This document shows positions 1-64,000 of a stretch of 64,000 nucleotides of DNA, in pieces. Position 1 is the stretch's first letter. Each line of letters starts with the position of its first letter. Location of the stretch: assembly GCF_001027285.1 (NCBI RefSeq), contig NZ_CP011509.1, forward strand, positions 422,501-486,500, given 5' to 3'. A program made the translations under genes and the position numbers. The notes under the pieces were generated by a model. The model was not told where the DNA came from, made no database searches, and saw only the letters and a list, made by a program, of their open reading frames with translations. The DNA comes from Archangium gephyra (GTDB taxonomy: Bacteria; Myxococcota; Myxococcia; Myxococcales; Myxococcaceae).

Positions 1-2061
1 GGCACCGGTGACAAGAACGGCGGCGGCTGCGCCGGCTACTTCGGCCAGGGCGTCTTCCTGAGCCAGGACGGCGGCTCCACCTGGACGGCGAAGAACGGCA
101 GCGGCACCACCGTCATGCCCCTGTCCATCGTGAACGCGGTGGCCGTGCAGCCCACCAACTCCAACGTCGTGCTCGCCGGTGGCTCCGGCACGTGCAGCAG
201 CACCGGCGCGCTCTCGGGCCCCGGCTTGTTCCGCACCACCGACCGCGGCGCCACCTGGAGCCGCGTGCTGAGCGTCAACGCGGAGGACATCGTCTTCGTC
301 CCGGGCTCGGCCACCGTGTACGCCGCCGCTCCGGGCTCCGGCGTCTACAAGTCCACCGACGGCGGCGCCACGTGGACGCTCTCCATCAGCGGCATGACCG
401 TGTCCGGCTCGCGCATGCGCCTGGCCATGGCCCCCAGCAACAGCAACGTCCTCTACGTGCTGATGGGCGGCAACGTCTACCGCTCCCTCGACGGCGCGGC
501 CACCTGGGCGCTGCGCTCCAGCGCCGCCTGCGAGGGCCAGTGCACCTACAACCAGGCCATCTCCGTGCACCCCACCAACACCAACGCCATCCTGGTGGGC
601 ACCATCCGTCCGTCCATGTCCACCGACGGCGGCGCCACCTACACCTTCCTCACCACCGGCTGGGGCAGCGGCCAGAAGGTGCACCAGGACATCCACGTGG
701 TGCTGTTCTCCAAGCTCAACGGCAACCGCTTCTGGATTGGCGGTGACGGCGGCCTGTGGCGCACCGACGACAACGGCGTCAACTTCACCAACATGAACTC
801 CAACCTCAATGTCACGCAGTTCTATGACATCGCGGTGCACCCCTCGAACTCGGACATCGTGTTCGGCGGCGCGCAGGACAACTCCTCCTTGAGCCGCAAC
901 GGCAGCGTGGTGTGGGACCTGACGCAGGTGACGGGTGACGGCTTCATGAACGCGCTCGACCCGACCAACCCCAACATCGTCTTCCAGACGAGCTACCCCT
1001 CGGGCGGCTTCCCCAAAATCCTCCGCTCCACCACGGGCGGCGGCGCGGGCACCTTCAGCTACCTGCCGGACACGGGCCTCACCTCCTCCAGCAACTTCCC
1101 CTGGGTGACGCCGCTGGCCGTGGCGAGCAACTCCATCTTCGTGGCCTCGGACGTCGTGTACCGCGGCGTCACCTCGGCCAGCCCGTTCACCTGGACGGCC
1201 ATCTCCGGCAACATCGGCCGCGTGTCCGTCATCTCGCCCATGCTGCAGGGCGCCATGATTCCCACCTTCGTGGGCACCTCCGCCGGCCGCGTCTACTACT
1301 CCGCGGACGCGCGCATCGCGAGCCCCACCTTCACCGACGTCACCGGCAACTACCCGGGTGGCACCGTGTCGGACGTGGCCATGACGCCGGGCAACCCCCA
1401 GCGCGTCTTCATCACCCGCTCGGGCTTCGGCGCCTCGCGCCTCTACCGCTCCACCACCGGCGGCACCACGTGGACGGCGGTGGGCAGCGGCCTGCCCAAC
1501 GTGCCGGCCAACAGCGTGGCCATTGATCCGCTCAACACCCAGCGCGTCTTCGTGGGCACGGACGTGGGCGTGTACGAGAGCACCGACGGCGGTGACACCT
1601 TCATCGCCTTCTCGCTCGGCCTGCCGCTGGGCCTGGTGGTGACGGACCTCGAGGTGGATGACGTGCCGCACTTCCTGCACGCCGGCACCTACGGCCGCGG
1701 CGCGTGGAAGGTGGCCCTGGCGGGCGGCTCCACCCCGGTGGGCAGCACCTTCAGCTACACCGCGAGCAACACCACCAGCGCCACCGTGAACACGTCCAAC
1801 AAGCTCATCGCCCTGACGGCGGGACAGGTCCTCACCCTGGGCACCTGCGGCGTGACGGGCTCCACCTTCTCCGGTGACACCTACCTGCGCCTCTACAACC
1901 CGAGCGCCGCCGAGGTCATCTCCAACGACGACGCGTGCGGTGGCGTGGGCTCGAGCTTCACGTACACCGTCCCGGCGGGCGCCGGGGGCAACTACGAGCT
2001 GCGCGCCGGCTGCTACTCGAGCGGCAGCTGCAGCGGCACCGTGGCCTGGACGGTTCAGTAG
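1..2061 (+). CDS. BNR-repeat beta-propeller secreted protein, 5' truncated
   Basis: The reading frame is open from the first base, so the gene starts upstream of the window; 686 codons are visible. It carries repeated Asp-box/BNR motifs (S-x-D-x-G-x-x-W type) such as SQDGGSTWT, TTDRGATWS, STDGGATWT and STTGGTTWT, which mark a sialidase/sortilin (VPS10)-like beta-propeller. The last roughly 110 residues (GSTFSYTASN onward, with DTYLRLYNPSA and YELRAGCYSSGSC) look like a bacterial pre-peptidase C-terminal beta-sandwich, commonly found on secreted proteins. Extracellular location is inferred from these domains because the N-terminus is missing. The family includes glycosidases and adhesins or sorting receptors, and no substrate can be named. 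It ends about 80 bp before the convergent LysR gene. Confidence 0.85.
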   Translation, partial: GTGDKNGGGCAGYFGQGVFLSQDGGSTWTAKNGSGTTVMPLSIVNAVAVQPTNSNVVLAGGSGTCSSTGALSGPGLFRTTDRGATWSRVLSVNAEDIVFVPGSATVYAAAPGSGVYKSTDGGATWTLSISGMTVSGSRMRLAMAPSNSNVLYVLMGGNVYRSLDGAATWALRSSAACEGQCTYNQAISVHPTNTNAILVGTIRPSMSTDGGATYTFLTTGWGSGQKVHQDIHVVLFSKLNGNRFWIGGDGGLWRTDDNGVNFTNMNSNLNVTQFYDIAVHPSNSDIVFGGAQDNSSLSRNGSVVWDLTQVTGDGFMNALDPTNPNIVFQTSYPSGGFPKILRSTTGGGAGTFSYLPDTGLTSSSNFPWVTPLAVASNSIFVASDVVYRGVTSASPFTWTAISGNIGRVSVISPMLQGAMIPTFVGTSAGRVYYSADARIASPTFTDVTGNYPGGTVSDVAMTPGNPQRVFITRSGFGASRLYRSTTGGTTWTAVGSGLPNVPANSVAIDPLNTQRVFVGTDVGVYESTDGGDTFIAFSLGLPLGLVVTDLEVDDVPHFLHAGTYGRGAWKVALAGGSTPVGSTFSYTASNTTSATVNTSNKLIALTAGQVLTLGTCGVTGSTFSGDTYLRLYNPSAAEVISNDDACGGVGSSFTYTVPAGAGGNYELRAGCYSSGSCSGTVAWTVQ

Positions 2062-2143
2062 GCCCCGTGGAACCAGGGGCGGCCGGGTGAGGCATTTGCC
2101 CGGTCCGCCCCGCTCCTGGACGGGCACCCAGCAGGTACCGGCG

Positions 2144-3031
2144 TCAGCGCACGCCCAGCATGACGGAGCGGGACTCCTCGAACCGCTCGGCGAGGAAGCC
2201 CATCAACGCGCGCACCCGAGGCACCTTCCGGGCCTCGCGCGAGGCCACCAGCCACACGTCCTCCAGGGGCAGCTCCACCTCCGGGAGCACGGGCCGCAGC
2301 TCGGGGTAGAGGCTGGCGAGCGCGCACGGCAGGGCCGCCACGCCCTGGTGGGCCACCACCGCGCCCGCGACGGCCATGGCCGCGTTGCCGCGAAAGACGA
2401 AGCGCCCCGCCCCCCACTCCTCCAGCGCGCGCAGCTGCGGCATGCGCGAGAGCGCCGCGTCGAAGCCCACCAGCGCATGGCCCGCCAGGTCCCCCGCCGA
2501 GCGCAGGGGCGCCGCGCGCTCCAGGTAACGGGCACTGGCGTAGAGCCTCCAGGCGAGCTGCCCCACCTTGCGCGCCACGAGTGAGTCGCCCTTGGGACGC
2601 ACCGTGCGCACGCCCAGGTCCGCCTCCTGGCGCGCCAGGTCCACCAGCCGCGCGTCGGAGGACAGCTCCACGCGCACGCCCGGGTGCTGCTCCCGGAAGC
2701 GCGCCAGCCAGGGGTTGAGGAACGCGACGAAGCCGTCCCCCGTCGTCACGCGCACTGGCCCCTCGAGGTGCCCCTCCTCGCGCTTCAGCCCGCGCTCGGC
2801 GCTGTGCAGCTGCGACTCGATGGCCGCGGCGGTGCGCACCAGCGCGCGGCCCTCGGGTGTCAGCCGGACGCCCTCGGGGACCCGGGCGAGCAACCGCGTG
2901 CCCAGGCGCCGCTCCAGCGCCGTCATCCTCCGGCCCACCGTGGACGTGACGACGCCCAGCGCACGCGCCGCCGCGGACAGCGAGCCGGAGCGCTCCACGG
3001 TGAGGAGGTAGCGGAGGTCATCCCAGTTCAT
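2144..3031 (-). CDS. LysR-family transcriptional regulator
   Basis: A protein of 295 residues, the usual LysR length. The N-terminal winged helix-turn-helix starts MNWDDLRYLLTVERSGSLSAA and continues ARALGVVTSTVGRRMTALERRLGTRLL; the effector-binding domain follows from about residue 90. The GSLSAAARALGVVTSTVGRRM pattern and short C-terminal domain resemble LysR members that repress a neighbouring oxidoreductase. The start was set at MNWDDL because that is the family N-terminus; the frame stays open further upstream but reads into the divergent gene. It is transcribed divergently from the epimerase/reductase gene at 3158, its likely target. A perfect inverted repeat (3042-3055) sits just upstream of its start codon. 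Confidence 0.93.
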   Translation of the reverse strand: MNWDDLRYLLTVERSGSLSAAARALGVVTSTVGRRMTALERRLGTRLLARVPEGVRLTPEGRALVRTAAAIESQLHSAERGLKREEGHLEGPVRVTTGDGFVAFLNPWLARFREQHPGVRVELSSDARLVDLARQEADLGVRTVRPKGDSLVARKVGQLAWRLYASARYLERAAPLRSAGDLAGHALVGFDAALSRMPQLRALEEWGAGRFVFRGNAAMAVAGAVVAHQGVAALPCALASLYPELRPVLPEVELPLEDVWLVASREARKVPRVRALMGFLAERFEESRSVMLGVR

Positions 3032-3041
3032 TCGAGGCCCC

Positions 3042-3055
3042 TTGCATGGATGCAA
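3042..3055. promoter_or_regulatory. Inverted repeat in LysR/reductase divergent promoter
   Basis: TTGCATGGATGCAA has 6-bp arms around a 2-bp centre and begins 10 bp upstream of the LysR start codon, within the 126-bp divergent intergenic region. LysR regulators commonly bind such dyads between themselves and a divergent target, so this is a candidate autoregulatory operator. The link is inferred from position only. Confidence 0.45.
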
Positions 3056-3157
3056 CACCCGTTTGCCCGGGTAGCGCCTGACGCAACAGGGGGAGCATAC
3101 CCGGGGCGTCAATCGCGATGGCCCCCACCGGGCCCCGCCCGCACGGAGACACCTCCC

Positions 3158-4234
3158 ATGAAGACCGCATTCGTCACCGGCTCCACCGGCCTGCTCGGCA
3201 ACAACCTCGTCCGCCTGCTCACCTCTCGCGGCGTGCGGGTGAAGGCCCTGGTCCGCTCGCCCGAGCGGGCCCGGAAGCTGCTGGCCGGCGTGCCGGTGGA
3301 GCTCGTCCAGGGCGACCTGGAATACGTGGCGTCCTTCGCGCCCGCCCTGCGGGACACCGACGTGCTCTTCCACACCGCCGCCTATTTCCGGGACAGCTAC
3401 AAGGGCGGCAGTCACGACGCGGGCCTCCTGCGCATCAACGTGGGGGGCACGCGGGACCTGCTGGAGGCGGCGTACCAGCAGGGCGTGCGGCGGGTGGTCC
3501 ACACCAGCTCCATCGCCGTGCTGGCTCCCCGCCCGGGCCACCCGCTCACCGACGAGACGATGCGGCGCGAGGCGCAGGGGGAGCCAGACGCCTACTACCG
3601 CTCGAAGATCCTCGCGGACCGGGAGGTGGACGCCGCCCTGGAGCGCCACCCGGACCTGCAGGCCTCGCTGGTGCTGCCGGGCTTCATGAACGGGCCGGGC
3701 GACGCGGGCCCCACGACGGCGGGACAGCTCGTCCTGGACTTCCTGCACGGCCGGCTGCCCGGCGTCATCAACACGCGCTTCGCCTACGTGGACGCGCGGG
3801 ACGTGGCCGCCGCGCTGGTGGCCGCCGCCGACAAGGGCCTGCGTGGCGAGCGCTACCTGGCCGCCGGCAGGGATTTGCACGTGGGCGAGGCACTCGCGGT
3901 GCTCTCGGCGGTGACGGGCCTGCCGGCACCGGGGCGGCGAGTACCGGACGCACTGCTGGGCACGCTGGCGCTGCTGAACGAGGCCTGGGCCCGGCTCTCC
4001 CGGCGCCCGGTGCTGGTGAGCTGGCAGGGCTTCCGCACGCTGCGCCGCGAGCGCACGAACACCGCCTTCGACTCGTCCAAGGCCGAGCGCGCGCTGGGAC
4101 TGCGCTTCCGGCCGCTCGAGGAGACCTTCCGGGATGCAGTGGAGTGGTTCGCCACGCACGGGTACGTGGACCGGGCTCGCCTGCCCCGGAGCGTGGGGAG
4201 CCTGGCCGTCCCGCCCGTGCCCCGGGTGTCCTGA
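3158..4234 (+). CDS. NAD(P)-dependent epimerase/reductase (dihydroflavonol reductase-like SDR)
   Basis: A protein of 358 residues. The N-terminal Rossmann motif GSTGLLGNNL (TGxxGxxG type) is at residues 7-16, and the SDR catalytic signature is visible as HTSSIAVL followed by YYRSK (Tyr and Lys of the YxxxK motif). It resembles extended SDRs of the dihydroflavonol-4-reductase/3-beta-HSD group, which act on a hydroxyl or keto group of a small molecule; the substrate is unknown. The start ATG is preceded by GGAG (about 3145) and is the first codon matching the family N-terminus. It is divergent from the LysR gene and probably under its control. The gene ends with the tail VPPVPRVS. Confidence 0.9.
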   Translation: MKTAFVTGSTGLLGNNLVRLLTSRGVRVKALVRSPERARKLLAGVPVELVQGDLEYVASFAPALRDTDVLFHTAAYFRDSYKGGSHDAGLLRINVGGTRDLLEAAYQQGVRRVVHTSSIAVLAPRPGHPLTDETMRREAQGEPDAYYRSKILADREVDAALERHPDLQASLVLPGFMNGPGDAGPTTAGQLVLDFLHGRLPGVINTRFAYVDARDVAAALVAAADKGLRGERYLAAGRDLHVGEALAVLSAVTGLPAPGRRVPDALLGTLALLNEAWARLSRRPVLVSWQGFRTLRRERTNTAFDSSKAERALGLRFRPLEETFRDAVEWFATHGYVDRARLPRSVGSLAVPPVPRVS

Positions 4235-4340
4235 GCCCGCCGTTCCTGTTCACGCGCGTGTCAGGCGATTCAGGGGGCGCGTTACAGTGCGCCGCTCCGG
4301 TTCTCCCCGCCCGGGAGAGCCGTCACCCGAGAGGATGCAC

Positions 4341-4874
4341 ATGAGGGCAGTCCGCCACGCGTGGTGTGCCATCGCGGCCGCGTTTCTCGTCTCCGCCTGT
4401 GCGCACAACACGCGCACCCGCCCCGAGAAGGGCGAGCCAGCGGCGATCGATGAGGAGCTGTACGCCGCCGCCGTCCGCGGAACCCTCCAACACTTCGGAC
4501 GGGATGACCGGGAGCCCACGCTCTACTGCGTCACCCTTCCCGGTGGCACCAGCCTCCCATTCCTGGCGCGCTTCACGCATGAGCCCTTCCTCGTCGCGGG
4601 CCCCGACTCCTGCAAGTGGGACGGTGGCGCCGTGGTGCCCGCGAGCAGCTCGGCCGAAATCGTCTCCGACGGACGGCCCACCGGCGCCCGCGTGACGCCC
4701 ACCCGCGCCACGTTCCTCCACGTCGAGGAGGTGCGGTGGGTTTCGCCTACCCGCGCCCAGGCGGACACCTCCATCGTCTACGGCAACCTCGGCGCCAACG
4801 GGCTCACCCTCACGCTGGAGCGCCAGGACGGCCAGTGGAAGGTCGTCAACGCCGAGGACACCTGGATCTCCTGA
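4341..4874 (+). CDS. Lipoprotein of unknown function
   Basis: A protein of 177 residues. The N-terminal signal MRAVRHAWCAIAAAFLVSAC has a lipobox with Cys20, so it should be lipidated and anchored in the envelope. The mature part is about 155 residues with two internal cysteines (near YCVTLPGG and DSCKWDGG) and no domain I recognise. ATG at 4341 is preferred over ATG at 4335 because AGAGG lies 6-9 nt upstream of the former. It sits in a short plus-strand run between the reductase and the VTT membrane protein. Confidence 0.8.
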   Translation: MRAVRHAWCAIAAAFLVSACAHNTRTRPEKGEPAAIDEELYAAAVRGTLQHFGRDDREPTLYCVTLPGGTSLPFLARFTHEPFLVAGPDSCKWDGGAVVPASSSAEIVSDGRPTGARVTPTRATFLHVEEVRWVSPTRAQADTSIVYGNLGANGLTLTLERQDGQWKVVNAEDTWIS

Positions 4875-4914
4875 GCCCCTCCGCGGGTGCCACTGGATAT
4901 ACTGGGAGCCACCT

Positions 4915-5574
4915 ATGGAAAGAGCGGCCGAGGCCCCCGTGTCCCGGGGACGCACAGTGGCGGGGTGGACCGTGCTGGGAGCACTGCTCCTGACGGCCAT
5001 CCTGGTGCCCTTCTTCCTCTGGGAGGACCGCATCCAAGCGGCCACCACGGCCTTCCTCCAGATGCCCCACTCGCGGTGGCTCATCGCCCTGGCGCTGGCG
5101 GGGCTGCTGGCGGCGGACATCGTGCTGCCGGTGCCCTCCAGCCTCGTCAACCTGGCCGCGGGCAGCCTGTTGGGTCTGTGGAGCGGCACGGCGGTGGCGT
5201 GGACGGGCCTGATGGTGAGCTCGGTGGCGGGCTACCTCATCGGCCAGGGCGCCAGCGCCACCGCGCTCGCCCGGCTGGTGGGCAATGGCGAGGGGCGAGC
5301 GGTCCAGGCCAGCGCGACCTTTGGCCATTGGGGGCTGGTGGTGTGCCGGGGCGTGCCCGTCCTGGCCGAGGCCTCGGTGGTGCTCGCCGGATTCAACCGC
5401 ATGCCCTTCCAGCGCTTCCTGGCCGTCTGCGCGCTGTCGAACCTGGGCATCGCCGCCGCCTACTCGGCCATTGGCGCCTACGCGGTGGACACCGGCTCGT
5501 TCCTCGTGGCCTTCGCCGGTGCCATCTGCGTGCCCGCCCTGGGCCTGTTCCTCACCCGGAAGCTCCGGGCGTAG
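4915..5574 (+). CDS. VTT/DedA-type membrane protein
   Basis: A protein of 219 residues with about five hydrophobic segments. The central part, DIVLPVPSSLVNLAAGSLLGL followed by GYLIGQGAS and a later RGVPVLAEASVVLAG, matches the VTT/SNARE-associated (TVP38/DedA) pattern of a proline-containing re-entrant loop, glycine-rich segment and conserved Arg-Gly-x-Pro. Family members are inner-membrane proteins, some of which act as lipid scramblases or flippases. It follows the lipoprotein gene by 40 bp and may be co-transcribed with it. The specific substrate is not known. Confidence 0.8.
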   Translation: MERAAEAPVSRGRTVAGWTVLGALLLTAILVPFFLWEDRIQAATTAFLQMPHSRWLIALALAGLLAADIVLPVPSSLVNLAAGSLLGLWSGTAVAWTGLMVSSVAGYLIGQGASATALARLVGNGEGRAVQASATFGHWGLVVCRGVPVLAEASVVLAGFNRMPFQRFLAVCALSNLGIAAAYSAIGAYAVDTGSFLVAFAGAICVPALGLFLTRKLRA

Positions 5575-5581
5575 CGCGCCG

Positions 5582-6199
5582 CTAGAAGCCCCCGCCGACC
5601 GTCAGGCTCACCGCCGGCTGGAACTCCGACAGGGGGGTCGCCAACTGCGGTGCGTACCGCAGCCAGGCCATGCTGAAGCTCAGCTCGCCCACCAGGTCGA
5701 AGCCCCCGATGACCGGATAGAGGCCCCGGATGCCGAGCGAGGCCTCAGGTCCCGCCGTCTCCATCCCGCGAGGCCCCACCCCGAGGAACTGGAAGCCCGG
5801 GTCGTCCCGGCCGATCTGCAGCTCGGTGAAGCCCACGCCCACGCGCGGCTGGAGCCAGCCAATCTCCGTCTTCCAATTGGCCAGCGTGTATTTGCCCCGG
5901 AAGTGGGCGAGCTCCGGCGAGTCCGCGTGGTGCAGGATTTCGCTCCCGGTACCGCAGGCCTCCAGGCTCCAGGCCTCCAGCGGGGAGATCTCCAGGCACA
6001 TCTCCATCCGGTTGCTGCCGGTGCTCGCACCGAAGCGGAGATTGATGAAGTCACGGGTGGGGATGTCCCTGGCGCGCGCCGTGACTTCCTGGGTCGAGAC
6101 TTCTTGCTCGGCGGACCAGGCCAGTGTGGACCCGAGCATCCACGGCACTCCCACGAGAGCAGCGATTCGCCTTCCCAGAAGACTTCCCTGCTGACGCAT
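5582..6199 (-). CDS. Putative small outer-membrane beta-barrel protein
   Basis: A protein of 205 residues with a cleavable signal peptide (MRQQGSLLGRRIAALVGVPWMLGSTLAWSA). The mature part has alternating hydrophobic/polar strands rich in Gly and aromatic residues and ends in FQPAVSLTVGGGF; the terminal Phe is typical of outer-membrane barrels. The start is supported by GAGGGG 6 nt upstream. No known family was recognised. It converges with the VTT gene, with only 7 bp between the stop codons. Confidence 0.7.
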   Translation of the reverse strand: MRQQGSLLGRRIAALVGVPWMLGSTLAWSAEQEVSTQEVTARARDIPTRDFINLRFGASTGSNRMEMCLEISPLEAWSLEACGTGSEILHHADSPELAHFRGKYTLANWKTEIGWLQPRVGVGFTELQIGRDDPGFQFLGVGPRGMETAGPEASLGIRGLYPVIGGFDLVGELSFSMAWLRYAPQLATPLSEFQPAVSLTVGGGF

Positions 6200-6380
6200 G
6201 TGGCCCCTCCTCGACTGGCGAGAGGGTCCGCGGCTCCCCTTCCCTCTCGCTCATCGGGCCAGCATAGGGGCCTGCGCTGGCTGGAGGCTACGATTGGTTT
6301 CCAGTATCTCGTCGATTCCGCCCGGATGCGTGTCATTGCCAGTAGACTGTCCGCCCCCTGCTTCCTGAAGGCACGGTAGA

Positions 6381-6414
6381 CCCTCACCCCAGCCCTTTCC
6401 CAGAGGGAGAGGGA
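6381..6414. repeat. CCCTCACCCC-type intergenic repeat, copy 1
   Basis: Degenerate copy of the intergenic family CCCTCACCCC..CCCTCTCCC..GGGAGAGGG; a second copy follows 33 bp later. It lies in the 289-bp gap between the outer-membrane protein start and coxD. Confidence 0.7.
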
Positions 6415-6446
6415 GCATCCACGGGTTCAACCTGGGACCCGTGGCA

Positions 6447-6480
6447 CCCTCACCCCGTCCCTCTCCCGGAGGGCGAGGGG
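6447..6480. repeat. CCCTCACCCC-type intergenic repeat, copy 2
   Basis: Near-consensus copy ending 9 bp from the coxD stop codon. The inner arms (CCTCTCCC / GGGCGAGGG) could form a hairpin at the 3' end of the respiratory operon, so it may act as its terminator or mRNA 3' stabiliser. Confidence 0.75.
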
Positions 6481-6488
6481 ATATTGGC

Positions 6489-6878
6489 TCAGTTTCCCAT
6501 CCACCTGGGTTCCTCGGCGCCTGAGCCCGGTGTGACCGTCCTCGTTGACGCTGGCCGCTTGGGCTCCAGCTCCTCGTCGATTCCGTCCGGCCTCGCCATC
6601 CGGACGCGGGTCATCGCCTCCAGCAGCGTCACTCCTAACAGCAGCCCCAGGAACAGCACCGACACTGGCAGCACCACCCGCCTCGTCCCCCGCTGCTCCA
6701 CCAGGTGCATGAAGAACATCGCCACCAGCACCGTCTTCACCACCGCGATTCCCATCGACGCCGGCAGCGAGTACGGGCCCAGTTTCAGCTTCGTTCCCAG
6801 CACCCACGTCACCAACGTCAACACCACCAGCACCACCCAGACCCCCACGTAACCCCAGGTGGATCTCGTCTTCGCCAT
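6489..6878 (-). CDS. coxD: Cytochrome c oxidase subunit IV
   Basis: A protein of 129 residues with three hydrophobic segments in the N-terminal 100 residues (GVWVVLVVLTLVTWVLG, GIAVVKTVLVAMFFMH and VVLPVSVLFLGLLLGVTLLE). The AVVKTVLVAMFFMHL segment is typical of prokaryotic cytochrome oxidase subunit IV (CoxD/CtaF). A charged C-terminal tail follows. It is the last gene of the act-cox operon, 12 bp after coxC. Subunit IV assists assembly and stability of the oxidase in the inner membrane and carries no redox centre. Confidence 0.9.
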   Translation of the reverse strand: MAKTRSTWGYVGVWVVLVVLTLVTWVLGTKLKLGPYSLPASMGIAVVKTVLVAMFFMHLVEQRGTRRVVLPVSVLFLGLLLGVTLLEAMTRVRMARPDGIDEELEPKRPASTRTVTPGSGAEEPRWMGN

Positions 6879-6890
6879 GGTGCTCCCCCT

Positions 6891-7529
6891 TCACTCCACC
6901 AGGTACAGCAACGGGTAGATGAACAGCCAGAAGACATCCACCAGGTGCCAGTACAGCCCTCCCACCTCCACCGGGATGTGGTACTCGGCCGTGTATTTCC
7001 CAGACACTGCTCCCCATACCAGCCACCCCAACAGCCCCAACGCCACCAACATGTGCACCGCGTGCAGCCCCGTGAGCAGGAAATAGAGCGTGAAGAACAG
7101 GCTCCCTCCCTGCACCGGCAAGTCCTCCAGCCGGTAGTACTCCCCGGGCAGCGCTCCCTCCGTCCAGTGCTTCCAGTACTCCCAGCCCTTGATGCCGAGG
7201 AACCCCACCCCCATCCCCATCGCCACCAGCAGCACCAGCGCCGTCAGGAATTGTCTCCCCTGACGGATGTAATGCACCGCCAACGCCACGAAGAGGCTGC
7301 TCGTCACCAGCAACAGCGTCTGCACCGTCGCCCACCCCGCCGCCAGGTGCTTGCTCGCCTCGACGAACACCTCCGGGTAGTAGTACCGGTAGACGCCGTA
7401 CCCCACGAACAGGTTCGTGAAGAGCAACACCTCCGAGCCCAGGAACAGCCACATCCCCAGCTGCGCCGCCTTGCTCTGGTTCTCCCGGCTCCCGAAGTGC
7501 TCCTCCCATGGGCTCGTTTCAGTAGGCAC
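6891..7529 (-). CDS. coxC: Cytochrome c oxidase subunit III
   Basis: A protein of 212 residues with five to six transmembrane helices. Family motifs are AAQLGMWLFLGSEVLLFTNLFVGY (helix with Glu), LTGLHAVHMLVALGLLGWL and the final YWHLVDVFWLFIYPLLYL with the conserved YWHxVD. The protein is part of the caa3-type oxidase core and has no metal centre. It overlaps the 3' end of coxA by 11 bp, indicating translational coupling. Its length fits the shorter five-helix bacterial type. Confidence 0.96.
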   Translation of the reverse strand: MPTETSPWEEHFGSRENQSKAAQLGMWLFLGSEVLLFTNLFVGYGVYRYYYPEVFVEASKHLAAGWATVQTLLLVTSSLFVALAVHYIRQGRQFLTALVLLVAMGMGVGFLGIKGWEYWKHWTEGALPGEYYRLEDLPVQGGSLFFTLYFLLTGLHAVHMLVALGLLGWLVWGAVSGKYTAEYHIPVEVGGLYWHLVDVFWLFIYPLLYLVE

Positions 7530-9141
7530 GCGGCGCCTCGGGCACGGTGTAGTCGTGGACCTCGCGCTCGAAGCGCGGTGCTTCCGTGAAGTTGTGCGGC
7601 GCCGGTGGCGACCCGCTGTGCCACTCGTACCCCTTCGAGCCCCATGGGTTCGCCGCGCTCGCCTCGCCGTACCTCAGCGACCACAGCAGGTAGACGGCGA
7701 TGAGCGAGAACCCGAACGCCAACAGCGACGCCCCCGCCGTGCTCAACACGTTCAGCCACTGCAGCTCCGCCGGGTACTGGTAGTAGCGCCTCGGCATCCC
7801 CAGGTTCCCCAACAGGAACTGCGGCAGGAACGTCACGATGAAGCCGAAGATGATGGTGCTCGCCGCCAGGAACGACCAGCGCTCCGGGTACACCCTCCCG
7901 AACATCTTCGGCCACCAGTAGTGCAGCGCCGCCAGGAACGCCATCAGCACCGCCCCCACCATGATGTAGTGGAAGTGCGCCACGATGAAGTACGTGTCGT
8001 GCCAGTGCACGTCCAGCGACGTCGTCGCCACCGCCACCCCCGTCATCCCCCCGAACATCAGCAGGAAGATGAACCCCAACACGTAGAGCAACGGCACCTT
8101 CAGGTCGATGCTCCCCCCGTACATCGTCGCCACCCAGTTGAAGATCTTGATGGCCGTGAAGATGGCCACCAGCATGCTCAACACCCCGAATACCCCCGAG
8201 CCAAACGTCGACTGGCCCGAGACGAACATGTGGTGCCCCCACGAGAAGAACCCCACGAACGCAATCCCAAACGTCGACGCGGCGATCATCTTGTAGCCGA
8301 AGATGTTCTTCCGGCTGAAGGCACACACCACCTCGGTAATCACCCCCATCGCCGGCAGCACCATGATGTAGACCGCCGGGTGCGAGTAGAACCAGAACAT
8401 GTGCTGGAACAGCACCGGGTCCCCTCCCCTCGCCGGGTCGAAGAGCCCCACCCCGAATACCCGCTCGAAGCACACCAGCAGCAGCACCATCCCCAACACC
8501 GGCGTGGCCACCACCTGGATGATCGACGTGCCGTAGAGCGCCCACACGAACAGCGGAATGCGGCTCCAATGCATCCCCGGCGCTCGCAGCGTGTGCACCG
8601 TGGTGATGAAGTTCAGCCCCGTGATGATCGTCGAGAACCCGATGACGAACACCCCCAACAGGATGGGCGCCACCGCCGTCGGCGAGGTCGTGCTGTACGG
8701 CGTGTAGAACGTCCACCCCGTGTCCGCCCCACTCCACAGCATCCCGAACAGCGTCAGCCCCGCTCCCGCCACGTAGATGTACACCGACGCCAGGTTCAGC
8801 CTCGGGAACGCCACGTCCTTCGCCCCCAGCATGATCGGCAGCACGAAGTTCCCGAACGCCGAGGGAATCGCCGGAATCATGAACAGCCACACCATCGTCA
8901 CCCCGTGCAGGGTGAACATCCGGTTGTACGTCATCGCGCTGATGATGGTGGGCCCCGGCGTGAGCAGCTCGATTCGCAGCACCATCGCGAACACGCCCCC
9001 CAGCAGCAACGCCAGGATGACCAGCACCAGGAACATCACGCCAATGCGCTTGTGGTCTCGCGTCAGCAGCCACGAGCTCACCGTCGTCTCGTGGTTCAGA
9101 TAGGTGATGTCCGGCTGACTACTTCCCGCCGATGGGTTCAT
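7519..9141 (-). CDS. coxA: Cytochrome c oxidase subunit I (A2-type, caa3)
   Basis: A protein of 540 residues carrying the haem a and haem a3-CuB centres that reduce O2 to water. Metal ligands seen: His79 (HGVTMVW), His254 and Tyr258 in FYSHPAVY, His303-His304 (WGHHMF), and His389 and His391 (AHFHY). The K-channel Lys is present at 332 (TAIKIFNW). The D-channel Glu of A1-type enzymes (HPEVY) is replaced by Ala in YSHPAVY; the Tyr-Ser pair just before the His-Pro defines A2-type haem-copper oxidases such as Thermus caa3. The gene overlaps coxB by 23 bp and coxC by 11 bp. Confidence 0.97.
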   Translation of the reverse strand: MNPSAGSSQPDITYLNHETTVSSWLLTRDHKRIGVMFLVLVILALLLGGVFAMVLRIELLTPGPTIISAMTYNRMFTLHGVTMVWLFMIPAIPSAFGNFVLPIMLGAKDVAFPRLNLASVYIYVAGAGLTLFGMLWSGADTGWTFYTPYSTTSPTAVAPILLGVFVIGFSTIITGLNFITTVHTLRAPGMHWSRIPLFVWALYGTSIIQVVATPVLGMVLLLVCFERVFGVGLFDPARGGDPVLFQHMFWFYSHPAVYIMVLPAMGVITEVVCAFSRKNIFGYKMIAASTFGIAFVGFFSWGHHMFVSGQSTFGSGVFGVLSMLVAIFTAIKIFNWVATMYGGSIDLKVPLLYVLGFIFLLMFGGMTGVAVATTSLDVHWHDTYFIVAHFHYIMVGAVLMAFLAALHYWWPKMFGRVYPERWSFLAASTIIFGFIVTFLPQFLLGNLGMPRRYYQYPAELQWLNVLSTAGASLLAFGFSLIAVYLLWSLRYGEASAANPWGSKGYEWHSGSPPAPHNFTEAPRFEREVHDYTVPEAPRAY

Positions 9142-10273
9142 ACACGGGCCCCTCCGACCGGATGGTCTCCAGCCGCGCGCCGCGCAGCGTCTTGATGTAC
9201 TCCACCAGCGCCGCCACCTCCGCCGCCTCCAGCTCCCCCAGGTACGTCGGCATCACCGGCGCGAAGCCCTCCACCAGCCGCTCCTGCGGTTTCATCATCG
9301 ACTCCGTCAGGTACGCCTCGTCCGCCACCACCGTCTCGCCCGTCGTCAGCCGCTCGCGCCTCCCGTACAGCCCCCGCCACGTCGGCCCGATGTGCGCCGT
9401 CCCATCCACCGTGTGGCACTTCAGGCAACCCCTCTCCGCCGCCACCCGCTCACCCCGCTCCGCCAACGTCCCCCGCTCGCCGTACATCACCTCCCCGTGC
9501 GGCTCCTGCGCGTCGTACCGCGCCGCCTGCCTCGCGGGTTTGTAGGGCTCCTCCCGCTCGGGGGCACTCGGGCTCGCGTCCCGGCGGGACACCAGGCCCC
9601 GGCGCTGCTCCTGCATCCACGCCTCGTAGTCCTCCGGCGACAACGCCAGAACCTCCGCCCACATCTCCGAGTGCTTCAGCCCGCAGTACTCCGCGCACAT
9701 CACCCGGTAGCTCCCCGGCTTCGTCACCTCGAACCAGGTCTGCGTATAGGCCCCCGGCACCGCGTCCTGCTTGATGCGGAACGCCGGCACGTAGAAGGAA
9801 TGGATGACGTCCCGGCTCGTCAGCAACAGCCTCACCGGCTTGCCCACCGGCACCCGGAGCACTCCCATCGCGTTGGGGCCCTCGGGATAGGTGAACTTCC
9901 ACATCCACTGCTTGCCCACCACGTACACGTCCATCGCGTCCGGCGGCGGCGTCTGCATCCGGATGAAGTCGTGGTACCCCACGAAGAACCACACCAGGAA
10001 CGTGCCCAGCGGCAGCCCCACGAAGAGCACCTCCCACCCCAGCGTCCCCTCCACCTTCCTCGTCACCTCCGTCTCCGAGCGTCTCCGGAACCGGATGAGG
10101 AAGTACGCCGCCGTCCCGAAGATGAGCGTCGCCGCCACCATCGTCGTCGTGATGATGACGTAGTGCAGCTGGTCCACGTCCTTCGCCACCGTGGACGCCT
10201 GCTCCGGCAGGAACAACATCCGCCGGAACAGCTCGTTCACCGTCCCCGCGAGCGAGTCTTCTCCAGGCGTCAT
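9119..10273 (-). CDS. coxB: Cytochrome c oxidase subunit II with fused cytochrome c (caa3)
   Basis: A protein of 384 residues. Two transmembrane helices (about 38-60 and 80-99) are followed by the cupredoxin domain with CuA ligands His158, Cys193, Glu195, Cys197, His201 and Met204 (motif CAEYCGLKHSEM). A C-terminal cytochrome c domain has the haem motif CLKCH at 283-287 and a later Met in the PVMPTY segment, making this a caa3-type subunit II that accepts electrons directly at its own haem c. The start MTPGEDS overlaps the preceding stop by ATGA; the frame is open upstream but reads through the previous gene. Confidence 0.96.
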   Translation of the reverse strand: MTPGEDSLAGTVNELFRRMLFLPEQASTVAKDVDQLHYVIITTTMVAATLIFGTAAYFLIRFRRRSETEVTRKVEGTLGWEVLFVGLPLGTFLVWFFVGYHDFIRMQTPPPDAMDVYVVGKQWMWKFTYPEGPNAMGVLRVPVGKPVRLLLTSRDVIHSFYVPAFRIKQDAVPGAYTQTWFEVTKPGSYRVMCAEYCGLKHSEMWAEVLALSPEDYEAWMQEQRRGLVSRRDASPSAPEREEPYKPARQAARYDAQEPHGEVMYGERGTLAERGERVAAERGCLKCHTVDGTAHIGPTWRGLYGRRERLTTGETVVADEAYLTESMMKPQERLVEGFAPVMPTYLGELEAAEVAALVEYIKTLRGARLETIRSEGPVYEPIGGK

Positions 10274-10662
10274 CTCCCGCCTCCGTCCCGCCGCTGCTCC
10301 ACCACCCGCTCGATGGCCCGCTCGATGGGGAGGTGCACCACCCCCGCGTCCCGGTCCACCCAGCCGTACCCGTGCAGCCTCCGGTGCTGCTCCGCCTTCT
10401 CGTCCTCCGCTCGGGTGTCCAGTTGGAAGAGGCCCGTGTTGACGATGTTGAGCTCCGCCTTGCCCAATTGCTGGGGCTGCGAGGGCCCCGCGGGACTGAG
10501 GTGCTTCTGGCGCTGCTGGAGCTGCGCCCACGCCCCCACTACGAAGAAGGTGAAGATGATCAGCGCCGCCGCGATGACGCCACTGACGCGCCACCCGCTC
10601 ACCGGCCGCTGGTCGCGCTCGGGCGTCTTCCACTCCACCTTGGCGTTCTCCTCGCCGCTCAT
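10270..10662 (-). CDS. Small single-span protein of the act-cox operon
   Basis: A protein of 130 residues. One transmembrane segment (about 26-50, VSGVIAAALIIFTFFVVGAWAQL) is followed by a soluble part ending in LHGYGWVDRDAGVVHLPIERAIERVVE. The YGWVDRxAGVVxxPIxRA pattern is, to my recollection, found in small proteins encoded between alternative complex III and oxidase genes; no catalytic motif is visible. It is joined to actF upstream and coxB downstream by ATGA overlaps, so it is likely a subunit or assembly factor of the supercomplex. That role is inferred from position. Confidence 0.85.
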   Translation of the reverse strand: MSGEENAKVEWKTPERDQRPVSGWRVSGVIAAALIIFTFFVVGAWAQLQQRQKHLSPAGPSQPQQLGKAELNIVNTGLFQLDTRAEDEKAEQHRRLHGYGWVDRDAGVVHLPIERAIERVVEQRRDGGGR

Positions 10663-11840
10663 TCGCCGTACCCCAGCGACTCGCGCAGATAGGGGTCTCC
10701 CACCGGCACCGTCGCGTGCCCCCTCAGCCTCCACAGCGTGAAGGCCACCGCCGCTCCTCCCACTCCCAGGAACGCGGATACGTCCGCCCAGTGCGGGCTC
10801 GGCCCCCCGGGGCTCACCACCGGCACCACCAGCCACCACGTGTCCACGACGTGCGCCGCCAGCAGCCACACCGCCGCCACCGTCAGCGTCCTCCGGTGCT
10901 GCTTGAAGGGCCTCGACAGCAACACGAAGAAGGGCAACAGGAAGCGCGCGTTCACGAGGAACAACGCCACCGGCTCCCACGCGCCCCTCGCTCGCAACAC
11001 GTACCAGGGCACCTCGTGCGGCAGGTTCGCGATCCAGATGAGGAAGAACTGGCTGAACGCCATGTAGGCCCAGAAGACGCTGAAGGCGAACAGGAACTTG
11101 CCCAGGCTCGCCCGGTGCGAGTCATTCACCAGCTCGCCATACAGGTTCGGCCCTCGTGCCAGCGTCGTCGCCAGCGTCAGCATCGCCAGCGCCCCCACGA
11201 ACGCCCCCGAGAACCAATACAGCCCATACACCGTCGAGACGAACAGCGGCTCCAGCGACATCAGCCAGTCCAGCGACGCGAAGGACATCGCCAGCCCCAC
11301 CAGCGGCAGCGCCCCCGCTCCCAGCCACCACTGCCACTGGGTGAGTTTCAGCTCACCCGTCTCGTCCTGCTTCCGCGACCAGCGCAGCAGGAACTCGCCC
11401 ACCGCGCTCCACACCGCGAAGTACACCCCCGAGCGCACCACCCAGAACGGCAGGTTCAGCCACGCCCGCTTGTGCTCGAGCTTCTTCAGGTCCTTCTCGG
11501 ACAGCGGCGGGGGTTCTCCCAGCCAGGGGTACAGGTGGCTCGCCCCCACGAGGATCGGCAGGAAGAGCAGCGCGAACAGTGGCAGCGTCGCCGCCATCGT
11601 CTCCAGCATGCGCCTCAGCACCACCGGCCAGCGCGCCCTCGACGCGTGCCACGCTCCCAACAGCAGCAGCGACGCCACCGCCATTCCCGCCCAGTACGCG
11701 AAGGCGAAGAGGTAGCTGAAGAGCGCTCGTCTCGTGTCCACCGCGAAGCCCACCGCTGTCACGCCCAGCCCCACCGCTCCCACCGCCGCGGCGGCGAGCA
11801 TCGGCCCTCGCCCTCCCGTGAAGCGCTCCATCACCTTCAT
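10659..11840 (-). CDS. actF: Alternative complex III subunit ActF (NrfD-like)
   Basis: A protein of 393 residues with about ten hydrophobic segments and no cofactor motif, fitting the ActF integral membrane subunit of quinol:cytochrome c/electron acceptor oxidoreductase. Recognisable stretches include SFASLDWLMSLEPLFVSTVYGLYW and FAFSVFWAYMAFSQFFLIWIANLP, both typical of ActF. The start MKVMERF overlaps the actE stop by ATGA. It works in the inner membrane with ActC to anchor the periplasmic cofactor subunits and form the quinol and proton paths. Confidence 0.92.
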   Translation of the reverse strand: MKVMERFTGGRGPMLAAAAVGAVGLGVTAVGFAVDTRRALFSYLFAFAYWAGMAVASLLLLGAWHASRARWPVVLRRMLETMAATLPLFALLFLPILVGASHLYPWLGEPPPLSEKDLKKLEHKRAWLNLPFWVVRSGVYFAVWSAVGEFLLRWSRKQDETGELKLTQWQWWLGAGALPLVGLAMSFASLDWLMSLEPLFVSTVYGLYWFSGAFVGALAMLTLATTLARGPNLYGELVNDSHRASLGKFLFAFSVFWAYMAFSQFFLIWIANLPHEVPWYVLRARGAWEPVALFLVNARFLLPFFVLLSRPFKQHRRTLTVAAVWLLAAHVVDTWWLVVPVVSPGGPSPHWADVSAFLGVGGAAVAFTLWRLRGHATVPVGDPYLRESLGYGE

Positions 11841-12427
11841 GGAGTCCCCTCCTTCAGGAGCCGCGGCCTCGCCTCGGGCGGCACGTCCTCCAGCCCCGCT
11901 CGCTGGCTCTCCTGGAGCGCTCGCACGTACGCCACCACCGCCCACCGCTGCTCGGGCGTCAGCTTCTCCGCATACGCCGGCATCAGCCCGTACCCCCGCG
12001 TGATGACGTCGTAGTAGTAGCCGTCCGGGTACTCGGGCAGGTCCACCAGCGACGGCGGCTCGCGCAGCCCCATGTTCCTCGCCACCTGCGCCACCCCGTC
12101 CCCCAACACCCCGTGGCACGTCGCACAGTAGATGTCGAAGGACTTCCCGCCGCTCTCGACCCACTCCCTCGTCAGCGTGAGAGGGATTGACTCCACGTAC
12201 CCGCCATCCGGCGCGTCCTTGCCCGTGAGGAAGAAGCGGTCCTGGCCTCGCCGGTTCCTCGGCACCGTGCCCGCGGGGGGCTGGCGCATCACCCGCTCGT
12301 CCTCGAAGAAGGTGCTCTCCCGGTACGGCAGCGCCTTGGGCTGCTGCTTCATCCCTCCCCAGCCCTGGAAGTCCACCGGGCAGCCGGCCAGCACCCACGC
12401 CAGCGGTACGAGGAGCAGGCGCCTCAT
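11837..12427 (-). CDS. actE: Alternative complex III subunit ActE (monohaem cytochrome c lipoprotein)
   Basis: A protein of 196 residues. The signal MRRLLLVPLAWVLAGC ends in lipobox Cys16, so the protein is membrane-anchored by lipid. A single haem c motif CATCH lies at 101-105, and the GLMP segment around Met149 supplies the probable axial Met. This matches ActE, the monohaem subunit that passes electrons out of alternative complex III. The start overlaps the actD stop by 4 bp (ATGA). Confidence 0.93.
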   Translation of the reverse strand: MRRLLLVPLAWVLAGCPVDFQGWGGMKQQPKALPYRESTFFEDERVMRQPPAGTVPRNRRGQDRFFLTGKDAPDGGYVESIPLTLTREWVESGGKSFDIYCATCHGVLGDGVAQVARNMGLREPPSLVDLPEYPDGYYYDVITRGYGLMPAYAEKLTPEQRWAVVAYVRALQESQRAGLEDVPPEARPRLLKEGTP

Positions 12428-12957
12428 TCCTTCTCCTCCACCACCGCCGTGTTCCTCGCCGCCAGCTCGCGCAGGTGGCCCAGCACCGGCTCCGCCTCCT
12501 CCCGCCGCTTCGTCGTGACGCTCACCCAGAAGCCTCCCGTCGACGCCGTCCGGAAGGACTCCAGCTCGAAGAGCGGATGGTGCGGCCTCGGGAAGCGGAA
12601 CAGCCACATCAACCCGAAGAAGAGCGTCAGCGCCGCGAACAGCACCATCGTCTCGAAGGTGATGGGCACGAAGGCCGGCCCCGAGTGCGGCGGGCGGTTC
12701 CCCACGTTGAGCGGGTAGTCCACCGCGTTCGTCCACCACTGCAGCGCGTACGCTCCCGCCGCTCCCGTCAGCCCCGCCACGAACGCCCATGCCCTCAGCG
12801 GCGAGGGCTTCAGCTCCAGCACCTCCTCGATTCCCTCCACCGGGTACGGCGAGAAGGCATCCAACGTCTCCTTCGCGTAGCCGAGCTCGCCCAGCCGCCG
12901 CAGCGCCGCCTTCACCTCTTCCCCCGAGCCGAACTCGCCCACCACCCAGTAGCGCAT
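12424..12957 (-). CDS. actD: Alternative complex III subunit ActD (DUF3341)
   Basis: A protein of 177 residues. A soluble N-terminal part (about 1-50, FGSGEEVKAALRRLGELGY) precedes two hydrophobic segments (AWAFVAGLTGAAGAYALQWW and FETMVLFAALTLFFGLMWLF) and a soluble C-terminus, the standard ActD layout. The FSPYPVEGIEEVL stretch with the Pro-Tyr-Pro-Val core is characteristic of DUF3341. It has no cofactor and helps anchor the complex. The stop of actC and the ActD start are 3 bp apart. Confidence 0.94.
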   Translation of the reverse strand: MRYWVVGEFGSGEEVKAALRRLGELGYAKETLDAFSPYPVEGIEEVLELKPSPLRAWAFVAGLTGAAGAYALQWWTNAVDYPLNVGNRPPHSGPAFVPITFETMVLFAALTLFFGLMWLFRFPRPHHPLFELESFRTASTGGFWVSVTTKRREEAEPVLGHLRELAARNTAVVEEKE

Positions 12958-12960
12958 GGC

Positions 12961-14350
<1,390 letters not shown>

Positions 14351-14358
<8 letters not shown>

Positions 14359-17300
14359 GCTCGAGCTCCGGGTTCGGGTTCTTGATGCGCGCCAGGTACG
14401 CCGTGCGCGGCTTCGTCCCCAGCTCGTGCAGCACCGCGTAGTGTCTCGGGTCCGCGTGGCGTCTGGCCACCTCGGACTCCTTCACGTGCAGCGAGCCGAA
14501 GGCAATCGCCTCCGTGGGGCATACCTGCGCGCACGCGGATTGGAGCGCCTCCGTGTCGATGGGCCTGCGCTCCTTGCGCGACTCGATGCGGGCCCGCTCA
14601 ATCCGTTGCACGCAGTACGTGCACTTCTCCATCACCCCCCGCATCCGCACCGTGACGTCCGGGTTGAACCCCAGCTTCTCCAGCTCCGTCACCTTCGGCC
14701 GGTAGTCGAGGTAGTTGAACCGGCGCACCTTGTACGGGCAGTTGTTGCTGCAGTACCGGGTGCCAATGCACCGGTTGTAGACCATCTCGTTCAGGCCCTC
14801 GTCCGAGTGCACCGTGGCGTTCACCGGGCACACGTACTCGCAGGGCGCCTTCTCGCAGTGCTGGCACATCATCGGCTGGGGAATGGCCCGAGGCTCCTCC
14901 GGCGTCCCCTCGAAGTACCGGTCCACCCGCAGCCAGTACATCTCCCGCCCCCGCTCCACCTGCTCGCGCCCCACCACCGGGATGTTGTTCTCCGCCTGGC
15001 ACGCCACCACGCACGCCCCACACCCGATGCACCGGCTCAGGTCCACCGCCATCGCCCACTGGTAGCCCTCGTCGTATTGGAAGGGCTCGTACAGTTCCTC
15101 CACCGGGCCCTTCAGGTGCTCGAGGTACTCGGGCTTCTTCTTCTCGAAGGCCTCCAGCGTGTCCTGGATGGCGACCTCGCGGCCCTCCATCGCCCAGTGG
15201 TCCTGGGACGTCGCGTACCGGCCCCGCCCCTCTACCTTCTCCACCTGGAGGCCCTCCGCGAACCACGGCGCGTCCGCGTGCCTCAGCAGGTACGCGTTGA
15301 CTCCCAGTTCCTCGGGCGCCTCGGGGTCCCCGCTCCACTCGCGCCCCCAGCCGAGCTCCAGCGACACCGTGTCGTCCGCGTGCCCGGGCAGCACATACAC
15401 CGGTGCCTCCACCCAGCGCCCGCGGAACGTCAGCTTCACCTTGTCCCGTGGCTTCAAGGACAGACGCTCGGCCGTGCCCGGGCTCAGCAGCGCCGCGTTG
15501 CTCCAGGAGAGCATCGTCAGCGGGTCCGGCATCTCCTGCAGCCAGGCGTTGTGGAAGTACCGCCCGTCCCTCAGCTTGTAGCCGGGCAGCAGGTTCAGCT
15601 CGAGTCCCTGCGAGGGTTTGCGCGCGAAGCTCCTCACGCTCGCCTCCACCGCTCCCGCGTCCAGGGTGGCTCGCGTGCCCTGCAGCTGGGTTCCGGGAAT
15701 CGTCCCCACCGCCAGCCACTGCTCCCACGTGTCCTCGAAGGCCGGGCCCGCTGTCTGGGTTCTCCGCTGCCAGTGGGCCTTCACCAGTTGGTAGGGCGTC
15801 TGCTCCGCCACTCCCGCGAACGGGGAGAGCACGTCCAGCTCCGTCAGCCCCTGGAAGAGCGGCTCGATGAGCGGCTGGAGGATGCTCGCCGTCCCGTCCA
15901 CCGCCCGCGTGTCTCCCCAGCTCTCCAGCACGTGCGCCGCCGGCAGCACCCACGCGCTGTGCTTCGATGTCTCGTCCTCTCGCAACGCCAGGTACACCGC
16001 GTTGGGCACCGCGCTCAGCGCCGCCCCCAGCGTCACCCCCACCGGCGCCGTGTACACCGGGTTGAAGGCCGTCATCACCAGCGTGTCCACCCGGCCCGCG
16101 CTCGCCGCCTCGGACAATTCGCGCAGCACCTGGGGGCCACTTCGCACCGCTTCGATTCCGGGCTCGTACAGGGTGATGAGCCGGGTCTGGCTCCCGAGAA
16201 CGGCGTTGAGCAGGTGCGCCACCGCGTGCACTCGCGGCGGTTGGCGCTCGCCCACCACCACCACCGCCCGCTCCCCGTTCCTCGCCAGGTCTCCCGCGAC
16301 CGCGCGCACCTCTCGCGCCTTCTCCGGCCAGCCGAGCTCCAGCTCCCGGTAGCCCTCGAGTCCCGGCAGGCCGTGCGTCCTCGCCAGCTCGCCCAGCACC
16401 GCCAGGGCGAAGCGCTCCACCTCCGAGGGCTTCATCCTCAGGTGGTGGTCCGCGTTCATCCCCGTCACGCCGTGGTGCGATTCGGCCACGTACAGCCGGC
16501 TCATCGCCCCCCGCTCCGGCAGCCTCGCGCGGGAGAACTCACGCGCCTCGCGCAATGCGTACGGGCCCTGCGTCAGGAAGTCCGCGTCCAGCGACAGCAC
16601 CGCCCGGGCCTCGTCGTAGCGCACCCGCGTCTCCAGCGGACGGCCGAACGCGAGCCTCGCCCCCTCGTACACGTTGTCCCGTGACAGCGCGTGGTACGTC
16701 TCCACCCGCGCCCTCGGGAAGCGCTGGCGGATGCGCTCCACGAGCTCGCGCCTCGTGGGGGATGCCGAGGGCTCCAGCAGCAGCCACAGGCCTTCGCCTC
16801 CGGTCGCCTCCAGCCGGCTCGCTCGCTCCGTCTGCTCCTGGAGGTACCCCTTGAAGGAGCGGGGGGTGCCTCGCTGCTTCACTCCGCGCACCCGGGTGGT
16901 GTCGTAGAGGTCCACCAACAGTGCTTGCGCCAGGTGGTTCGTGGCCCCGAGGCTCACCGGGTGGTCCGGGTTACCCTCCACCTTCGTCGGCCGGCCCTCC
17001 CAGCTCGTCACCACCAGCCCCGCCCCGTAGCCCTCCGCCTCCCACGCCGTCGCGTAGGCGTTGGGAAGGCCTGGCTTCACGTCCGGCGGCTGGACCGTGT
17101 ACGGCATCACCTTCTCCGCCGGCTTCTTGCACGCCGCCAGCCCCGCCAGCGCCGCCGTGGTTCCCGCCAGCTGCAGGAAGCGCCGCCGGTCCAGGCCCCG
17201 GGGAGGCTCGGCCGCTCCCGGCGGGAATTCCCGCTCGGCCGCCTTCGCCAGCTCCGGCGAGCCGTGCAGCTCCTCCAGGCTGCGCCACGTGCGCGGACGC

Positions 17301-17365
17301 TCGTTTCCCGCCTCGGGCGGGTCCTGGAGCACGGGCAACGGATAGCGGTCGGTCAGCGGTGGCAT
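14351..17365 (-). CDS. actB: Alternative complex III subunit ActB (molybdopterin-fold plus Fe-S protein)
   Basis: A protein of 1004 residues. A twin-arginine signal ([21 protein letters not shown], about 55-76) implies export by Tat. The central part has the molybdopterin oxidoreductase fold; in this family it binds no cofactor. The C-terminal ferredoxin-like part has four cysteine clusters: [11 protein letters not shown] (about 778), [13 protein letters not shown] (about 832), [11 protein letters not shown] (about 863) and CTYC with CAQVC (about 916-945), as in PsrB-type subunits. The start [12 protein letters not shown] overlaps the actA stop by 13 bp; longer starts read back through actA. 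The clusters wire quinol electrons to ActA/ActE. Confidence 0.95.
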
Positions 17366-18000
17366 GTCGTGCAGTTCGTTCGGGGTTGGACGTCGTAGCG
17401 CCGCGCCAGCTCCTCCGGCCTCGCGTCTCCCGGGCCCGGCTTCCAGCGCAGCGAGGTGATGGCTTCCAGGGGGCGCAGGTTCGGCACCGGATCCCGGTGG
17501 CAGTCCAGGCACCACCCCATGGACAGCGGTTGCGCCTGCTGCACCGACGGCATCAGGTCCACCCGCCCATGGCACGTCACACACCCCACCCCCTTGTTCA
17601 CGTGGATGGAGTGGTTGAAGTAGACGAAGTCCGGCAGGTCATGCACCCGGCTCCAGGGAATCGGCCGGTCCGCGAAGTAGGATTGCCGGACGGGTTCCAG
17701 CAGCGGGCTCTGGTTCCAGATTTGCGCGTGGCACCCGAGGCACGTGGCCTGCGAGGGATAGCCCGCGCTCGAGGAGACCTCGACCGTGCTGTGGCAGTAG
17801 CGGCAGTCGATGGCCTCGTCTCCCGCGTGGTGCCGATGGTCGAACTGCACCGGCTGCGGAATGGGCTGCCGCAGGTTCTGGGCGAGCGGGCTGCGCGCGT
17901 AGGCCCAGAGTCCCAGCGCTCCGAGCGCCGGTGTGGCCAACAGCCCCGCCGCGACGACCCGGGCCACCGTGTTCGCGCGAGGTGTGAAGATCCAGGCCAT
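17353..18000 (-). CDS. actA: Alternative complex III subunit ActA (pentahaem cytochrome c)
   Basis: A protein of 215 residues. An N-terminal transmembrane anchor (about 12-34) is followed by five haem c motifs: CRYCH 66-70, CLGCH 87-91, CVTCH 140-144, CLDCH 164-168 and CTTCH 210-214. This is the expected haem count for ActA, the periplasmic subunit that receives electrons from ActB and delivers them to ActE or cytochrome c. It is the first gene of an eleven-gene operon running to 6489. The promoter must lie in 18001-18221. Confidence 0.95.
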   Translation of the reverse strand: MAWIFTPRANTVARVVAAGLLATPALGALGLWAYARSPLAQNLRQPIPQPVQFDHRHHAGDEAIDCRYCHSTVEVSSSAGYPSQATCLGCHAQIWNQSPLLEPVRQSYFADRPIPWSRVHDLPDFVYFNHSIHVNKGVGCVTCHGRVDLMPSVQQAQPLSMGWCLDCHRDPVPNLRPLEAITSLRWKPGPGDARPEELARRYDVQPRTNCTTCHR

Positions 18001-18165
18001 AAGCGCCCTGGATGACCGCGCTCGGACGCCCGGCTCCCAGGGCTTTCGACCCTAGAGAGCACCGGAGGACGCAACAATCACCGCGTTTCCTGCGCTTCCA
18101 GTTGTGAACCGTGAGCGCACGGCAACTGTCTGGAATCGCGCGGGGGGAACCCGAGAGCCTCGATA

Positions 18166-18200
18166 CCCTCACCCCGTCCCTCTCCCGAGGGGAGAGGGGA
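18166..18200. repeat. CCCTCACCCC-type intergenic repeat, copy 3
   Basis: Consensus copy (CCCTCACCCCGTCCCTCTCCC then GGGGAGAGGGG) between actA and the next gene, followed by the family's usual AAATTCGCTCA-type tail. Confidence 0.8.
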
Positions 18201-18221
18201 AATTCGCTCACGTATGGGGGC

Positions 18222-18374
18222 TCAGAAGAGGTGCTCCCTCAACACCGAGGCGCCTTCCTTCAGCGCCTCCTTCGTCTGGGACAGCGGCTCCCGCGGCATC
18301 ATCCCCAACCCCACCATTCCCAACGCCAGCCCCGCCCACAGCACCCCTCGCACCGGGTTGCGCGGCATCGCCAT
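18222..18374 (-). CDS. Possible small membrane protein
   Basis: A 50-codon frame starting MAMPRNPVRG with one hydrophobic segment (VLWAGLALGMVGLGMM) and a charged tail ending KEGASVLREHLF. The composition looks protein-like, and an in-frame GTG at 18389 is an alternative start. There is no clear ribosome binding site and I recognise no family; it could be the 3' remnant of a longer decayed gene. It lies in the 541-bp gap between actA and the lipoprotein at 18542, which otherwise holds only a repeat. Confidence 0.3.
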   Translation of the reverse strand: MAMPRNPVRGVLWAGLALGMVGLGMMPREPLSQTKEALKEGASVLREHLF

Positions 18375-18541
18375 CGCCGCCGCCAACACCCGCGCGCTCA
18401 ACCCCGTCGCCAGGGGCCCCGTGCCTGCCTGCCTGCCTCTCCCGCCGCTCGCACTGTCGTCTGGTCCCGGCTCCTGGCTCCCCGTCGTGGCACCTGGAGC
18501 TCCGAATCCCCAGCTTGGCCGCCCAGGAGGAAGCCAGAGCC

Positions 18542-20140
18542 ATGTCTCTCCGGGGTTTGTCTGTCCTTGCGCTGCTGTGCCTCGCCGCTTGCACTTCCAC
18601 TCCCGTGCACGAGCAGCCTCCGCCCGCCGTGACTCCTCCCTCCGAGTCTCCGCCCCCTTCGACTCCGCCCCCGGAGAACCCTCCCACGCCCCCGCCCGTC
18701 GTCACCTCGTGCACCCCGGGCACCTGCGCGCAGTCCGGCGCCCAGTGCGGCCTGGTCAGCGATGGCTGTGGGGACTTCCTCCTCTGTGGCGGCTGTGCGC
18801 CGGGCCAGGTCTGCGAGCAGGGACTCTGTCTGGCCTGCATTCCGCGCACCTGTGAGCAGGCCCTCGCGCACTGTGGCGAGCTGTCCGACGGCTGTGGGGG
18901 CACGCTCCGCTGTGACTCCTGTCCCTCCGGTCAGCGCTGCGGCGAGGACCGTCTGGCCACCGTCTGCGTGGCTCCCGGTGGCGCGCCTCCCACCGCGTGG
19001 GTGAAGACGTTCCAGGTGCCCGTGACGGCGCTCGCCACGGACTCGCGGGCGAACATCGTCCTCACCACCCAGACACCCGAGGGCGCCGCTCCCTCCCTTT
19101 TCGATTCCCGCGGCCAGCTCCTCTGGGCCCGCTCCGGAATCTCGCCGCGCATCCAACTGAATGGGCTCTCCGTGGCCCCCTCCGGCGAGTTGCTCGCCTG
19201 GGGCTGGAATCATGGGGAGTCGGGCCCCGGCGGTGCCATCGCCTATCGGTTCGACGCCCTCGGGCTCCACCCCACCGTCATCGGCCTGTGTGGAGACGAG
19301 TGCGGCCTCGGCCCCTACCTCGAGGACGCGGCCGGCAACCTGCTCCTCTACAGCATCAGCTCCGGGGGCTCGCGCATCGGCTACCGCGGCGTGGAGGGAC
19401 ACGACTGGTCCCTCCTGCATTCCTATTCCGCGGGGCCCTTCCCCCCGGGCTTCCCCCAGACTCCCTTTGATTACTGGTCCGCCGTCTTCGACTCCCAGGG
19501 GCAGGTGCTCGTGTCGGCCACCCTCGAGGGCCAGGCCACCTTCCAGGGCCAGTCGTTCGGCGCGGACACCTGGTCCTCCCTGGTGGTGCTGAAGCTCTCG
19601 CCCCAGGGACAGCTCGTCTGGGCCCGGGAGCTTCCCAAGACCCGCGCGACCCTCTCCCGGCTCCAGACCTCGGGTTCAGGCCTGGTGGTGGGGGTGGGCA
19701 CGTACTCGGACACGCTGAGGTGGCCCGGCGGTGAGCTGCGCACCGCCTGGCCGTCCAGAGCCGAGTCCTTCCTGATGGCCCTGGATGCACACGGGCGCAT
19801 CTCCTGGGCCCGGCCGCTTCCCCTCGACACGCGCACCCTCGCGGTCTCCCCCTCGGGAAGGATCGCCGTCGTCAGCCGGTTCGCCGAGCCCTCCACCGGC
19901 GCCCGGGGTGCCCTCCACGTCCGCGAGTACGACGTCCAGGGCAACCTGCGCTGGAGCCGCACCTGGTCCCCGCTCGATGCCTCCGGCGCCCTCTGGTTGA
20001 CGGGCATGGCCTGGGCCGGTGAGGACCTGGTGCTCGCCGGCTCGTTCCGCGGTGCGGTCGACTTCGGCACGGGCGTCCAGCAGGGCCCCACCGGCATGGA
20101 TACGCCCGCGGGCTTCGTCCTCGAGCTCCAACGGCCCTGA
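18542..20140 (+). CDS. Cys-rich lipoprotein with beta-propeller-like domain
   Basis: A protein of 532 residues. The signal peptide MSLRGLSVLALLCLAAC has lipobox Cys17, followed by a Pro-rich linker of about 35 residues. Two tandem cysteine-rich modules (CTPGTCAQSGAQCGLVSDG and CIPRTCEQALAHCGELSDG) end in CGGC-type pairs, a motif frequent in myxobacterial surface lipoproteins. The remaining roughly 400 residues have repeated F-x-x-x-G-x-x-x-W-A-R strands (LLWARS, LVWARE, ISWARP, LRWSRT) like a WD/PQQ-type propeller. An AGGAGG lies upstream. A surface-exposed location is likely; the function is unknown. A nested palindrome follows 24 nt after the stop. Confidence 0.85.
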   Translation: MSLRGLSVLALLCLAACTSTPVHEQPPPAVTPPSESPPPSTPPPENPPTPPPVVTSCTPGTCAQSGAQCGLVSDGCGDFLLCGGCAPGQVCEQGLCLACIPRTCEQALAHCGELSDGCGGTLRCDSCPSGQRCGEDRLATVCVAPGGAPPTAWVKTFQVPVTALATDSRANIVLTTQTPEGAAPSLFDSRGQLLWARSGISPRIQLNGLSVAPSGELLAWGWNHGESGPGGAIAYRFDALGLHPTVIGLCGDECGLGPYLEDAAGNLLLYSISSGGSRIGYRGVEGHDWSLLHSYSAGPFPPGFPQTPFDYWSAVFDSQGQVLVSATLEGQATFQGQSFGADTWSSLVVLKLSPQGQLVWARELPKTRATLSRLQTSGSGLVVGVGTYSDTLRWPGGELRTAWPSRAESFLMALDAHGRISWARPLPLDTRTLAVSPSGRIAVVSRFAEPSTGARGALHVREYDVQGNLRWSRTWSPLDASGALWLTGMAWAGEDLVLAGSFRGAVDFGTGVQQGPTGMDTPAGFVLELQRP

Positions 20141-20163
20141 GCCCTTTCGTCCCCCGTCACCCG

Positions 20164-20224
20164 CCGGGCGCGTTGTTCCAGAACTTGTCCAACAGTTGGA
20201 CAAGTTCGTGACGAGTGCGCCCGG
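20164..20224. repeat. Nested palindrome repeat, copy A
   Basis: Outer arms CCGGGCGCG (20164-20172) and GCGCCCGG (20217-20224) enclose a perfect 27-bp inner palindrome (20181-20207) with 13-bp arms GAACTTGTCCAAC around one base. It begins 24 nt after the stop codon of the upstream lipoprotein gene. Three more copies occur at 34223, 35221 and 48948. Confidence 0.85.
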
Positions 20225-20299
20225 AGCGCTTCCTGTCTGGACTCCTCCCCCTACCATGGCCCTTCCCCATGCGGCCCTCGGGCCTGGAGGTGTGGCCAT

Positions 20300-20848
20300 A
20301 TGGTTCCCACGACGTGGCGCTTCGCACTCTGTCTCGCCGTGCTCACCGCGAGCGGCTGCGCGCACCAGGGCATGGCGGCGGCCCGGTCCCAGGAGGCCTC
20401 GCTCTCCCGGTGCTCCAATCCCGCGGGCCGCTACTCGATCGGCTATCCCTCCGCGTGGACGACGAACACCGGCAACGGCGTGGAGCCCTGCCGCTTCTTC
20501 CACCCCTCGCCCTTCGAGGTGCAGCCCAACAGCGAGGAACCGCTCGTCGCCGTCTCCGTCAAGCGCGAGCCCATGCCGCTCGAGGCCTTCGTCCAGGGCA
20601 ACACGGGCTCCAGCAATGAAGTCCTCCAGCAGGAGCGGCTCACCCTCGCCGGCCGCCCCGCCGTCCGTCTGGAATTGCGCGCCACCCAGGACTCTCCCCT
20701 GCTGCCCCCGGGCACCCGCGAGTACCTCTACGCCCTCGGTGATGGGGACTCCGTCGTCCGCGTCAGCACCCTCGCCGTGCGCGGGCTCGACTACGCGGGC
20801 AACCAGGCCGTCCTGGAGGAGATGGTGCGCTCGCTCGAGCTGCGCTGA
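20300..20848 (+). CDS. Lipoprotein of unknown function
   Basis: A protein of 182 residues. Signal MVPTTWRFALCLAVLTASGC has lipobox Cys20, and the start is supported by GGAGGTG 7 nt upstream. The mature part starts with a CSNPAGRYSIGYPSAWTTN segment; this YSIxYPSxW pattern is shared by small PsbP/DUF1795-like lipoproteins that probably bind lipids or other ligands. The end, RVSTLAVRGLDYAGNQAVLEEMVRSL, also fits that fold. Function unknown. Confidence 0.78.
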   Translation: MVPTTWRFALCLAVLTASGCAHQGMAAARSQEASLSRCSNPAGRYSIGYPSAWTTNTGNGVEPCRFFHPSPFEVQPNSEEPLVAVSVKREPMPLEAFVQGNTGSSNEVLQQERLTLAGRPAVRLELRATQDSPLLPPGTREYLYALGDGDSVVRVSTLAVRGLDYAGNQAVLEEMVRSLELR

Positions 20849-20869
20849 ATCCCCGGGGCCTCGCGCCCC

Positions 20870-21796
20870 TCACAGCACGACGATCGTGCTCAGCAGCGCC
20901 AGGCAGTACCAGTAGGTGAACAGCAGGTACGTCCGGTGGTCCTCGCTCCGCGTCCTCCACCCCACCACCCGCGCCGCTATCACCCAGCTCACCACCGCCA
21001 GCGCCGCGTCGCAGGCCACCACCGCCGACGTCAGCCCCAGCGGCTTCATCAACACCTCGTGGAGGACCAGCGGCAACAGCCCGAAGAGCGTCCCCAACAC
21101 GTACCGCGTCGGCTTCTCCCCGAACACCAGCGGGAACGTCTTCCGTCCGCTCGCCCTGTCTCCCTCCAGGTCCCTCAAGTCCTGCAGCGACACCAGCAGG
21201 AACACCACGCTCGCCAGCACGCCAATCCACCGCCACGTCACCGGCGTCAGCGGCCCCACCAGCTCCCACGCCGCCGCCAGCTGCGTCACCACCCCCAGCG
21301 CGATCAGCAGGTTCTTCGCCCACCACCGCTTCGCTCCCCCCACCTCGTTGTGCACCACGATGATCACCTGCCACGCCAGCGCCCACTCCCAGACGCCGAA
21401 CGCCCACCCCACCAGCGTCAGCAGCGTCATGCACGCCACCCAGCGCCAGCGCGTCCCTCGCACCGACACCTCGCCGCGCACCAGCGGCCGGTGCGGCTTG
21501 TTCACCCGGTCCTCCTCCACCCCCACCAGCTGGTTGGAGAGCCCAAAGGCATACGCGAACAGCCAGAAGTACAGCAGCCCCCGGCCCAGTGCCCCCAGCA
21601 CCTCGCCCGCTCCCAGGCCGTGATGGCCGCTCGCCGCTCCGATGAACAGCAGCGGTGGCACCACCGCCGACGACACGTCTCCTCCCACGAATCGCCAGCT
21701 CACCCACAGCTCGCGCACGATGAACCGCAGCCACGCCACCGGCTCCGCCGGGTGCGTCCCCTCGAGCATGGTCCGCATCGTCATTCTGGGCTGCAT
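20870..21796 (-). CDS. UbiA-family prenyltransferase-like membrane protein
   Basis: A protein of 308 residues with eight to nine hydrophobic segments. Two Asp-rich motifs typical of UbiA enzymes are visible: NQLVGVEEDRVNKPHRPL (the N-x-x-x-D-x-x-x-D class with the trailing NKPxRP) and DLRDLEGDRASGRKTFP. These bind the Mg-diphosphate of a prenyl donor. ATG at 21796 was chosen; a GTG three codons upstream (21805) is also possible. No quinone-biosynthesis partner lies next to it, so the acceptor is unknown. It could serve a secondary-metabolite or terpenoid pathway. Confidence 0.8.
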   Translation of the reverse strand: MQPRMTMRTMLEGTHPAEPVAWLRFIVRELWVSWRFVGGDVSSAVVPPLLFIGAASGHHGLGAGEVLGALGRGLLYFWLFAYAFGLSNQLVGVEEDRVNKPHRPLVRGEVSVRGTRWRWVACMTLLTLVGWAFGVWEWALAWQVIIVVHNEVGGAKRWWAKNLLIALGVVTQLAAAWELVGPLTPVTWRWIGVLASVVFLLVSLQDLRDLEGDRASGRKTFPLVFGEKPTRYVLGTLFGLLPLVLHEVLMKPLGLTSAVVACDAALAVVSWVIAARVVGWRTRSEDHRTYLLFTYWYCLALLSTIVVL

Positions 21797-22073
21797 GGTC
21801 ACCACCCCCGCTCGCCCCCGCCGCGCGAGCTTTTCCCAATTCTATCTCAATCAGGACAGCTCCGTAGTTCGCGTCCACCCGGCCGCTCGCGCATTCAGCG
21901 ACGCTGGGACTTTGCAGACATCCCGGTGTCGTACTCGCAGTCCTCTTCCACCGTGCTGCAAGTGCACACCCTGGCTGCCGCCATCGCGCCAGCCATCGCA
22001 CACGCACGCAGGTTGAAAGCCCGTCAGCGGCGGCCACCTCGGGGAGGACGCCCTCGACTCCAGCGCATCCTCT

Positions 22074-23018
22074 TCATGGGCCGGCGAACGTCATCCCCAG
22101 GTCCAGGCTCGCCTGCACGGGCCCCCCCAACCGCACGTCCTCCACCGTCCCGTCCGGCTCGAGCAGCCGCACCGTCGGCCTCAGCCAGCCGTACCCCACG
22201 CCCAGCCCCACATGCAGGGACATGTTGCCCGCCAGAATCCTCTCCAGCCGGGCCCGCCCTCCCACGTCCCCCCGCGGCAACAGCTCCAGCCGGCCCTGCT
22301 CGTCCCCCTGGCTGTAGGCGAACACGAGCGTGAACCCCGCCGTGCCACAGCCCGACAACCGCCAGGGCCCCTGGCCCACCGCCTTCGAGCACACGCCCGT
22401 CTCGCCCCCCACGCGCACCAGCGAGAGCAGGCTCCCGTCCTTCGTGTAGGACTCGTAGGGCGACAGCGTCATCCGCACCAGCCAGTTCCACGTCCCCGGC
22501 GCGGACCAGAGCGTGCCCGCCACTCCCGGCACCAACCCGAAGCCCGTCCCCACCGCGCCCGTCACCGCCGCCGTGAACGCGAGGCGCGATGGCTCGGACG
22601 CGGGTTCCACCGGGGGCTCGGGCGGTGGCTCCGCGGCTGGTGGGCCCGCGAGCGCCGCCGACGGCTCCAGCGCCCTCACCCACAGCAGGCGCCGCTCGAT
22701 GGCCGGACACGCCTCCTCCCGCGGGGACACCTCGCGGCGGCCCAGCACGGTGCCTCGCGCGTCCACCCGCGGCAGCCTCGCCCTCCACCCCGAGGGCCTC
22801 CCGCGCTCGAGCACCCCGTCCACGAGGAGCTCCGGCTCCGGCCCGAACACCGTGCGCCCCAGCCGCTCCTCCACCGCTCGCGCGAGCGGCCCCGCCTGGA
22901 GGCACTCCACCTCCGCGTTCCAGCGCAGTCCCCAACGCGACTCGGGGCGCGGCCCGGCGAGCACCGGGCCACTGCCCACCAGCCACAGCATCACGGCACA
23001 CCGCGACAGCGCATCCAT
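22074..23018 (-). CDS. Secreted/outer-membrane protein of unknown function
   Basis: A protein of 314 residues with signal peptide MDALSRCAVMLWLVGSGPVLAG. The N-terminal half (about 25-130) has two separated cysteines (ECLQAG and ACPAIERR); a Pro-rich linker (GPPAAEPPPEPPVEPASEP) follows, then a Gly/aromatic-rich C-terminal half ending LDLGMTFAGP that looks like outer-membrane beta strands. This linker-plus-barrel layout is common in myxobacterial hypothetical proteins. The start was placed at MDALSR, with AAGG about 7 nt upstream; the frame opens 7 codons earlier. Confidence 0.75.
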   Translation of the reverse strand: MDALSRCAVMLWLVGSGPVLAGPRPESRWGLRWNAEVECLQAGPLARAVEERLGRTVFGPEPELLVDGVLERGRPSGWRARLPRVDARGTVLGRREVSPREEACPAIERRLLWVRALEPSAALAGPPAAEPPPEPPVEPASEPSRLAFTAAVTGAVGTGFGLVPGVAGTLWSAPGTWNWLVRMTLSPYESYTKDGSLLSLVRVGGETGVCSKAVGQGPWRLSGCGTAGFTLVFAYSQGDEQGRLELLPRGDVGGRARLERILAGNMSLHVGLGVGYGWLRPTVRLLEPDGTVEDVRLGGPVQASLDLGMTFAGP

Positions 23019-23045
23019 TCGCGGCCTTAAACCACGCACCGCGGC

Positions 23046-23288
23046 TCAAGGCGACGTGGGCGGCGTCCCGCGCGGCACCCGGCCTGCCTCGCCCACCGCC
23101 CAGACATCCGCCGCGCCACTGCCGTGCACGGCCTCGAGTGTCCGCGAGGTCTTGCCCTCCGCGCTCCTGAAGGGGAGCGGCCCCGTGTCTTCTTGAACCG
23201 ATTCTTCCCGTGCCGGATCGCGGAGTCGCACCGCCGTCCGGGTGGTCCGGCCGCGAGCGAACACTTCAACCCCCTTGAATCCCCGCAT
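23046..23288 (-). pseudogene. Fragment with myxobacterial WAVG-type repeat
   Basis: An open frame of 80 codons whose C-terminal part reads TLEAVHGSGAADVWAVGEAG. That closely matches the repeated L-x-A-V-x-G-S-G-x-x-D-V-W-A-V-G-x-x-G unit of large secreted myxobacterial repeat proteins, but only one unit is present and the N-terminus has no signal. It is probably a relic of a larger gene or a chance remnant in the 334-bp gap. No ribosome binding site was found. Confidence 0.35.
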
Positions 23289-23352
23289 CCGGCAACGTCA
23301 GACACCTCCCGTATTGTGTTCCTCATCAAGCTGGTGGATCACGAGGTGCGGC

Positions 23353-23763
23353 ATGAGCTGGATCATCTATTTGATGGGCGCGGCGGGCTTCGACTCGGTG
23401 AGGGATTTCCCCGAAGGCTGGTCGCCTCCGCCGCTCGGTCCGCGCGAGGCCGTCATCCGCAAGCTGCGCGAGGTGCTCCCCACCCTCTTCTTCCCCACCC
23501 TCGCCGAGGGCTCCTTCCACGGTGACGGCTTCTCCATCACCTTCGAGCTCGGCCCCTGGGAGCCGGCGCCCCGCGTGAAGCTCCTCGTCCACGGCACCGG
23601 GGACGAGGTGCTCGACCTCATCGGCAAGGTGGCCGAGGCGCTGGAGGCGCGCGCGCTCGACACGGGGCTGGGAGACTTCATGCGCTTCCACAAGGACGCG
23701 GACACCGGCCGCCACGTCTGGCGCGACGCGCCCCAGCCCGGCCAGTGGATGGCTCCCGCCTGA
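23353..23763 (+). CDS. Conserved-looking small protein of unknown function
   Basis: A protein of 136 residues starting MSWIIYLMGAAGFDSVRDFPEGW, with GAGGTG about 6 nt upstream. The body is acidic and soluble (REAVIRKLREVLPTLFFPTLAEGSF, then VKLLVHGTGDEVLDLIGKVAEALEARALD), which predicts an alpha/beta fold. The last part, RHVWRDAPQPGQWMAPA, is unusual. No family recognised. It precedes the CBS-domain gene by about 190 bp. Confidence 0.7.
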   Translation: MSWIIYLMGAAGFDSVRDFPEGWSPPPLGPREAVIRKLREVLPTLFFPTLAEGSFHGDGFSITFELGPWEPAPRVKLLVHGTGDEVLDLIGKVAEALEARALDTGLGDFMRFHKDADTGRHVWRDAPQPGQWMAPA

Positions 23764-23954
23764 GCGGCTCACCGGGCGAGCCCTCTGTGCTGCTCGCCCT
23801 CCTGCCCGCTCGTGCGCTCTCCGGGAGGACGGCCCCGGCCCGCGTTGCCCCCCGGTGGGATGCTCCCCACGGTTCTCCGGAGGGAGATGGTGCCCGGCGC
23901 CCCGCGGCACCCATTCGTGGCACCCCGTCGAGGGGCATCCACCAAGGAGCGGCC

Positions 23955-24386
23955 ATGGCCAGGATCATTCGTGAAGTGATGTCGAGCGACGTGGAGGTCA
24001 TCAACCCCAATGACACCCTCCGCGATGCCGCCGAGAAGATGCGCAGCCTCAACGTGGGCCCCCTGCCCGTCTGCGACGGCCAGCGCATCCTGGGGATGAT
24101 CACCGACCGCGACATCGTCGTGCGCGCCATCGCCCTGGGGAGAGATCCCAACACCACCCAGGTGGCCGACGCCATGAGCTCGGGCATCGAGTACTGCTTC
24201 GATGACGACGACGTGGACAGCGTGCTGCGCAACATGAAGGTGAAGCAGATCCGCCGGATGATCGTCGTGGACCGCAACAAGAAGCTGGTGGGCATCGTCG
24301 CGCTGGGGGACCTGAGCGGCGAGGTGAGCGAGCAGAAGGTGGGCGAGACGCTCGAGGGCATCTCCGAGCCCTCCAGCCCCATCTGA
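23955..24386 (+). CDS. Two-CBS-domain protein
   Basis: A protein of 143 residues made of two CBS domains: residues about 6-60 (VMSSDVEVINPNDTLRDAAEKM ... GMITDRDIVVRAIA) and about 70-125 (VADAMSSGIEYCFDDDDVDSVLRNM ... GIVALGDLSG). The TDRDIV and ALGDLS ends are typical of adenosyl-nucleotide-binding CBS pairs that sense energy or ligands. AAGGAG lies 6 nt before the ATG. The next gene encodes a protease that also ends in CBS domains, so a functional link is likely. Confidence 0.9.
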   Translation: MARIIREVMSSDVEVINPNDTLRDAAEKMRSLNVGPLPVCDGQRILGMITDRDIVVRAIALGRDPNTTQVADAMSSGIEYCFDDDDVDSVLRNMKVKQIRRMIVVDRNKKLVGIVALGDLSGEVSEQKVGETLEGISEPSSPI

Positions 24387-24521
24387 CGCCCGCTCCGGTG
24401 TCCAACGCCCGGCAGACCCACGGCCGCCTCCCCGCTCTCCAGCCGGGTGGCGGCCCGTCGTCTCTCCGCCAGATGGTTCTGTGCCGGACGGTCCCCACCT
24501 TTCCCCGAGTGAGGTGACACC

Positions 24522-25673
24522 GTGCGCGGAGCCATCCGAATCGCCACCCTGCGGGGCATTCCCATCCGGGTGCACTACTCCTTCCTGCTGGTGCTGCCCT
24601 TCCTGGCGTGGCTCTTCGGACTCACCCTGGCGAGCGGCTTCGGCGCCGAGCGGCTCCGGGGCCACCCGCTGGTGTGGGGCGTGGGCCTGGTGGCGTGCCT
24701 CTTCCTGTCCGTGCTCGTGCATGAGCTGGCCCACTCCGTCTACGCGCTGCGCAAGGGCGGCCAGGTCTCCGACATCACCCTGCTGATGATTGGCGGCGTG
24801 TCCCGCATCACCCGCATGCCCGAGGGCGCGCGGCACGAGGCCCTCATGGCGCTCGCGGGCCCCGCCACCAGCCTGGTGCTGGGGGTGCTGCTGATGGTGG
24901 GCTCGGTGCCCCTGGCGCGCGCGGGCGCCGCGGACGTGAGCTTCGCCGTCGCCTACCTGGGCGGCCTCAATGTCTTCCTCGGCCTCTTCAACCTGCTGCC
25001 CGCCTTCCCCATGGACGGAGGCCGCGTGCTGCGCGCGCTGCTCACCGGGTGGCTCGGCCGGGTGCGCGCCACGCAGACGGCCGCCTTCGTCGGCAAGGGT
25101 TTCGCCCTGCTCTTCGGCCTGGTGGGCCTCTTCGGCCTGCCGGGGCTGTGGCCCGCGGGCAACCCCATTTTGATTCTCATCGCCGTCTTCGTCTTCATGG
25201 GCGCCGCGGGCGAGTCGCGCGAGGTGCTCATGCAGTCACTGCTCTCCGGCCTGCGCGTGCGCGAGCTGATGACGCCGCGCACGTCCGCGGTGGGCGCGGA
25301 GGACTCGGTGGAGGAGGTGGACGCGCGCCTGAGGGCCGAGCGGCGGCGGGCCCTGCCGGTGGTGGAGGACGGGCGCGTGGTGGGGTTGGTGACGCGGATG
25401 GCCGTGCGGCGGGTGCCGGAGCCGCGGCGTGCCCAGGTGCGGGCGCGCGAGGTGGCCCAGCCCGTGCCCGAGCTCACCCCCGAGGCCAGCGCCTGGGACG
25501 CGCTGCGTGAAATGGGCCAGCGTCAGCTGCCCCAACTGCCCGTGGTGCAGGAGGGCCTGCTGGTGGGCACCCTCACGCAGGAGGACCTCGTGCGCGGCAT
25601 GCAGCTGCGCGAGCTGGAGGAGAACCGCCGCGACGGCCCGTGGGGCGTGGGCCCGCGCGAGTCACATCCCTGA
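24522..25673 (+). CDS. M50 (site-2 protease) family membrane metalloprotease with CBS domains
   Basis: A protein of 383 residues starting at GTG with GAGGTGA just upstream. Zinc-site motif HELAH is at 67-71, and the second ligand is in NLLPAFPMDGGR (Asp165). Five to six transmembrane segments fill residues 15-225. Two CBS domains follow (about 245-370, LRVRELMTPRTSAVGAEDSVEEV and REVAQPVPELTPEASAWDALREM). Such proteases cut substrates within the membrane, and CBS domains are thought to sense adenine nucleotides. This is the SpoIVFB/Rip-like subclass rather than the RseP type, since no PDZ is present. Confidence 0.93.
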   Translation: MRGAIRIATLRGIPIRVHYSFLLVLPFLAWLFGLTLASGFGAERLRGHPLVWGVGLVACLFLSVLVHELAHSVYALRKGGQVSDITLLMIGGVSRITRMPEGARHEALMALAGPATSLVLGVLLMVGSVPLARAGAADVSFAVAYLGGLNVFLGLFNLLPAFPMDGGRVLRALLTGWLGRVRATQTAAFVGKGFALLFGLVGLFGLPGLWPAGNPILILIAVFVFMGAAGESREVLMQSLLSGLRVRELMTPRTSAVGAEDSVEEVDARLRAERRRALPVVEDGRVVGLVTRMAVRRVPEPRRAQVRAREVAQPVPELTPEASAWDALREMGQRQLPQLPVVQEGLLVGTLTQEDLVRGMQLRELEENRRDGPWGVGPRESHP

Positions 25674-26231
25674 GCTCGGACGCCACGGCTCCACGGAGCC
25701 CAGCGTCTCCACCAGCGTCTCGAGCGCCAGCCGCTCCTCGCCGCGCACCCGGCCCAGCACCCGGCCCGCCCACCCGTTGGAGGCCCTCGCCACCCGCCGG
25801 CCCACCTCCAGCAAGCACCCGTGGAAGCGCGCGGCCTCGCCCAGGCCCAGCCGCTCCGCCACGCGCGCCACCAGCGGACGCAGCGGCTCCAGGTCCGGCA
25901 CCTCCCACAGCCACTCCGGCCCCCACGCGCCGAGCTGGCGCAGCGACTCGCCACAGATGCGGCCCACCAGCGGACTGCGTGAATACACGCCCGCCTCGAG
26001 CACACTCCGGCAGGCCAGGAGCTGCCTCGGGCCCACCGGGCCGTCCGCCGTGGCCACCCAGACGAAGGCCCTCAGCGGCGCCTCCTGGAGCACCCCCCAC
26101 TCCTCGTCCGAGAAGCCGCACCGTCCAAAGGCGCGCTCCACCGTCCGCGCCGTCCCGCACGCTTCCTGCCCGGCGAGGAAGGCCCACTCGCCCCCCGGCT
26201 CCTCCCGGACAGACCAGACCCGATGGTCCAT
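25662..26231 (-). CDS. Unknown protein, convergent with the M50 protease gene
   Basis: A protein of 189 residues starting MDHRVWSVREEPGGEW, with GGGAG 6 nt upstream; the frame stays open 69 codons further upstream but that part is low-complexity and Arg-rich. No signal peptide. The body is helical and basic (FVWVATADGPVGPRQLLACRSVLEAG, then LVARVAERLGLGEAARFHGCLLEVGRRVARA). The VATADGPVGPRQLLAC stretch vaguely resembles the TerB/tellurite-resistance helical fold, but this is weak. Its 3' end overlaps the protease gene by 12 bp. Confidence 0.7.
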   Translation of the reverse strand: MDHRVWSVREEPGGEWAFLAGQEACGTARTVERAFGRCGFSDEEWGVLQEAPLRAFVWVATADGPVGPRQLLACRSVLEAGVYSRSPLVGRICGESLRQLGAWGPEWLWEVPDLEPLRPLVARVAERLGLGEAARFHGCLLEVGRRVARASNGWAGRVLGRVRGEERLALETLVETLGSVEPWRPSSGM

Positions 26232-26556
26232 GCGCTCTCCCAAGACATGTCTGGGTTTCCCCGCCCTCGCCGTCAGCCGCCGGGAACCGCACTCCCCCCT
26301 CCCAGCGCTCGACGGCCTTCCCCCATGTCGCTTCCGCGCGTGCATCGTAGGGACGCGCGCGGGCCCGATAAATCGGCCCCGCCCTCCACACGCCACAAAC
26401 CCGACACACCCGCCGGACTCGTGTGCAATGTCTGTCATCCGCGTGCCCCCGGGTATGGCCCGCTTCCACTGTCAGCGTATTGCGAGCGAAATCCTCTCAG
26501 ACTTCGAGACAGGAGAGCGCCAGGAAATGGACACCCGCTGGTAGGCTTCGCTCCCC
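26232..26556. other. Divergent intergenic region, 325 bp
   Basis: Lies between the minus-strand gene ending at 26231 and the plus-strand ggt gene. I see no repeat, RNA gene or clear promoter box; it must contain the promoters of both genes. The stretch around 26360-26380 (CCGATAAATCGG) is the most AT-rich part and contains a short palindrome. Confidence 0.5.
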
Positions 26557-28383
26557 ATGCGAAGGCTCCTCTTCTCCGTCAGTGCCTCCCTGGTGTGCCT
26601 GGGGCTCGTCCCCGGTTGCACCACCCTCCCCGCGCCCAGGCCCGAGCCCCGGACGCTTCCCGCCTCCACCGCCACGGGCCGCGGAGGCGCCGCCGCCACC
26701 GTGGACGTGCGCGCCACCTCCGCCGCCCTCGAGGTGCTGCGCTCCGGGGGCAACGCCATCGACGCCGCCGTGGCCGCCGCCAGCGTGCTCGGCGTCACGG
26801 ATCCCTACTCCTGTGGCATCGGCGGCGGGGGCTTCCTCGTCGCCTGGCTCGCCCGGGACCAGCGCGTCGTCACGCTGGACCACCGCGAGACGGCGCCCGC
26901 GGGCCTGGAGCGCTCGCGCCTCTACGAGAAGGGCGTCCCCCTGCCCTTCGAGGAATTCGTCACCAGCGGCCTGTCCGTGGGCGTCCCCGGCGCCCTCATG
27001 GGCTGGAGCGAGGCGCTGCGCCTGTATGGCTCGCGCCCGCTCGCCGACGTCCTCCAGCCCGCCATCCGCGTCGCCGAGCAGGGCTTCGAGGTGGACGCCA
27101 CCTTCCACGAGCAGACGCGCCACAACGTCGAGCGCTTCCGCGACTTCACCAGCTCCGCCGCCCTCTTCCTCGGGCCGGACGGGCAGCCCTGGCCGGTGGG
27201 CGCCACCTTCCGGAACCCGGGCCTCGCGCGGACGTACCGGCTCGTCGCCCAGGGCGGCGCCCCCGCCTTCTACCGGGGGGAGCTGGCCCAGGCCATCGTC
27301 TCCACCGTCACCCAGCCGCCGCTCGCCCCCGGGGCCTCGCGCCCCGTGCGCCCCGGCGTCATGCGGCTGGAGGACCTCGAGCGCTACGAGGCCCTCGTCC
27401 GTCCCCCCGTGACGAGCACCTACCGCGGCTACACGCTGTATGGCATGGGCGCGCCGGGCAGCGGCGGTGTCACGCTCGCCCTGACGTTGAACCTGCTCGA
27501 GGCCCAGGCACCGGCCTCGCTGTCCCGCGCGGAGTTCCTCCACCGGTACCTGGAGGCCTCGCGGCTCGCCTTCGCCGACCGCAATGCCTTCCTTGGCGAC
27601 CCCGCCTTCGTCTCCGTCCCCGAGGCCGGCCTCCTGTCACGCGAGTACGCCGCGCGGCGCGGCGCGATGCTCGACGGGGCCCGGGCCTCCACCAGCGCCG
27701 TGGCGCCCGGCAATCCCCTTCCCTTCCAGGGGGCGGCCCGGGCCGTGCTGCCCCGAGTGCCCGAGGTGGCCCGCCCCGCCGCCGAGGAGCAGGCCCCCAA
27801 CAAGGAGACCACGCACATCACCACCTCGGATGCGGCGGGAAACATCGCCACGTACACGTGCACCATCGAGGGCGAGGGCGGCAACGGCATGGTCGTCCCC
27901 GGCTACGGCTTCCTGCTCAACAACGAGCTGACGGACTTCGACCTGCCCGCCACCGTGGACGCGCCCCACCCCAACGCCCCGGCCCCCGGCAAGCGGCCGC
28001 GCAGCAGCATGAGCCCCCTGCTCGTGTTCAAGGACGGCGCTCCCGTGCTCGCGCTCGGCAGCCCCGGTGGCGCCACCATCATCACCACCGTGGGGCAGAC
28101 GCTCGTGAATCACCTCGACTTCGGCATGCCCATCGAGCAGGCCCTGGCCGCGCCTCGCGTGTCCCAGCGCAACTCGCCGGACCACCGCAGCCAGGCCGAG
28201 CCCGCCTTCCTCGCCTCGCCCGAGGCCGCCGCGCTCGGAGAGCTGGGGCATGGCTTCACGAATGTGGGGCCCATTGGCGCGCTCACCGCCATCCGCTTCC
28301 ACCCGGATGGCACCGTCACCGCCGCCGCCGAGCCCACCCGCCGCGGGGGCGGCAGCGCCATGGTCGTCGAGCCCGTGAAGTGA
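26557..28383 (+). CDS. ggt: Gamma-glutamyltransferase lipoprotein
   Basis: A protein of 608 residues that hydrolyses or transfers the gamma-glutamyl group of glutathione and related compounds in the periplasm. Signal MRRLLFSVSASLVCLGLVPGC has lipobox Cys21, so it is membrane-anchored. The Ntn-hydrolase self-cleavage site is ETTHITTSDAAGN, giving catalytic Thr418. Other family motifs are GGFLVAWLARDQ, SVGVPGALMGW, NNELTDFD, SSMSPLLVF and GSPGGATIITTV. The length matches the family. It is monocistronic as far as can be seen. Confidence 0.95.
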   Translation: MRRLLFSVSASLVCLGLVPGCTTLPAPRPEPRTLPASTATGRGGAAATVDVRATSAALEVLRSGGNAIDAAVAAASVLGVTDPYSCGIGGGGFLVAWLARDQRVVTLDHRETAPAGLERSRLYEKGVPLPFEEFVTSGLSVGVPGALMGWSEALRLYGSRPLADVLQPAIRVAEQGFEVDATFHEQTRHNVERFRDFTSSAALFLGPDGQPWPVGATFRNPGLARTYRLVAQGGAPAFYRGELAQAIVSTVTQPPLAPGASRPVRPGVMRLEDLERYEALVRPPVTSTYRGYTLYGMGAPGSGGVTLALTLNLLEAQAPASLSRAEFLHRYLEASRLAFADRNAFLGDPAFVSVPEAGLLSREYAARRGAMLDGARASTSAVAPGNPLPFQGAARAVLPRVPEVARPAAEEQAPNKETTHITTSDAAGNIATYTCTIEGEGGNGMVVPGYGFLLNNELTDFDLPATVDAPHPNAPAPGKRPRSSMSPLLVFKDGAPVLALGSPGGATIITTVGQTLVNHLDFGMPIEQALAAPRVSQRNSPDHRSQAEPAFLASPEAAALGELGHGFTNVGPIGALTAIRFHPDGTVTAAAEPTRRGGGSAMVVEPVK

Positions 28384-28407
28384 GCGGGGCGGGGCCCGGC
28401 GTGGGGC

Positions 28408-29181
28408 TCACGGCCCTCGGGACTTGAGCCGCTCCAGCTCGGCCTGGAGCTCCGCCAGCCGGCGCTCCGCCTCCTCGCGCCGGCGGGCTTCCTCATCCGC
28501 TCGCCGCTGCTCACCGTCCAGCAGCCCCCGCAGCCGCTCGTTCATCTCCGCTGGCGCCAGCAGCAGGGCGTTTCCCGCCCAGAAGCGCAGCCGGCCTCCC
28601 TCCAGTTGCAACTCCAGCCCCAGCACCTCCGAGGTGTACCGGCCCTGCTCCGGCTCCATCCGCACGTACTCCCTCGCCTCGGCGGAGGGCAGCCGGTAGG
28701 CCTCCAGCCGCTCCCGAGCCCGGTCGTAGATGAAGTACTCGGGGATGCCCAACCGGGCGTAGCGCCGCACGTTGTATTCGGCGTCCTTCTTGCGGTCGCC
28801 GCCCACGTGCACCTCCATCACCCAGTCCAGCCCCCTGCCCTCGTGGCTCACCACCCACTTGCCCCTCAGGTGCGGCTCCACGTCCAACACCACCAACAGG
28901 TCCGGCGCGAAGCGCCTCTCCCCGGGGTAGTAGATGGGCAGCTCCGACGCGACGTACACCCGGCGCCGCCGCTGCTCGAAGTAGCCCTCGAGGACCTCTT
29001 GCGCCTGCCGCTTCCCCCGGTTGTGCAGGTCCCCCTCCGGCATGGCCATCTCATCCCACGTCACCTCCGCGGGAAGAGCCTCCACCACCCGCTCCCTCTC
29101 CTCCATGCTCATCGCCTCCCACTCCTCCTGTGTGGGGGCTCGGGGAAAGGCATCCATGTCACTGCGCCCATCGTGCGCCAT
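28408..29181 (-). CDS. Uma2-family protein (DUF820)
   Basis: A protein of 257 residues. Uma2/PD-(D/E)XK signature: DLLVVLDVEP (catalytic Asp), then LDWVMEVHVGGDRKKDAEYNVRRYARLGIPEYFIYD, holding the E-x-K-equivalent (MEVHVGG) and the YxxxGIPEYW-like end. The C-terminal 50 residues form a charged coiled coil (EEARRREEAERRLAELQAELERLK). The family is nuclease-like but its biological role is not established. An in-frame ATG at 29157 (MDAFPRAP) is an equally good start. A second Uma2 gene lies at 53906. Confidence 0.88.
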   Translation of the reverse strand: MAHDGRSDMDAFPRAPTQEEWEAMSMEERERVVEALPAEVTWDEMAMPEGDLHNRGKRQAQEVLEGYFEQRRRRVYVASELPIYYPGERRFAPDLLVVLDVEPHLRGKWVVSHEGRGLDWVMEVHVGGDRKKDAEYNVRRYARLGIPEYFIYDRARERLEAYRLPSAEAREYVRMEPEQGRYTSEVLGLELQLEGGRLRFWAGNALLLAPAEMNERLRGLLDGEQRRADEEARRREEAERRLAELQAELERLKSRGP

Positions 29182-29426
29182 ACCTCGAGAGCGTGAGGCG
29201 GGTGACCTCCAAGGTCAACCTCCTCCCCACCCTCCCGTCACCCGCACGACCTCGCTCCCCGAGACCCGTCCGCCCGCGGCTCGCCGCTGACGATGGCGCG
29301 ACCCAGAGCAAGCCACGGGCCGCGGGCCGTGCACCTGGCCTCCCGAGCGAAGGGGCCCGCACCGGGAGGTCTCCCCTCCTCCTGGCATGGACTCGACGTC
29401 CGGCGGCGGAGATGGCGCGGGCCCCG

Positions 29427-30872
29427 CTACCCCGTCCGCTTCCTCGGGCTCGCGTAGGGCGCCAGCAGGTCCGGCCGGTCCACCAGGCAGCGCAGCGCCT
29501 TGCCCGCATAGCCCTCCAGCCGGTCGATGAACGCGAAGTCGTGCTCGTCCCCCGCCTCGTGCGCCAGCTCGTGCAGGATGATGCCCAGCGTCCGCGGCTC
29601 CAGCGGGTCATCCAGCCGCACCCGCCCCTTCATGTTCACCCGCAGCACCCGCCGCTCGCTGTCGTACTCCGCCTCCACGTGCGCGCTCGGGTCGCGAACC
29701 TTGCGCTCGAAGAACTCCACCCCCACCTCCCTGCCCGTCAGCTCCTTCGACAGGCAGCGCACCACCCCCACCAGCCGCTCCGCCTTCGCCCCCGGCTGCA
29801 CCACCACGTCCCGCGGCGGGCCCTCCATCCGCTCCACGTACGCGTCCGCCGCCTCCACCACCGTCTCCAGCTGCTCCAGCGCCGCCTGCGGCATCCCCCG
29901 CAGGTCCACCACCTTCGCCCCCAGCTGCCTCGCCCGGTCATCCACCCGCGGGCCCACCGACAGCACCGCCCTCGCCGGCAGCACCTTCTCCACGTACGCC
30001 CCCAGCGCCTCCTCCCCCAGCGTGAAGTGCGCCAGCACCTCCGTCACCCACGCCCCCGACAGCTCCTGCCGGCTCAGCTCCGGCGCCAGCGACTCCAAGA
30101 TGATCGCCGCCAGCGTCCGCTTGTACGGGTCCCTCGCCGCGTCCCGCTCGGCCGCCAGCGGAATGCGCTGCTGCACGTCCACGTGCCACGGCAGGTGGTG
30201 CGGCTCCACCGGCAGCCCCAGCTCGTACAGGTGCGGCGTCTCGCCGGGCCTCGGGTGGTACAGGTCCACCCGCGTGCCCCGCTCCACGTACCGCTCCACC
30301 CCCCGGTGCAGCTCCACCGTCTCCAGCGGGCAGTCCTCCAGCGAGTCCTTCGCCCTCGGCGGACGCACCGTCCGCCCGTTGATGAGCAGCTCCACCCCCG
30401 GCGGCGGAATCGTCAGGCGCAACAGCTCCACGGCCTCGTCGCGCTCGCGCACGCTCGTGCGGCGGAAGAGCCGCAGGCACGTGCCCACCCGGCGCGTGTT
30501 CGCCTTCACGTGCCGCCCCGTGTCGTCGAAGACGAGCGTGCGCCCCACCGTCTCCACCTCGGCGCGGTCGCTCGCGGCGATCATCTCCTTGAGGCCCCGG
30601 CCCTTGCGCCCCCGCCACGTGGGCGGCGTGTCCTTCTCCCCGAGGAACACCGTGAAGGCGAACTCGTCACGCGCCAGGCCCGCGGGCGCGTCGTCCTCGA
30701 TGCGGACCTCGTCCTCCTCCAGGCGCACCTTCACCCGGCGCGCCCGCTGGTCGAACGCGTTCTGCAGCGCCTCGCGCACCAGCTGGCCGAGCGGCCTCGC
30801 CCGGTTGGAGCGCCTCCAGCCTTCCTCCGACAACTCGAACCACTCCGAACGGCCATTCCGGGCCTGGCTCAT
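29427..30872 (-). CDS. GHKL-ATPase-like protein with C-terminal HExxH metalloprotease motif
   Basis: A protein of 481 residues, soluble. Residues about 26-45 (RPLGQLVREALQNAFDQRARRVKV) form an N-box like Hsp90/MutL/histidine-kinase ATPases, and EDDAPAG (about 58) followed by the GRKGRGLKEM loop suggests the rest of an ATP site. The C-terminus has HELAHEAGDEHD with His434, Glu435 and His438, a gluzincin-like zinc-protease motif. This pairing is unusual; function unknown. The start is MSQARNGRSEW; longer frames are Arg/Pro-rich noise. It may be a stress-response or regulatory ATPase with a protease module. Confidence 0.82.
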   Translation of the reverse strand: MSQARNGRSEWFELSEEGWRRSNRARPLGQLVREALQNAFDQRARRVKVRLEEDEVRIEDDAPAGLARDEFAFTVFLGEKDTPPTWRGRKGRGLKEMIAASDRAEVETVGRTLVFDDTGRHVKANTRRVGTCLRLFRRTSVRERDEAVELLRLTIPPPGVELLINGRTVRPPRAKDSLEDCPLETVELHRGVERYVERGTRVDLYHPRPGETPHLYELGLPVEPHHLPWHVDVQQRIPLAAERDAARDPYKRTLAAIILESLAPELSRQELSGAWVTEVLAHFTLGEEALGAYVEKVLPARAVLSVGPRVDDRARQLGAKVVDLRGMPQAALEQLETVVEAADAYVERMEGPPRDVVVQPGAKAERLVGVVRCLSKELTGREVGVEFFERKVRDPSAHVEAEYDSERRVLRVNMKGRVRLDDPLEPRTLGIILHELAHEAGDEHDFAFIDRLEGYAGKALRCLVDRPDLLAPYASPRKRTG

Positions 30873-31016
30873 CGAGACTCTCCCCGCTCCGGGCTCCCGT
30901 GGGCGCCATGCGCCGCCGCGAAGCCACCGGGCAACCGGGGAGAACACTCCACACCGGGCGGCTCTTCCCCCGTGCGCCTGCTCGCGCCGCGGGCAGGGAG
31001 GCCTCCCGGGGGGCAC

Positions 31017-31477
31017 TCAGAGGAGGTGGGCCACTTCGAGCTCGAAGCCCCGTGCCTTCAGCTCCCCGAGCACCCGGCGCAGCTTCTGGGAGACGAGCAG
31101 CAGGGGGTGGGGGCGGAAGACACCGCCGTTGCGGCTGCTTCAGCCTCCAGTACCGCTCCCGCAGCGTCTGCTCGACCGCCGCGTTCTCCCGCCTCAGCCT
31201 CGCCGCCTCCCGCTGCTCCGGTGTCGGCTCCGCGTTGAACACCCGCTCGCGCGGCTCGGACGGGTTGCGGTTGCGGCTCCGGCCTCCTCGCCGGTCTCGA
31301 CGGGGGCCTCGACGGTGGCCGCGTCGGCCCCGCAGGACCTGACTCCAGCACCTCCGATCCTTCCCCCGAGACCTCCGCTTCTCGCGCATCCCTCGCGGAC
31401 AGGGCCTCCGGCGCGGCGCACGCGAGCGTCAGCAGCCACACCACCAGCCACGCCCACCTCGTCCGCGACTGTCTCAT
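31017..31477 (-). pseudogene. Frameshifted lipoprotein-like gene
   Basis: Three protein-like pieces lie in three successive reading frames. A signal peptide with lipobox-like end (MRQSRTRWAWLVVWLLTLAC) leads into a Pro-rich linker. Next comes a charged helix in a second frame (RVFNAEPTPEQREAARLRRE then NAAVEQTLRERYWRLKQPQ). The third frame gives GGVFRPHPLLLVSQKLRRVL followed by GELKARGFELEVAHLL and a stop at 31017. Together they would form one secreted protein of about 150 residues. Two shifts mean a decayed gene or two base-call errors in runs of G/C. Confidence 0.5.
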
Positions 31478-31858
31478 CCCGGGACTCCTGGCGAGCGGCC
31501 GCGCTCACGGGCCCGGCGTCTCCCCAGTGTCTCCCGGGACCCAGCGCCCTTCGCTCCGCGCTTCGGGCACTCGTCCTGCGCTCGACACCCTTCACCCAGG
31601 CACAACCCGGGGTCCTGGCACCCTCACCCCGGGGGGCTTGCCCCCCCTTTGAACGACGGGGGGCTCCTCTCCCGGGGGGAGAGGGGTTGTGGGTTCCCGT
31701 CCGGCTCCCGACATCCCAAGTCCCCGTCACCCGGTGCGCGCGGGTGTCTCCCGCCCCGTGCCCCTTATCGAGGGGCGTACGCTGGCTCACGGCGGGCTCG
31801 CGCTCCAGAACGGGGACACTCCCCGCTCCACCCGCCACTCCCTAACTTTGGAGGCACG
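31478..31858. other. Intergenic region, 381 bp
   Basis: Holds one chimeric CCCTCACCCC-type repeat (31621-31687) and the leader of egtB. No other gene was seen on either strand; reading frames here are low-complexity. Confidence 0.5.
31621..31687. repeat. CCCTCACCCC-type intergenic repeat, copy 4 (interrupted)
   Basis: The two halves of the repeat (CCCTCACCCC and CTCTCCCGGGGGGAGAGGGG) are separated by about 33 bp containing a GGGGGGC-TTG-CCCCCC hairpin-like run. It lies between the broken gene and egtB. Confidence 0.6.
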
Positions 31859-33163
31859 ATGCGCAGGCCCGAGCTTCGTCCCTGGAAGACATCCGCCGTC
31901 TCGGAGCTCACCGCCGCGCGCTCGCGCCTGCTGCGGATGCTCGAGGGCCTGCCCGAGGACGCCCTCACCCGCCAGCACTCGCCCCTCATGTCCCCCATCG
32001 TCTGGGACGTGGCCCACCTGGCCAACTACGAGGAGCAGTGGTTGCTGCGCGCGCTCGGCGCCCCCGCCCTCACCGACTCCGCCTTCGACGCCCTCTACGA
32101 CGCCTTCCGCCACCCGCGCGCCTCGCGCTCCCAGCTGCCCCTGCTCTCCCCCGAGCAGGCCTTCGCCTACGCCTCGCGCGTCCGCGAGGCCTCGCTCGAG
32201 TGGCTGCACTCGCTCCCCGAGGACTCGTCCACCCCCCTGCTGCGCGGCGGCTTCGTCTACGGCCTCGTCGCCCAGCACGAGCAGCAACACCTGGAGACGC
32301 TCGCCGCCACGCTGCAGCTCATGACGAGCCACGTGTACCGGCCCGCCGCGCTCCCCCGTCCCCGTCCCGCCCGCGCCGCCCAGTACGAGGTGTTCCTCCC
32401 CGGCGGCCCCGTGCGCCTGGGCAGCGACGCGCCCTGGGCCTACGACAACGAGCGCCCCGCGCACACCGTGCACGTGCCGGACTTCCTCCTGGACTCGCAC
32501 CCCGTCACCAACGGGGACTACGCCGTCTTCGTCGACTCGGGCGGCTACACCGACAGCCGCTGGTGGGACCCCCAGGGCTTCGAGTGGCTTCAGGCCCAGG
32601 GCATCCGCCACCCGCTCTTCTGGCTTCCCCAGCAGGGCGGCACCTGGCTGCGGCGGCGCTACGGCTGGGTGGAGCCCCTGCCCAAGGACGAGCCCGTGCA
32701 GCACGTGTGCTGGTACGAAGCGGACGCCTACGCGCGCTGGGCCGGCAAGCGGCTGCCCACCGAGGCCGAATGGGAGAAGGCCGCGACGGGCTCGGACGGC
32801 CAGCCCCGCGTGTATCCCTGGGGCGACGCGGCGCCGGACGCGGCCCACGCCAACCTCGGCGGAGACACCTGGGGCCCCTCGCCCATTGGCGGCTACCCGG
32901 CGGGCCAGAGCGTGGACGGTGTCTGGGGCCTGCTGGGGGACGTCTGGGAGTGGACCTCCAGCACCTTCGATGGATACGTGGGATTCAAATCGTTTCCTTA
33001 CCGGGAGTACTCGGAGGTGTTCTTCGGGACGGAGTACCGGGTGTTGAGGGGTGGAGCGTGGGCGAGCGCGCCGGTGGCGGTGCGCAACAGCTTCCGCAAC
33101 TGGGACTACCCCATCCGCCGGCAGATCTTCGCCGGCTTCAGGTGCGCGCGAGACGCGAGGTGA
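31859..33163 (+). CDS. egtB: Ergothioneine biosynthesis protein EgtB
   Basis: A protein of 434 residues. It catalyses oxygen-dependent C-S bond formation between hercynine and a thiol (gamma-glutamylcysteine or cysteine). The N-terminal DinB-type four-helix domain supplies the iron ligands His53 (VAHLANYEEQW) and His140/His144 (QHEQQHLET). The C-terminal formylglycine-generating-enzyme-like domain shows GKRLPTEAEWEKAA, GDVWEWTSSTF and RVLRGGAWA. GGAG lies 6 nt upstream of ATG. egtD begins 3 bp after the stop, so the two form an operon. Confidence 0.95.
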   Translation: MRRPELRPWKTSAVSELTAARSRLLRMLEGLPEDALTRQHSPLMSPIVWDVAHLANYEEQWLLRALGAPALTDSAFDALYDAFRHPRASRSQLPLLSPEQAFAYASRVREASLEWLHSLPEDSSTPLLRGGFVYGLVAQHEQQHLETLAATLQLMTSHVYRPAALPRPRPARAAQYEVFLPGGPVRLGSDAPWAYDNERPAHTVHVPDFLLDSHPVTNGDYAVFVDSGGYTDSRWWDPQGFEWLQAQGIRHPLFWLPQQGGTWLRRRYGWVEPLPKDEPVQHVCWYEADAYARWAGKRLPTEAEWEKAATGSDGQPRVYPWGDAAPDAAHANLGGDTWGPSPIGGYPAGQSVDGVWGLLGDVWEWTSSTFDGYVGFKSFPYREYSEVFFGTEYRVLRGGAWASAPVAVRNSFRNWDYPIRRQIFAGFRCARDAR

Positions 33164-33166
33164 GGC

Positions 33167-34192
33167 ATGGGACAGGGGGGATGGATGGGCGGCACGGGAC
33201 TGGGACGGCAGCGCGAGCCCGAGGTGACGGTGGAGGTGCACGTGCGGCCGGGGGACGCGCAACGGGCGTTGCACGCGGAGGTGCTCTCCGGGCTGTGCGG
33301 GAAGGGCACGCCGCGGGAGCTGTCGCCCAAGTGGCTCTATGACGAGCGGGGCAGCCAGCTCTTCGATGAAATCACCCGGCTGCCGGAGTACTACCCCACG
33401 CGGCGCGAGCGCGAAATCCTCGTGGCGCACGCGGGGGACATCGCCCGGGCGAGCGGGGCGGACACGCTGATTGAGTTGGGCAGCGGGAGCAGCGAGAAGA
33501 CGCGGCTGCTGCTGGACGCGCTGAGGCGCACGGGACAGCTGAGACGCTTCGTGCCCTTCGACGTGAGCGAGGCCTTCCTGAGGCAGGCGGCGCGGGCGGT
33601 GGCGGGCGAGTACCCGGGGCTGCGGGTGCACGCGGTGGTGGGGGACTTCGAGCGGCACCTGGAGCGGCTGCCCAGGGGAGGGCGCCGGCTGGTGGCCTTC
33701 CTGGGAGGAACGATTGGCAACCTGAAGCCGGCCGAGCGCGCGCGCTTCTACGGGCAGCTGGCCTCGGGGATGGAGCCGGGCGAGGGGCTGCTGTTGGGGA
33801 CGGACCTGCTCAAGTGCCGCGAGCGGCTGTTCGCGGCGTACAACGACAGCGCGGGGGTGACGGCGGCCTTCAACCGCAACGTGTTGCACGTGCTCAACCG
33901 GGAGCTGGGGGCGGACTTCGAGCCCGAGGCCTTCGAGCACCTGGCGCCCTTCGACGAGGAGAACGGCTGGGTGGAGATGCGGCTCATCTCCTCGCGGGCG
34001 CAGACGGTGAAGCTGCCGGCGCTGCGGCGGTACGTGAACTTCGCCGAGGGCGAGGTGCTGCGCACGGAGGTGAGCTGCAAGTTCCGCGCGGAGCAGGTGG
34101 AGGCGGAGCTGTCGGCCGCGGGGCTGCACCTGGCCGAGCGCTGGACGGACGCGGCGGGCGACTTCGCCCTCTCGCTGGCCCTCAAGCGCTGA
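33167..34192 (+). CDS. egtD: L-histidine N-alpha-methyltransferase EgtD
   Basis: A protein of 341 residues that makes hercynine from histidine using three SAM, the first step of ergothioneine synthesis. Features: SPKWLYDERGSQLFDEITRLPEYYPTRRE (EgtD N-terminal signature), SAM-binding ELGSGSSEKTRLLLDAL, PFDVSEAFL, LVAFLGGTIGNL, GTDLLK and AAFNRNVLHVLNREL. The first roughly 25 residues are extra and Gly-rich. It is coupled to egtB (3-bp gap). A nested palindrome repeat follows 31 nt after its stop. Confidence 0.95.
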   Translation: MGQGGWMGGTGLGRQREPEVTVEVHVRPGDAQRALHAEVLSGLCGKGTPRELSPKWLYDERGSQLFDEITRLPEYYPTRREREILVAHAGDIARASGADTLIELGSGSSEKTRLLLDALRRTGQLRRFVPFDVSEAFLRQAARAVAGEYPGLRVHAVVGDFERHLERLPRGGRRLVAFLGGTIGNLKPAERARFYGQLASGMEPGEGLLLGTDLLKCRERLFAAYNDSAGVTAAFNRNVLHVLNRELGADFEPEAFEHLAPFDEENGWVEMRLISSRAQTVKLPALRRYVNFAEGEVLRTEVSCKFRAEQVEAELSAAGLHLAERWTDAAGDFALSLALKR

Positions 34193-34222
34193 GCGCGCTC
34201 CGTCCGCCACGGGGGGAGACCC

Positions 34223-34285
34223 TCCGGGCGCGCGCCCGCAAAAGTTGTCCAACAGTTGGACAAGTTCGCGCGGCTCGCGCCCGGA
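34223..34285. repeat. Nested palindrome repeat, copy B
   Basis: Outer arms TCCGGGCGCG (34223-34232) and CGCGCCCGGA (34276-34285); inner palindrome at 34242-34265 (AAGTTGTCCAAC / GTTGGACAAGTT, one mismatch). It begins 31 nt after the egtD stop codon and lies between egtD and the GntR gene. Confidence 0.85.
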
Positions 34286-34426
34286 AGGCGGCTCCTGGCA
34301 ACGCCGCGCCTCGTGCCGAATCCCGGGGTGGGACGGTCATCCGGAGAAGGCGACGGACCTCGTGCGCAGGACACTCTCGGCCCGGCTTGGCCCACCTGCT
34401 GCAAAGCGGGCAGCGGGGAGGCGGCG

Positions 34427-35182
34427 ATGGAGCACCTGGAGCGCGCGAAACTGGCCAGACGTATCGAGGAGGACCTCGAGCAGATGATTTCCCGGGGAGA
34501 GGTCCACCCGAGCGGAAACCTTCCCCCCGAGCAGTTGCTGGCTCGCCGCTACGGTGTGGCGCGGGGGACGGTCCGCGAAGCGCTCCTGCGTCTGGCGGCG
34601 CGCGGGCTGATCCTCCAGCGCCAGGGGCGGAAGGCACGTGCGGTGCCTCTGGAGCACGCCTTGACGCTCGAGAGCGTGGGCGTAGCACTCCACGCACGGG
34701 GAAGAGCGCGTGCCGAGAGGCTCCGCTTGCTGGGGGGATACTTCGAGCTCAAGCGGGAGACGGCCGTCGGGCTGCTGGTGCGTGCTTGCGAGTACGCCTC
34801 CGAGAGGGAGCTCGAGCCCCTCCTGGATGCCTGCTTCGTGCTGCGGGATGGCGCGCGCTGGGAGGATGGCCCCCGGCACTGGGTGGAACGGGAGTTCGCG
34901 CTCCTCCGGGTGGCGGCGGTCGCGGCGAATCGTCCCGGGCACTTCCTGCTCGTCCAGTCACTGGAACGGGCCTTCAAGGGAATGGCGGAAGTCGTGCAGC
35001 CCCTCCTCACGTCCCAGCCGGTCCGCCACTGGTCCGATCAGACGATGGATTGGCTCTCCAGCCGGAACGTGGAGGCGCTGAGACGAGACCTGCCCCCGCT
35101 CCTCCTGGCCTGCGATGAACACGTTCTCGGATGCCTCCACGCCGCCTCCTCGCAAGACGTGGGCCCCACGAGGCCCGGCTAG
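34427..35182 (+). CDS. GntR-family transcriptional regulator (FadR-like)
   Basis: A protein of 251 residues. The N-terminal winged helix domain (residues 1-75) shows LARRIEEDLEQMISRGEVHPSG, then LPPEQLLARRYGVARGTVREALLRLAARGLILQRQGRKA, the GntR signature including V-x-R-x-T-V-R-E-A-L. The C-terminal roughly 170 residues are helical, consistent with an FCD-type ligand-binding domain, though its metal-binding His pattern is not obvious. GGAGG lies 6-7 nt before ATG; the long upstream frame overlaps the repeat and was not used. Target genes are unknown. A nested palindrome follows 39 nt after its stop. Confidence 0.88.
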   Translation: MEHLERAKLARRIEEDLEQMISRGEVHPSGNLPPEQLLARRYGVARGTVREALLRLAARGLILQRQGRKARAVPLEHALTLESVGVALHARGRARAERLRLLGGYFELKRETAVGLLVRACEYASERELEPLLDACFVLRDGARWEDGPRHWVEREFALLRVAAVAANRPGHFLLVQSLERAFKGMAEVVQPLLTSQPVRHWSDQTMDWLSSRNVEALRRDLPPLLLACDEHVLGCLHAASSQDVGPTRPG

Positions 35183-35220
35183 CCCCTCCGCCCCAGGTGC
35201 CGCGGCCCACGACCCGACGA

Positions 35221-35288
35221 CCTCCTGGGCGCGCGGTTCAGAAACTTGTCCAACTGTTGGACAACTTTTGAAAGAGCGCGCCCGGAGG
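35221..35288. repeat. Nested palindrome repeat, copy C
   Basis: Outer arms around CCTGGGCGCGCG and GCGCGCCCGGAGG; inner palindrome at 35242-35268 (AAACTTGTCCAAC / GTTGGACAACTTT, one mismatch). It begins 39 nt after the GntR stop codon. Confidence 0.85.
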
Positions 35289-35413
35289 GTCCTCCCCCCG
35301 GTGCCCGGCGCGCATGCCCTCCAGGCAGGCGGCCCTGCCTTCGCTCCGGCTCGTGACGGCCCACCCCGGCGTGCCCAGTTTCCGGGAAACTCCTTCACGG
35401 GCGAGGTGGGAAC

Positions 35414-35587
35414 ATGGAGCGGAAGAATCCAGACGAGAAGACGGTGCCCCGGCAGGGCGCGGGCCAGGACGAGCGGATCCGCCACAAGGGCGAGGACCGC
35501 ACCACTCCCGAGGAGAAGAAGTCCGGCCCCCAGCCCGATGGCAACGGCGCCACCGGCGAGCCCGCGGCCTTCCCTCCGCATAACTGA
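35414..35587 (+). CDS. Small hydrophilic protein, 57 residues
   Basis: The frame MERKNPDEKTVPRQGAGQDE through to a C-terminal PAAFPPHN has GAGGTGG 4-10 nt upstream and good G/C third positions. Composition is almost wholly charged or polar (Lys, Asp, Glu, Gly, Pro, Gln), with no cysteine, hydrophobic core or signal, so it is likely disordered. Such proteins are common among stress-related accessory genes. No homologue recognised. It starts a plus-strand run with the 91-residue protein and a DUF2231 protein. Confidence 0.6.
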   Translation: MERKNPDEKTVPRQGAGQDERIRHKGEDRTTPEEKKSGPQPDGNGATGEPAAFPPHN

Positions 35588-35626
35588 ACCCGGCGTGAAT
35601 CCGGTGGCGCACGGAGGGGAGCACCC

Positions 35627-35902
35627 ATGGCTTCGGATTGGGCGGAGGAAGCGGAGCGGCAGGCCACGGCCATCACCCGGGACCTCGTCGAGGTGGGCCG
35701 GGTGAAGGGCTTCCGCGTGACGTACCAGAAACGGGAGGCACGCTTCGCCCTCCGGGCGGGAACGGCCACGGCCTACTTCTCCGCCCACGACTACCACACG
35801 CCCCGGGGCATGGACTGGCTCCAGCTGCGCATCGACATCCTCACGCGCGTGCGGCGCGGCATGCAGACCGACGCGCAGGACGCGTCCGCTCCCGCGCCCT
35901 GA
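35627..35902 (+). CDS. Small protein of unknown function, 91 residues
   Basis: Starts MASDWAEEAERQATAITRDL; GGAGGGG lies about 10 nt upstream. Predicted alpha/beta, soluble: an acidic helix followed by two strands (GFRVTYQKREARFALRAGT, ATAYFSAHDYHTP) and a basic helix (LRIDILTRVRRGM). No family recognised. It is followed 26 bp later by the DUF2231 gene. Confidence 0.7.
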   Translation: MASDWAEEAERQATAITRDLVEVGRVKGFRVTYQKREARFALRAGTATAYFSAHDYHTPRGMDWLQLRIDILTRVRRGMQTDAQDASAPAP

Positions 35903-35928
35903 CTCCACGAGACCCAGGAGACCCTTCC

Positions 35929-36600
35929 ATGAAGATGCTGCTTCACGAGCTGCACCCGGCCGTCATCCACACCCCGCTCGCCCTGCTCCCCACCGCCACG
36001 GTGGCCGACGTCATCGCCGTCACCACCGGGGACCGCGTCTGGGCCAAGGTGGGCCGGCGGCTGTGGGTCGCGGGCACCCTGAGCGCCCTCTTCTCGGGAC
36101 TGGCCGGACTGGCCGCCTCGCAGGAGGTGAAGCTCGAGGAACCCCGCGCTCGCGACATGGTGTTCCTCCACGGCCTCGGCAATGCCGTCATCACCCTGGG
36201 CGCCGTGGGCGTGACGCTGTGGCGGCTCGGGCGCGCGCCGTCACCCGTGCAGTGCGCGCTCGGACTCGCCGCCAACGTGGCCGCCGTCTACACCGCCACC
36301 CTCGGCGGCAAGATGGTCTACGAGCTCGGCGTGGGCATCAACCCGATGCCCGTGGAGGGCTCGGTGGGCACGCTCAAGGGGCCTCCCCTCCTCTCCCGCG
36401 AGGCCCCCAAGGCACTCATCCGTGATGCCGTCCTCGGCGTGCGCTGGCTGCTCGGCCGGGCACGCGGCCTCTTCTCGGGAGCCCAGCCGCTGGCCTCCGG
36501 TGCCAAGGGCTTCGGCGAGGGGACGCAGGTGCCCGCGGTGACGAGCGAGCCCCTCGTGGATGACGCCACGCTCTCGCCCTCGCCGCGGCCGCTCATCTGA
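35929..36600 (+). CDS. DUF2231-like membrane protein
   Basis: A protein of 223 residues with four to five hydrophobic segments in residues 10-145. The N-terminus HELHPAVIHTPLALLPTATVADV carries the HP-x-x-x-H-x-P pattern typical of DUF2231 membrane proteins. The C-terminal 80 residues are soluble and Pro/Ser-rich. CAGGAG lies 8 nt before ATG. Function of the family is not established; some members associate with redox or haem proteins. Confidence 0.72.
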   Translation: MKMLLHELHPAVIHTPLALLPTATVADVIAVTTGDRVWAKVGRRLWVAGTLSALFSGLAGLAASQEVKLEEPRARDMVFLHGLGNAVITLGAVGVTLWRLGRAPSPVQCALGLAANVAAVYTATLGGKMVYELGVGINPMPVEGSVGTLKGPPLLSREAPKALIRDAVLGVRWLLGRARGLFSGAQPLASGAKGFGEGTQVPAVTSEPLVDDATLSPSPRPLI

Positions 36601-36739
36601 AGAAGCGGATGAAGAAGCGGAGTCCTTCGCCAGACTGACCACCTCCGCTCCGTGGCGGTGTCCCACGGCCGAGCCCCCCGGGAGCGGTGTGCCGGAAACG
36701 GGCAACGGAGCGGCCGGGCCTCTCTGCTAGAGGAGGCCC

Positions 36740-38047
36740 ATGGACAGCTACGAGCCCTTCCTCTCCCTCGGACTCGCCCTGGCGGCGGGCTTCCTCATCG
36801 GCCAGGAGCGCGAGTACTCGGCGCCGGACCCACGCGAGGGCCGCGAGTCCTTCCTCGGCGGCTCGCGCACCTACCCGCTGGTGTCGTTGGCGGGAGCGGC
36901 CTCGGTGCTGGTGGCGCGCCAGTTCGGCCCCTGGTTGATGCTGCTGTCACTCGCGGCGCTGGGGGCCCTGCTGGTGGTGTCCTACGCGGGGGACGTGCGC
37001 CAGGGCCGCTCGCACGGACTCACCTCGGAGGTGTCGCTGCTGCTCAGCTACCTGCTGGGCGCGCTCGCGCTCACCCAGGGCGTGCTCGAGCCCATGCGGG
37101 TGAAGGTGCTGGTGGTGGCGGGCCTCACGGTGGTGGCCACCACGCTGCTGTCCATGAAGCCGGAGTTGCACGCCTTCCTCGGCAAGCTGCAGCGGCGGGA
37201 CATGTCGGCCGGGGTGCAGCTGCTCTTCGTCGCGGTGGTGGTGGTGCCCCTGCTGCCGGACGCCACCTATGGCCCCCTGGACGTGCTCAACCCGAGGCAG
37301 CTCGGCTGGCTCACGCTGCTCATCGCCGGCATCGGCTTCGCCGGCTACGTGGCCATCCAGGCGCTGGGCTCCCGCCGGGGGCTGGTGGTGACGGGCCTCA
37401 TCGGCGGGCTGGTGTCCTCCACCGCGGTGACGCTCTCCTTCGCCGGCCGCGCCAAGGGCGCACCGCGCGAGCTGCGCCAGGGGTGCGCGCTGGCGGTGAT
37501 GCTGGCCTCCTCGCTCATGTTCGTCCGGGTGACGGTGGAGGTGGCCGTGGTGAATCCGCCCATGGTGCGGCTCGTCGCGGTGCCCATGGGGGCCATGGCC
37601 TTCACCCTGCTGGTGGCGAGCGCGCTGCTCTACCGCCGCGCGCGCGAGGCGCGCACCGAGGACTCCGAGGTGCAGGTGGAGTTCTCCAACCCCTTCGCGC
37701 TGAGCTCGGCCCTCAAGTTCACCGTGCTCTTCGCGCTGGTGCTGCTGGGCGCGCGCGCGGCCACCCAATTCCTCGGCAGCGGCGGCGCGTACCTGGCCGG
37801 CCTGCTCGCGGGGCTCACCGACGTGGACGCCATCACCCTCTCCATGGCGAACCTGGCGCGCACCTCCGCCCTCCCCGAGCAGGTGGCCGTCACCACCATC
37901 TTCCTCGGCACCACCGCCAACACCCTCACCAAGGGCGTCATGGCGGCGGTGGTGGGCGGGTGGAGCTTCGGCCGCTGGCTGCTGCTCGTGTTCGCCGGCA
38001 CCCTGGGCGTGGGCGCGCTGGCCCTCGCCGTGGCTGGCTGGCGCTGA
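36740..38047 (+). CDS. MgtC-type/DUF4010 membrane protein
   Basis: A protein of 435 residues with about twelve hydrophobic segments. The N-terminal roughly 130 residues resemble the MgtC/SapB fold (ALAAGFLIGQEREYS, the RExR/E-x-R region, then GGSRTYPLVSLAGAASVLV). The rest matches the DUF4010 domain (YVAIQALGSRRGLVVTGLIG, GGLVSSTAVTLSFAGRAK, LAGLTDVDAITLSMANLA). The arrangement is typical of the bacterial two-domain family whose transport substrate is unknown. ATG follows GAGGAGGCCC. It converges with the minus-strand lipoprotein gene. Confidence 0.85.
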   Translation: MDSYEPFLSLGLALAAGFLIGQEREYSAPDPREGRESFLGGSRTYPLVSLAGAASVLVARQFGPWLMLLSLAALGALLVVSYAGDVRQGRSHGLTSEVSLLLSYLLGALALTQGVLEPMRVKVLVVAGLTVVATTLLSMKPELHAFLGKLQRRDMSAGVQLLFVAVVVVPLLPDATYGPLDVLNPRQLGWLTLLIAGIGFAGYVAIQALGSRRGLVVTGLIGGLVSSTAVTLSFAGRAKGAPRELRQGCALAVMLASSLMFVRVTVEVAVVNPPMVRLVAVPMGAMAFTLLVASALLYRRAREARTEDSEVQVEFSNPFALSSALKFTVLFALVLLGARAATQFLGSGGAYLAGLLAGLTDVDAITLSMANLARTSALPEQVAVTTIFLGTTANTLTKGVMAAVVGGWSFGRWLLLVFAGTLGVGALALAVAGWR

Positions 38048-38376
38048 GCACCTCCCGCGCGGCCCCCACGCGGGGTGCGGAACACGCGGGCCCACCCGGG
38101 GTTTGCCTCAACCGAAGGCCAGCCGACACTCCAGGCGCTGAAACCCCGCGGCGAGCGTCCGCGGGCACACACACCCGTCGACGGCGGCCCCACGCGGTGG
38201 ACCCCCGCGAGACACTCAGGCGTCCACCTTTCGCGGGAGCCACGAAACCCAGGCACCCACCAGAGCGCCGGCCGTCCGGGGGGAAGGGCCGGTTCCCTGG
38301 TGCGAAGGGGGGAAGCGTCGGGCGCGCACCCGGAGGACATGGGGCTCCGGGTCCGCGCCCGATGTCTTGCACGGGC
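38048..38376. other. Intergenic region between convergent genes, 329 bp
   Basis: No gene, known repeat or clear terminator is visible. It should contain the 3' ends of both transcripts. Several G/C runs (around 38275-38320) could form hairpins. Confidence 0.4.
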
Positions 38377-38934
38377 TCAGCGCGGCTGCTGGAACTCGAT
38401 GCCCCGGCAGGCGTCGGAGGCCTGGAGCACCTCGTCGTCGCTGACACCGGGGAAGGTGGCGCACAGGAACAAGTCCTTCTCCACGCGCCGGGCGCCGAAG
38501 AGCGCCGGGTAGCTCGCGCCCGAGCCCCCGTCCTCCAACCTGGGCGTGAGCCGCACCCGCACCAGCGAGACGTCCGCGCCCCCCGACTGCTGCTCGAGCG
38601 TGTGCTCGAAGCCCTCGAAGGACTGCCGCACCGACTGGAGGAGCACCTCGGGAGAGGGAAGCGTGGCGCCCTGGCCGGGGCGCAGGTCCACGCGCAACAC
38701 CGGGCGCCCGGGCGGGCCGAACTGGAAGCTCCCATCCTGCGCCACCTGGGCCGTCCACCCCGGCGGCATGGGCACCTTCACGCCCACGCGTCGCGGAGCG
38801 GCGGGCCGCTGCTCCGGGGCGGCGGGCTCCGGAGCCACGGGCGCTTCTTCCTTCTGACAACCACCGCAACCGGCGGCCAGCCAGCACAACGCCACCAGGG
38901 CGGCGCGCACGGGCTGGCGCTCGGCGCGGCGCAC
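38377..38934 (-). CDS. Lipoprotein of unknown function, coupled to bactofilin gene
   Basis: A protein of 185 residues starting at GTG. The signal MRRAERQPVRAALVALCWLAAGC has lipobox Cys23, followed by CQKEE and a Pro/Ala-rich linker. The mature domain (about 50-185) has a VKVPMPPGWTAQVAQDGSF start and ends CATFPGVSDDEVLQASDACRGIEF with two cysteines. The GTG shares one base with the bactofilin stop codon (TAGTG), so translation is probably coupled. The role is unknown; its place suggests a link to envelope, cytoskeleton or chromosome organisation. Confidence 0.8.
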   Translation of the reverse strand: MRRAERQPVRAALVALCWLAAGCGGCQKEEAPVAPEPAAPEQRPAAPRRVGVKVPMPPGWTAQVAQDGSFQFGPPGRPVLRVDLRPGQGATLPSPEVLLQSVRQSFEGFEHTLEQQSGGADVSLVRVRLTPRLEDGGSGASYPALFGARRVEKDLFLCATFPGVSDDEVLQASDACRGIEFQQPR

Positions 38935-39383
38935 TACTTCTTGTCTCCACCCGGAGGCGGCGGCGAGCCTCCTGCCTTGCCGAGGTTCTCCATCTTCGTG
39001 GTGCCCTCGAAGATGACGCCCCGGTCCATGGTGAGCGCCGGGCTCTCCAGGCTGCCCTTCACGCGCGCGGGAGCGTGCAGCTCAATCAGCTGCGCGGCGC
39101 GCACGTTGCCCTCCACGGTGCCATTGATGATGACGGTGCCGGCGTTGATCTCCGCCGTCACACGGGCCCCGTCCCCAATGACGAGCACGTCCTTGGTGAC
39201 AATCTGCCCGTTGAACTTCCCGTCGATACGAACCTGTCCCTCGAAGGTGAGCTTCCCCTCGAACTCGCTGCCCTTGCCGAGCAGCGTGTGAACCTCACCC
39301 GGACGCGTTGCCACGGATTCATCCTCCCGTCTGCCTAGAAGCGGTACGTTGGTCTTCTCTTCTTTTTTCCCGAGGAGCGCCAC
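38934..39383 (-). CDS. bacM: Bactofilin
   Basis: A protein of 149 residues. The bactofilin beta-helix core (about 38-125) shows LLGKGSEFEGKLTFEGQVRIDGKFNGQI, then LVIGDGARVTAEINAGTVIINGTVEGNVRAAQLIELHAPARVKGSLESPALTMDRGVIFEGT. Short disordered N- and C-termini (Pro/Gly-rich end) flank it. Bactofilins polymerise without nucleotide and support cell shape and chromosome organisation. The position next to parB-parA is like that of BacM in Myxococcus, so that symbol is suggested from synteny. The stop overlaps the next gene by one base. Confidence 0.93.
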   Translation of the reverse strand: MALLGKKEEKTNVPLLGRREDESVATRPGEVHTLLGKGSEFEGKLTFEGQVRIDGKFNGQIVTKDVLVIGDGARVTAEINAGTVIINGTVEGNVRAAQLIELHAPARVKGSLESPALTMDRGVIFEGTTKMENLGKAGGSPPPPGGDKK

Positions 39384-39386
39384 GCG

Positions 39387-40304
39387 CTACTCCTTCCTGA
39401 GTACCTTCAGGATGCGATCGAGGTCATCGTACGAGAAGTAGTCGACCTCGATGGTGCCTTTTCCACTGCTCTTCTCCACCAGGCGCACTTTCGTACCGAG
39501 AATGCGCTGGAGCTCCTCGGTCAGCGCCTTCACCTGGGGGCTCACCTTGGCCGGCTTGCCGGAGTCCTTGGCCTTGCCGCCCTTGGCCTGCTGAACGAGC
39601 TTCTCGGTGTCGCGCACGCTCAACTTGCGGGCGGCGACCTGCTGGGCCAGCTCGTTCATCTCGGGGATGCGGGGCACGCCGAGCAGCGCGCGGGCATGGC
39701 CGGCGCTCAGGTTGCCCTCGGCCACCATGTTCTTCACCTCCGGGGGCAGGCCGAGCAGCCGCAGGGCGTTGGCCACCGTGGAGCGCTCCTTGCCGACCCG
39801 CTGGGCCACCTGGTCCTGCGTGAGGCCGAACTCCTCGACGAGCCGGTGATAGCCCTCGGCCTCTTCCATGGGGTTGAGGTCCGCGCGCTGGAGGTTCTCC
39901 ACCAGGGCGAGCTCGAAGGCCTCGAGCTCCGTCACCTCGCGCACGATGGCGGGAATCTCATGCAGGCCCGCGAGCTGGGAGGCGCGCCAGCGGCGCTCAC
40001 CGGCGATGATCTTGTAGCCGTCGCCGTCCTTGCGCACGAGCACGGGCATGAGGACGCCCTGGGCCTTGATGGACTCGGTGAGCTCGCGCAGCTTCTCCTC
40101 GTCGAAGTGGCGGCGGGGCTGGAGGGTGTCGCGGTGGATGGCCTCGATGGGCAGCTTGAGGACGCTGCCCTTGGGGGGAGTGGGAGGCTCGGGAGGAACC
40201 ACGACCGCGGCGGCGGCGGCCGCGGAAGGAGGAGGAGCGGCCTGGGGGATGAGGGCGGAGAGGCCACGGCCCAACGCCCGCTTCTGCTTGTCACCGTTCA
40301 GCAC
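39387..40304 (-). CDS. parB: Chromosome-partitioning protein ParB
   Basis: A protein of 305 residues that loads on parS and slides as a CTPase clamp. Features: KRALGRGLSALIPQ N-terminus (ParA-stimulating), Ala/Pro linker, CTP-binding GERRWRAS (about residue 110) and VENLQRADLNPMEEA, helix-turn-helix (LTQDQVAQRVGKERSTVANALRLL) and a C-terminal dimer domain ending DYFSYDDLDRILKVLRKE. GTG at 40304 was chosen because GGAGA lies 7-8 nt upstream; an in-frame GTG at 40331 is possible. It lies 3 bp before the bactofilin gene. Its substrates are the parS sites at 41646-43492. Confidence 0.96.
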   Translation of the reverse strand: MLNGDKQKRALGRGLSALIPQAAPPPSAAAAAAVVVPPEPPTPPKGSVLKLPIEAIHRDTLQPRRHFDEEKLRELTESIKAQGVLMPVLVRKDGDGYKIIAGERRWRASQLAGLHEIPAIVREVTELEAFELALVENLQRADLNPMEEAEGYHRLVEEFGLTQDQVAQRVGKERSTVANALRLLGLPPEVKNMVAEGNLSAGHARALLGVPRIPEMNELAQQVAARKLSVRDTEKLVQQAKGGKAKDSGKPAKVSPQVKALTEELQRILGTKVRLVEKSSGKGTIEVDYFSYDDLDRILKVLRKE

Positions 40305-40495
40305 TGCGTGTCTCCGCCGGGAGCCCGGCACTACCGACCCGAGGGGGCTCGGGTGGCCACGTCCCTGGACAGCACCACCTCGGCCGGGGGGACGCGGGAG
40401 CCCGGCGGGGGCGAGCGGAGCGGGGACACCGCTCCGGCCCGGTTCATCGTTTCGGAGTGCCCTGAGCGGGCGAGCGAGGGACCGCCAGGAAGCCG

Positions 40496-40506
40496 CCTAT
40501 ATAAGG
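40496..40506 (-). promoter_or_regulatory. TATA-like box in parA-parB intergenic region
   Basis: CCTATATAAGG is the most AT-rich site in the 230-bp parA-parB gap and could serve as a -10 element giving parB its own promoter. No matching -35 element is evident. Confidence 0.25.
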
Positions 40507-40534
40507 ATGCGGGCGGGGGGTGGCGGCCCGGGAG

Positions 40535-41326
40535 CTACGCGACCTTGCGAGCGGGGGGCGGGTTGGGCTCGCGCTGCATGATTTCGCGGCCGAGCGCCAG
40601 GTAGCTCTCACAACCCTTGGACTTGATGTCGTAGAGCAGGATGGGCTTGCCGAAGGACGGGCACTCGGACAGGCGCACGTTGCGCGGGACGACGGAGGTG
40701 AAGACCTGCTCCTTGAAGTAGTCGCGCACGTCGGCGACGACCTGGTTGGCGATGTTCGCGCGCGAGTCGAACATGGTGAGGAGGATGCCCTCCATCTTCA
40801 GCTCGGGGTTGAAGGCCTGCCGCACCAGGTCGATGGTGTGGTTGAGCTGGGAGAGGCCCTCGAGCGCGTAGTACTCGCACTGGAGCGGGATGAGGACGGA
40901 GTCCGCGGCGATCAGCGAGTTGAGGGTGAGCAGGCCGAGCGAGGGCGGGCAGTCGATGAGGATGTAGTCGTACTGCTCGGCGAGGGGACGGAGGGCATCG
41001 CGGAGGCGGTACTCGCGACGCTCCTGGTTGACGAGCTCGACCTCGGCGCCGGTGAGGTCCGGGGTGGCGGGGACCACCTGGAGGTAGCGCAGCTCGGTGG
41101 GGTGGAGGAGCTCGCCCATGGGACGGCCCCCGAGGAGGGCGTCATAGACGGTGCCCTGGAGCGTCTCGCGCTTGAGGCCGAGCCCGCTGCCGGCATTGCC
41201 CTGAGGGTCCATGTCGACGAGGAGCACCTTGCGCTCAGCGGCGGCGAGGCTCGCGGCGAGGTTGATGGCGGTGGTCGTCTTGCCGACGCCGCCCTTCTGA
41301 TTGGAGATGCAGATGATTCGACCCAC
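40535..41326 (-). CDS. parA: Chromosome-partitioning ATPase ParA
   Basis: A protein of 263 residues with the deviant Walker A motif KGGVGKTT, then DMDPQGNAGSGLG and the Walker B region YDYILIDCPPSLG. The length and lack of an N-terminal helix-turn-helix fit chromosomal ParA (Soj type). GTG at 41326 (VGRIICISNQ) was chosen because AAGG lies about 10 nt upstream; ATG at 41335 adds three residues. It drives origin segregation with ParB and lies between parB and the parS array. Confidence 0.96.
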   Translation of the reverse strand: MGRIICISNQKGGVGKTTTAINLAASLAAAERKVLLVDMDPQGNAGSGLGLKRETLQGTVYDALLGGRPMGELLHPTELRYLQVVPATPDLTGAEVELVNQERREYRLRDALRPLAEQYDYILIDCPPSLGLLTLNSLIAADSVLIPLQCEYYALEGLSQLNHTIDLVRQAFNPELKMEGILLTMFDSRANIANQVVADVRDYFKEQVFTSVVPRNVRLSECPSFGKPILLYDIKSKGCESYLALGREIMQREPNPPPARKVA

Positions 41327-41529
41327 GTGGCCCATCCTTGCGACGCCCCGGGAGTGCCCGGGGGCTCTGCGGGGGAGGCATGTACCGACTCCCGTATTGA
41401 TCCATCAAATCGTCGGCTGATCCAGTCCGCGACCGGATCAGACTTCTAGCTCGCCTGCCTGACATCCGCCCGCCGCCGGCTCCCCGCCGCCGCCCCAGCC
41501 CCATCTCCGCCCAATCTCCCCCCAATCTC

Positions 41530-41562
41530 CCCTCTCCCCCCGGGAGAGGGACAGGGTGAGGG
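41530..41562. repeat. CCCTCACCCC-type intergenic repeat, copy 5
   Basis: Reverse-oriented copy (CCTCTCCCCCCGGGAGAGGG then ACAGGGTGAGGG), preceding the parS array. Confidence 0.75.
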
Positions 41563-41593
41563 TATCGGGACCCCGGGTTGGCTCCGTGGGAAG

Positions 41594-41628
41594 CCCCTCT
41601 CCCCCTGGGAGAGGGCTGGGGTGAGGGA
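41594..41628. repeat. CCCTCACCCC-type intergenic repeat, copy 6
   Basis: Reverse-oriented copy ending 17 bp before the first parS site. Confidence 0.75.
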
Positions 41629-42886
41629 CATGAGCCGGGCCGGACGTTCCACGTGGAACACGCCCCGCCTGGAGAGCAGCGCCGCGCGCCGCCACGAGCC
41701 AGGGAGCCAGAACAGCGCCGGTCCACCCAGCGGACGTCGCACGAGAACCGGGCGTTGGAAGGAACCGCTCGCGCGCCTCGGCCCAAGAGCCGCTCACCCG
41801 GGCCCTTGGCTCCGACCACGGCGCCCCTGCCCCACCCAACCCGGGCCCGTTCCACGTTCCACGTGGAACACCCCAAGAAGGTTCCTCCCGCCTCCAGCCG
41901 GGCTGCGGCAGACAGGACACCCATCGCGTCTCCGGAGGAGCACGTTCCACGTGGAACATGCCTCGGCCAGAAAGCCTCTCATCCGGCCTCGGACTCCGGT
42001 CGACCTCCCCTCCCCCATCCCCGCGCGAGCCGGATCCACCGTTCCACGTGGAACACCTCCTGTGGAGGGTCTTCAGCCGCCAGCAGGAACGCCTCCGGCG
42101 CTTCCCCATCCCAGCCCCCGGGTGGCCCGTTCCACGTGGAACACCTTCCGGCCCCAAAGGCCTCATCCGAGCCCCTCCAGACCCCGGCTCCCCCAATACC
42201 CAGGACAGCCGCCGGACCCGCTCGTTCCACGTGGAACAGCTCCGGCCCGAGAGCCTCCCATCCCCATCCAGCGTCCCAGCCAGGACCCCCACTCCTCCTG
42301 CCTCGGCGGGGTCCCACGTTCCACGTGGAACACCCCAGGGGGACTGCTCAGCCGCCAGCAGAGCCCCCGGTCCTCCCACCCAACCCGGGCAAGGCGTTCC
42401 ACGTGGAACACGGCTCGCCCAGACAGACATCTCCCGCGTCCCTCCAGGCCAGAACCAGACCAGGGTCCCGAGCCCCACGACGGGCCTCGGCCCCGCGTGT
42501 TCCACGTGGAACACCCCCGCCTGAACGCCGCCCTTCCACCTCCAGGGCCCCAGCCAGAGCACCCCACCCTTCCCACCTGGAGTGGGTCCGTTGTTTCACG
42601 TGGAACGTCCTCGCGAAGGCGCTCCAGCCGCCCGTCGCGCCAGACCTCGTGCGCCCCAGTCCTGCCTCGGGGCGAACGTTCCACGTGGAACACCCCTTGG
42701 CTAGAAGGGCCTCACCCTCGCCCCTTCAGGCACAGGACCCGCTGGAGGACCCGGCGCTCAGGACCCCCCCTCGGCTCCGCACGTTCCACGTGAAACATCC
42801 TCGGCCTGAAGGCCCCCCCTTCCGCGGCCAGAGTCCCCTCGCGGGGGCGTCCGCGAGGTTCATGGACAGACCCGTGTTGCGCCTGA

Positions 42887-42922
42887 GCCCTCTCCCTCTG
42901 GGGGAGAGCCGGGGGAGAGGGT
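42887..42922. repeat. CCCTCACCCC-type intergenic repeat, copy 7 (degenerate)
   Basis: Partial copy (CCCTCTCCCTCTGGGGGAGAG then CCGGGGGAGAGGG) in the widest gap of the parS array (42797-43074). Confidence 0.5.
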
Positions 42923-42979
42923 CGTCAGCCGCATGTTCCTCGCCCCGGCCCGCATCCCGGCACGCCCCTGCGAGGAAGA

Positions 42980-43014
42980 CCCTCACCCTGACCCGCTTCC
43001 AAAGGGAGAGGGGA
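42980..43014. repeat. CCCTCACCCC-type intergenic repeat, copy 8
   Basis: Copy CCCTCACCCTGACCCGCTTCC followed by AAAGGGAGAGGGG, also in the wide gap of the parS array. Confidence 0.7.
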
Positions 43015-43816
43015 TGTGTTCGTGGACACCCCAGCGGTGCACCGGTTGGGGCCGATGCCTCCCACGGCGGGCACGTTCCACGTGGAACAGTGCTCGCGCC
43101 GGAATGCCCCACTCCGGCACTCCCTCACGCCCTGGTTCCACCCGGCACTGGCACCGCATCCCTGGCAGAGGCCTTTCCCCTTCCGGAAGCCCCTAGCAGC
43201 GGCGAGGTGCGGCTCCGGGTGCCGCCGGTGACGCCGTTTCACGTGGAACACGCCGCCTCTGGCGAGAGCCCGTCCCACCGCTCCCCTTCTTCCCGGAACG
43301 GGCTCTCCGTCTCCCGGCGTCCCTGTTCCACGTGGAACGTGCTTCCCCCGGCAGAGGGTCCCGCGCTCCCCGCGTCCCGGGGCTCCACCCGGGCAGAAGC
43401 ACGACGGTGCCTCGCGGTCATGCCGGAGTCCAGCCCGAGGTCCTCGGTCCCGTCGTTCCCTGCCCCGCCCACTCGGGTGTTCCACGTGGAACAGGCCAAA
43501 GGTCTCGCCGTGTCCTCGCTCGTGACGAACAGGGGTGCTTCGTACGGTCCGAGCACTTCCCCATGTCCCGTCGAGCACCCGCGGGCCTCACGCGCTCCGG
43601 TACTTCTCCGTGGGCACGAAGCACTCCGGGGACGGTGTCTCCAGGTGGAGTCCACCGTCTCCCCTCCAGTCCTCGCGCCCCCGCCCTCAGGCGGCCCTCC
43701 GCCCGCGCCTCCGCGACCTGGGGAGACTCACCCGGTCCAGCAGGAGGTGCACCGGCGGGACTGCTCGGAGCGGGGGGACCCGAACGCCGGGCCCACTCCC
43801 CGCTCCCGCGCTCTCC

Positions 43817-44512
43817 TCAGCGCACCGGGTCCATCAGGAACGCGACGCCGAACTGCAGCTGCGGCCGCTCCCTCTGCCACACCCACTGCCTCTCCAACCT
43901 GTCCGCCACCGGCACCAGGATCGCCGCCTCCGGCATCACCCGCAGGCCCGGGTTCACCCGGAACGCATAGCCCAGCGACGCTCCCATCGCCGCCATCTCC
44001 CGGCTGTCCGGGTCGAACAGCTGATCGAACCGCATCCACGTCGGACGCAGCCCCAACACCAGCTGCGAGCCATCCGGGTTGCGCAGCGCGAACAGCAGCG
44101 GCAGCGCCGCGAACAGCTGCGTATCCGAGGACCAGTCCCCCGTCTCCCACGCGTGCGAGAACAGCACCAGCCCCGCCGTGGGCGCCACCGACATCACGAA
44201 CGGCGACCCCTCCTCCCTCCCCGCCAGCTGCAGCTTCAGCGAGCCCTCCGCCCCCTGCAGCGACAACTTCCCTCCCACGTCGAAGCCCTCCGTCACCCCC
44301 GACCTCCACGCCACCGCCACCTGCGGCAGCACCCCCGGCTTCTTCCCGTCATCCACCCCCTGCACCCACGCCTGCGCCGTCAGCCGCGACTGGCCCCTCG
44401 GCACCGTGTCCGCCGTCTCCAGCGTCCCCAACGACGCGCACCCTCCCCACCACGGCACGCACGTCAGCAGGAACAACCATCGGGAACGAAATGAACGGCC
44501 CACGCGAGTCAT
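43817..44512 (-). CDS. Lipoprotein with outer-membrane beta-barrel character
   Basis: A protein of 231 residues. Signal MTRVGRSFRSRWLFLLTCVP precedes WWGGC (possible lipobox Cys25, atypical) and SLGTLETADTVPRGQSRLTAQAW. The body alternates hydrophobic and polar strands with many Gly and Arg (GFDVGGKLSLQGAEGSLKLQLAG, QLVLGLRPTWMRFDQLF), like outer-membrane barrels. It ends QLQFGVAFLMDPVR. Function unknown. It lies between the parS array and the histidine kinase gene on the same strand. Confidence 0.75.
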   Translation of the reverse strand: MTRVGRSFRSRWLFLLTCVPWWGGCASLGTLETADTVPRGQSRLTAQAWVQGVDDGKKPGVLPQVAVAWRSGVTEGFDVGGKLSLQGAEGSLKLQLAGREEGSPFVMSVAPTAGLVLFSHAWETGDWSSDTQLFAALPLLFALRNPDGSQLVLGLRPTWMRFDQLFDPDSREMAAMGASLGYAFRVNPGLRVMPEAAILVPVADRLERQWVWQRERPQLQFGVAFLMDPVR

Positions 44513-44610
44513 GAAGCATCCTTTCCACGGGTGTGCCGGTGACTATCTCACCGGCCTGACCCTCGCGGGTTGCCGCTTCGCGCTCTCGCTGGAGCTCCCC
44601 CACCGTCCCC

Positions 44611-45858
44611 TCACCCCGTCCAGAGGGGTGTCTGGGTCAACGGCAACCGCACCGTGAAGCACGTGCCCTTCCCCTCCTCCGACTCCACCTCGATGCGCCC
44701 CCCGTGCCCCGTCACGATGCCGTACGCCACCGCCAGCCCCAGCCCCGTCCCCTCCCCCACCGGCTTCGTCGTGAAGAACGGCTGGAACAGCTGCCCCAGC
44801 ACCTCGTTCGTCATCCCCACCCCGTTGTCCCTCACCTCCACCACCGCCTCGCCCGCCTCCTCGCGCGTGCTCACCTGCACCACGCCCCCCTGTGCCGGCA
44901 CCGCCTGCACCGCGTTCATCAGCAGGTTCAACACCACCTGGCCCATCTGCCTCGGCTGACCCACGATGGGCCGCAGCGCCCCCATCTCCAGCTCCACCCG
45001 GCACCGGCCCCGCCGCTCCCCCTGTGACAGCCTCAGCGCCGACGACACCTCCGCGTTCAAGTCGAACTCCACCGGCTCCTCCGGATCGTTCCGCGCGAAG
45101 CGTCTCAGGTCCGCCACGATGGCGTTCACCCGCCGGATTCCGTCCAGCGTCGCCGGCAGCACGTCGTCCACGTACTCGCGCAGCTCCTCCGGCAGCTCCC
45201 GCTGCGCCGCCAGGTCCCGGCTCAGCAGCCGCACGTTGCTCGTCACGAACGCCATCGGGTTGTTGATTTCGTGCGCCACCCCCGCCGCCAGCAGCCCCAG
45301 GCTCGACAGCTTCTCGTGCGTCACCAGCTGCCCCTGCATCCGCTGCAGCTGCCGGTGGCTCTCCCTCGAGGCCTCCAGCGCATCGAGCAGGAGCTGGCAG
45401 CGCGTCTCGCCCAGTCCGTAGAACGCGCACGCCGCCAGGCAGAACAGCCCCACCGTCCCCGGCTCCACTCCCGCTCGCAGCCCCAGCCCCGCCGACACCG
45501 CCAGGTGCAGCCCCAGCCCCACCCGCCGCACCGTCAGCCCCTGCCTCGACGGCGCCCCGCCGTTCAGGAACACCGCCTGGACCAGCATGTTGATCCACGC
45601 CATCAGGCTCCAGTGCAGCAGCTGCGACTCCACCGCGCTCAGCGTCAGGTTGCCGAGCAACAGCGCCCACTGCTCCCCCCTCCTCAGCCGGCCCACCCGC
45701 GTCAGCCGGGAGAGGAAGCGCGTGTTGAGCACCCCGCGGACCACGAAGAGCCCGCACAGAGCTCCCACCACCGTCCACCTGCCCCACGCATGCGCCACCA
45801 GCAGCGCCTGGGTGAGCACCACCGTGCCGACGGCCCAGAGCACCAGACGCCGGTTCAT
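44611..45858 (-). CDS. Sensor histidine kinase (NtrB-like)
   Basis: A protein of 415 residues. The N-terminal roughly 155 residues hold about five transmembrane segments and no large periplasmic domain. The kinase core has the H-box GVAHEINNPMAFVTSN with His196, N-box QVVLNLLMNAVQAV, G1 DNGVGMTN, FQPFFTTKPVGEGTGLGLAVAYGI (F and G2 boxes). This is the HisKA/NtrB subclass common in myxobacteria. The cognate response regulator is not adjacent. ATG at 45858 was chosen over 45912 because the extra 18 codons use AT-ending triplets unlike the gene. Confidence 0.9.
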   Translation of the reverse strand: MNRRLVLWAVGTVVLTQALLVAHAWGRWTVVGALCGLFVVRGVLNTRFLSRLTRVGRLRRGEQWALLLGNLTLSAVESQLLHWSLMAWINMLVQAVFLNGGAPSRQGLTVRRVGLGLHLAVSAGLGLRAGVEPGTVGLFCLAACAFYGLGETRCQLLLDALEASRESHRQLQRMQGQLVTHEKLSSLGLLAAGVAHEINNPMAFVTSNVRLLSRDLAAQRELPEELREYVDDVLPATLDGIRRVNAIVADLRRFARNDPEEPVEFDLNAEVSSALRLSQGERRGRCRVELEMGALRPIVGQPRQMGQVVLNLLMNAVQAVPAQGGVVQVSTREEAGEAVVEVRDNGVGMTNEVLGQLFQPFFTTKPVGEGTGLGLAVAYGIVTGHGGRIEVESEEGKGTCFTVRLPLTQTPLWTG

Positions 45859-46127
45859 GACCTCGCCGTTCCCCTCGGGACCGCCCACCACGTGGGCCTC
45901 TGCTGGTCTCATGTCGCGTTCCCCCCTGTGAACGCACCCGATCACTCCCGGCTCGGCCCGGCCCCCGGCTTCACGTCACCGGCCCCCGCCGTCTCGGTGC
46001 ATCCCCAAGTCTAGGGCAAGGGCGGACACGGACTCCGCCCGCCCCGGCAGGATGGGTCTCTGGAGCTCCGCTTCCGTACGGTGGAGGACACGGAGGGCCC
46101 GCTCGGGTTCAACCCGGGGCCCGGATA

Positions 46128-46161
46128 CCCTCACCCCGTCCCTCTCCCGAAGGGAGAGGGG
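46128..46161. repeat. CCCTCACCCC-type intergenic repeat, copy 9
   Basis: Consensus copy, followed directly by three imperfect units of about 15 bp (GGGGAAATGGCC) at about 46157-46205, upstream of the histidine kinase gene and 3' of rsmG. Confidence 0.8.
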
Positions 46162-46224
46162 AAATGGCCGTGGGGAAATGGCCTCGGGGAAATGGCCTCG
46201 GAGGGGTCCTCCTCCTTCACTTCT

Positions 46225-46881
46225 CTACTTCGCGAACGCCGCCACCTGACGCTCCGCTCCCGAGAACGGCAGCCGGTACGCCCTCGCCGACACCAGCTTC
46301 AGGCCCCGCTTCCCCGCCTGCGCTCGCAGCTCGTCCTCGCTCAGCGCCTTGCCCAGCATCGCCACCACGTGCCCGCCCTCCGCCAGGTACGCCGGCGCCA
46401 GGTCCAACCAGTCCGGCAGATCCATGAAGGCCCGGGCGATCACCCGGTCCGCCCTCGGCAGCCCCTCCGCCTCCGGCTTGCCCTCGGCTCGCGCGTGCAC
46501 CGCCTTCGTCCCCGTCAGCCCCAGCCCCGCCACCGCCACCACCGCCTTCACGTACCCCACCTTCTTCCCCACCGCGTCCACCACCGTCACCGACAACGAC
46601 GGCCTCGCCATCTTCAGCGGCAGCCCCGGGAACCCCGCCCCCGCTCCCACGTCCAGCACGCTCCCCGCCCCCTCCACCTCCGGCAACACCGCCAGCGAGT
46701 CCAGGAAGTGTTTCTCCACCACCTCCTCCTCCGCGGTGATCGCCGTCAGGTTCACCTTCGCGTTCCACTTCAACAGCTCGCCCATCAGCCGGTTCAGCCG
46801 CGCCGGCACGTCCTCCCCCACCGTCACCCCCAACGCCCTGCACCCCTGCCCAATCAGATCGCCGAAGCGCGCGTTATCCAC
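46225..46881 (-). CDS. rsmG: 16S rRNA (guanine527-N7)-methyltransferase RsmG
   Basis: A protein of 218 residues, as usual for RsmG (GidB). Motifs: LNRLMGELLKWNAKVNLTAI, HFLDSLAVLP, SAM-binding SVLDVGAGAGFPGLPL, VDAVGKKVGYVKAVV and VIARAFMDLPDWLDL. The GTG at 46881 (VDNARFGDLI) was chosen: GGAGAGG lies about 5 nt upstream and the length fits. The frame opens 38 codons further up and reaches the mnmG end, but that stretch contains DnaA-box-like sites and reads unlike RsmG. It follows mnmG, the classic gidA-gidB order. Confidence 0.95.
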   Translation of the reverse strand: MDNARFGDLIGQGCRALGVTVGEDVPARLNRLMGELLKWNAKVNLTAITAEEEVVEKHFLDSLAVLPEVEGAGSVLDVGAGAGFPGLPLKMARPSLSVTVVDAVGKKVGYVKAVVAVAGLGLTGTKAVHARAEGKPEAEGLPRADRVIARAFMDLPDWLDLAPAYLAEGGHVVAMLGKALSEDELRAQAGKRGLKLVSARAYRLPFSGAERQVAAFAK

Positions 46882-46965
46882 AGCCACCTCTCCCGACTTG
46901 AGTCCCAAGTCCTTGAAATGTCTCGCACCTTTGGGTGCCAAAAACTTCTCCACACCTTGTCCACA
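46874..46965. promoter_or_regulatory. Cluster of three DnaA-box-like sites between mnmG and rsmG
   Basis: All on the plus strand: TTATCCACA (46874-46882, the perfect canonical box, overlapping the rsmG start), TTCTCCACA (46946-46954, one mismatch) and TTGTCCACA (46957-46965, a common variant). The 120-bp region is about 57% G+C, below its neighbours, and includes a GCACC-TTTG-GGTGC hairpin (46925-46938). dnaA itself is not in the window. Confidence 0.5.
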
Positions 46966-46978
46966 CCCCCCTGTGCGA

Positions 46979-48829
46979 TCAGCGCCCGCTCCCACCCGGC
47001 CCCGAATCGCCCCCCACCCCGCCCCGCTTGAGCGCCACCAGCACCAGCGAGAACGCCGCCGGCGTCAGCCCCGGGATCCGCCTCGCCTGCCCCACCGTCG
47101 CCGGCCTCACCTTCTCCAGCTTCTCCACCGCCTCCGCCGACAGGCCCCTCACCCCCGCGTACGCGAAGTCCCCCGGAATCCTCCACCCGTCCCACGCCTC
47201 CGCCTCCCTCGCCGCCGCCCGCTCCGCCATCACGATGTAGCCCTCGTACTTCACCTCCACCTCCACCTCCTCCACCACCTCCTCGCTCAGCTGGGGCCAC
47301 CCCTCCGCCTGCTCCGCCGCCAGCGCCGCGTACGTCACCTCCGGCCGCTTCAGCCTCGCCGCCAGCCCCGTCCGCTTCAGCCGCGCCACCTCCTCCGTCA
47401 CCGCGCGCCGCTTCTCCTCCACCCGCTCCAGCACCTCGCGCGACACCAGCCCCACCCGCGCCCCGTGCCTCGCCAGCCGCAGCTCCGCGTTCCCCTCGCG
47501 CAGCTTCAGCCGGTGCTCCGAGCGGCTCGTGAACATGCGGAAGGGCTCGTCCACCCCCTTCGTCACCAGCTCGTCCACCAGCACCGCCCCGTGCGCCTCG
47601 TCCCGGCCGAGCACCAGCACGGGCTCGCCCTTCACCTTCAGCCCCGCTTGGATTCCCGCGAACAGGCCCTGGAAGGCCGCCTCCTCGTAGCCGCTCGTCC
47701 CGTTGAGCTGCCCCGCGAAGTACAGGCCCTCCACCGCCTTCGTCTCCAGCGTCTCCTTCAGTTGCGTCGGCGGCGCGTAGTCGTACTCCACCGCGTAGCC
47801 GAAACGCGCCACCTCCACCTTCCCGAGCCCCGGCAGCGTGCGCAGGAAGTCGAGCTGCACCTCCGCCGGCATGCTCGTGGACAGGCCCGCCGGGTACACC
47901 AGCGGGGAGTCCGGGCCCTCGGGCTCGAGGAACACCAGGTGCCGCTCGCGCGCCGAGAAGCGCACCACCTTGTCCTCCAGCGACGGGCAGTAGCGCGGGC
48001 CCCGGCCGACAATCTCCCCCTGGAACAGCGGCGAGCGGTGGAGGTTGTCGCGGAGGATCCGGTGCGTCTCCGCCGTGGTGTACGTGAGCGCGCACGTCAC
48101 CGCGGGCTGGTGGGGGAACGGGCCCTCCCCGAGTCCCCACCGCGTGCGCAGGGACAGCGGGCGCGGCGGGAAGTCCCCGGGCTGCGGCTCGATGGCGGCC
48201 CAGTCGATGCTGTCGCGCAGCAGGCGCGCGGGCGTGCCCGTCTTGAAGCGCCCCAACGAGAAGCCCAGCGAGCGCAGCGAGTCCGACAGTCCCTTCGCCG
48301 CCTCGTCGCCGAGCCGCCCGCCCACCTCCTTCTTCTCGCCCACGTGCATGAGGGCCTGGAGGAAGGTGCCGGTGGTGAGCAGCACCGCGCTCGCCGCCAC
48401 CTGCGTGCCGTCTCCGAGCACCACGCCCGCCACGCGGCCGCCCTCGGCCACCACGGAAGACACTTCGGCCTCGTGCACGGTGAGGTTCGGCTGGGCCCAC
48501 AGCACGGACTGCATGGTGCGCGCGTAGGCCTCGCGGTCGCACAGCACGCGGGTGGCCTGCACGGCCGGGCCCTTCGAGGCGTTGAGCGTCTTGAAGTGCG
48601 TGCCCGCGAGGTCCGCCGCACGGCCCATCTCGCCGCCGAGCGCGTCCAGCTCGCGCACCAGGTGGCCCTTGGCGGTGCCACCCACGGCGGGGTTGCAGCT
48701 CATCACGGCGGCGCGCTCGCGCTTGAGGGTGAGGCCCAGGGTGGACAGGCCCATGCGCGCGCAGGCCAGGGCGGCCTCGCAGCCCGCATGGCCCAGGCCC
48801 ACCACGATGACGTCATACCGAGGCTTCAT
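46979..48829 (-). CDS. mnmG: tRNA uridine-5-carboxymethylaminomethyl modification enzyme MnmG (GidA)
   Basis: A protein of 616 residues; with MnmE it modifies U34 of tRNAs reading NNA/NNG. FAD-binding VVGLGHAGCEAALACARMG is at the N-terminus, followed by MSCNPAVGGTAKGHLVRELDALGGEMG, then RGPRYCPSLEDKVVRF, AGQLNGTSGYEEAAFQGLFAG (second FAD motif) and FTSRSEHRLKLREGNAELRL. All are GidA hallmarks. rsmG follows downstream. The upstream 190 bp holds nested palindrome copy D. Confidence 0.97.
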   Translation of the reverse strand: MKPRYDVIVVGLGHAGCEAALACARMGLSTLGLTLKRERAAVMSCNPAVGGTAKGHLVRELDALGGEMGRAADLAGTHFKTLNASKGPAVQATRVLCDREAYARTMQSVLWAQPNLTVHEAEVSSVVAEGGRVAGVVLGDGTQVAASAVLLTTGTFLQALMHVGEKKEVGGRLGDEAAKGLSDSLRSLGFSLGRFKTGTPARLLRDSIDWAAIEPQPGDFPPRPLSLRTRWGLGEGPFPHQPAVTCALTYTTAETHRILRDNLHRSPLFQGEIVGRGPRYCPSLEDKVVRFSARERHLVFLEPEGPDSPLVYPAGLSTSMPAEVQLDFLRTLPGLGKVEVARFGYAVEYDYAPPTQLKETLETKAVEGLYFAGQLNGTSGYEEAAFQGLFAGIQAGLKVKGEPVLVLGRDEAHGAVLVDELVTKGVDEPFRMFTSRSEHRLKLREGNAELRLARHGARVGLVSREVLERVEEKRRAVTEEVARLKRTGLAARLKRPEVTYAALAAEQAEGWPQLSEEVVEEVEVEVKYEGYIVMAERAAAREAEAWDGWRIPGDFAYAGVRGLSAEAVEKLEKVRPATVGQARRIPGLTPAAFSLVLVALKRGGVGGDSGPGGSGR

Positions 48830-48947
48830 GTCGGCAGGGGAGGGGAGGGGAGAGGTGGAGCCTCACTTCTCACGCGGAGCCCCCGCGAAGGCAAGCCGAG
48901 TCCGCCGCTCGCCGCCACTCCCCAGGGGAGCGAGCGAGAGGAGACCC

Positions 48948-49009
48948 TCCGGGCACGAGGTCGAGCAACTGGTCCAACAGTCGGACCAGTTGACGACGCG
49001 CGCGCCCGG
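48948..49009. repeat. Nested palindrome repeat, copy D
   Basis: Outer arms CTCCGGGC (48948-) and GCGCCCGG (up to 49009); inner palindrome at 48966-48992 (CAACTGGTCCAAC / GTCGGACCAGTTG, one mismatch). Compared with copies A-C, the T-to-G change in the left arm is matched by an A-to-C change in the right arm, preserving pairing. It lies 12 nt after the stop of the kinase gene at 49021 (read on the minus strand). Confidence 0.85.
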
Positions 49010-49020
49010 CAGGCGCCCCC

Positions 49021-51021
49021 TCAGCCCACCGCGCCCGGCCCCTCCGCCGCGCCCGGGGCCTCGCCCACCGGCAGCGCCACGGTGAAGGTGGAGCCCTCGC
49101 CCGGCCGGCTCTCCACGGAGATGCTTCCGCCATGGGCCTCCACCAGCCGCCGCGTGAGGTAGAGCCCCAGCCCCAGCCCGCCATAGTGCCGCACCGGCAC
49201 CCCACGGCCGAAGCGCTCGAAGAGGCGCACCCGCTCGCCCTCCGGCATGCCGATGCCGTTGTCCTTCACCACCAGCACCACCGCGCCGTCCCGCGGCGTC
49301 ACCCGCACGTCGATGGGGCGGCCCTCGCCGAACTTCAGCGCGTTGCGCACCAGCCCCGTCACCACCTGCTCCACCCGCCGCGCGTCCCACCACCCCACCG
49401 CCGGCCCGCCCAGCTCCCGCCGCACCTCGGAGCCACTGGCCTCCACCTGGGGCCGCAGCTCCTCCAGCACCCCCGCCACCAGCTCGCCCAGGTCCACCCG
49501 CCGGCGGCGCAGCTCCAACGCGTGGCCCGCGCTCAACAGGGACACGTCCAGCAACTGGTCCACCAACAGGCCCAACTGCTTCGTCTGCCGCTCGGCGGCG
49601 GCCACCTCCTCCAGCACCCGGGCCGGCTCCAGCGGGGCGCCGCTCCGGCCCCGGCGCAACAGGCTCTGCAGGCGCAGCTGCAGGGGCAACAGGGGCGTGC
49701 GCAGCTCGTGCGCGGCCACGGAGAGGAACACCTCGCGCAGGCGGATGGCCCGCTCGGCGTGCAGGTACAGCCGCGCGTTGTCGATGGCGATGGCGGCGCG
49801 GCGCGCCAGCTCCCGGGCCAGGGCGAGCTCGGCGGGCCCGTAGCGCTCGGGCGTGGCCGAGACGAGCGAGATGGAGCCCACCACGTGCCCCCGCGCCACC
49901 AGCGGCACCACCAGCAGGCTCTGGCTGCCGAGCGCCTGGACGAGACGCAAGTGCTCCTCGTCGGCGCACAGGGCGCGCAGCCTGTCCTCGGAGAGCTGGG
50001 GCTCCAGCACCGGCTCGCCCTGGCGCATCACCCGGGCGGACGGGGCCGCCGAGCCGGGGCCCGGCGGGTAGCGGCGCCGCAGCTCGTCGAGCAGGGGCCG
50101 CTTCGCCGCGTCCCCATGCGCTCCCCCCACCCGGCGCACCTCTCCGTCCTCCACCAGGTCGATGACGCACCAGTCGGCGAGCGCGCCCACGCACAGCGAG
50201 GCCACCCGCGGCAGCACCTGCTCCGCCTCCAGCGAGGAGAGGAGGACCTCGCCCGCCTCGGCCAGCAAGGCGTTGGCGGCCTCGGAGCGCTGGCGCTCGC
50301 CCAGCTCCTGGCGCAGCGACTCGCGCATCTCGTTGATGGCCGAGCACACCTCGTCCAGCTCGTCGCGGCCGGAGGGCCCCGGAGCCTCGCGCCGCAGCAC
50401 CAGCGGCGCGTCCAGGTGGGCGGGATTCAACCCGCGCGTGTAGGCCGCCATGGTGGCCAGGTGCTGCGTCACCCGGCGCTGGACGACGAAGAGGACGAAG
50501 AGGGCGATGAGGAACGTCTGCGCCGCGTGCGTGGCGAGGATGACGAGCACCCGCGCCCGCAGCCGCGCGTGGATGTCCTCCAGGGTGGCGCTCACCCGCA
50601 GCGTGCCCAGCAAGGTTTCCCCGTGGTACAGCGGGATGGAGCGCACCACTCCCCGCTCCGTCCGGGGCGCGGCGCCGGCCTCGTAGTGGGTGCCCAGCGT
50701 GCTGTCCACCTCGGCGCGGACGATGTCCGGCAGCGTCGTCATCCCCTCCAGCTGGATGCGCAGCGGCGCCTCGTCGAGGGACCAGAGACTCTGGGCCACG
50801 CTCTGCGCGTAGCTGGTGCGCAGCTGCTCCAGCCGCTCCTCCAGGGCGTGGACCTCGCCACGGTAGTCGGCGGCGAGCTGCACGGCGGTGCTCACCAGAC
50901 TGGCGGCGAGGCTGAAGAGCACGATGGCCACGAGCAGCTGGCGGCCGAGCGGGTTGCCGGGAGTCCGCCTCCCGTCACGCTCAGGGGTGGCTCCCGGGGG
51001 GGAGGGGGCGGGTGAATCCAT
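49021..51021 (-). CDS. Sensor histidine kinase with HAMP and GAF domains
   Basis: A protein of 666 residues. Transmembrane helices at about 28-50 and 157-180 flank a periplasmic sensor of about 105 residues. HAMP spans about 182-240, GAF about 250-420 (LADWCVIDLVEDGEVRRVGG then VVPLVARGHVVGSISLVS). The kinase core has H-box SVAAHELRTPL with His438, N-box RNALKFGEG, G1 KDNGIGMPEGER and G2 GGLGLGLYLTRR. The start overlaps the end of the binding-protein gene by 41 bp, so the two are expressed together. No response regulator lies nearby. Confidence 0.93.
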   Translation of the reverse strand: MDSPAPSPPGATPERDGRRTPGNPLGRQLLVAIVLFSLAASLVSTAVQLAADYRGEVHALEERLEQLRTSYAQSVAQSLWSLDEAPLRIQLEGMTTLPDIVRAEVDSTLGTHYEAGAAPRTERGVVRSIPLYHGETLLGTLRVSATLEDIHARLRARVLVILATHAAQTFLIALFVLFVVQRRVTQHLATMAAYTRGLNPAHLDAPLVLRREAPGPSGRDELDEVCSAINEMRESLRQELGERQRSEAANALLAEAGEVLLSSLEAEQVLPRVASLCVGALADWCVIDLVEDGEVRRVGGAHGDAAKRPLLDELRRRYPPGPGSAAPSARVMRQGEPVLEPQLSEDRLRALCADEEHLRLVQALGSQSLLVVPLVARGHVVGSISLVSATPERYGPAELALARELARRAAIAIDNARLYLHAERAIRLREVFLSVAAHELRTPLLPLQLRLQSLLRRGRSGAPLEPARVLEEVAAAERQTKQLGLLVDQLLDVSLLSAGHALELRRRRVDLGELVAGVLEELRPQVEASGSEVRRELGGPAVGWWDARRVEQVVTGLVRNALKFGEGRPIDVRVTPRDGAVVLVVKDNGIGMPEGERVRLFERFGRGVPVRHYGGLGLGLYLTRRLVEAHGGSISVESRPGEGSTFTVALPVGEAPGAAEGPGAVG

Positions 51022-52174
51022 ACGACTCCAGGAGAGGACCCGGGAAGCGGAGGTGCCGCTGAGCGAAGAGGGCCCGGAGGGAGAAGTCGTAGTGCTTCAG
51101 CGAGGGGTTGGCCACTTTGGAGAAGGCGCGGAAGTCGATTGCCTCGCAGTCCCCCTCGCCGAGCACCTGGAGGAGGCTGTCCACGTGGGCGCGCGTGACG
51201 GGGGCCATGGAGGTGCGCCACTCGAGCCCCTCGGAGGCGAAGTCGCGGCCGTGGTGGTGGTCATACAGCAGCACCAGGGCCCAGGCGCCCTCCAGGAAGT
51301 GGCCGCCGAGCGTCGTCACCAGCCGGCCGTCGCGCACGGCCTGGAGGGCCTCGGGCGTCCAGTCCATGCCGCCCAGCCGCACATCCTCGCCGGGACGCAG
51401 GCCCGCGGCCTCCACCGCGCGCAGGGCCCCCAGCGCCATGGTGTCGTTGGCGGCCCAGAGCACCTGGAGCCGGGGGTAGCGGCGCAACAGCAGCTCCGCC
51501 TTGCGCCGGGCCACCTCCGCGTCCCACGAGGCGGAGACGGCCTGGAGGAGCTCGGCGCCCGTCCAGCCGGCCACGGCCTGACGCAGCCCCGCGGAGCGCC
51601 GCAGCCCGGAGGAGTCCTCGAGCTGTCCCTCGAGGGCGACGAGCCGCACGGGCGCGCGGGGAGTGTCGCTCCCGGTGGCGGCCTCCAGCAGGAGCCGGGC
51701 CAGCGTCCTGCCGGCGTGCTCCTCGTCCGGCACCATCTGCCCGAGCCACAGCGGGAAGTGCCCGCGCGGCCCGCCGAAGCGCGCCGCCTCCCCGGGCAGC
51801 AGGCCGGAGTTGATGACGAAGACGGGCACCCCCGTGCGCCGGGAGAGCTCCAGCATGCCGGTGCCACTGCCCCGGTGCATCGTGACGAGCAGGTAGTCGG
51901 GCCTGCCGGGCCCCGTCATCACCTCGCGCGCCCGCTCGAGGATCTCCCCGGGCCAGTGGCCCACCGGGTGGACGGTGAAGTCGATGCCCAGGTCCCTCGC
52001 GGCGGCCCGCATGGTGCCCACGAGGTTGTCCCGCCAGGGATTTCCCTCCTCCAGGGCATCGAGGAAGGCCACCCGCATGGGCCGCTCCACCGGAAACGCC
52101 ACCGGCGACAGCTGGGCCCCCGCGTCCGGAGACAGCAGCAGCACGAGCACGACGAAGCGCCAGAGGCCAGACAT
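50981..52174 (-). CDS. Periplasmic sugar-binding-type protein linked to sensor kinase
   Basis: A protein of 397 residues with signal peptide MSGLWRFVVLVLLLSPDAGA. The type 1 periplasmic-binding fold is visible: MRVAFLDALEEGNPWRDNLVGTMRAAARDLG, PDYLLVTMHRGSG, PVFVINSG, VRLVALEG, LQVLWAANDTMALGALRAVEAAGLRPGEDVRLGGMDWTPEALQAVRDG. This resembles LacI/RbsB-type sugar or autoinducer binding proteins, but no ABC transporter permease or ATPase is present; the gene overlaps a sensor kinase by 41 bp. It is therefore a likely ligand-sensing partner of that kinase. Confidence 0.88.
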   Translation of the reverse strand: MSGLWRFVVLVLLLSPDAGAQLSPVAFPVERPMRVAFLDALEEGNPWRDNLVGTMRAAARDLGIDFTVHPVGHWPGEILERAREVMTGPGRPDYLLVTMHRGSGTGMLELSRRTGVPVFVINSGLLPGEAARFGGPRGHFPLWLGQMVPDEEHAGRTLARLLLEAATGSDTPRAPVRLVALEGQLEDSSGLRRSAGLRQAVAGWTGAELLQAVSASWDAEVARRKAELLLRRYPRLQVLWAANDTMALGALRAVEAAGLRPGEDVRLGGMDWTPEALQAVRDGRLVTTLGGHFLEGAWALVLLYDHHHGRDFASEGLEWRTSMAPVTRAHVDSLLQVLGEGDCEAIDFRAFSKVANPSLKHYDFSLRALFAQRHLRFPGPLLESYGFTRPLPPGSHP

Positions 52175-52301
52175 GGGCCAGCTCCCCCCTTCCGAGCGCG
52201 GTACCGGGCGTGGAGGCTACACCGCGAGCGGCTTCGCGGCGGCCCACCGGCCCGGGTTCCGTCGACAGGTCCACGCTCCAGGGGGGAGGAGCGCCGGGGC
52301 C

Positions 52302-53045
52302 TCAGCGGGGCCGGGCCACGTACAGCGTGCACACGCCGAAGGTGAGCGGCGTGACGCGCAGCACCTCGAGGCCCGAGTCGCGCATGAGGCCGGCGAACAC
52401 CTCGGGCGCGGGGAAGTCGGCGATGGACTGCTGCAGGTAGCGGTACTCGCGAGCCCCGGACAGCAGCCGGCCCATGAAGGGCACCACGGTGCGAATCTGG
52501 AAGCGCGCCAGCGGGCCGAGCAATCCCTTGCGCGGCTCGGACAGCTCGAGGATGGCGATGCGCCCGCCGGGCTTCACCACGCGGGCCATCTCGCGCAGGG
52601 CGCGGGCACGGTCCGGCACGTTGCGGATGCCAAAGGCCATGCACAACCCGTCGAAGCTCTTGTCCTCGAACGGGAGCTGCTGCGCATCGCCCACCTTCAG
52701 CTCGCACACGCGGGTGAGGCCCTTGGCGGCCACCTTGCGCCGGCCCACCTCGAGCATGCCCTCGGAGGGGTCCACGCCCACCACCTTGGTGTCCGGGTGG
52801 CGCTGGAGCACCTTGAGCGCGAGGTCCGCGGTGCCCGTGGCCAGGTCGAGCACCCGGGCGCCGGACTGGAGCTCCAGCGCATCCACCGTCTTGTTGCGCC
52901 AGCGCTGGTCCACGCCGAAGGACATGAGCCGGTTGAGCAAGTCGTAGCGGGGGGCGATCATGTCGAACATGGCGCCCGAGCCGCCTCGAGGCGCGGAGGA
53001 CTCGGAGGACGGCGTGACGGAGGAGGGCTGGGGGGCGGTGCTCAT
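52302..53045 (-). CDS. ubiE: UbiE/MenG-type C-methyltransferase
   Basis: A protein of 247 residues: demethylmenaquinone or ubiquinone C-methyltransferase. Motifs: GAMFDMIAPRYDLLNRLMSFGVDQRWRNK (UbiE N-terminal signature), VLDLATGTADLALKVLQ (SAM), VVGVDPSEGMLEVGRRK, DAQQLPFEDKSFDGLCMAFGIRNV, ALREMARVVKPGGRIAILELSEP. The start MSTAPQPSS was chosen; the 29-codon upstream extension lacks similarity. As myxobacteria use menaquinone, menG may be the better name. Confidence 0.95.
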   Translation of the reverse strand: MSTAPQPSSVTPSSESSAPRGGSGAMFDMIAPRYDLLNRLMSFGVDQRWRNKTVDALELQSGARVLDLATGTADLALKVLQRHPDTKVVGVDPSEGMLEVGRRKVAAKGLTRVCELKVGDAQQLPFEDKSFDGLCMAFGIRNVPDRARALREMARVVKPGGRIAILELSEPRKGLLGPLARFQIRTVVPFMGRLLSGAREYRYLQQSIADFPAPEVFAGLMRDSGLEVLRVTPLTFGVCTLYVARPR

Positions 53046-53186
53046 GAGGGCGCCTATAGCATCCGAGGTGCCCGAGGGCCGCAAGGGGCAGGGGGCTCGA
53101 GGGTGCGGCGCTAATCCCACGAATTCGAGCAAGTCGTCCGTTCACGCCCGGCCGGGACGAGCGGACGCACATGGTAGATTGGCCGG

Positions 53187-53816
53187 ATGCGATGGCTGAT
53201 GGCATTGGGAGCGGCGACGCTGCTCGTGGGCTGTCCGGGCGAAGGTCCGGACGAGGGAGAGGACTCCGAGACGGTCTGCGTGGAGCCACCGGCGGACCTG
53301 GCGGTGCCCTTCAAGGACTTCGACGGGGTGGTGGCGCACTGGGCGCTCTCCGGGGGCTGCATCCAGACGAGCTACGCGCCGGACATGAAGGACGCGCTGC
53401 CGGAGTTCCAGGCGGCGCTGGCGGCGTGGGATGAGCAGTCGTGCAGCGACCTGTGCTTCAGCGCGCCGGTGGAGAGCACGGTGCCGGCGGACGACACCTC
53501 GCAGCGGCGCGTGCACCTGGTGTCGGGAAGGCCACCGGGCGTGGAGGGGTACAAGGTGCAGACCACCCTCACGCTGCGGCTGAGCACGGGGCGCCTCCTG
53601 CAGAGCGTCATCTACGTGGACACGGCCAGGGCGGGAGAGGTGAGCCGAGGGGACTGGCTGACGGCGGTGGGCAAGGCGCTGGGAATGGGGACCCCCGCGG
53701 CGGGCGTGGACAGCGTGATGACCCGCGAGCAGCCCCAGCCACGCACGGCCCTCACCGGGAAGGACCTCGAGACCTTCTGCCGCCTGTACGGCCGCCCCAC
53801 GTTCTGCGGCAACTGA
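53187..53816 (+). CDS. Lipoprotein of unknown function
   Basis: A protein of 209 residues. Signal MRWLMALGAATLLVGC has lipobox Cys16, followed by an acidic spacer (PGEGPDEGEDSE). Six further cysteines occur (CVEPP, GCIQTS, SCSDLC, FCRLYG, TFCGN), and the LPEFQAALAAWDEQSC segment resembles a surface-exposed putative matrixin-like domain, but no HExxH is present. DNA just upstream shows no strong ribosome binding site. Divergent from ubiE. Confidence 0.78.
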   Translation: MRWLMALGAATLLVGCPGEGPDEGEDSETVCVEPPADLAVPFKDFDGVVAHWALSGGCIQTSYAPDMKDALPEFQAALAAWDEQSCSDLCFSAPVESTVPADDTSQRRVHLVSGRPPGVEGYKVQTTLTLRLSTGRLLQSVIYVDTARAGEVSRGDWLTAVGKALGMGTPAAGVDSVMTREQPQPRTALTGKDLETFCRLYGRPTFCGN

Positions 53817-53905
53817 GCGGAGCACGGAAGCAGGCGGCCCGGGAGGCCAACGTCTCAGGGTACCCCGCGCCACCTGATGTCGGAAGTAGGGTGTAATGTC
53901 CGGGG

Positions 53906-54538
53906 ATGCACCCTGAATCCGACAGCCCTCCCGAGAGCGCCAGTGAAGAGGCACGTCCGGCAGCCCCTGCTCCGGACGTGAGCGGCAAGCCGAGACGCAA
54001 GGCGACCTACGCGGACCTGGAGGCGGTTCCCTCGCACCGTGTAGCGGAATTGGTGGACGGCGAGTTGTACGTGAGTCCCCGGCCCCCCTTGCTCCAGGCA
54101 CTCGCGAAAGGGGCCCTGCTCGGTGCGCTTGATGGACCCTTCGACCTGGGAAGGGGAGGCCCGGGCGGCTGGCTGCTGCTCCACGAACCGGAACTGCACC
54201 TGGGCGAGGACGTGCTGGTACCGGACATCGCGGGCTGGCGCCGCGAGCGCATGCCGGTCATGCCCGATGTGGTGGGCGTCACCCTCGCGCCCGACTGGGT
54301 CTGCGAGGTCCTCTCCCACTTCACGGCGGTGCTGGACCGGGAGAAGAAGATGAAGGTCTACGCCCGAGAGGGCGTGCGCCACGTGTGGCTGGTGGACCCG
54401 CTGCGGCAGGCGCTGGAGGTTTACGAGCTGAACGGCGGCCGCTGGACGCCACGAGGCACGCACACCGGCCAGGCGCAAGTGCACGCCGAGCCCTTCACGC
54501 CCCTGCGCCTGGAACTGGGCCTGCTCTGGCGGCGCTGA
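53906..54538 (+). CDS. Uma2-family protein (DUF820)
   Basis: A protein of 210 residues. Uma2 hallmarks: RKATYADLEAVPSHRVAELVDGELYV (N-terminal motif), LHLGEDVLVPDIAGWRRERMP (catalytic Asp), WVCEVLSHFTAVLDREKKMKVYAREGVRHVWLVDPL (with the EVLS and EKKxxxY patterns). Compact PD-(D/E)XK nuclease-like fold without the coiled-coil tail of the other Uma2 protein at 28408. Biological role of the family is unknown. Confidence 0.88.
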   Translation: MHPESDSPPESASEEARPAAPAPDVSGKPRRKATYADLEAVPSHRVAELVDGELYVSPRPPLLQALAKGALLGALDGPFDLGRGGPGGWLLLHEPELHLGEDVLVPDIAGWRRERMPVMPDVVGVTLAPDWVCEVLSHFTAVLDREKKMKVYAREGVRHVWLVDPLRQALEVYELNGGRWTPRGTHTGQAQVHAEPFTPLRLELGLLWRR

Positions 54539-54649
54539 CCCTGGAGGACGAGCCCGGGCCCTCGTCACGATTCACTGGAGCCCCCTCTGCCTCGGCGAAA
54601 CCCGCGGCGCTGCTCGCAGGGGCGCCGCCCAGACAGACGAGGCATCTCC

Positions 54650-55075
54650 ATGGATCAAGTGGAACCCATCGCGCGGAGCGCGGACGTTGTTTCCAACTCG
54701 CCCACCCAGTTCGATCTGCGTGGCAAGGACATTCACGTGAGCTTCTCGACCACGAGCATCACCGGCCGGCCGCTCATGCAGTACCGGGATCGCCGCCGGC
54801 AGGTGAGCGCGAGCGGCGATGAAATCCGCCAGGTGGATGTGGGGATCGGCACGCTGGTCACCATCGAGCTCCAGTCGAACGCGGCGGATGCGGGGGGAAT
54901 CCTCTTCAGCGTGTTGATTCCCCATGCGCAGCTGATCGGCCGGGACCGCAGCGTGAAGATCCACACGGTGGGCATCACCACGCGCACCCCGGGGTTCGTC
55001 GTTCCGTCCACCCGGCAGGTCGAGACGTACACCGAGGTGAACCTGTCGGGAGAAGCCACGCTCGTGTTCTCGTGA
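54650..55075 (+). CDS. Beta-rich protein of unknown function
   Basis: A protein of 141 residues starting MDQVEPIARSADVVSNSPTQ; GAGGCA lies about 8 nt upstream. No signal peptide or cysteine. It reads as a soluble all-beta protein (DIHVSFSTTSITGRPLMQYRD, QVDVGIGTLVTIELQSN, VETYTEVNLSGEATLVFS). No family recognised. Confidence 0.7.
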   Translation: MDQVEPIARSADVVSNSPTQFDLRGKDIHVSFSTTSITGRPLMQYRDRRRQVSASGDEIRQVDVGIGTLVTIELQSNAADAGGILFSVLIPHAQLIGRDRSVKIHTVGITTRTPGFVVPSTRQVETYTEVNLSGEATLVFS

Positions 55076-55178
55076 CGGGGGCCCGAACCCGTCCCGATAT
55101 CCGGACTTGCCCGGAGCAGTGGCGCCGAGGAGGCTCACCGCCCCCGTATGGAGCGGGGAGCCCACCCCAGGAGCACAC

Positions 55179-55637
55179 ATGCCCAAGGCGATTCCGGACG
55201 GATACCACTCGCTGACGCCGTACCTCACGCTGCGCGACGCGGCGAAGGCGATCGAGTTCTACAAGGTGGCGCTCGGCGCGACGGAGCTGTACCGGCTGCC
55301 GATGCCGGGCGGGAAGGTGGCGCACGCGGAGCTGCAGATTGGCACCTCGCGGCTGATGGTGGCGGACGCGATGCCGGACTGGGGCAACAAGAGCGCGAAG
55401 GACTTTGGCGGCTCGCCCATGGGGCTGTGCGTGTACACGGAGAACGTGGACGCGCTCAACGAGCGCTTCCTGAAGGCGGGAGGCAAGCAGGTGCGGCCGC
55501 TGGAGAACCAGTTCTACGGGGACCGCACGGCGCAGGTGGAGGATCCCGAGGGCTACAAGTGGACGCTCGCGCAGCACGTGGAGGACGTGACGCCCGAGGA
55601 GATGCAGCGGCGCATGGAGAAGATGATGGGCGGGTAG
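55179..55637 (+). CDS. VOC-family protein (glyoxalase/dioxygenase superfamily)
   Basis: A protein of 152 residues. VOC fold: SLTPYLTLRDAAKAIEFYKVALGATE (first beta-alpha-beta module), then GLCVYTENVDALNERFLKAGGKQVRP and FYGDRTAQVEDPEGYKWTLAQHVED, the PhnB-like subgroup. Possible metal residues His (AHAEL) and Glu (VEDPEG). CAGGAG lies 6 nt before ATG. PhnB-like members are often without known substrate. Confidence 0.9.
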   Translation: MPKAIPDGYHSLTPYLTLRDAAKAIEFYKVALGATELYRLPMPGGKVAHAELQIGTSRLMVADAMPDWGNKSAKDFGGSPMGLCVYTENVDALNERFLKAGGKQVRPLENQFYGDRTAQVEDPEGYKWTLAQHVEDVTPEEMQRRMEKMMGG

Positions 55638-55732
55638 GCCTCACCCGATGGATTGCCGGCGGCGCTCGAGGGTGGCCCTGCCGCGTACGGGGGCTGAGCG
55701 AGGAGTTGTTACCGGGGCCCATGCCAGTTTCT

Positions 55733-56356
55733 TCAACCCCGCGAGCGGCCCGCGAGCAGGGCCGCCGCTGCATCCCACGTGTCCTGGTTCTCGGAGTCTC
55801 GCGGCGGCAAGCGCTCCCGAGCCCTCTGCCTGTCGAGGTCGCTCGCCTCCGGATCCGCCCCGGCCCGGAGCAACAGTTCGATCATGGGAACGTCCAACCG
55901 GCTCGCGGCGCGGCCAAGCGCCGACATCCCGCTCAGACCTCCGAACTCGTCGATGGTGCGAGTCGCTCCGCAGCACAGGAGCAGGGCGGCCATGGCGTGC
56001 TCACCCAGTTCCACACAGACGCGCAGGGGTGAATCCCCCTCGCTGCCCCTGTAATTGGGGTCCGCGCCCGCGGCCAGCAAGAGGCGCACCGCTTCGAGCT
56101 GGCGCCGGAAGACGGCCATGAGCAAGGGAGTCGCGGTCCGGTCAGGTCCCATGTCGTCAACACGCGCACCATGACGGAGCAGAAGAATGAGTGCCTCGAC
56201 CGGGCCACCCTCCTCCAATTCATCGACGGCGGCCTGCAAGGGGAGCCACTGGGGCCACTCCGCCTTGGGCGCATTGGGATCGGCCCCCTGGCTCAACAGC
56301 CTGGCCAGTCCATCCACATCATGCTTCTCGATGGCCTCGAAGAGTTCTTTCGACAT
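55733..56356 (-). CDS. Ankyrin-repeat protein
   Basis: A protein of 207 residues with about five ankyrin repeats, e.g. LARLLSQGADPNA, LILLLRHGARVDD, TPLLMAVFRRQLEAVRLLLAAGADPNYR and SPLRVCVELGEHAMAALLLCCGAT. No signal, so cytoplasmic or exposed by another route. The gene starts 3 bp after the stop of the upstream lipoprotein gene on the same strand. Ankyrin proteins can act as immunity partners of secreted toxins, so this may be one; no proof in the sequence. Confidence 0.88.
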   Translation of the reverse strand: MSKELFEAIEKHDVDGLARLLSQGADPNAPKAEWPQWLPLQAAVDELEEGGPVEALILLLRHGARVDDMGPDRTATPLLMAVFRRQLEAVRLLLAAGADPNYRGSEGDSPLRVCVELGEHAMAALLLCCGATRTIDEFGGLSGMSALGRAASRLDVPMIELLLRAGADPEASDLDRQRARERLPPRDSENQDTWDAAAALLAGRSRG

Positions 56357-56359
56357 GCG

Positions 56360-57187
56360 TCAGAGCTCCGCCATGGGGTGACCCGGCGCGCAGTTCCGTG
56401 CTTCCAATGCAAGACAATGCGAGAGCCCCGTCCGGAACTCGTCCAGGGCCCTCGTGTGCGCGGCATCCGGCATCCCTCCGAAACACTCGTCCTGGATGAA
56501 TTGACGGATGTGAATACAGTTGCGCACCGCCTGGATGCGCAACTGGACCTGTGAGCATGGAATTCGGGCAAGCCGCTTCGCGCTCGTCCCGGATGGGCTG
56601 CAATTCGCTCCAGGCATGGCGTTGCAGATGCGGTTCTTCTCAGCTTGGAGGTGTTCGAGCACGGCGTCATCACAGGTCTGGTTCGGGTAACGCCGAGGAA
56701 CCGCCGGTGAAGCGGACCGTGAACCGGGATCGGCTGCGGATGACTTCGAGTCCCCCATGACCTTCCGGCTCGCTTGGATGAGTTGCTCACGCTGCTGCTG
56801 CGGCAGTTGCCAGAAGCGGTCGTACTCCTCCTGGCTGCTCCACGGTACGAGCGTCACCGGGTTGAGCGTGTTCGTCCAATCCAGGGAAAAGCGCTCTCCC
56901 TCCAACTCGCTCGGCCACAGGAGCATGGCCAGGATGGCCGCTGGGATGTCCAGCAGACGAGCGGCGGCACCAGCGGAGGCGCGTGCCCACGAGCCGGGCC
57001 TCACGGGTGCCCGGGGCCGCTCCGTCACGGGGAACTGGACAGGTGATTCACCCGGAGGAGAGGCGGGCACCTGCCTGCTGGCGGTCTGGTCCTCGTAGCT
57101 GGCCGGAAGGGTCGTCGTGACACATCCCGTGAGCATCACCAGGAGCAAGAGCGACGGCATCCATGCCAGGGCGTCAGGAACGGCCAT
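56360..57187 (-). CDS. Lipoprotein with Cys/His-rich C-terminal domain, possible toxin
   Basis: A protein of 275 residues. The N-terminal signal MAVPDALAWMPSLLLLVMLTGC has lipobox Cys22, followed by a Pro-rich linker and a hydrophobic stretch (LLDIPAAILAMLLWPSEL). The C-terminal domain (from about 165) carries TCDDAVLEHLQAEKNRICN, then RIPCSQVQLRIQAVRNCIHI, DECFGGMPDAAHTRALDE and CAPGHP: many Cys and His in a helical background, as in small polymorphic-toxin effector domains. The neighbour 3 bp away encodes an ankyrin protein. Toxin role is inferred; a structural envelope role is possible. Confidence 0.7.
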   Translation of the reverse strand: MAVPDALAWMPSLLLLVMLTGCVTTTLPASYEDQTASRQVPASPPGESPVQFPVTERPRAPVRPGSWARASAGAAARLLDIPAAILAMLLWPSELEGERFSLDWTNTLNPVTLVPWSSQEEYDRFWQLPQQQREQLIQASRKVMGDSKSSAADPGSRSASPAVPRRYPNQTCDDAVLEHLQAEKNRICNAMPGANCSPSGTSAKRLARIPCSQVQLRIQAVRNCIHIRQFIQDECFGGMPDAAHTRALDEFRTGLSHCLALEARNCAPGHPMAEL

Positions 57188-57268
57188 GGCCTGATGCTAG
57201 AGCAGTTGCTGGGCATCACGCCTCAAACACGAAGGGTGAGGGCAGTGGCGAACCCGGGGTCCGCACCA

Positions 57269-57303
57269 CCCTCACCCTGTCCCTCTCCCGGTGGGAGAGG
57301 GGA
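57269..57303. repeat. CCCTCACCCC-type intergenic repeat, copy 10
   Basis: Consensus copy (CCCTCACCCTGTCCCTCTCCC then GGTGGGAGAGGGG) immediately 3' of the M16 peptidase gene; the stop codon of that gene is within 10 bp. Confidence 0.8.
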
Positions 57304-57308
57304 AATGT

Positions 57309-60149
57309 CTACGGCGTGGCCACGGGGGCCTTGGCCTTCTTCTCCGCTCCCGCGAAGTCGCCGGCCTTGACCACCGTCACCTTCTTCCAGTCCAGGTAGC
57401 GCGAGAGCGCCGTGCGCACGTCCTCGGCCTTGAGCTCGCTCATGCGCTTCTCGAAGGCCGCGTCGAACTCCAGCGTGCGCCCGTAGTACAGGTACGACGC
57501 CAGCGTGCGCGCCAGGCCCCCGTCATCCGAGCGGCCCGTGCGCCGGTACTCCAGCAGGCCCGCCCGGGCCTTCTCCAGCTCGTCCGCGGTGAAGCCCTGG
57601 CTCAGCACCTTCTCCAGCTCCTCGCGCACCGCCGTCTCCAGCTTCGCCGCGTTCTGCGGCGCGTAGATGGCGTACGTGGAGAACGAGCCCACCGGATCCA
57701 ACGAGCCCGCGCTCAACGAGCTGCCCACCGTATAGGACAGGCCGTCCTGCTGGCGCACGCGCGTGGCGAGCCGCGAGTTGAGGAAGCCGCCGCCGAGCAG
57801 GAAGTTGCCGAGCACCAGCGCCGGGTAGTCCGGGCTGTCGTCGCGCAGGCCCAGCCCCTGGCCCGCGAGGAACAGCGCGTTGGCCTTGTCCGGCGTCTCG
57901 AGCATCAACGCCTGCGTGCCCGTCTTGTACGGCTGCGCCGGGATGCGCGCATACGGCGCCGGGCTCTTCCAGCCGCCGAACAGCTCGGCCACCTGCGTGC
58001 GCAGGGCCTCGGCGTCGAAGTCACCCACCGCGGCGAACTCGCCCTGCGAGGCGCCGTAGAACTCGCGGTAGAAGGCCTGGGCCTGCTCCAGGGTGGTGGC
58101 CTTCACGCTGGCGAGCGACTCATCCAACGTCTCCGCGTAGTACGGGTGCCCGGCGGGGTAGGGGGACAGCGCGCGCGAGAAGGCGATGCGGCCCTGCGTG
58201 TTGGGCTCGCTGCGCTGGGCCTCCAGTCCGGCCAGCCGCTCCTCCTTGAGCAGCGCGAACTCCTTGGCGTCGAAGGCCGGCTCGCGCAGCACCTCGGCCA
58301 CCAGCTTCATCACCTCGGGGAGGTTCTGGCGCGGCGCTTCGATCCAGACACTCGCGCCGGTGGTGCCGCCGTCCACGCCCACGCGGGCCTTGAGCTTGTC
58401 GAAGCTGTCGCGCAACTGCTGGCGGGTGTGCTTCTTCGTGCCGCGCATGAGCATCATGCCGGCGTAGTCGGCGGCCTCCGAGCGGCCCCAGACGGCCTTC
58501 TCGGTGCCCCAGCGCAGGTTGAAGGTGACGTTGACCATCTCGCCGCGCGTCTTCTTGGGCAGCAGGGCGAGCTTGAGGCCCGCGGCCTGCGAGCGCTGCA
58601 CGCGCTGCTCGATGTTGGCGGGGGACGGGTCGAAGGCCTCGCCCACGGCGACCTCGCCCCGGCCCTTGTAGCCCTCGAGCATGGAGGCCATGTTCACGCG
58701 CACGGGCATCTCGGAGCGGTCCGGCTTCGCGGTGGGGATGAACTGGCCGAGCGTGCGGTTGGAGGACTTGAGGTAGCTCTGGGCCACGCGCGAGACGTCG
58801 GCGGCGGTGACGGCTTCGATCCGGTCGCGGTGGAGGAAGAAGAGGCGCCAGTCGCCGATGGCGGCCCACTCGGAGAGCTGGATGGCGGCGCTCTCCGAGT
58901 CGTTGAGCATGAGCTCCACGTACTTGAGCAGCGCCGTCTTGGCGCGGTCCACCTCGTCCTGGGTGAAGGGCGCGCGGGCGGCCTCTTCCACGGTCTTCAC
59001 GAGGATGTCGCGGGCGGCGTCGAGGGACTGGCCCTCGCGGACCTCGGCGGTGAAGGCGAGGATGCCGGGGTCGTGGAGCTGGAAGTTGGAGGCACCGGCG
59101 CTGGAGGCCTTCTTCGTCTCGACGAGGGCCTTGTAGAGGCGGCCGGAGGGGGCGTTGCCGAGGATGTGCGTGAGCACGTCGATGGCGGCGAAGTCGGGGT
59201 GGGCGCCCTCGGGCACGTGGTAGACGGCGGCGAGGGCACTCACGTCGCCCACGCGGCGCAGGGTGACGAGCCGCTCACCATCCTGGGTGGGCTCCTCGGT
59301 ATAGGTGACGGGGAGGGGCTCGGCGGGACGGGGCAGGGCGCCGAAGGTCTTCCGCACCTCGGCGAGGGCCTTCTGGGGCTCGAAGGCACCGGCGATGACG
59401 AGCATGGCGTTATCGGGCCGGTAGTACTTCCGGTAGAAGGCCTGGAGGCGCTCGATGGGGACGTTCTCGAGGTCCGCGCGGGAGCCGATGGTGGACTTGC
59501 CGTAGTTGTGCCACGAGAAGGCCGAGCTCATGACGCGCTGGAAGAGGATGCGCGAGGGATCATTCTCGCCGCGCTCCAGCTCGTTGCGCACGACGGTCAT
59601 CTCGCTGTCGAGGTCCTTCTTGGCGATGAAGCTGTTGACCATGCGGTCGGCCTCGAAGGAGAGGGCCCAGCGGAGGTTGTCGTCCGAGGAGGGGAGGGTC
59701 TCGTAGTAGTTGGTGCGGTCCAGCCAGGTGGTGCCATTGGGGCGGGCGCCGCGCTGGGTGAGGGCCTGGGGCACGTTGGGGGTGGAGGGGGTGCCCTTGA
59801 AGAGGAGGTGCTCGAGGAGGTGGGCCATGCCCGTCTCGCCGTAGCCCTCGTGGCGGGAGCCGACGAAGTAGGTGACGTTGACGGTGACGGTGGGCTTGGT
59901 GGGGTCGGGGAAGAGGAGGACGCGCAGGCCGTTGTCGAGCCGGTACTCGGTGATGCCCTCGACGCTGGTGAAGGGAGCGGAGGGAGCGGAGGGAGCGGAG
60001 GAGGCAGCGGGGGCCTCGGCGCTGGGCGGAGGGGCGGCGTCGGAGGAGGGCGAGGAGGGGCCCGGCCCATTGACGAGCGGGGGAGTACAGGCCGCGACGA
60101 GGAGGGCCGCGACGAGGAGGCGCAAGCGGGAGGGGAGGGTCATGGGCAT
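57309..60149 (-). CDS. M16-family zinc peptidase lipoprotein, two domains
   Basis: A protein of 946 residues. Signal MPMTLPSRLRLLVAALLVAAC has lipobox Cys21, followed by a Ser/Pro/Ala-rich linker to about 60. The first M16 domain carries inverted zinc motif HLLEH (His110, Glu113, His114) and the second domain (from about 515) lacks it, as in bacterial pitrilysin-like enzymes. ATG at 60149 or 60143 are both possible. It degrades peptides in the envelope. The intergenic 320 bp upstream contains a repeat and a gene relic. Confidence 0.93.
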   Translation of the reverse strand: MPMTLPSRLRLLVAALLVAACTPPLVNGPGPSSPSSDAAPPPSAEAPAASSAPSAPSAPFTSVEGITEYRLDNGLRVLLFPDPTKPTVTVNVTYFVGSRHEGYGETGMAHLLEHLLFKGTPSTPNVPQALTQRGARPNGTTWLDRTNYYETLPSSDDNLRWALSFEADRMVNSFIAKKDLDSEMTVVRNELERGENDPSRILFQRVMSSAFSWHNYGKSTIGSRADLENVPIERLQAFYRKYYRPDNAMLVIAGAFEPQKALAEVRKTFGALPRPAEPLPVTYTEEPTQDGERLVTLRRVGDVSALAAVYHVPEGAHPDFAAIDVLTHILGNAPSGRLYKALVETKKASSAGASNFQLHDPGILAFTAEVREGQSLDAARDILVKTVEEAARAPFTQDEVDRAKTALLKYVELMLNDSESAAIQLSEWAAIGDWRLFFLHRDRIEAVTAADVSRVAQSYLKSSNRTLGQFIPTAKPDRSEMPVRVNMASMLEGYKGRGEVAVGEAFDPSPANIEQRVQRSQAAGLKLALLPKKTRGEMVNVTFNLRWGTEKAVWGRSEAADYAGMMLMRGTKKHTRQQLRDSFDKLKARVGVDGGTTGASVWIEAPRQNLPEVMKLVAEVLREPAFDAKEFALLKEERLAGLEAQRSEPNTQGRIAFSRALSPYPAGHPYYAETLDESLASVKATTLEQAQAFYREFYGASQGEFAAVGDFDAEALRTQVAELFGGWKSPAPYARIPAQPYKTGTQALMLETPDKANALFLAGQGLGLRDDSPDYPALVLGNFLLGGGFLNSRLATRVRQQDGLSYTVGSSLSAGSLDPVGSFSTYAIYAPQNAAKLETAVREELEKVLSQGFTADELEKARAGLLEYRRTGRSDDGGLARTLASYLYYGRTLEFDAAFEKRMSELKAEDVRTALSRYLDWKKVTVVKAGDFAGAEKKAKAPVATP

Positions 60150-60266
60150 CTGGAAGCTACCAACCGGGCATGCTCCGGCGGTGTTCCCGAAAGTGGGACA
60201 TGGGGGAAGAAAGCCCAGGGCTGAACGAAGCGGGAGAGAAACCCACCAGGGGAGCACCCGGGCCAT

Positions 60267-60300
60267 CCCCTCTCCCTCTGGGAGAGGGTCAGGGTGAGGG
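60267..60300. repeat. CCCTCACCCC-type intergenic repeat, copy 11
   Basis: Reverse-oriented copy (CCCCTCTCCCTCTGGGAGAGGG then TCAGGGTGAGGG), just before the relic at 60310. Confidence 0.75.
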
Positions 60301-60309
60301 TCTTCGCGA

Positions 60310-60411
60310 GCGGGCGGAAGCCATGGCCGGACGCCGCAGGAGCAGCAGGGCAACGTTGCGCGCCACGGGGACGGTGTAGCGCCCTGCCGATGAGCGCTCG
60401 GGCCGGAGATG
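60310..60411 (-). pseudogene. Relic duplicate of part of the pheC-aroQ gene
   Basis: About 100 bp match 61388-61486 of the downstream PheC-AroQ gene with scattered substitutions; read on the minus strand it gives RPERSSAGRYTVPVARNVAL against RPERSLAGRYTVPVARNGAL in the intact gene. No start or remaining gene is present. The 320-bp gap between the M16 gene and the PheC-AroQ gene thus holds one repeat and this fragment. Confidence 0.75.
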
Positions 60412-60469
60412 GACCGCTTCGCACGAGCCCTTGAATCCACCCAGCACCGAGCTGGGCAACCCGCTCACC

Positions 60470-61792
60470 TCACCGGCCTGCCCCGGCTGTGTCATCACGG
60501 CCCGCCCCGAGCGCCACCAGCGCATCGGCGAGGCGATCGATTTCCTCTCCCTCCAGGCCGGTGGACGCAAGCTCCTCGCGAGCCTTGCGCCGCGTGGCCT
60601 CGCGCTCCAGTCCTCCGGGGACACGCGGCACGAGGGTACTGATGCGAGCACTGATGCGCGCGAGCGCGGGCCGGAGCTCCTCGTCGAGCGAGTGCACGGG
60701 TGCGTCCGCGGCGGCCGGGGGCGTGCGGAGTTGAAGCCGCTTCGCCGCGTCCATCTGTGCCTGGAAGAAGGTGGAGATGGCCTCGTCCGGAGGCGCTGGA
60801 AGGCCCAGGGCCTCGGCGGCGGCATGGACCTCCTGTCGAGCGGCCTCCAGCACCCGGGCCTCCTGCGAAAGCACCTCGATGGGTTGACCCGCGCGCTGCT
60901 TGGCCCTGGCCACCAGGGGCATCAAGGCCAGACGCTCGGCGGTGGCGGAGAGCAGTGCGTCCACGGGCGTCGCGGTGGGCCCGGTGGCGCCGGGGCCGAA
61001 GTAACGCGTGCGGAGCGCTTCGAGCGCACCACGGGCCTCCTGCCGCAAAAGCCACGTGTCCAGCTCGGCGGCCAGCGCGGCCCGGGAGGGCTGCACGTAG
61101 AGCGCCACCACGTCCCGGGTGAAGGGGCCCACGCGCTCGATGCCGGAGAGGCCCTCGGCCCAGCGAGGCCCCTCGACGGTGTTGGTGAGCGCCGCATCGG
61201 CCTGACCGGAGGCCAGCGCCTCGCGCACCGCCGCGTTGTCGGGGATGGCGAGGATGCGCGCGTTGTGGAAGTGAGCGCGGGCCACGCGCTCCAGATGACC
61301 GCCCCGGTTCACGGCCAAGCGGAAGTCGGGCCGGTCGAGCGTCCGCAGCAGCGCGAGTGGCGCCTCGGAGTCCCCCGTCGCGGGCGCGGGGGCCCAGGCC
61401 GGGCGCCGCAGGAGCAGCAGGGCACCATTGCGCGCCACCGGGACGGTGTAGCGCCCGGCCAGCGAACGCTCGGGCCGAATGGTGAGCCCACTGGCCGCCA
61501 TGTCGAAGCGCTGAGCACCGAGGTCCGCCAGCAACTCCGGCCAGCGGAAGCGCACCCATTCGAGGCGGTATCCACGCTCGGAGGCGAAGGACTCCAGGAG
61601 CGCGGCGTCGAAGCCGGACACCTGTCCGTCCCGCAGGGAGGAGAAGGGAGGATAATCCCCGCTCGTTCCGACGCGGAGGAGCCCGGTCTCCCGAGCGGGA
61701 GGCGTGACGACGGGATGCGCCGCACACGCCGCGAACAGGGCCAGCATGCAGCCCGCGAGCGCGAGGCGGGCGTGAGAGAGGGAAGGGAGCAT
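60470..61792 (-). CDS. pheC: Periplasmic cyclohexadienyl dehydratase (PheC-like) fused to a gamma-class chorismate mutase domain
   Basis: A protein of 440 residues. Signal MLPSLSHARLALAGCMLALF leads to AAC (Cys23), so exported and perhaps lipidated. Residues about 38-266 match PheC, a solute-binding-fold dehydratase: GTSGDYPPFS, WPELLADLGAQRFDMAASGL, VNRGGHLERVARAHFHNARI, and TNTVE (Glu207 at the place of the PheC catalytic Glu). Residues about 280-430 match the periplasmic *AroQ mutase (ERLALMPLVARAKQRAGQPI ... TFFQAQMDAAKRLQ). The PIED..R motif of active *AroQ is PIEVLSQ here (Val307, Gln310), so mutase activity is doubtful. Substrate of the first part could be prephenate or arogenate. Confidence 0.82.
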   Translation of the reverse strand: MLPSLSHARLALAGCMLALFAACAAHPVVTPPARETGLLRVGTSGDYPPFSSLRDGQVSGFDAALLESFASERGYRLEWVRFRWPELLADLGAQRFDMAASGLTIRPERSLAGRYTVPVARNGALLLLRRPAWAPAPATGDSEAPLALLRTLDRPDFRLAVNRGGHLERVARAHFHNARILAIPDNAAVREALASGQADAALTNTVEGPRWAEGLSGIERVGPFTRDVVALYVQPSRAALAAELDTWLLRQEARGALEALRTRYFGPGATGPTATPVDALLSATAERLALMPLVARAKQRAGQPIEVLSQEARVLEAARQEVHAAAEALGLPAPPDEAISTFFQAQMDAAKRLQLRTPPAAADAPVHSLDEELRPALARISARISTLVPRVPGGLEREATRRKAREELASTGLEGEEIDRLADALVALGAGRDDTAGAGR

Positions 61793-61968
61793 CCCCGGAC
61801 TCTGCCAACCCCTACGGGCGCGTCCAGAGCAGACGCGGGTGCGCGGCGCACCAGCGCGGGGTATGAAGAGAGTCCGTCCGACGCCCTGCTTGGTACTCGC
61901 GCAGTGGTTCATCCTGTGCGCTTCGTGCGTCACCTCTCCGGCCGACGGAACAGCGTGAAGAGACGCGG

Positions 61969-62535
61969 ATGACGAGTCGATTCTACGAGTTGACGGATGA
62001 CATGACCCAGCCGGAGCGCTGGCACTTGCGGAGCCCTGTGGATGAACACGGACAGAAAATCGATCCCTGGCAGTTCACCGAAGGCAGAAGGCTCGAGCCC
62101 CAGGGAGTCATCCGGTTTCCCGTGAGGCCCGAGGGCGTGGTGCTGGAGTTCACCCTGGACTCGTTCGCCACCCCCGTGGTCCACGGCCGCGTCGTCCAGC
62201 TCTTCGAGCGCCTCGGCATCCAGGACGTCCAATTCCTCCCCGTCGAGGTCGAGGGGCACGCTGGGCCCTGGTTCATCCTCAATGCACTGCGAATCCTCCG
62301 CTGCATCGACGACGCCCGCTGTGCGGAGGTGCGGTACTTCACGCCCCAGGATGGTCAGCCCGAGAAGGTCGGCGAGTACAAGAACGTGCGGGGAATGCGC
62401 ATCGACCCGGCGAGGACAGAAGGCGCCCACCTCTTTCGTCCGTGGGGCTGGTACTTGTCCCTCATCGTCTCCGAGGACCTCAAGCGGGCCCTGGAGCGCG
62501 AGGGCCTCACCGGCCCGGTGTTCACCGAGGTGTGA
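61969..62535 (+). CDS. Imm11-like immunity protein
   Basis: A protein of 188 residues starting MTSRFYELTDDMTQPERWHL. The sequence matches the myxobacterial Imm11 (DUF1629) family by its pattern: RFYELTDDM..PERWHL, PVVHGRVVQLFERLGIQDVQFLPVEVEG, ILRCIDD, YFTPQDGQPEKVGEYKNVRGMRIDP and FRPWGWYLSLIVSEDLKRALE..GLTGPVFTEV. Such proteins neutralise cognate polymorphic toxins in the cytoplasm. No toxin gene lies next to it, so it is an orphan immunity gene here. GC content is somewhat lower than the neighbours. Confidence 0.8.
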   Translation: MTSRFYELTDDMTQPERWHLRSPVDEHGQKIDPWQFTEGRRLEPQGVIRFPVRPEGVVLEFTLDSFATPVVHGRVVQLFERLGIQDVQFLPVEVEGHAGPWFILNALRILRCIDDARCAEVRYFTPQDGQPEKVGEYKNVRGMRIDPARTEGAHLFRPWGWYLSLIVSEDLKRALEREGLTGPVFTEV

Positions 62536-62544
62536 CCGCGCGCC

Positions 62545-63510
62545 CTACCAGCACCGGGCGGCGAAGGCGGCCAGCTCGCGGTTGAAGCGGCGGGCGTCCT
62601 CCCAGAAGGGCGAGTGGCCAACGCCCGAGTACAGGGACAGCTGGGCCCCGGGCACCAGGGAGAGGATGTGGCGGCTGGAGGCGGGCAGCACCACCCGGTC
62701 CTCCATCCCGTGGGAGACGAGCACCGGCACGGTGAGCCGGTGCAGCACGTCGTCATAGTCCTCGGAGCGCGAGCCGAGCGCCTCGCGCACGTACGCCGGC
62801 ACCATCTCCGTGTAGGCCAACACGCGCTTGCGCGTCTCCTGCGACACCGGCTGGTGGTGCAGCAGCGACACGAAGCGCTCCAGGGTGGCGCGGCTCTGTC
62901 CCGACTCCTCGGTGAACAGCCCCGGGATGAGCGCGAGCACCTCGGGCGACAGCAGCCCGAAGGCCTCCTCCGAGCCGCTCTTCACCATGGCGGACACGAA
63001 GTGCACCCCGGCCACGTGCTCCTGCCCGAAGTGCCGCAGGTAGTCGGCCACCACCATGCCGCCGTAGGACCAGCCCACCATCAACGGCCGCTCCAGCTCG
63101 AGCGCGGAGATGACGGCCTGGAGGTCCCGGGCCCACACGCGCCCATCCCCGTAGGCGCCGCGCGGCTTGTCCGACAGCCCATGCCCCCGCAGGTCCATGG
63201 CCACCAGCCGGAAGCCCAGGCCCAGGGCGCTCTGGAACTGGCGCCGCCAGGCCAGGTGGCACTGGGAGAAGCCGTGGACGAAGAAGAGGGGCGGCCCGTA
63301 CACGTCTCCCGCGTCGTACACCCGCAGGTCCACGCCCCCGGCGCCCTCGATGGTGTGGACGCGCACGGGGATGGGCTCGAAGAAGGGCGACTCGTTCTCC
63401 GGATCCCTCCACGCCGTGGGCGGTTCCATCACCGTCACGGCCGGGCCCTGGCGGGTCCGCGCCATCGGAGTAGGCAGCTGCACGGAGGGTGAGAAGAGTT
63501 CGTCCATCAT
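62545..63510 (-). CDS. Alpha/beta hydrolase
   Basis: A protein of 321 residues. Alpha/beta-hydrolase features: oxyanion strand FFVHGFSQ, nucleophile elbow GWSYGGM with the catalytic Ser in G-W-S-Y-G, acid in HGMEDRVV (Asp), and His in GVGHSPFWED. The N-terminal 45 residues are an extra segment with no signal peptide. A possible esterase or haloperoxidase-like enzyme; the substrate cannot be read off. It converges with the Imm11-like gene, 9 bp apart. Confidence 0.9.
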   Translation of the reverse strand: MMDELFSPSVQLPTPMARTRQGPAVTVMEPPTAWRDPENESPFFEPIPVRVHTIEGAGGVDLRVYDAGDVYGPPLFFVHGFSQCHLAWRRQFQSALGLGFRLVAMDLRGHGLSDKPRGAYGDGRVWARDLQAVISALELERPLMVGWSYGGMVVADYLRHFGQEHVAGVHFVSAMVKSGSEEAFGLLSPEVLALIPGLFTEESGQSRATLERFVSLLHHQPVSQETRKRVLAYTEMVPAYVREALGSRSEDYDDVLHRLTVPVLVSHGMEDRVVLPASSRHILSLVPGAQLSLYSGVGHSPFWEDARRFNRELAAFAARCW

Positions 63511-63828
63511 GGCGCGAGGTCCTTCGGGGTCCAGGAGTCGACTCCGCTAGGAATAGGCATCCCCCGCACGAGCGGGAGCCCCCCTTCTCCAGAAGTCCTC
63601 GGGAAGCCCTGCCTCCACCGGATACCCGTCCATCCACGGACAATCCGTATTCCCCGGAGGGAGGCCCCTTGCAGGGGGCGGGCCGGGCGAGTGCGAGGCA
63701 GCAGACGTCTGGCCGCCCTGGGCGCCGGGGGGCACGGGGGGTGAGCGGGCGCGGGCGTCGTCACGCGAGGCGGTTAGTAGTAAGCCCTCGCCGTACACGG
63801 ACACGCAGGTGGAGAGGGAGGCTCGCGC
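63511..63828. other. Divergent intergenic region, 318 bp
   Basis: Lies between the hydrolase gene and the sppA start. I see no gene or family repeat; low-complexity frames on the minus strand were not accepted. It must hold both promoters, and GGAATACGGATTGTCCGTGG (about 63630-63650) is the most AT-rich part. Confidence 0.45.
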
Positions 63829-64000
63829 ATGAAACGCTTCTTGGTGGGGTCGCTCGCGGTGGTGGGGGCGCTGAGCATCCTCTTCGTGGGGGCCCTGGTG
63901 GGGCTGCTCTTCCTGGGGGCGTCGAACAAGCCGGGGGTGCCGGGGCAGGTGGTGTTGGAGCTGGAGCTGGACGAGCGGCTGGTGGAGTACGTGCCGGAGG
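63829..64000 (+). CDS. sppA: Signal peptide peptidase SppA-like, 3' truncated
   Basis: The first 57 codons are visible and the gene runs off the window. MKRFLVGSLAVVGALSILFV with GALVGLLFLG is an N-terminal membrane anchor. It continues NKPGVPGQVVLELELDERLVEYVPE, matching the VLELDLxxxLxEYxP start of SppA-type serine proteases, which degrade leftover signal peptides at the inner membrane. GGAGAGGGAGG lies 8-18 nt upstream of ATG. Identification rests on the first 57 residues only. Confidence 0.7.
   Translation, partial: MKRFLVGSLAVVGALSILFVGALVGLLFLGASNKPGVPGQVVLELELDERLVEYVPE

Follow-up and report, generated by a model that had tools for sequence, protein, structure and literature searches.

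A predicted exported cyclohexadienyl dehydratase-chorismate mutase fusion of Archangium gephyra belongs to a clade with altered active-site residues

The role that shikimate-pathway enzymes play beyond the cytoplasm has not been settled, and a report on nine species in 2023 called it an enigma (PMC10520331). The 64,000-nucleotide stretch of Archangium gephyra DNA analyzed here (the window) raises that question at a single minus-strand gene, which the ORF check placed between an ATG at 61792 and a stop codon at 60470-60472 (Table 1). An earlier note, made from the sequence alone, read the product as an exported PheC-like cyclohexadienyl dehydratase (CDT) fused to an AroQ chorismate mutase (CM), connected it with a proposed periplasmic phenylalanine route, and suspected from an altered motif that the mutase half may be inactive. 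Here, we ask which parts of that reading hold and what the protein might do.

The fusion itself was borne out. Pfam reported SBP_bac_3 at residues 39-266 (E 4e-22) and CM_2 at 279-354 (E 8e-7, above the cut-off), and NCBIfam reported the gamma-subclass AroQ family CM_mono2 at 274-383 (E 1e-11, under the equivalog cut-off). The top solved structure across both domains was 8cq4, the bifunctional CDT/CM of Janthinobacterium, JbCDTCM (E 3.6e-38, query 10-384). The full protein was modeled with AlphaFold from 18 aligned sequences (mean pLDDT 86.9), and the model matched AncCDT-5 over residues 34-265 (Z 25.2, rmsd 2.3, 220 aligned) and the Pseudomonas aeruginosa enzyme PaCDT (3kbr; Z 24.8, 32% identity). 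It also matched 8cq6 and 8cq4 across both domains with a large rmsd, probably because the two domains are placed differently relative to each other. AncCDT-1 and 3k4u likewise scored Z 24 against the CDT half, such that fold scores alone cannot split CDTs from binding proteins. When the CM half was modeled alone (AlphaFold pLDDT 94.7), fused and secreted CMs scored Z 12 to 19, small AroQ CMs scored 5 to 7.5, and the first unrelated row scored 3.8. The best match was the CM of AfCMCDT (8pnj/8cq3; Z 19.2, 152 to 154 aligned); the Yersinia secreted CM scored 17.3, and MtCM scored 15.5. We conclude from the sequence and the two predicted models that the PheC-type and AroQ-gamma folds are both confirmed; the second part did not turn out to have some other fold, nor the first part to be an ordinary binding protein. 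An ordinary amino-acid-binding protein fused to a CM was rejected because the top sequence matches were AncCDT-5, PaCDT, and CDTCM enzymes and because the general acid Glu173 is present.

Export also held up. The lipobox LFAAC was read by eye in the window protein and was found at the same place in 13 of 13 other intact family copies. By its sequence, the product is a predicted exported lipoprotein that joins two successive enzyme types of phenylalanine synthesis. The gene is real: the family has 14 intact members, and purifying selection acts on both halves, with a dN/dS of about 0.2 to 0.4 in each (medians, 0.31 and 0.40).

Table 1. Positions of the fusion gene and its parts in the window
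Feature	Position	Strand	Basis or remark
CDT-CM (PheC-AroQ gamma) fusion CDS	60470..61792	-	440 aa
Lipoprotein signal sequence, residues 1-23, LFAA/C23	61724..61792	-	Window read by eye
CDT (PheC-type) domain, residues 36-268	60989..61687	-	Pfam 39-266 and model matches
A124, PaCDT Lys100 position	61421..61423	-	A/P in all 78 fusions of the clade
H166-L167, PaCDT Thr132-Asn133 positions	61292..61297	-	Clade signature GG[HIVY]LE
E207, PaCDT general acid Glu173	61172..61174	-	Invariant
AroQ-gamma chorismate mutase domain, residues 275-427, all-helical	60512..60970	-	Pfam CM_2 and domain model
R287, MtCM Arg49	60932..60934	-	Invariant
K298, MtCM Lys60, catalytic Lys (K287 in JbCDTCM)	60899..60901	-	Invariant
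P304-Q310, PIEVLSQ: V307, Asp69 position; Q310, Arg72 position	60863..60883	-	
E311, directly after Arg72, at the Glu52-type position of E. coli CM	60860..60862	-	Invariant
Q354, MtCM Glu109 position; Gln in active fusion enzymes too	60731..60733	-	75/76
R374, probable MtCM Arg134	60671..60673	-	Invariant; assignment via alignment to JbCDTCM

CDT-CM fusions have been described before, and structures exist for some of them. Stocker et al. (2023) described exported CMCDT and CDTCM fusions in nine gamma- and betaproteobacteria, solved three structures, and studied seven enzymes; all had both CM and CDT activity except one, which dissolved poorly and in which no CDT activity was detected (PMC10520331). 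Outside the beta- and gammaproteobacteria, however, we found many more members, and thus the fusion is not "extremely rare." In the window's family, 14 of the 96 genomes, spread over three genera and counting that of the window, have an intact copy, and the other copies are 59 to 82% identical to the window protein; a 15th carrier, genome G004, has a remnant only. The rest of the window's phylum added one genome (G110). In an uncultivated "deltaproteobacterial" phylum (centered on genome G196), a profile search hit 71 of 377 genomes, with almost every match spanning both domains, and hit 49 of 282 in a second, overlapping draw. One genome of the survey (G551) encodes two full-length copies (L140 and L148). 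When GTDB contigs were pattern-scanned with one protein, only four loci came up, a severe undercount of the family; the profile search recovered the rest. A search of plasmids returned CDT-like or binding proteins and did not find the full-length fusion. The alignment holds 78 fusion proteins, 77 with both domains readable, and the clade, with about 77 members in Archangium-type myxobacteria and the "deltaproteobacterial" phylum, is much larger than the nine-species set.

How the clade relates to the known fusions is best seen in the CDT tree. JbCDTCM and DsCDTCM group with PaCDT (96/91), whereas a long stem (100/100) sets the clade apart. A single origin for all fusions is disfavored by the tree but not rejected (AU p = 0.058). 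The clade is separate from the nine described fusions and probably arose by an independent fusion event. The window protein resembles the betaproteobacterial CDTCMs (JbCDTCM, 8cq4; DsCDTCM, 8cq6) in the order of CDT before CM, the export signal, and both folds. It shares with them the CM changes Q76V, E106K, and E109Q, which are also found in fusion enzymes active in vitro, and retains the general acid Glu173 and the catalytic Lys60. It differs in being a lipoprotein, in occurring in other bacteria, and in a CDT half that branches apart from JbCDTCM and PaCDT. Moreover, the clade lacks the CDT disulfide, the cysteines of which are present in all known fusion members (PMC10520331), and the WLxxxW linker motif of the CDTCMs was missing from its alignment. 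The CDT domain of the window contains no Cys, and one of 80 aligned rows has Cys at each JbCDTCM disulfide column. The gammaproteobacterial CMCDTs (AfCMCDT, 8cq3) share the same two folds and T105A with the window protein, but their domain order is reversed and their CDT active site is canonical.

The most consistent active-site change lies in the dehydratase half, where the earlier note did not record it. Compared with the stand-alone periplasmic PheC of P. aeruginosa (PaCDT; 5hpq and 3kbr), the window protein has the same fold and six of nine active-site residues but lacks the disulfide, carries a fused CM, and reads K100A, T132H, and N133L. Across the clade, Lys100 is replaced by Ala or Pro and Asn133 by Leu in 78 of 78 fusions, and Thr132 is replaced by His in all but seven, which have Ile, Tyr, or Val. 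Retained in 78 of 78 are Tyr22, Trp60, Arg85, Asn128, Asn152, Thr/Ser169, and Glu173. Loss of the K/T/N set marks the clade, because four alphaproteobacterial CDTs, two Myxococcota CDTs (from genomes G189 and G112), PaCDT, and JbCDTCM all keep it. K198V was considered as a further active-site loss and dropped, as stand-alone CDTs vary there (K/N/I). We note that the CDT domain of G112 has a canonical site and lies at the C terminus of a longer protein (L053, 2947-5412, minus strand) with an N-terminal part that looks SpoIID-like, which would make it a different type of PheC fusion. The amino-acid-binding ancestor AncCDT-1 has Q/T/S at positions 100, 132, and 133 and Val in place of Glu173, and thus the CDT half of the clade looks like a derived CDT rather than a retained binding protein.

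The mutase half carries the altered motif that the earlier note had seen, which is exactly P304-I-E-V-L-S-Q310, against PIED..R in the known CDTCMs. A survey of homologs (MtCM numbering, transferred through JbCDTCM) upheld the loss of Asp69 and Arg72 but showed the change to be local, with the core catalytic residues retained. Over 78 fusions, position 69 is Asp in 29, Val in 30, Ala in 13, and Ile in 4, with Ser and Asn also found; position 72 is Arg in 54, Gln in 21, Val in 2, and Ile in 1. At minimum, the tree requires four changes at Asp69 and eight at Arg72. Gln is found at 72 in all 14 family copies, Val at 69 is confined within the family to genera g1 and g6 while g7 retains Asp, and Val, Ala, or Ile at 69 arises in the second phylum as well. 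PIEV..Q thus reads as a late, stepwise, local state of the Archangium branch in which Arg72 was lost first and Asp69 later. By contrast, R287, K298, E311, and R374 are unvarying across 76 sequences and Q354 is found in 75, and these include the AroQ-gamma active-site residues Arg49, Lys60, and Gln/Glu109. Four of the six fully invariant CM positions fall at active-site positions (hypergeometric, 6e-4, given the Arg134 and Glu52 assignments; p 0.07 when only Arg49 and Lys60 are counted).

Whether loss of Asp69 and Arg72 silences a mutase can be judged from relatives. In JbCDTCM, it was the K287A change at Lys60 that abolished activity (PMC10520331). Asp48 of the E. coli CM touches the substrate hydroxyl by its backbone, Asp is found at that position in 57% of AroQ proteins, and Val there raised the CM activity of an evolved AroQ variant (PMC12329711). 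The secreted AroQ-gamma CMs (MtCM, 2fp2; Yersinia, 2gbb) share the fold, Lys60, and Arg49 with the window protein, which differs from them in having lost Asp69 and in being fused behind a CDT domain. In the solved Yersinia structure, the motif is PIEDRIQE, and Gln occupies the Arg72 position as in the window protein. That enzyme (y2828) was reportedly active in the hands of Kim et al. in 2008. We know of no AroQ enzyme with both changes that is active. Both positions vary within the clade and the Yersinia CM has Gln at 72, and thus Asp69 and Arg72 do not define the AroQ-gamma family. Moreover, similar substitutions occur in CM-competent AroQ proteins, so an inactive mutase is not the default reading, and we rejected the double loss as proof of a dead enzyme.

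The genome argues against phenylalanine synthesis as the role. CM and PDT domains occur together in one other open frame of the same genome (C1:5297096-5297905), and thus the fusion should not be needed for phenylalanine. For the known fusions, participation in making aromatic amino acids was called extremely unlikely, and sensing or signaling was proposed instead (PMC10520331). Gene neighborhood gave no direct clue to function. In the window, the gene seems to stand on its own, with an M16 peptidase gene downstream and, upstream and divergent, a lipoprotein-like remnant and an Imm11 gene. Between the fusion and the M16 gene, at 60286-60426 on the minus strand, lies a partial second copy corresponding to residues 99-145 (62% amino acid identity with one in-frame stop; 84% identical in DNA across 102 bases), which by its sequence would be a leftover of duplication or recombination. 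On the other side, a 31-codon lipoprotein-like ORF (61863-61957, plus strand) resembles the start of a longer G004 gene (L020/L040) with an AHH-like C-terminal sequence, and the Imm11-family immunity gene follows (61969-62535, plus strand; Pfam E 4e-12); the arrangement looks like that of an immunity gene orphaned after an adjacent toxin gene was lost. The closely related G004 is the reverse: the toxin-like gene looks long, and between flanks that are 92% (M16) and 94% (hydrolase) identical, the fusion is an 87-residue remnant (L040, 6756-7016, minus strand). Within the Archangium family, the window's neighbors recur together only in G004, and an Imm11 relative is also near the gene in L051. 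In the second phylum, about 46 loci (L105-L164) share one conserved neighborhood of NAD synthetase, cold-shock protein, queuosine salvage, DAG kinase, and often aconitase, and no operon partner was found in that housekeeping context.

The analysis shows the architecture, both folds, the clade, which residues are conserved or changed, the lipobox, and the separate CM-PDT gene; catalysis, substrate, and role are inferred. Our preferred reading, to which we give a probability of about one-half, is that the window protein is a respecialized, still catalytic exported two-domain enzyme that does not serve housekeeping phenylalanine synthesis. The AroQ-gamma half would most likely still turn chorismate, or a close relative, into prephenate, and the PheC-type half might take the CM product or a different cyclohexadienyl ligand. 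The dehydratase pocket would have kept its general acid while the Lys100/Thr132/Asn133 corner was rebuilt, and in the Archangium branch the mutase would have lost Arg72 and later Asp69 with its core kept. Its likely role would be the conversion, scavenging, or perception of extracytoplasmic shikimate-pathway metabolites, such as those that lysed neighbors release. More tentatively, the clade may be a new exported enzyme pair whose A/H/L pocket sets specificity for a chorismate derivative that is not prephenate, and it could represent a third independent CDT-CM fusion that is widespread in two phyla. Several observations count against the preferred reading. With three of the nine PaCDT active-site residues gone, the protein could have lost prephenate dehydratase activity; Arg72 and Asp69 are missing together from the window's branch; and residues can be conserved for binding rather than for catalysis. 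Moreover, only a remnant is kept in G004, and thus the gene is dispensable in that species.

Those same losses would fit a noncatalytic binding or sensing lipoprotein, in which the PheC half had returned to solute binding and the CM half served as a second binding domain, the two jointly detecting chorismate-derived compounds. The PheC fold derives from binding proteins (PMC7683729), signaling was the proposal for the known fusions (PMC10520331), three CDT active-site residues are replaced clade-wide, and the CM half of the window's branch lacks Arg72 and Asp69. We consider that account doubtful, however, as Glu173, which AncCDT-1 does not have, is invariant along with Asn128 and Trp60, the ancestral Q/T/S was not regained, and CM residues Lys60, Arg49, and Gln109 are kept. 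Moreover, no ABC transporter or chemoreceptor was seen among the recurrent neighbors. Rather unlikely is that the protein is an ordinary CDT-CM enzyme that tolerates its substitutions and carries chorismate through prephenate to phenylpyruvate outside the cytoplasm like JbCDTCM. The domain order is the same, 8cq4 is the top solved match, three CM changes are shared with active fusions, and Glu173 and Lys60 are kept, but the K/T/N set retained in all six other CDTs is fixed otherwise in the clade, and such a fixed new set argues for altered specificity rather than drift. Finally, decay of both enzyme halves is very improbable: the G004 remnant lies at the same locus and a dN/dS around 0.3 to 0.4 is not especially low, but 14 of 15 family carriers have intact full-length frames and key residues are invariant over about 77 proteins in two phyla.

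The clade bears on the question of what exported shikimate-pathway enzymes do. The about 77 further members come from culturable myxobacteria and from roughly a fifth of another phylum's sampled genomes. Their fixed alternative dehydratase pocket and natural Asp69 and Arg72 variants make up a comparative set for testing substrate and role. If the pocket has a new substrate, the fusion would represent a new extracytoplasmic metabolite conversion.
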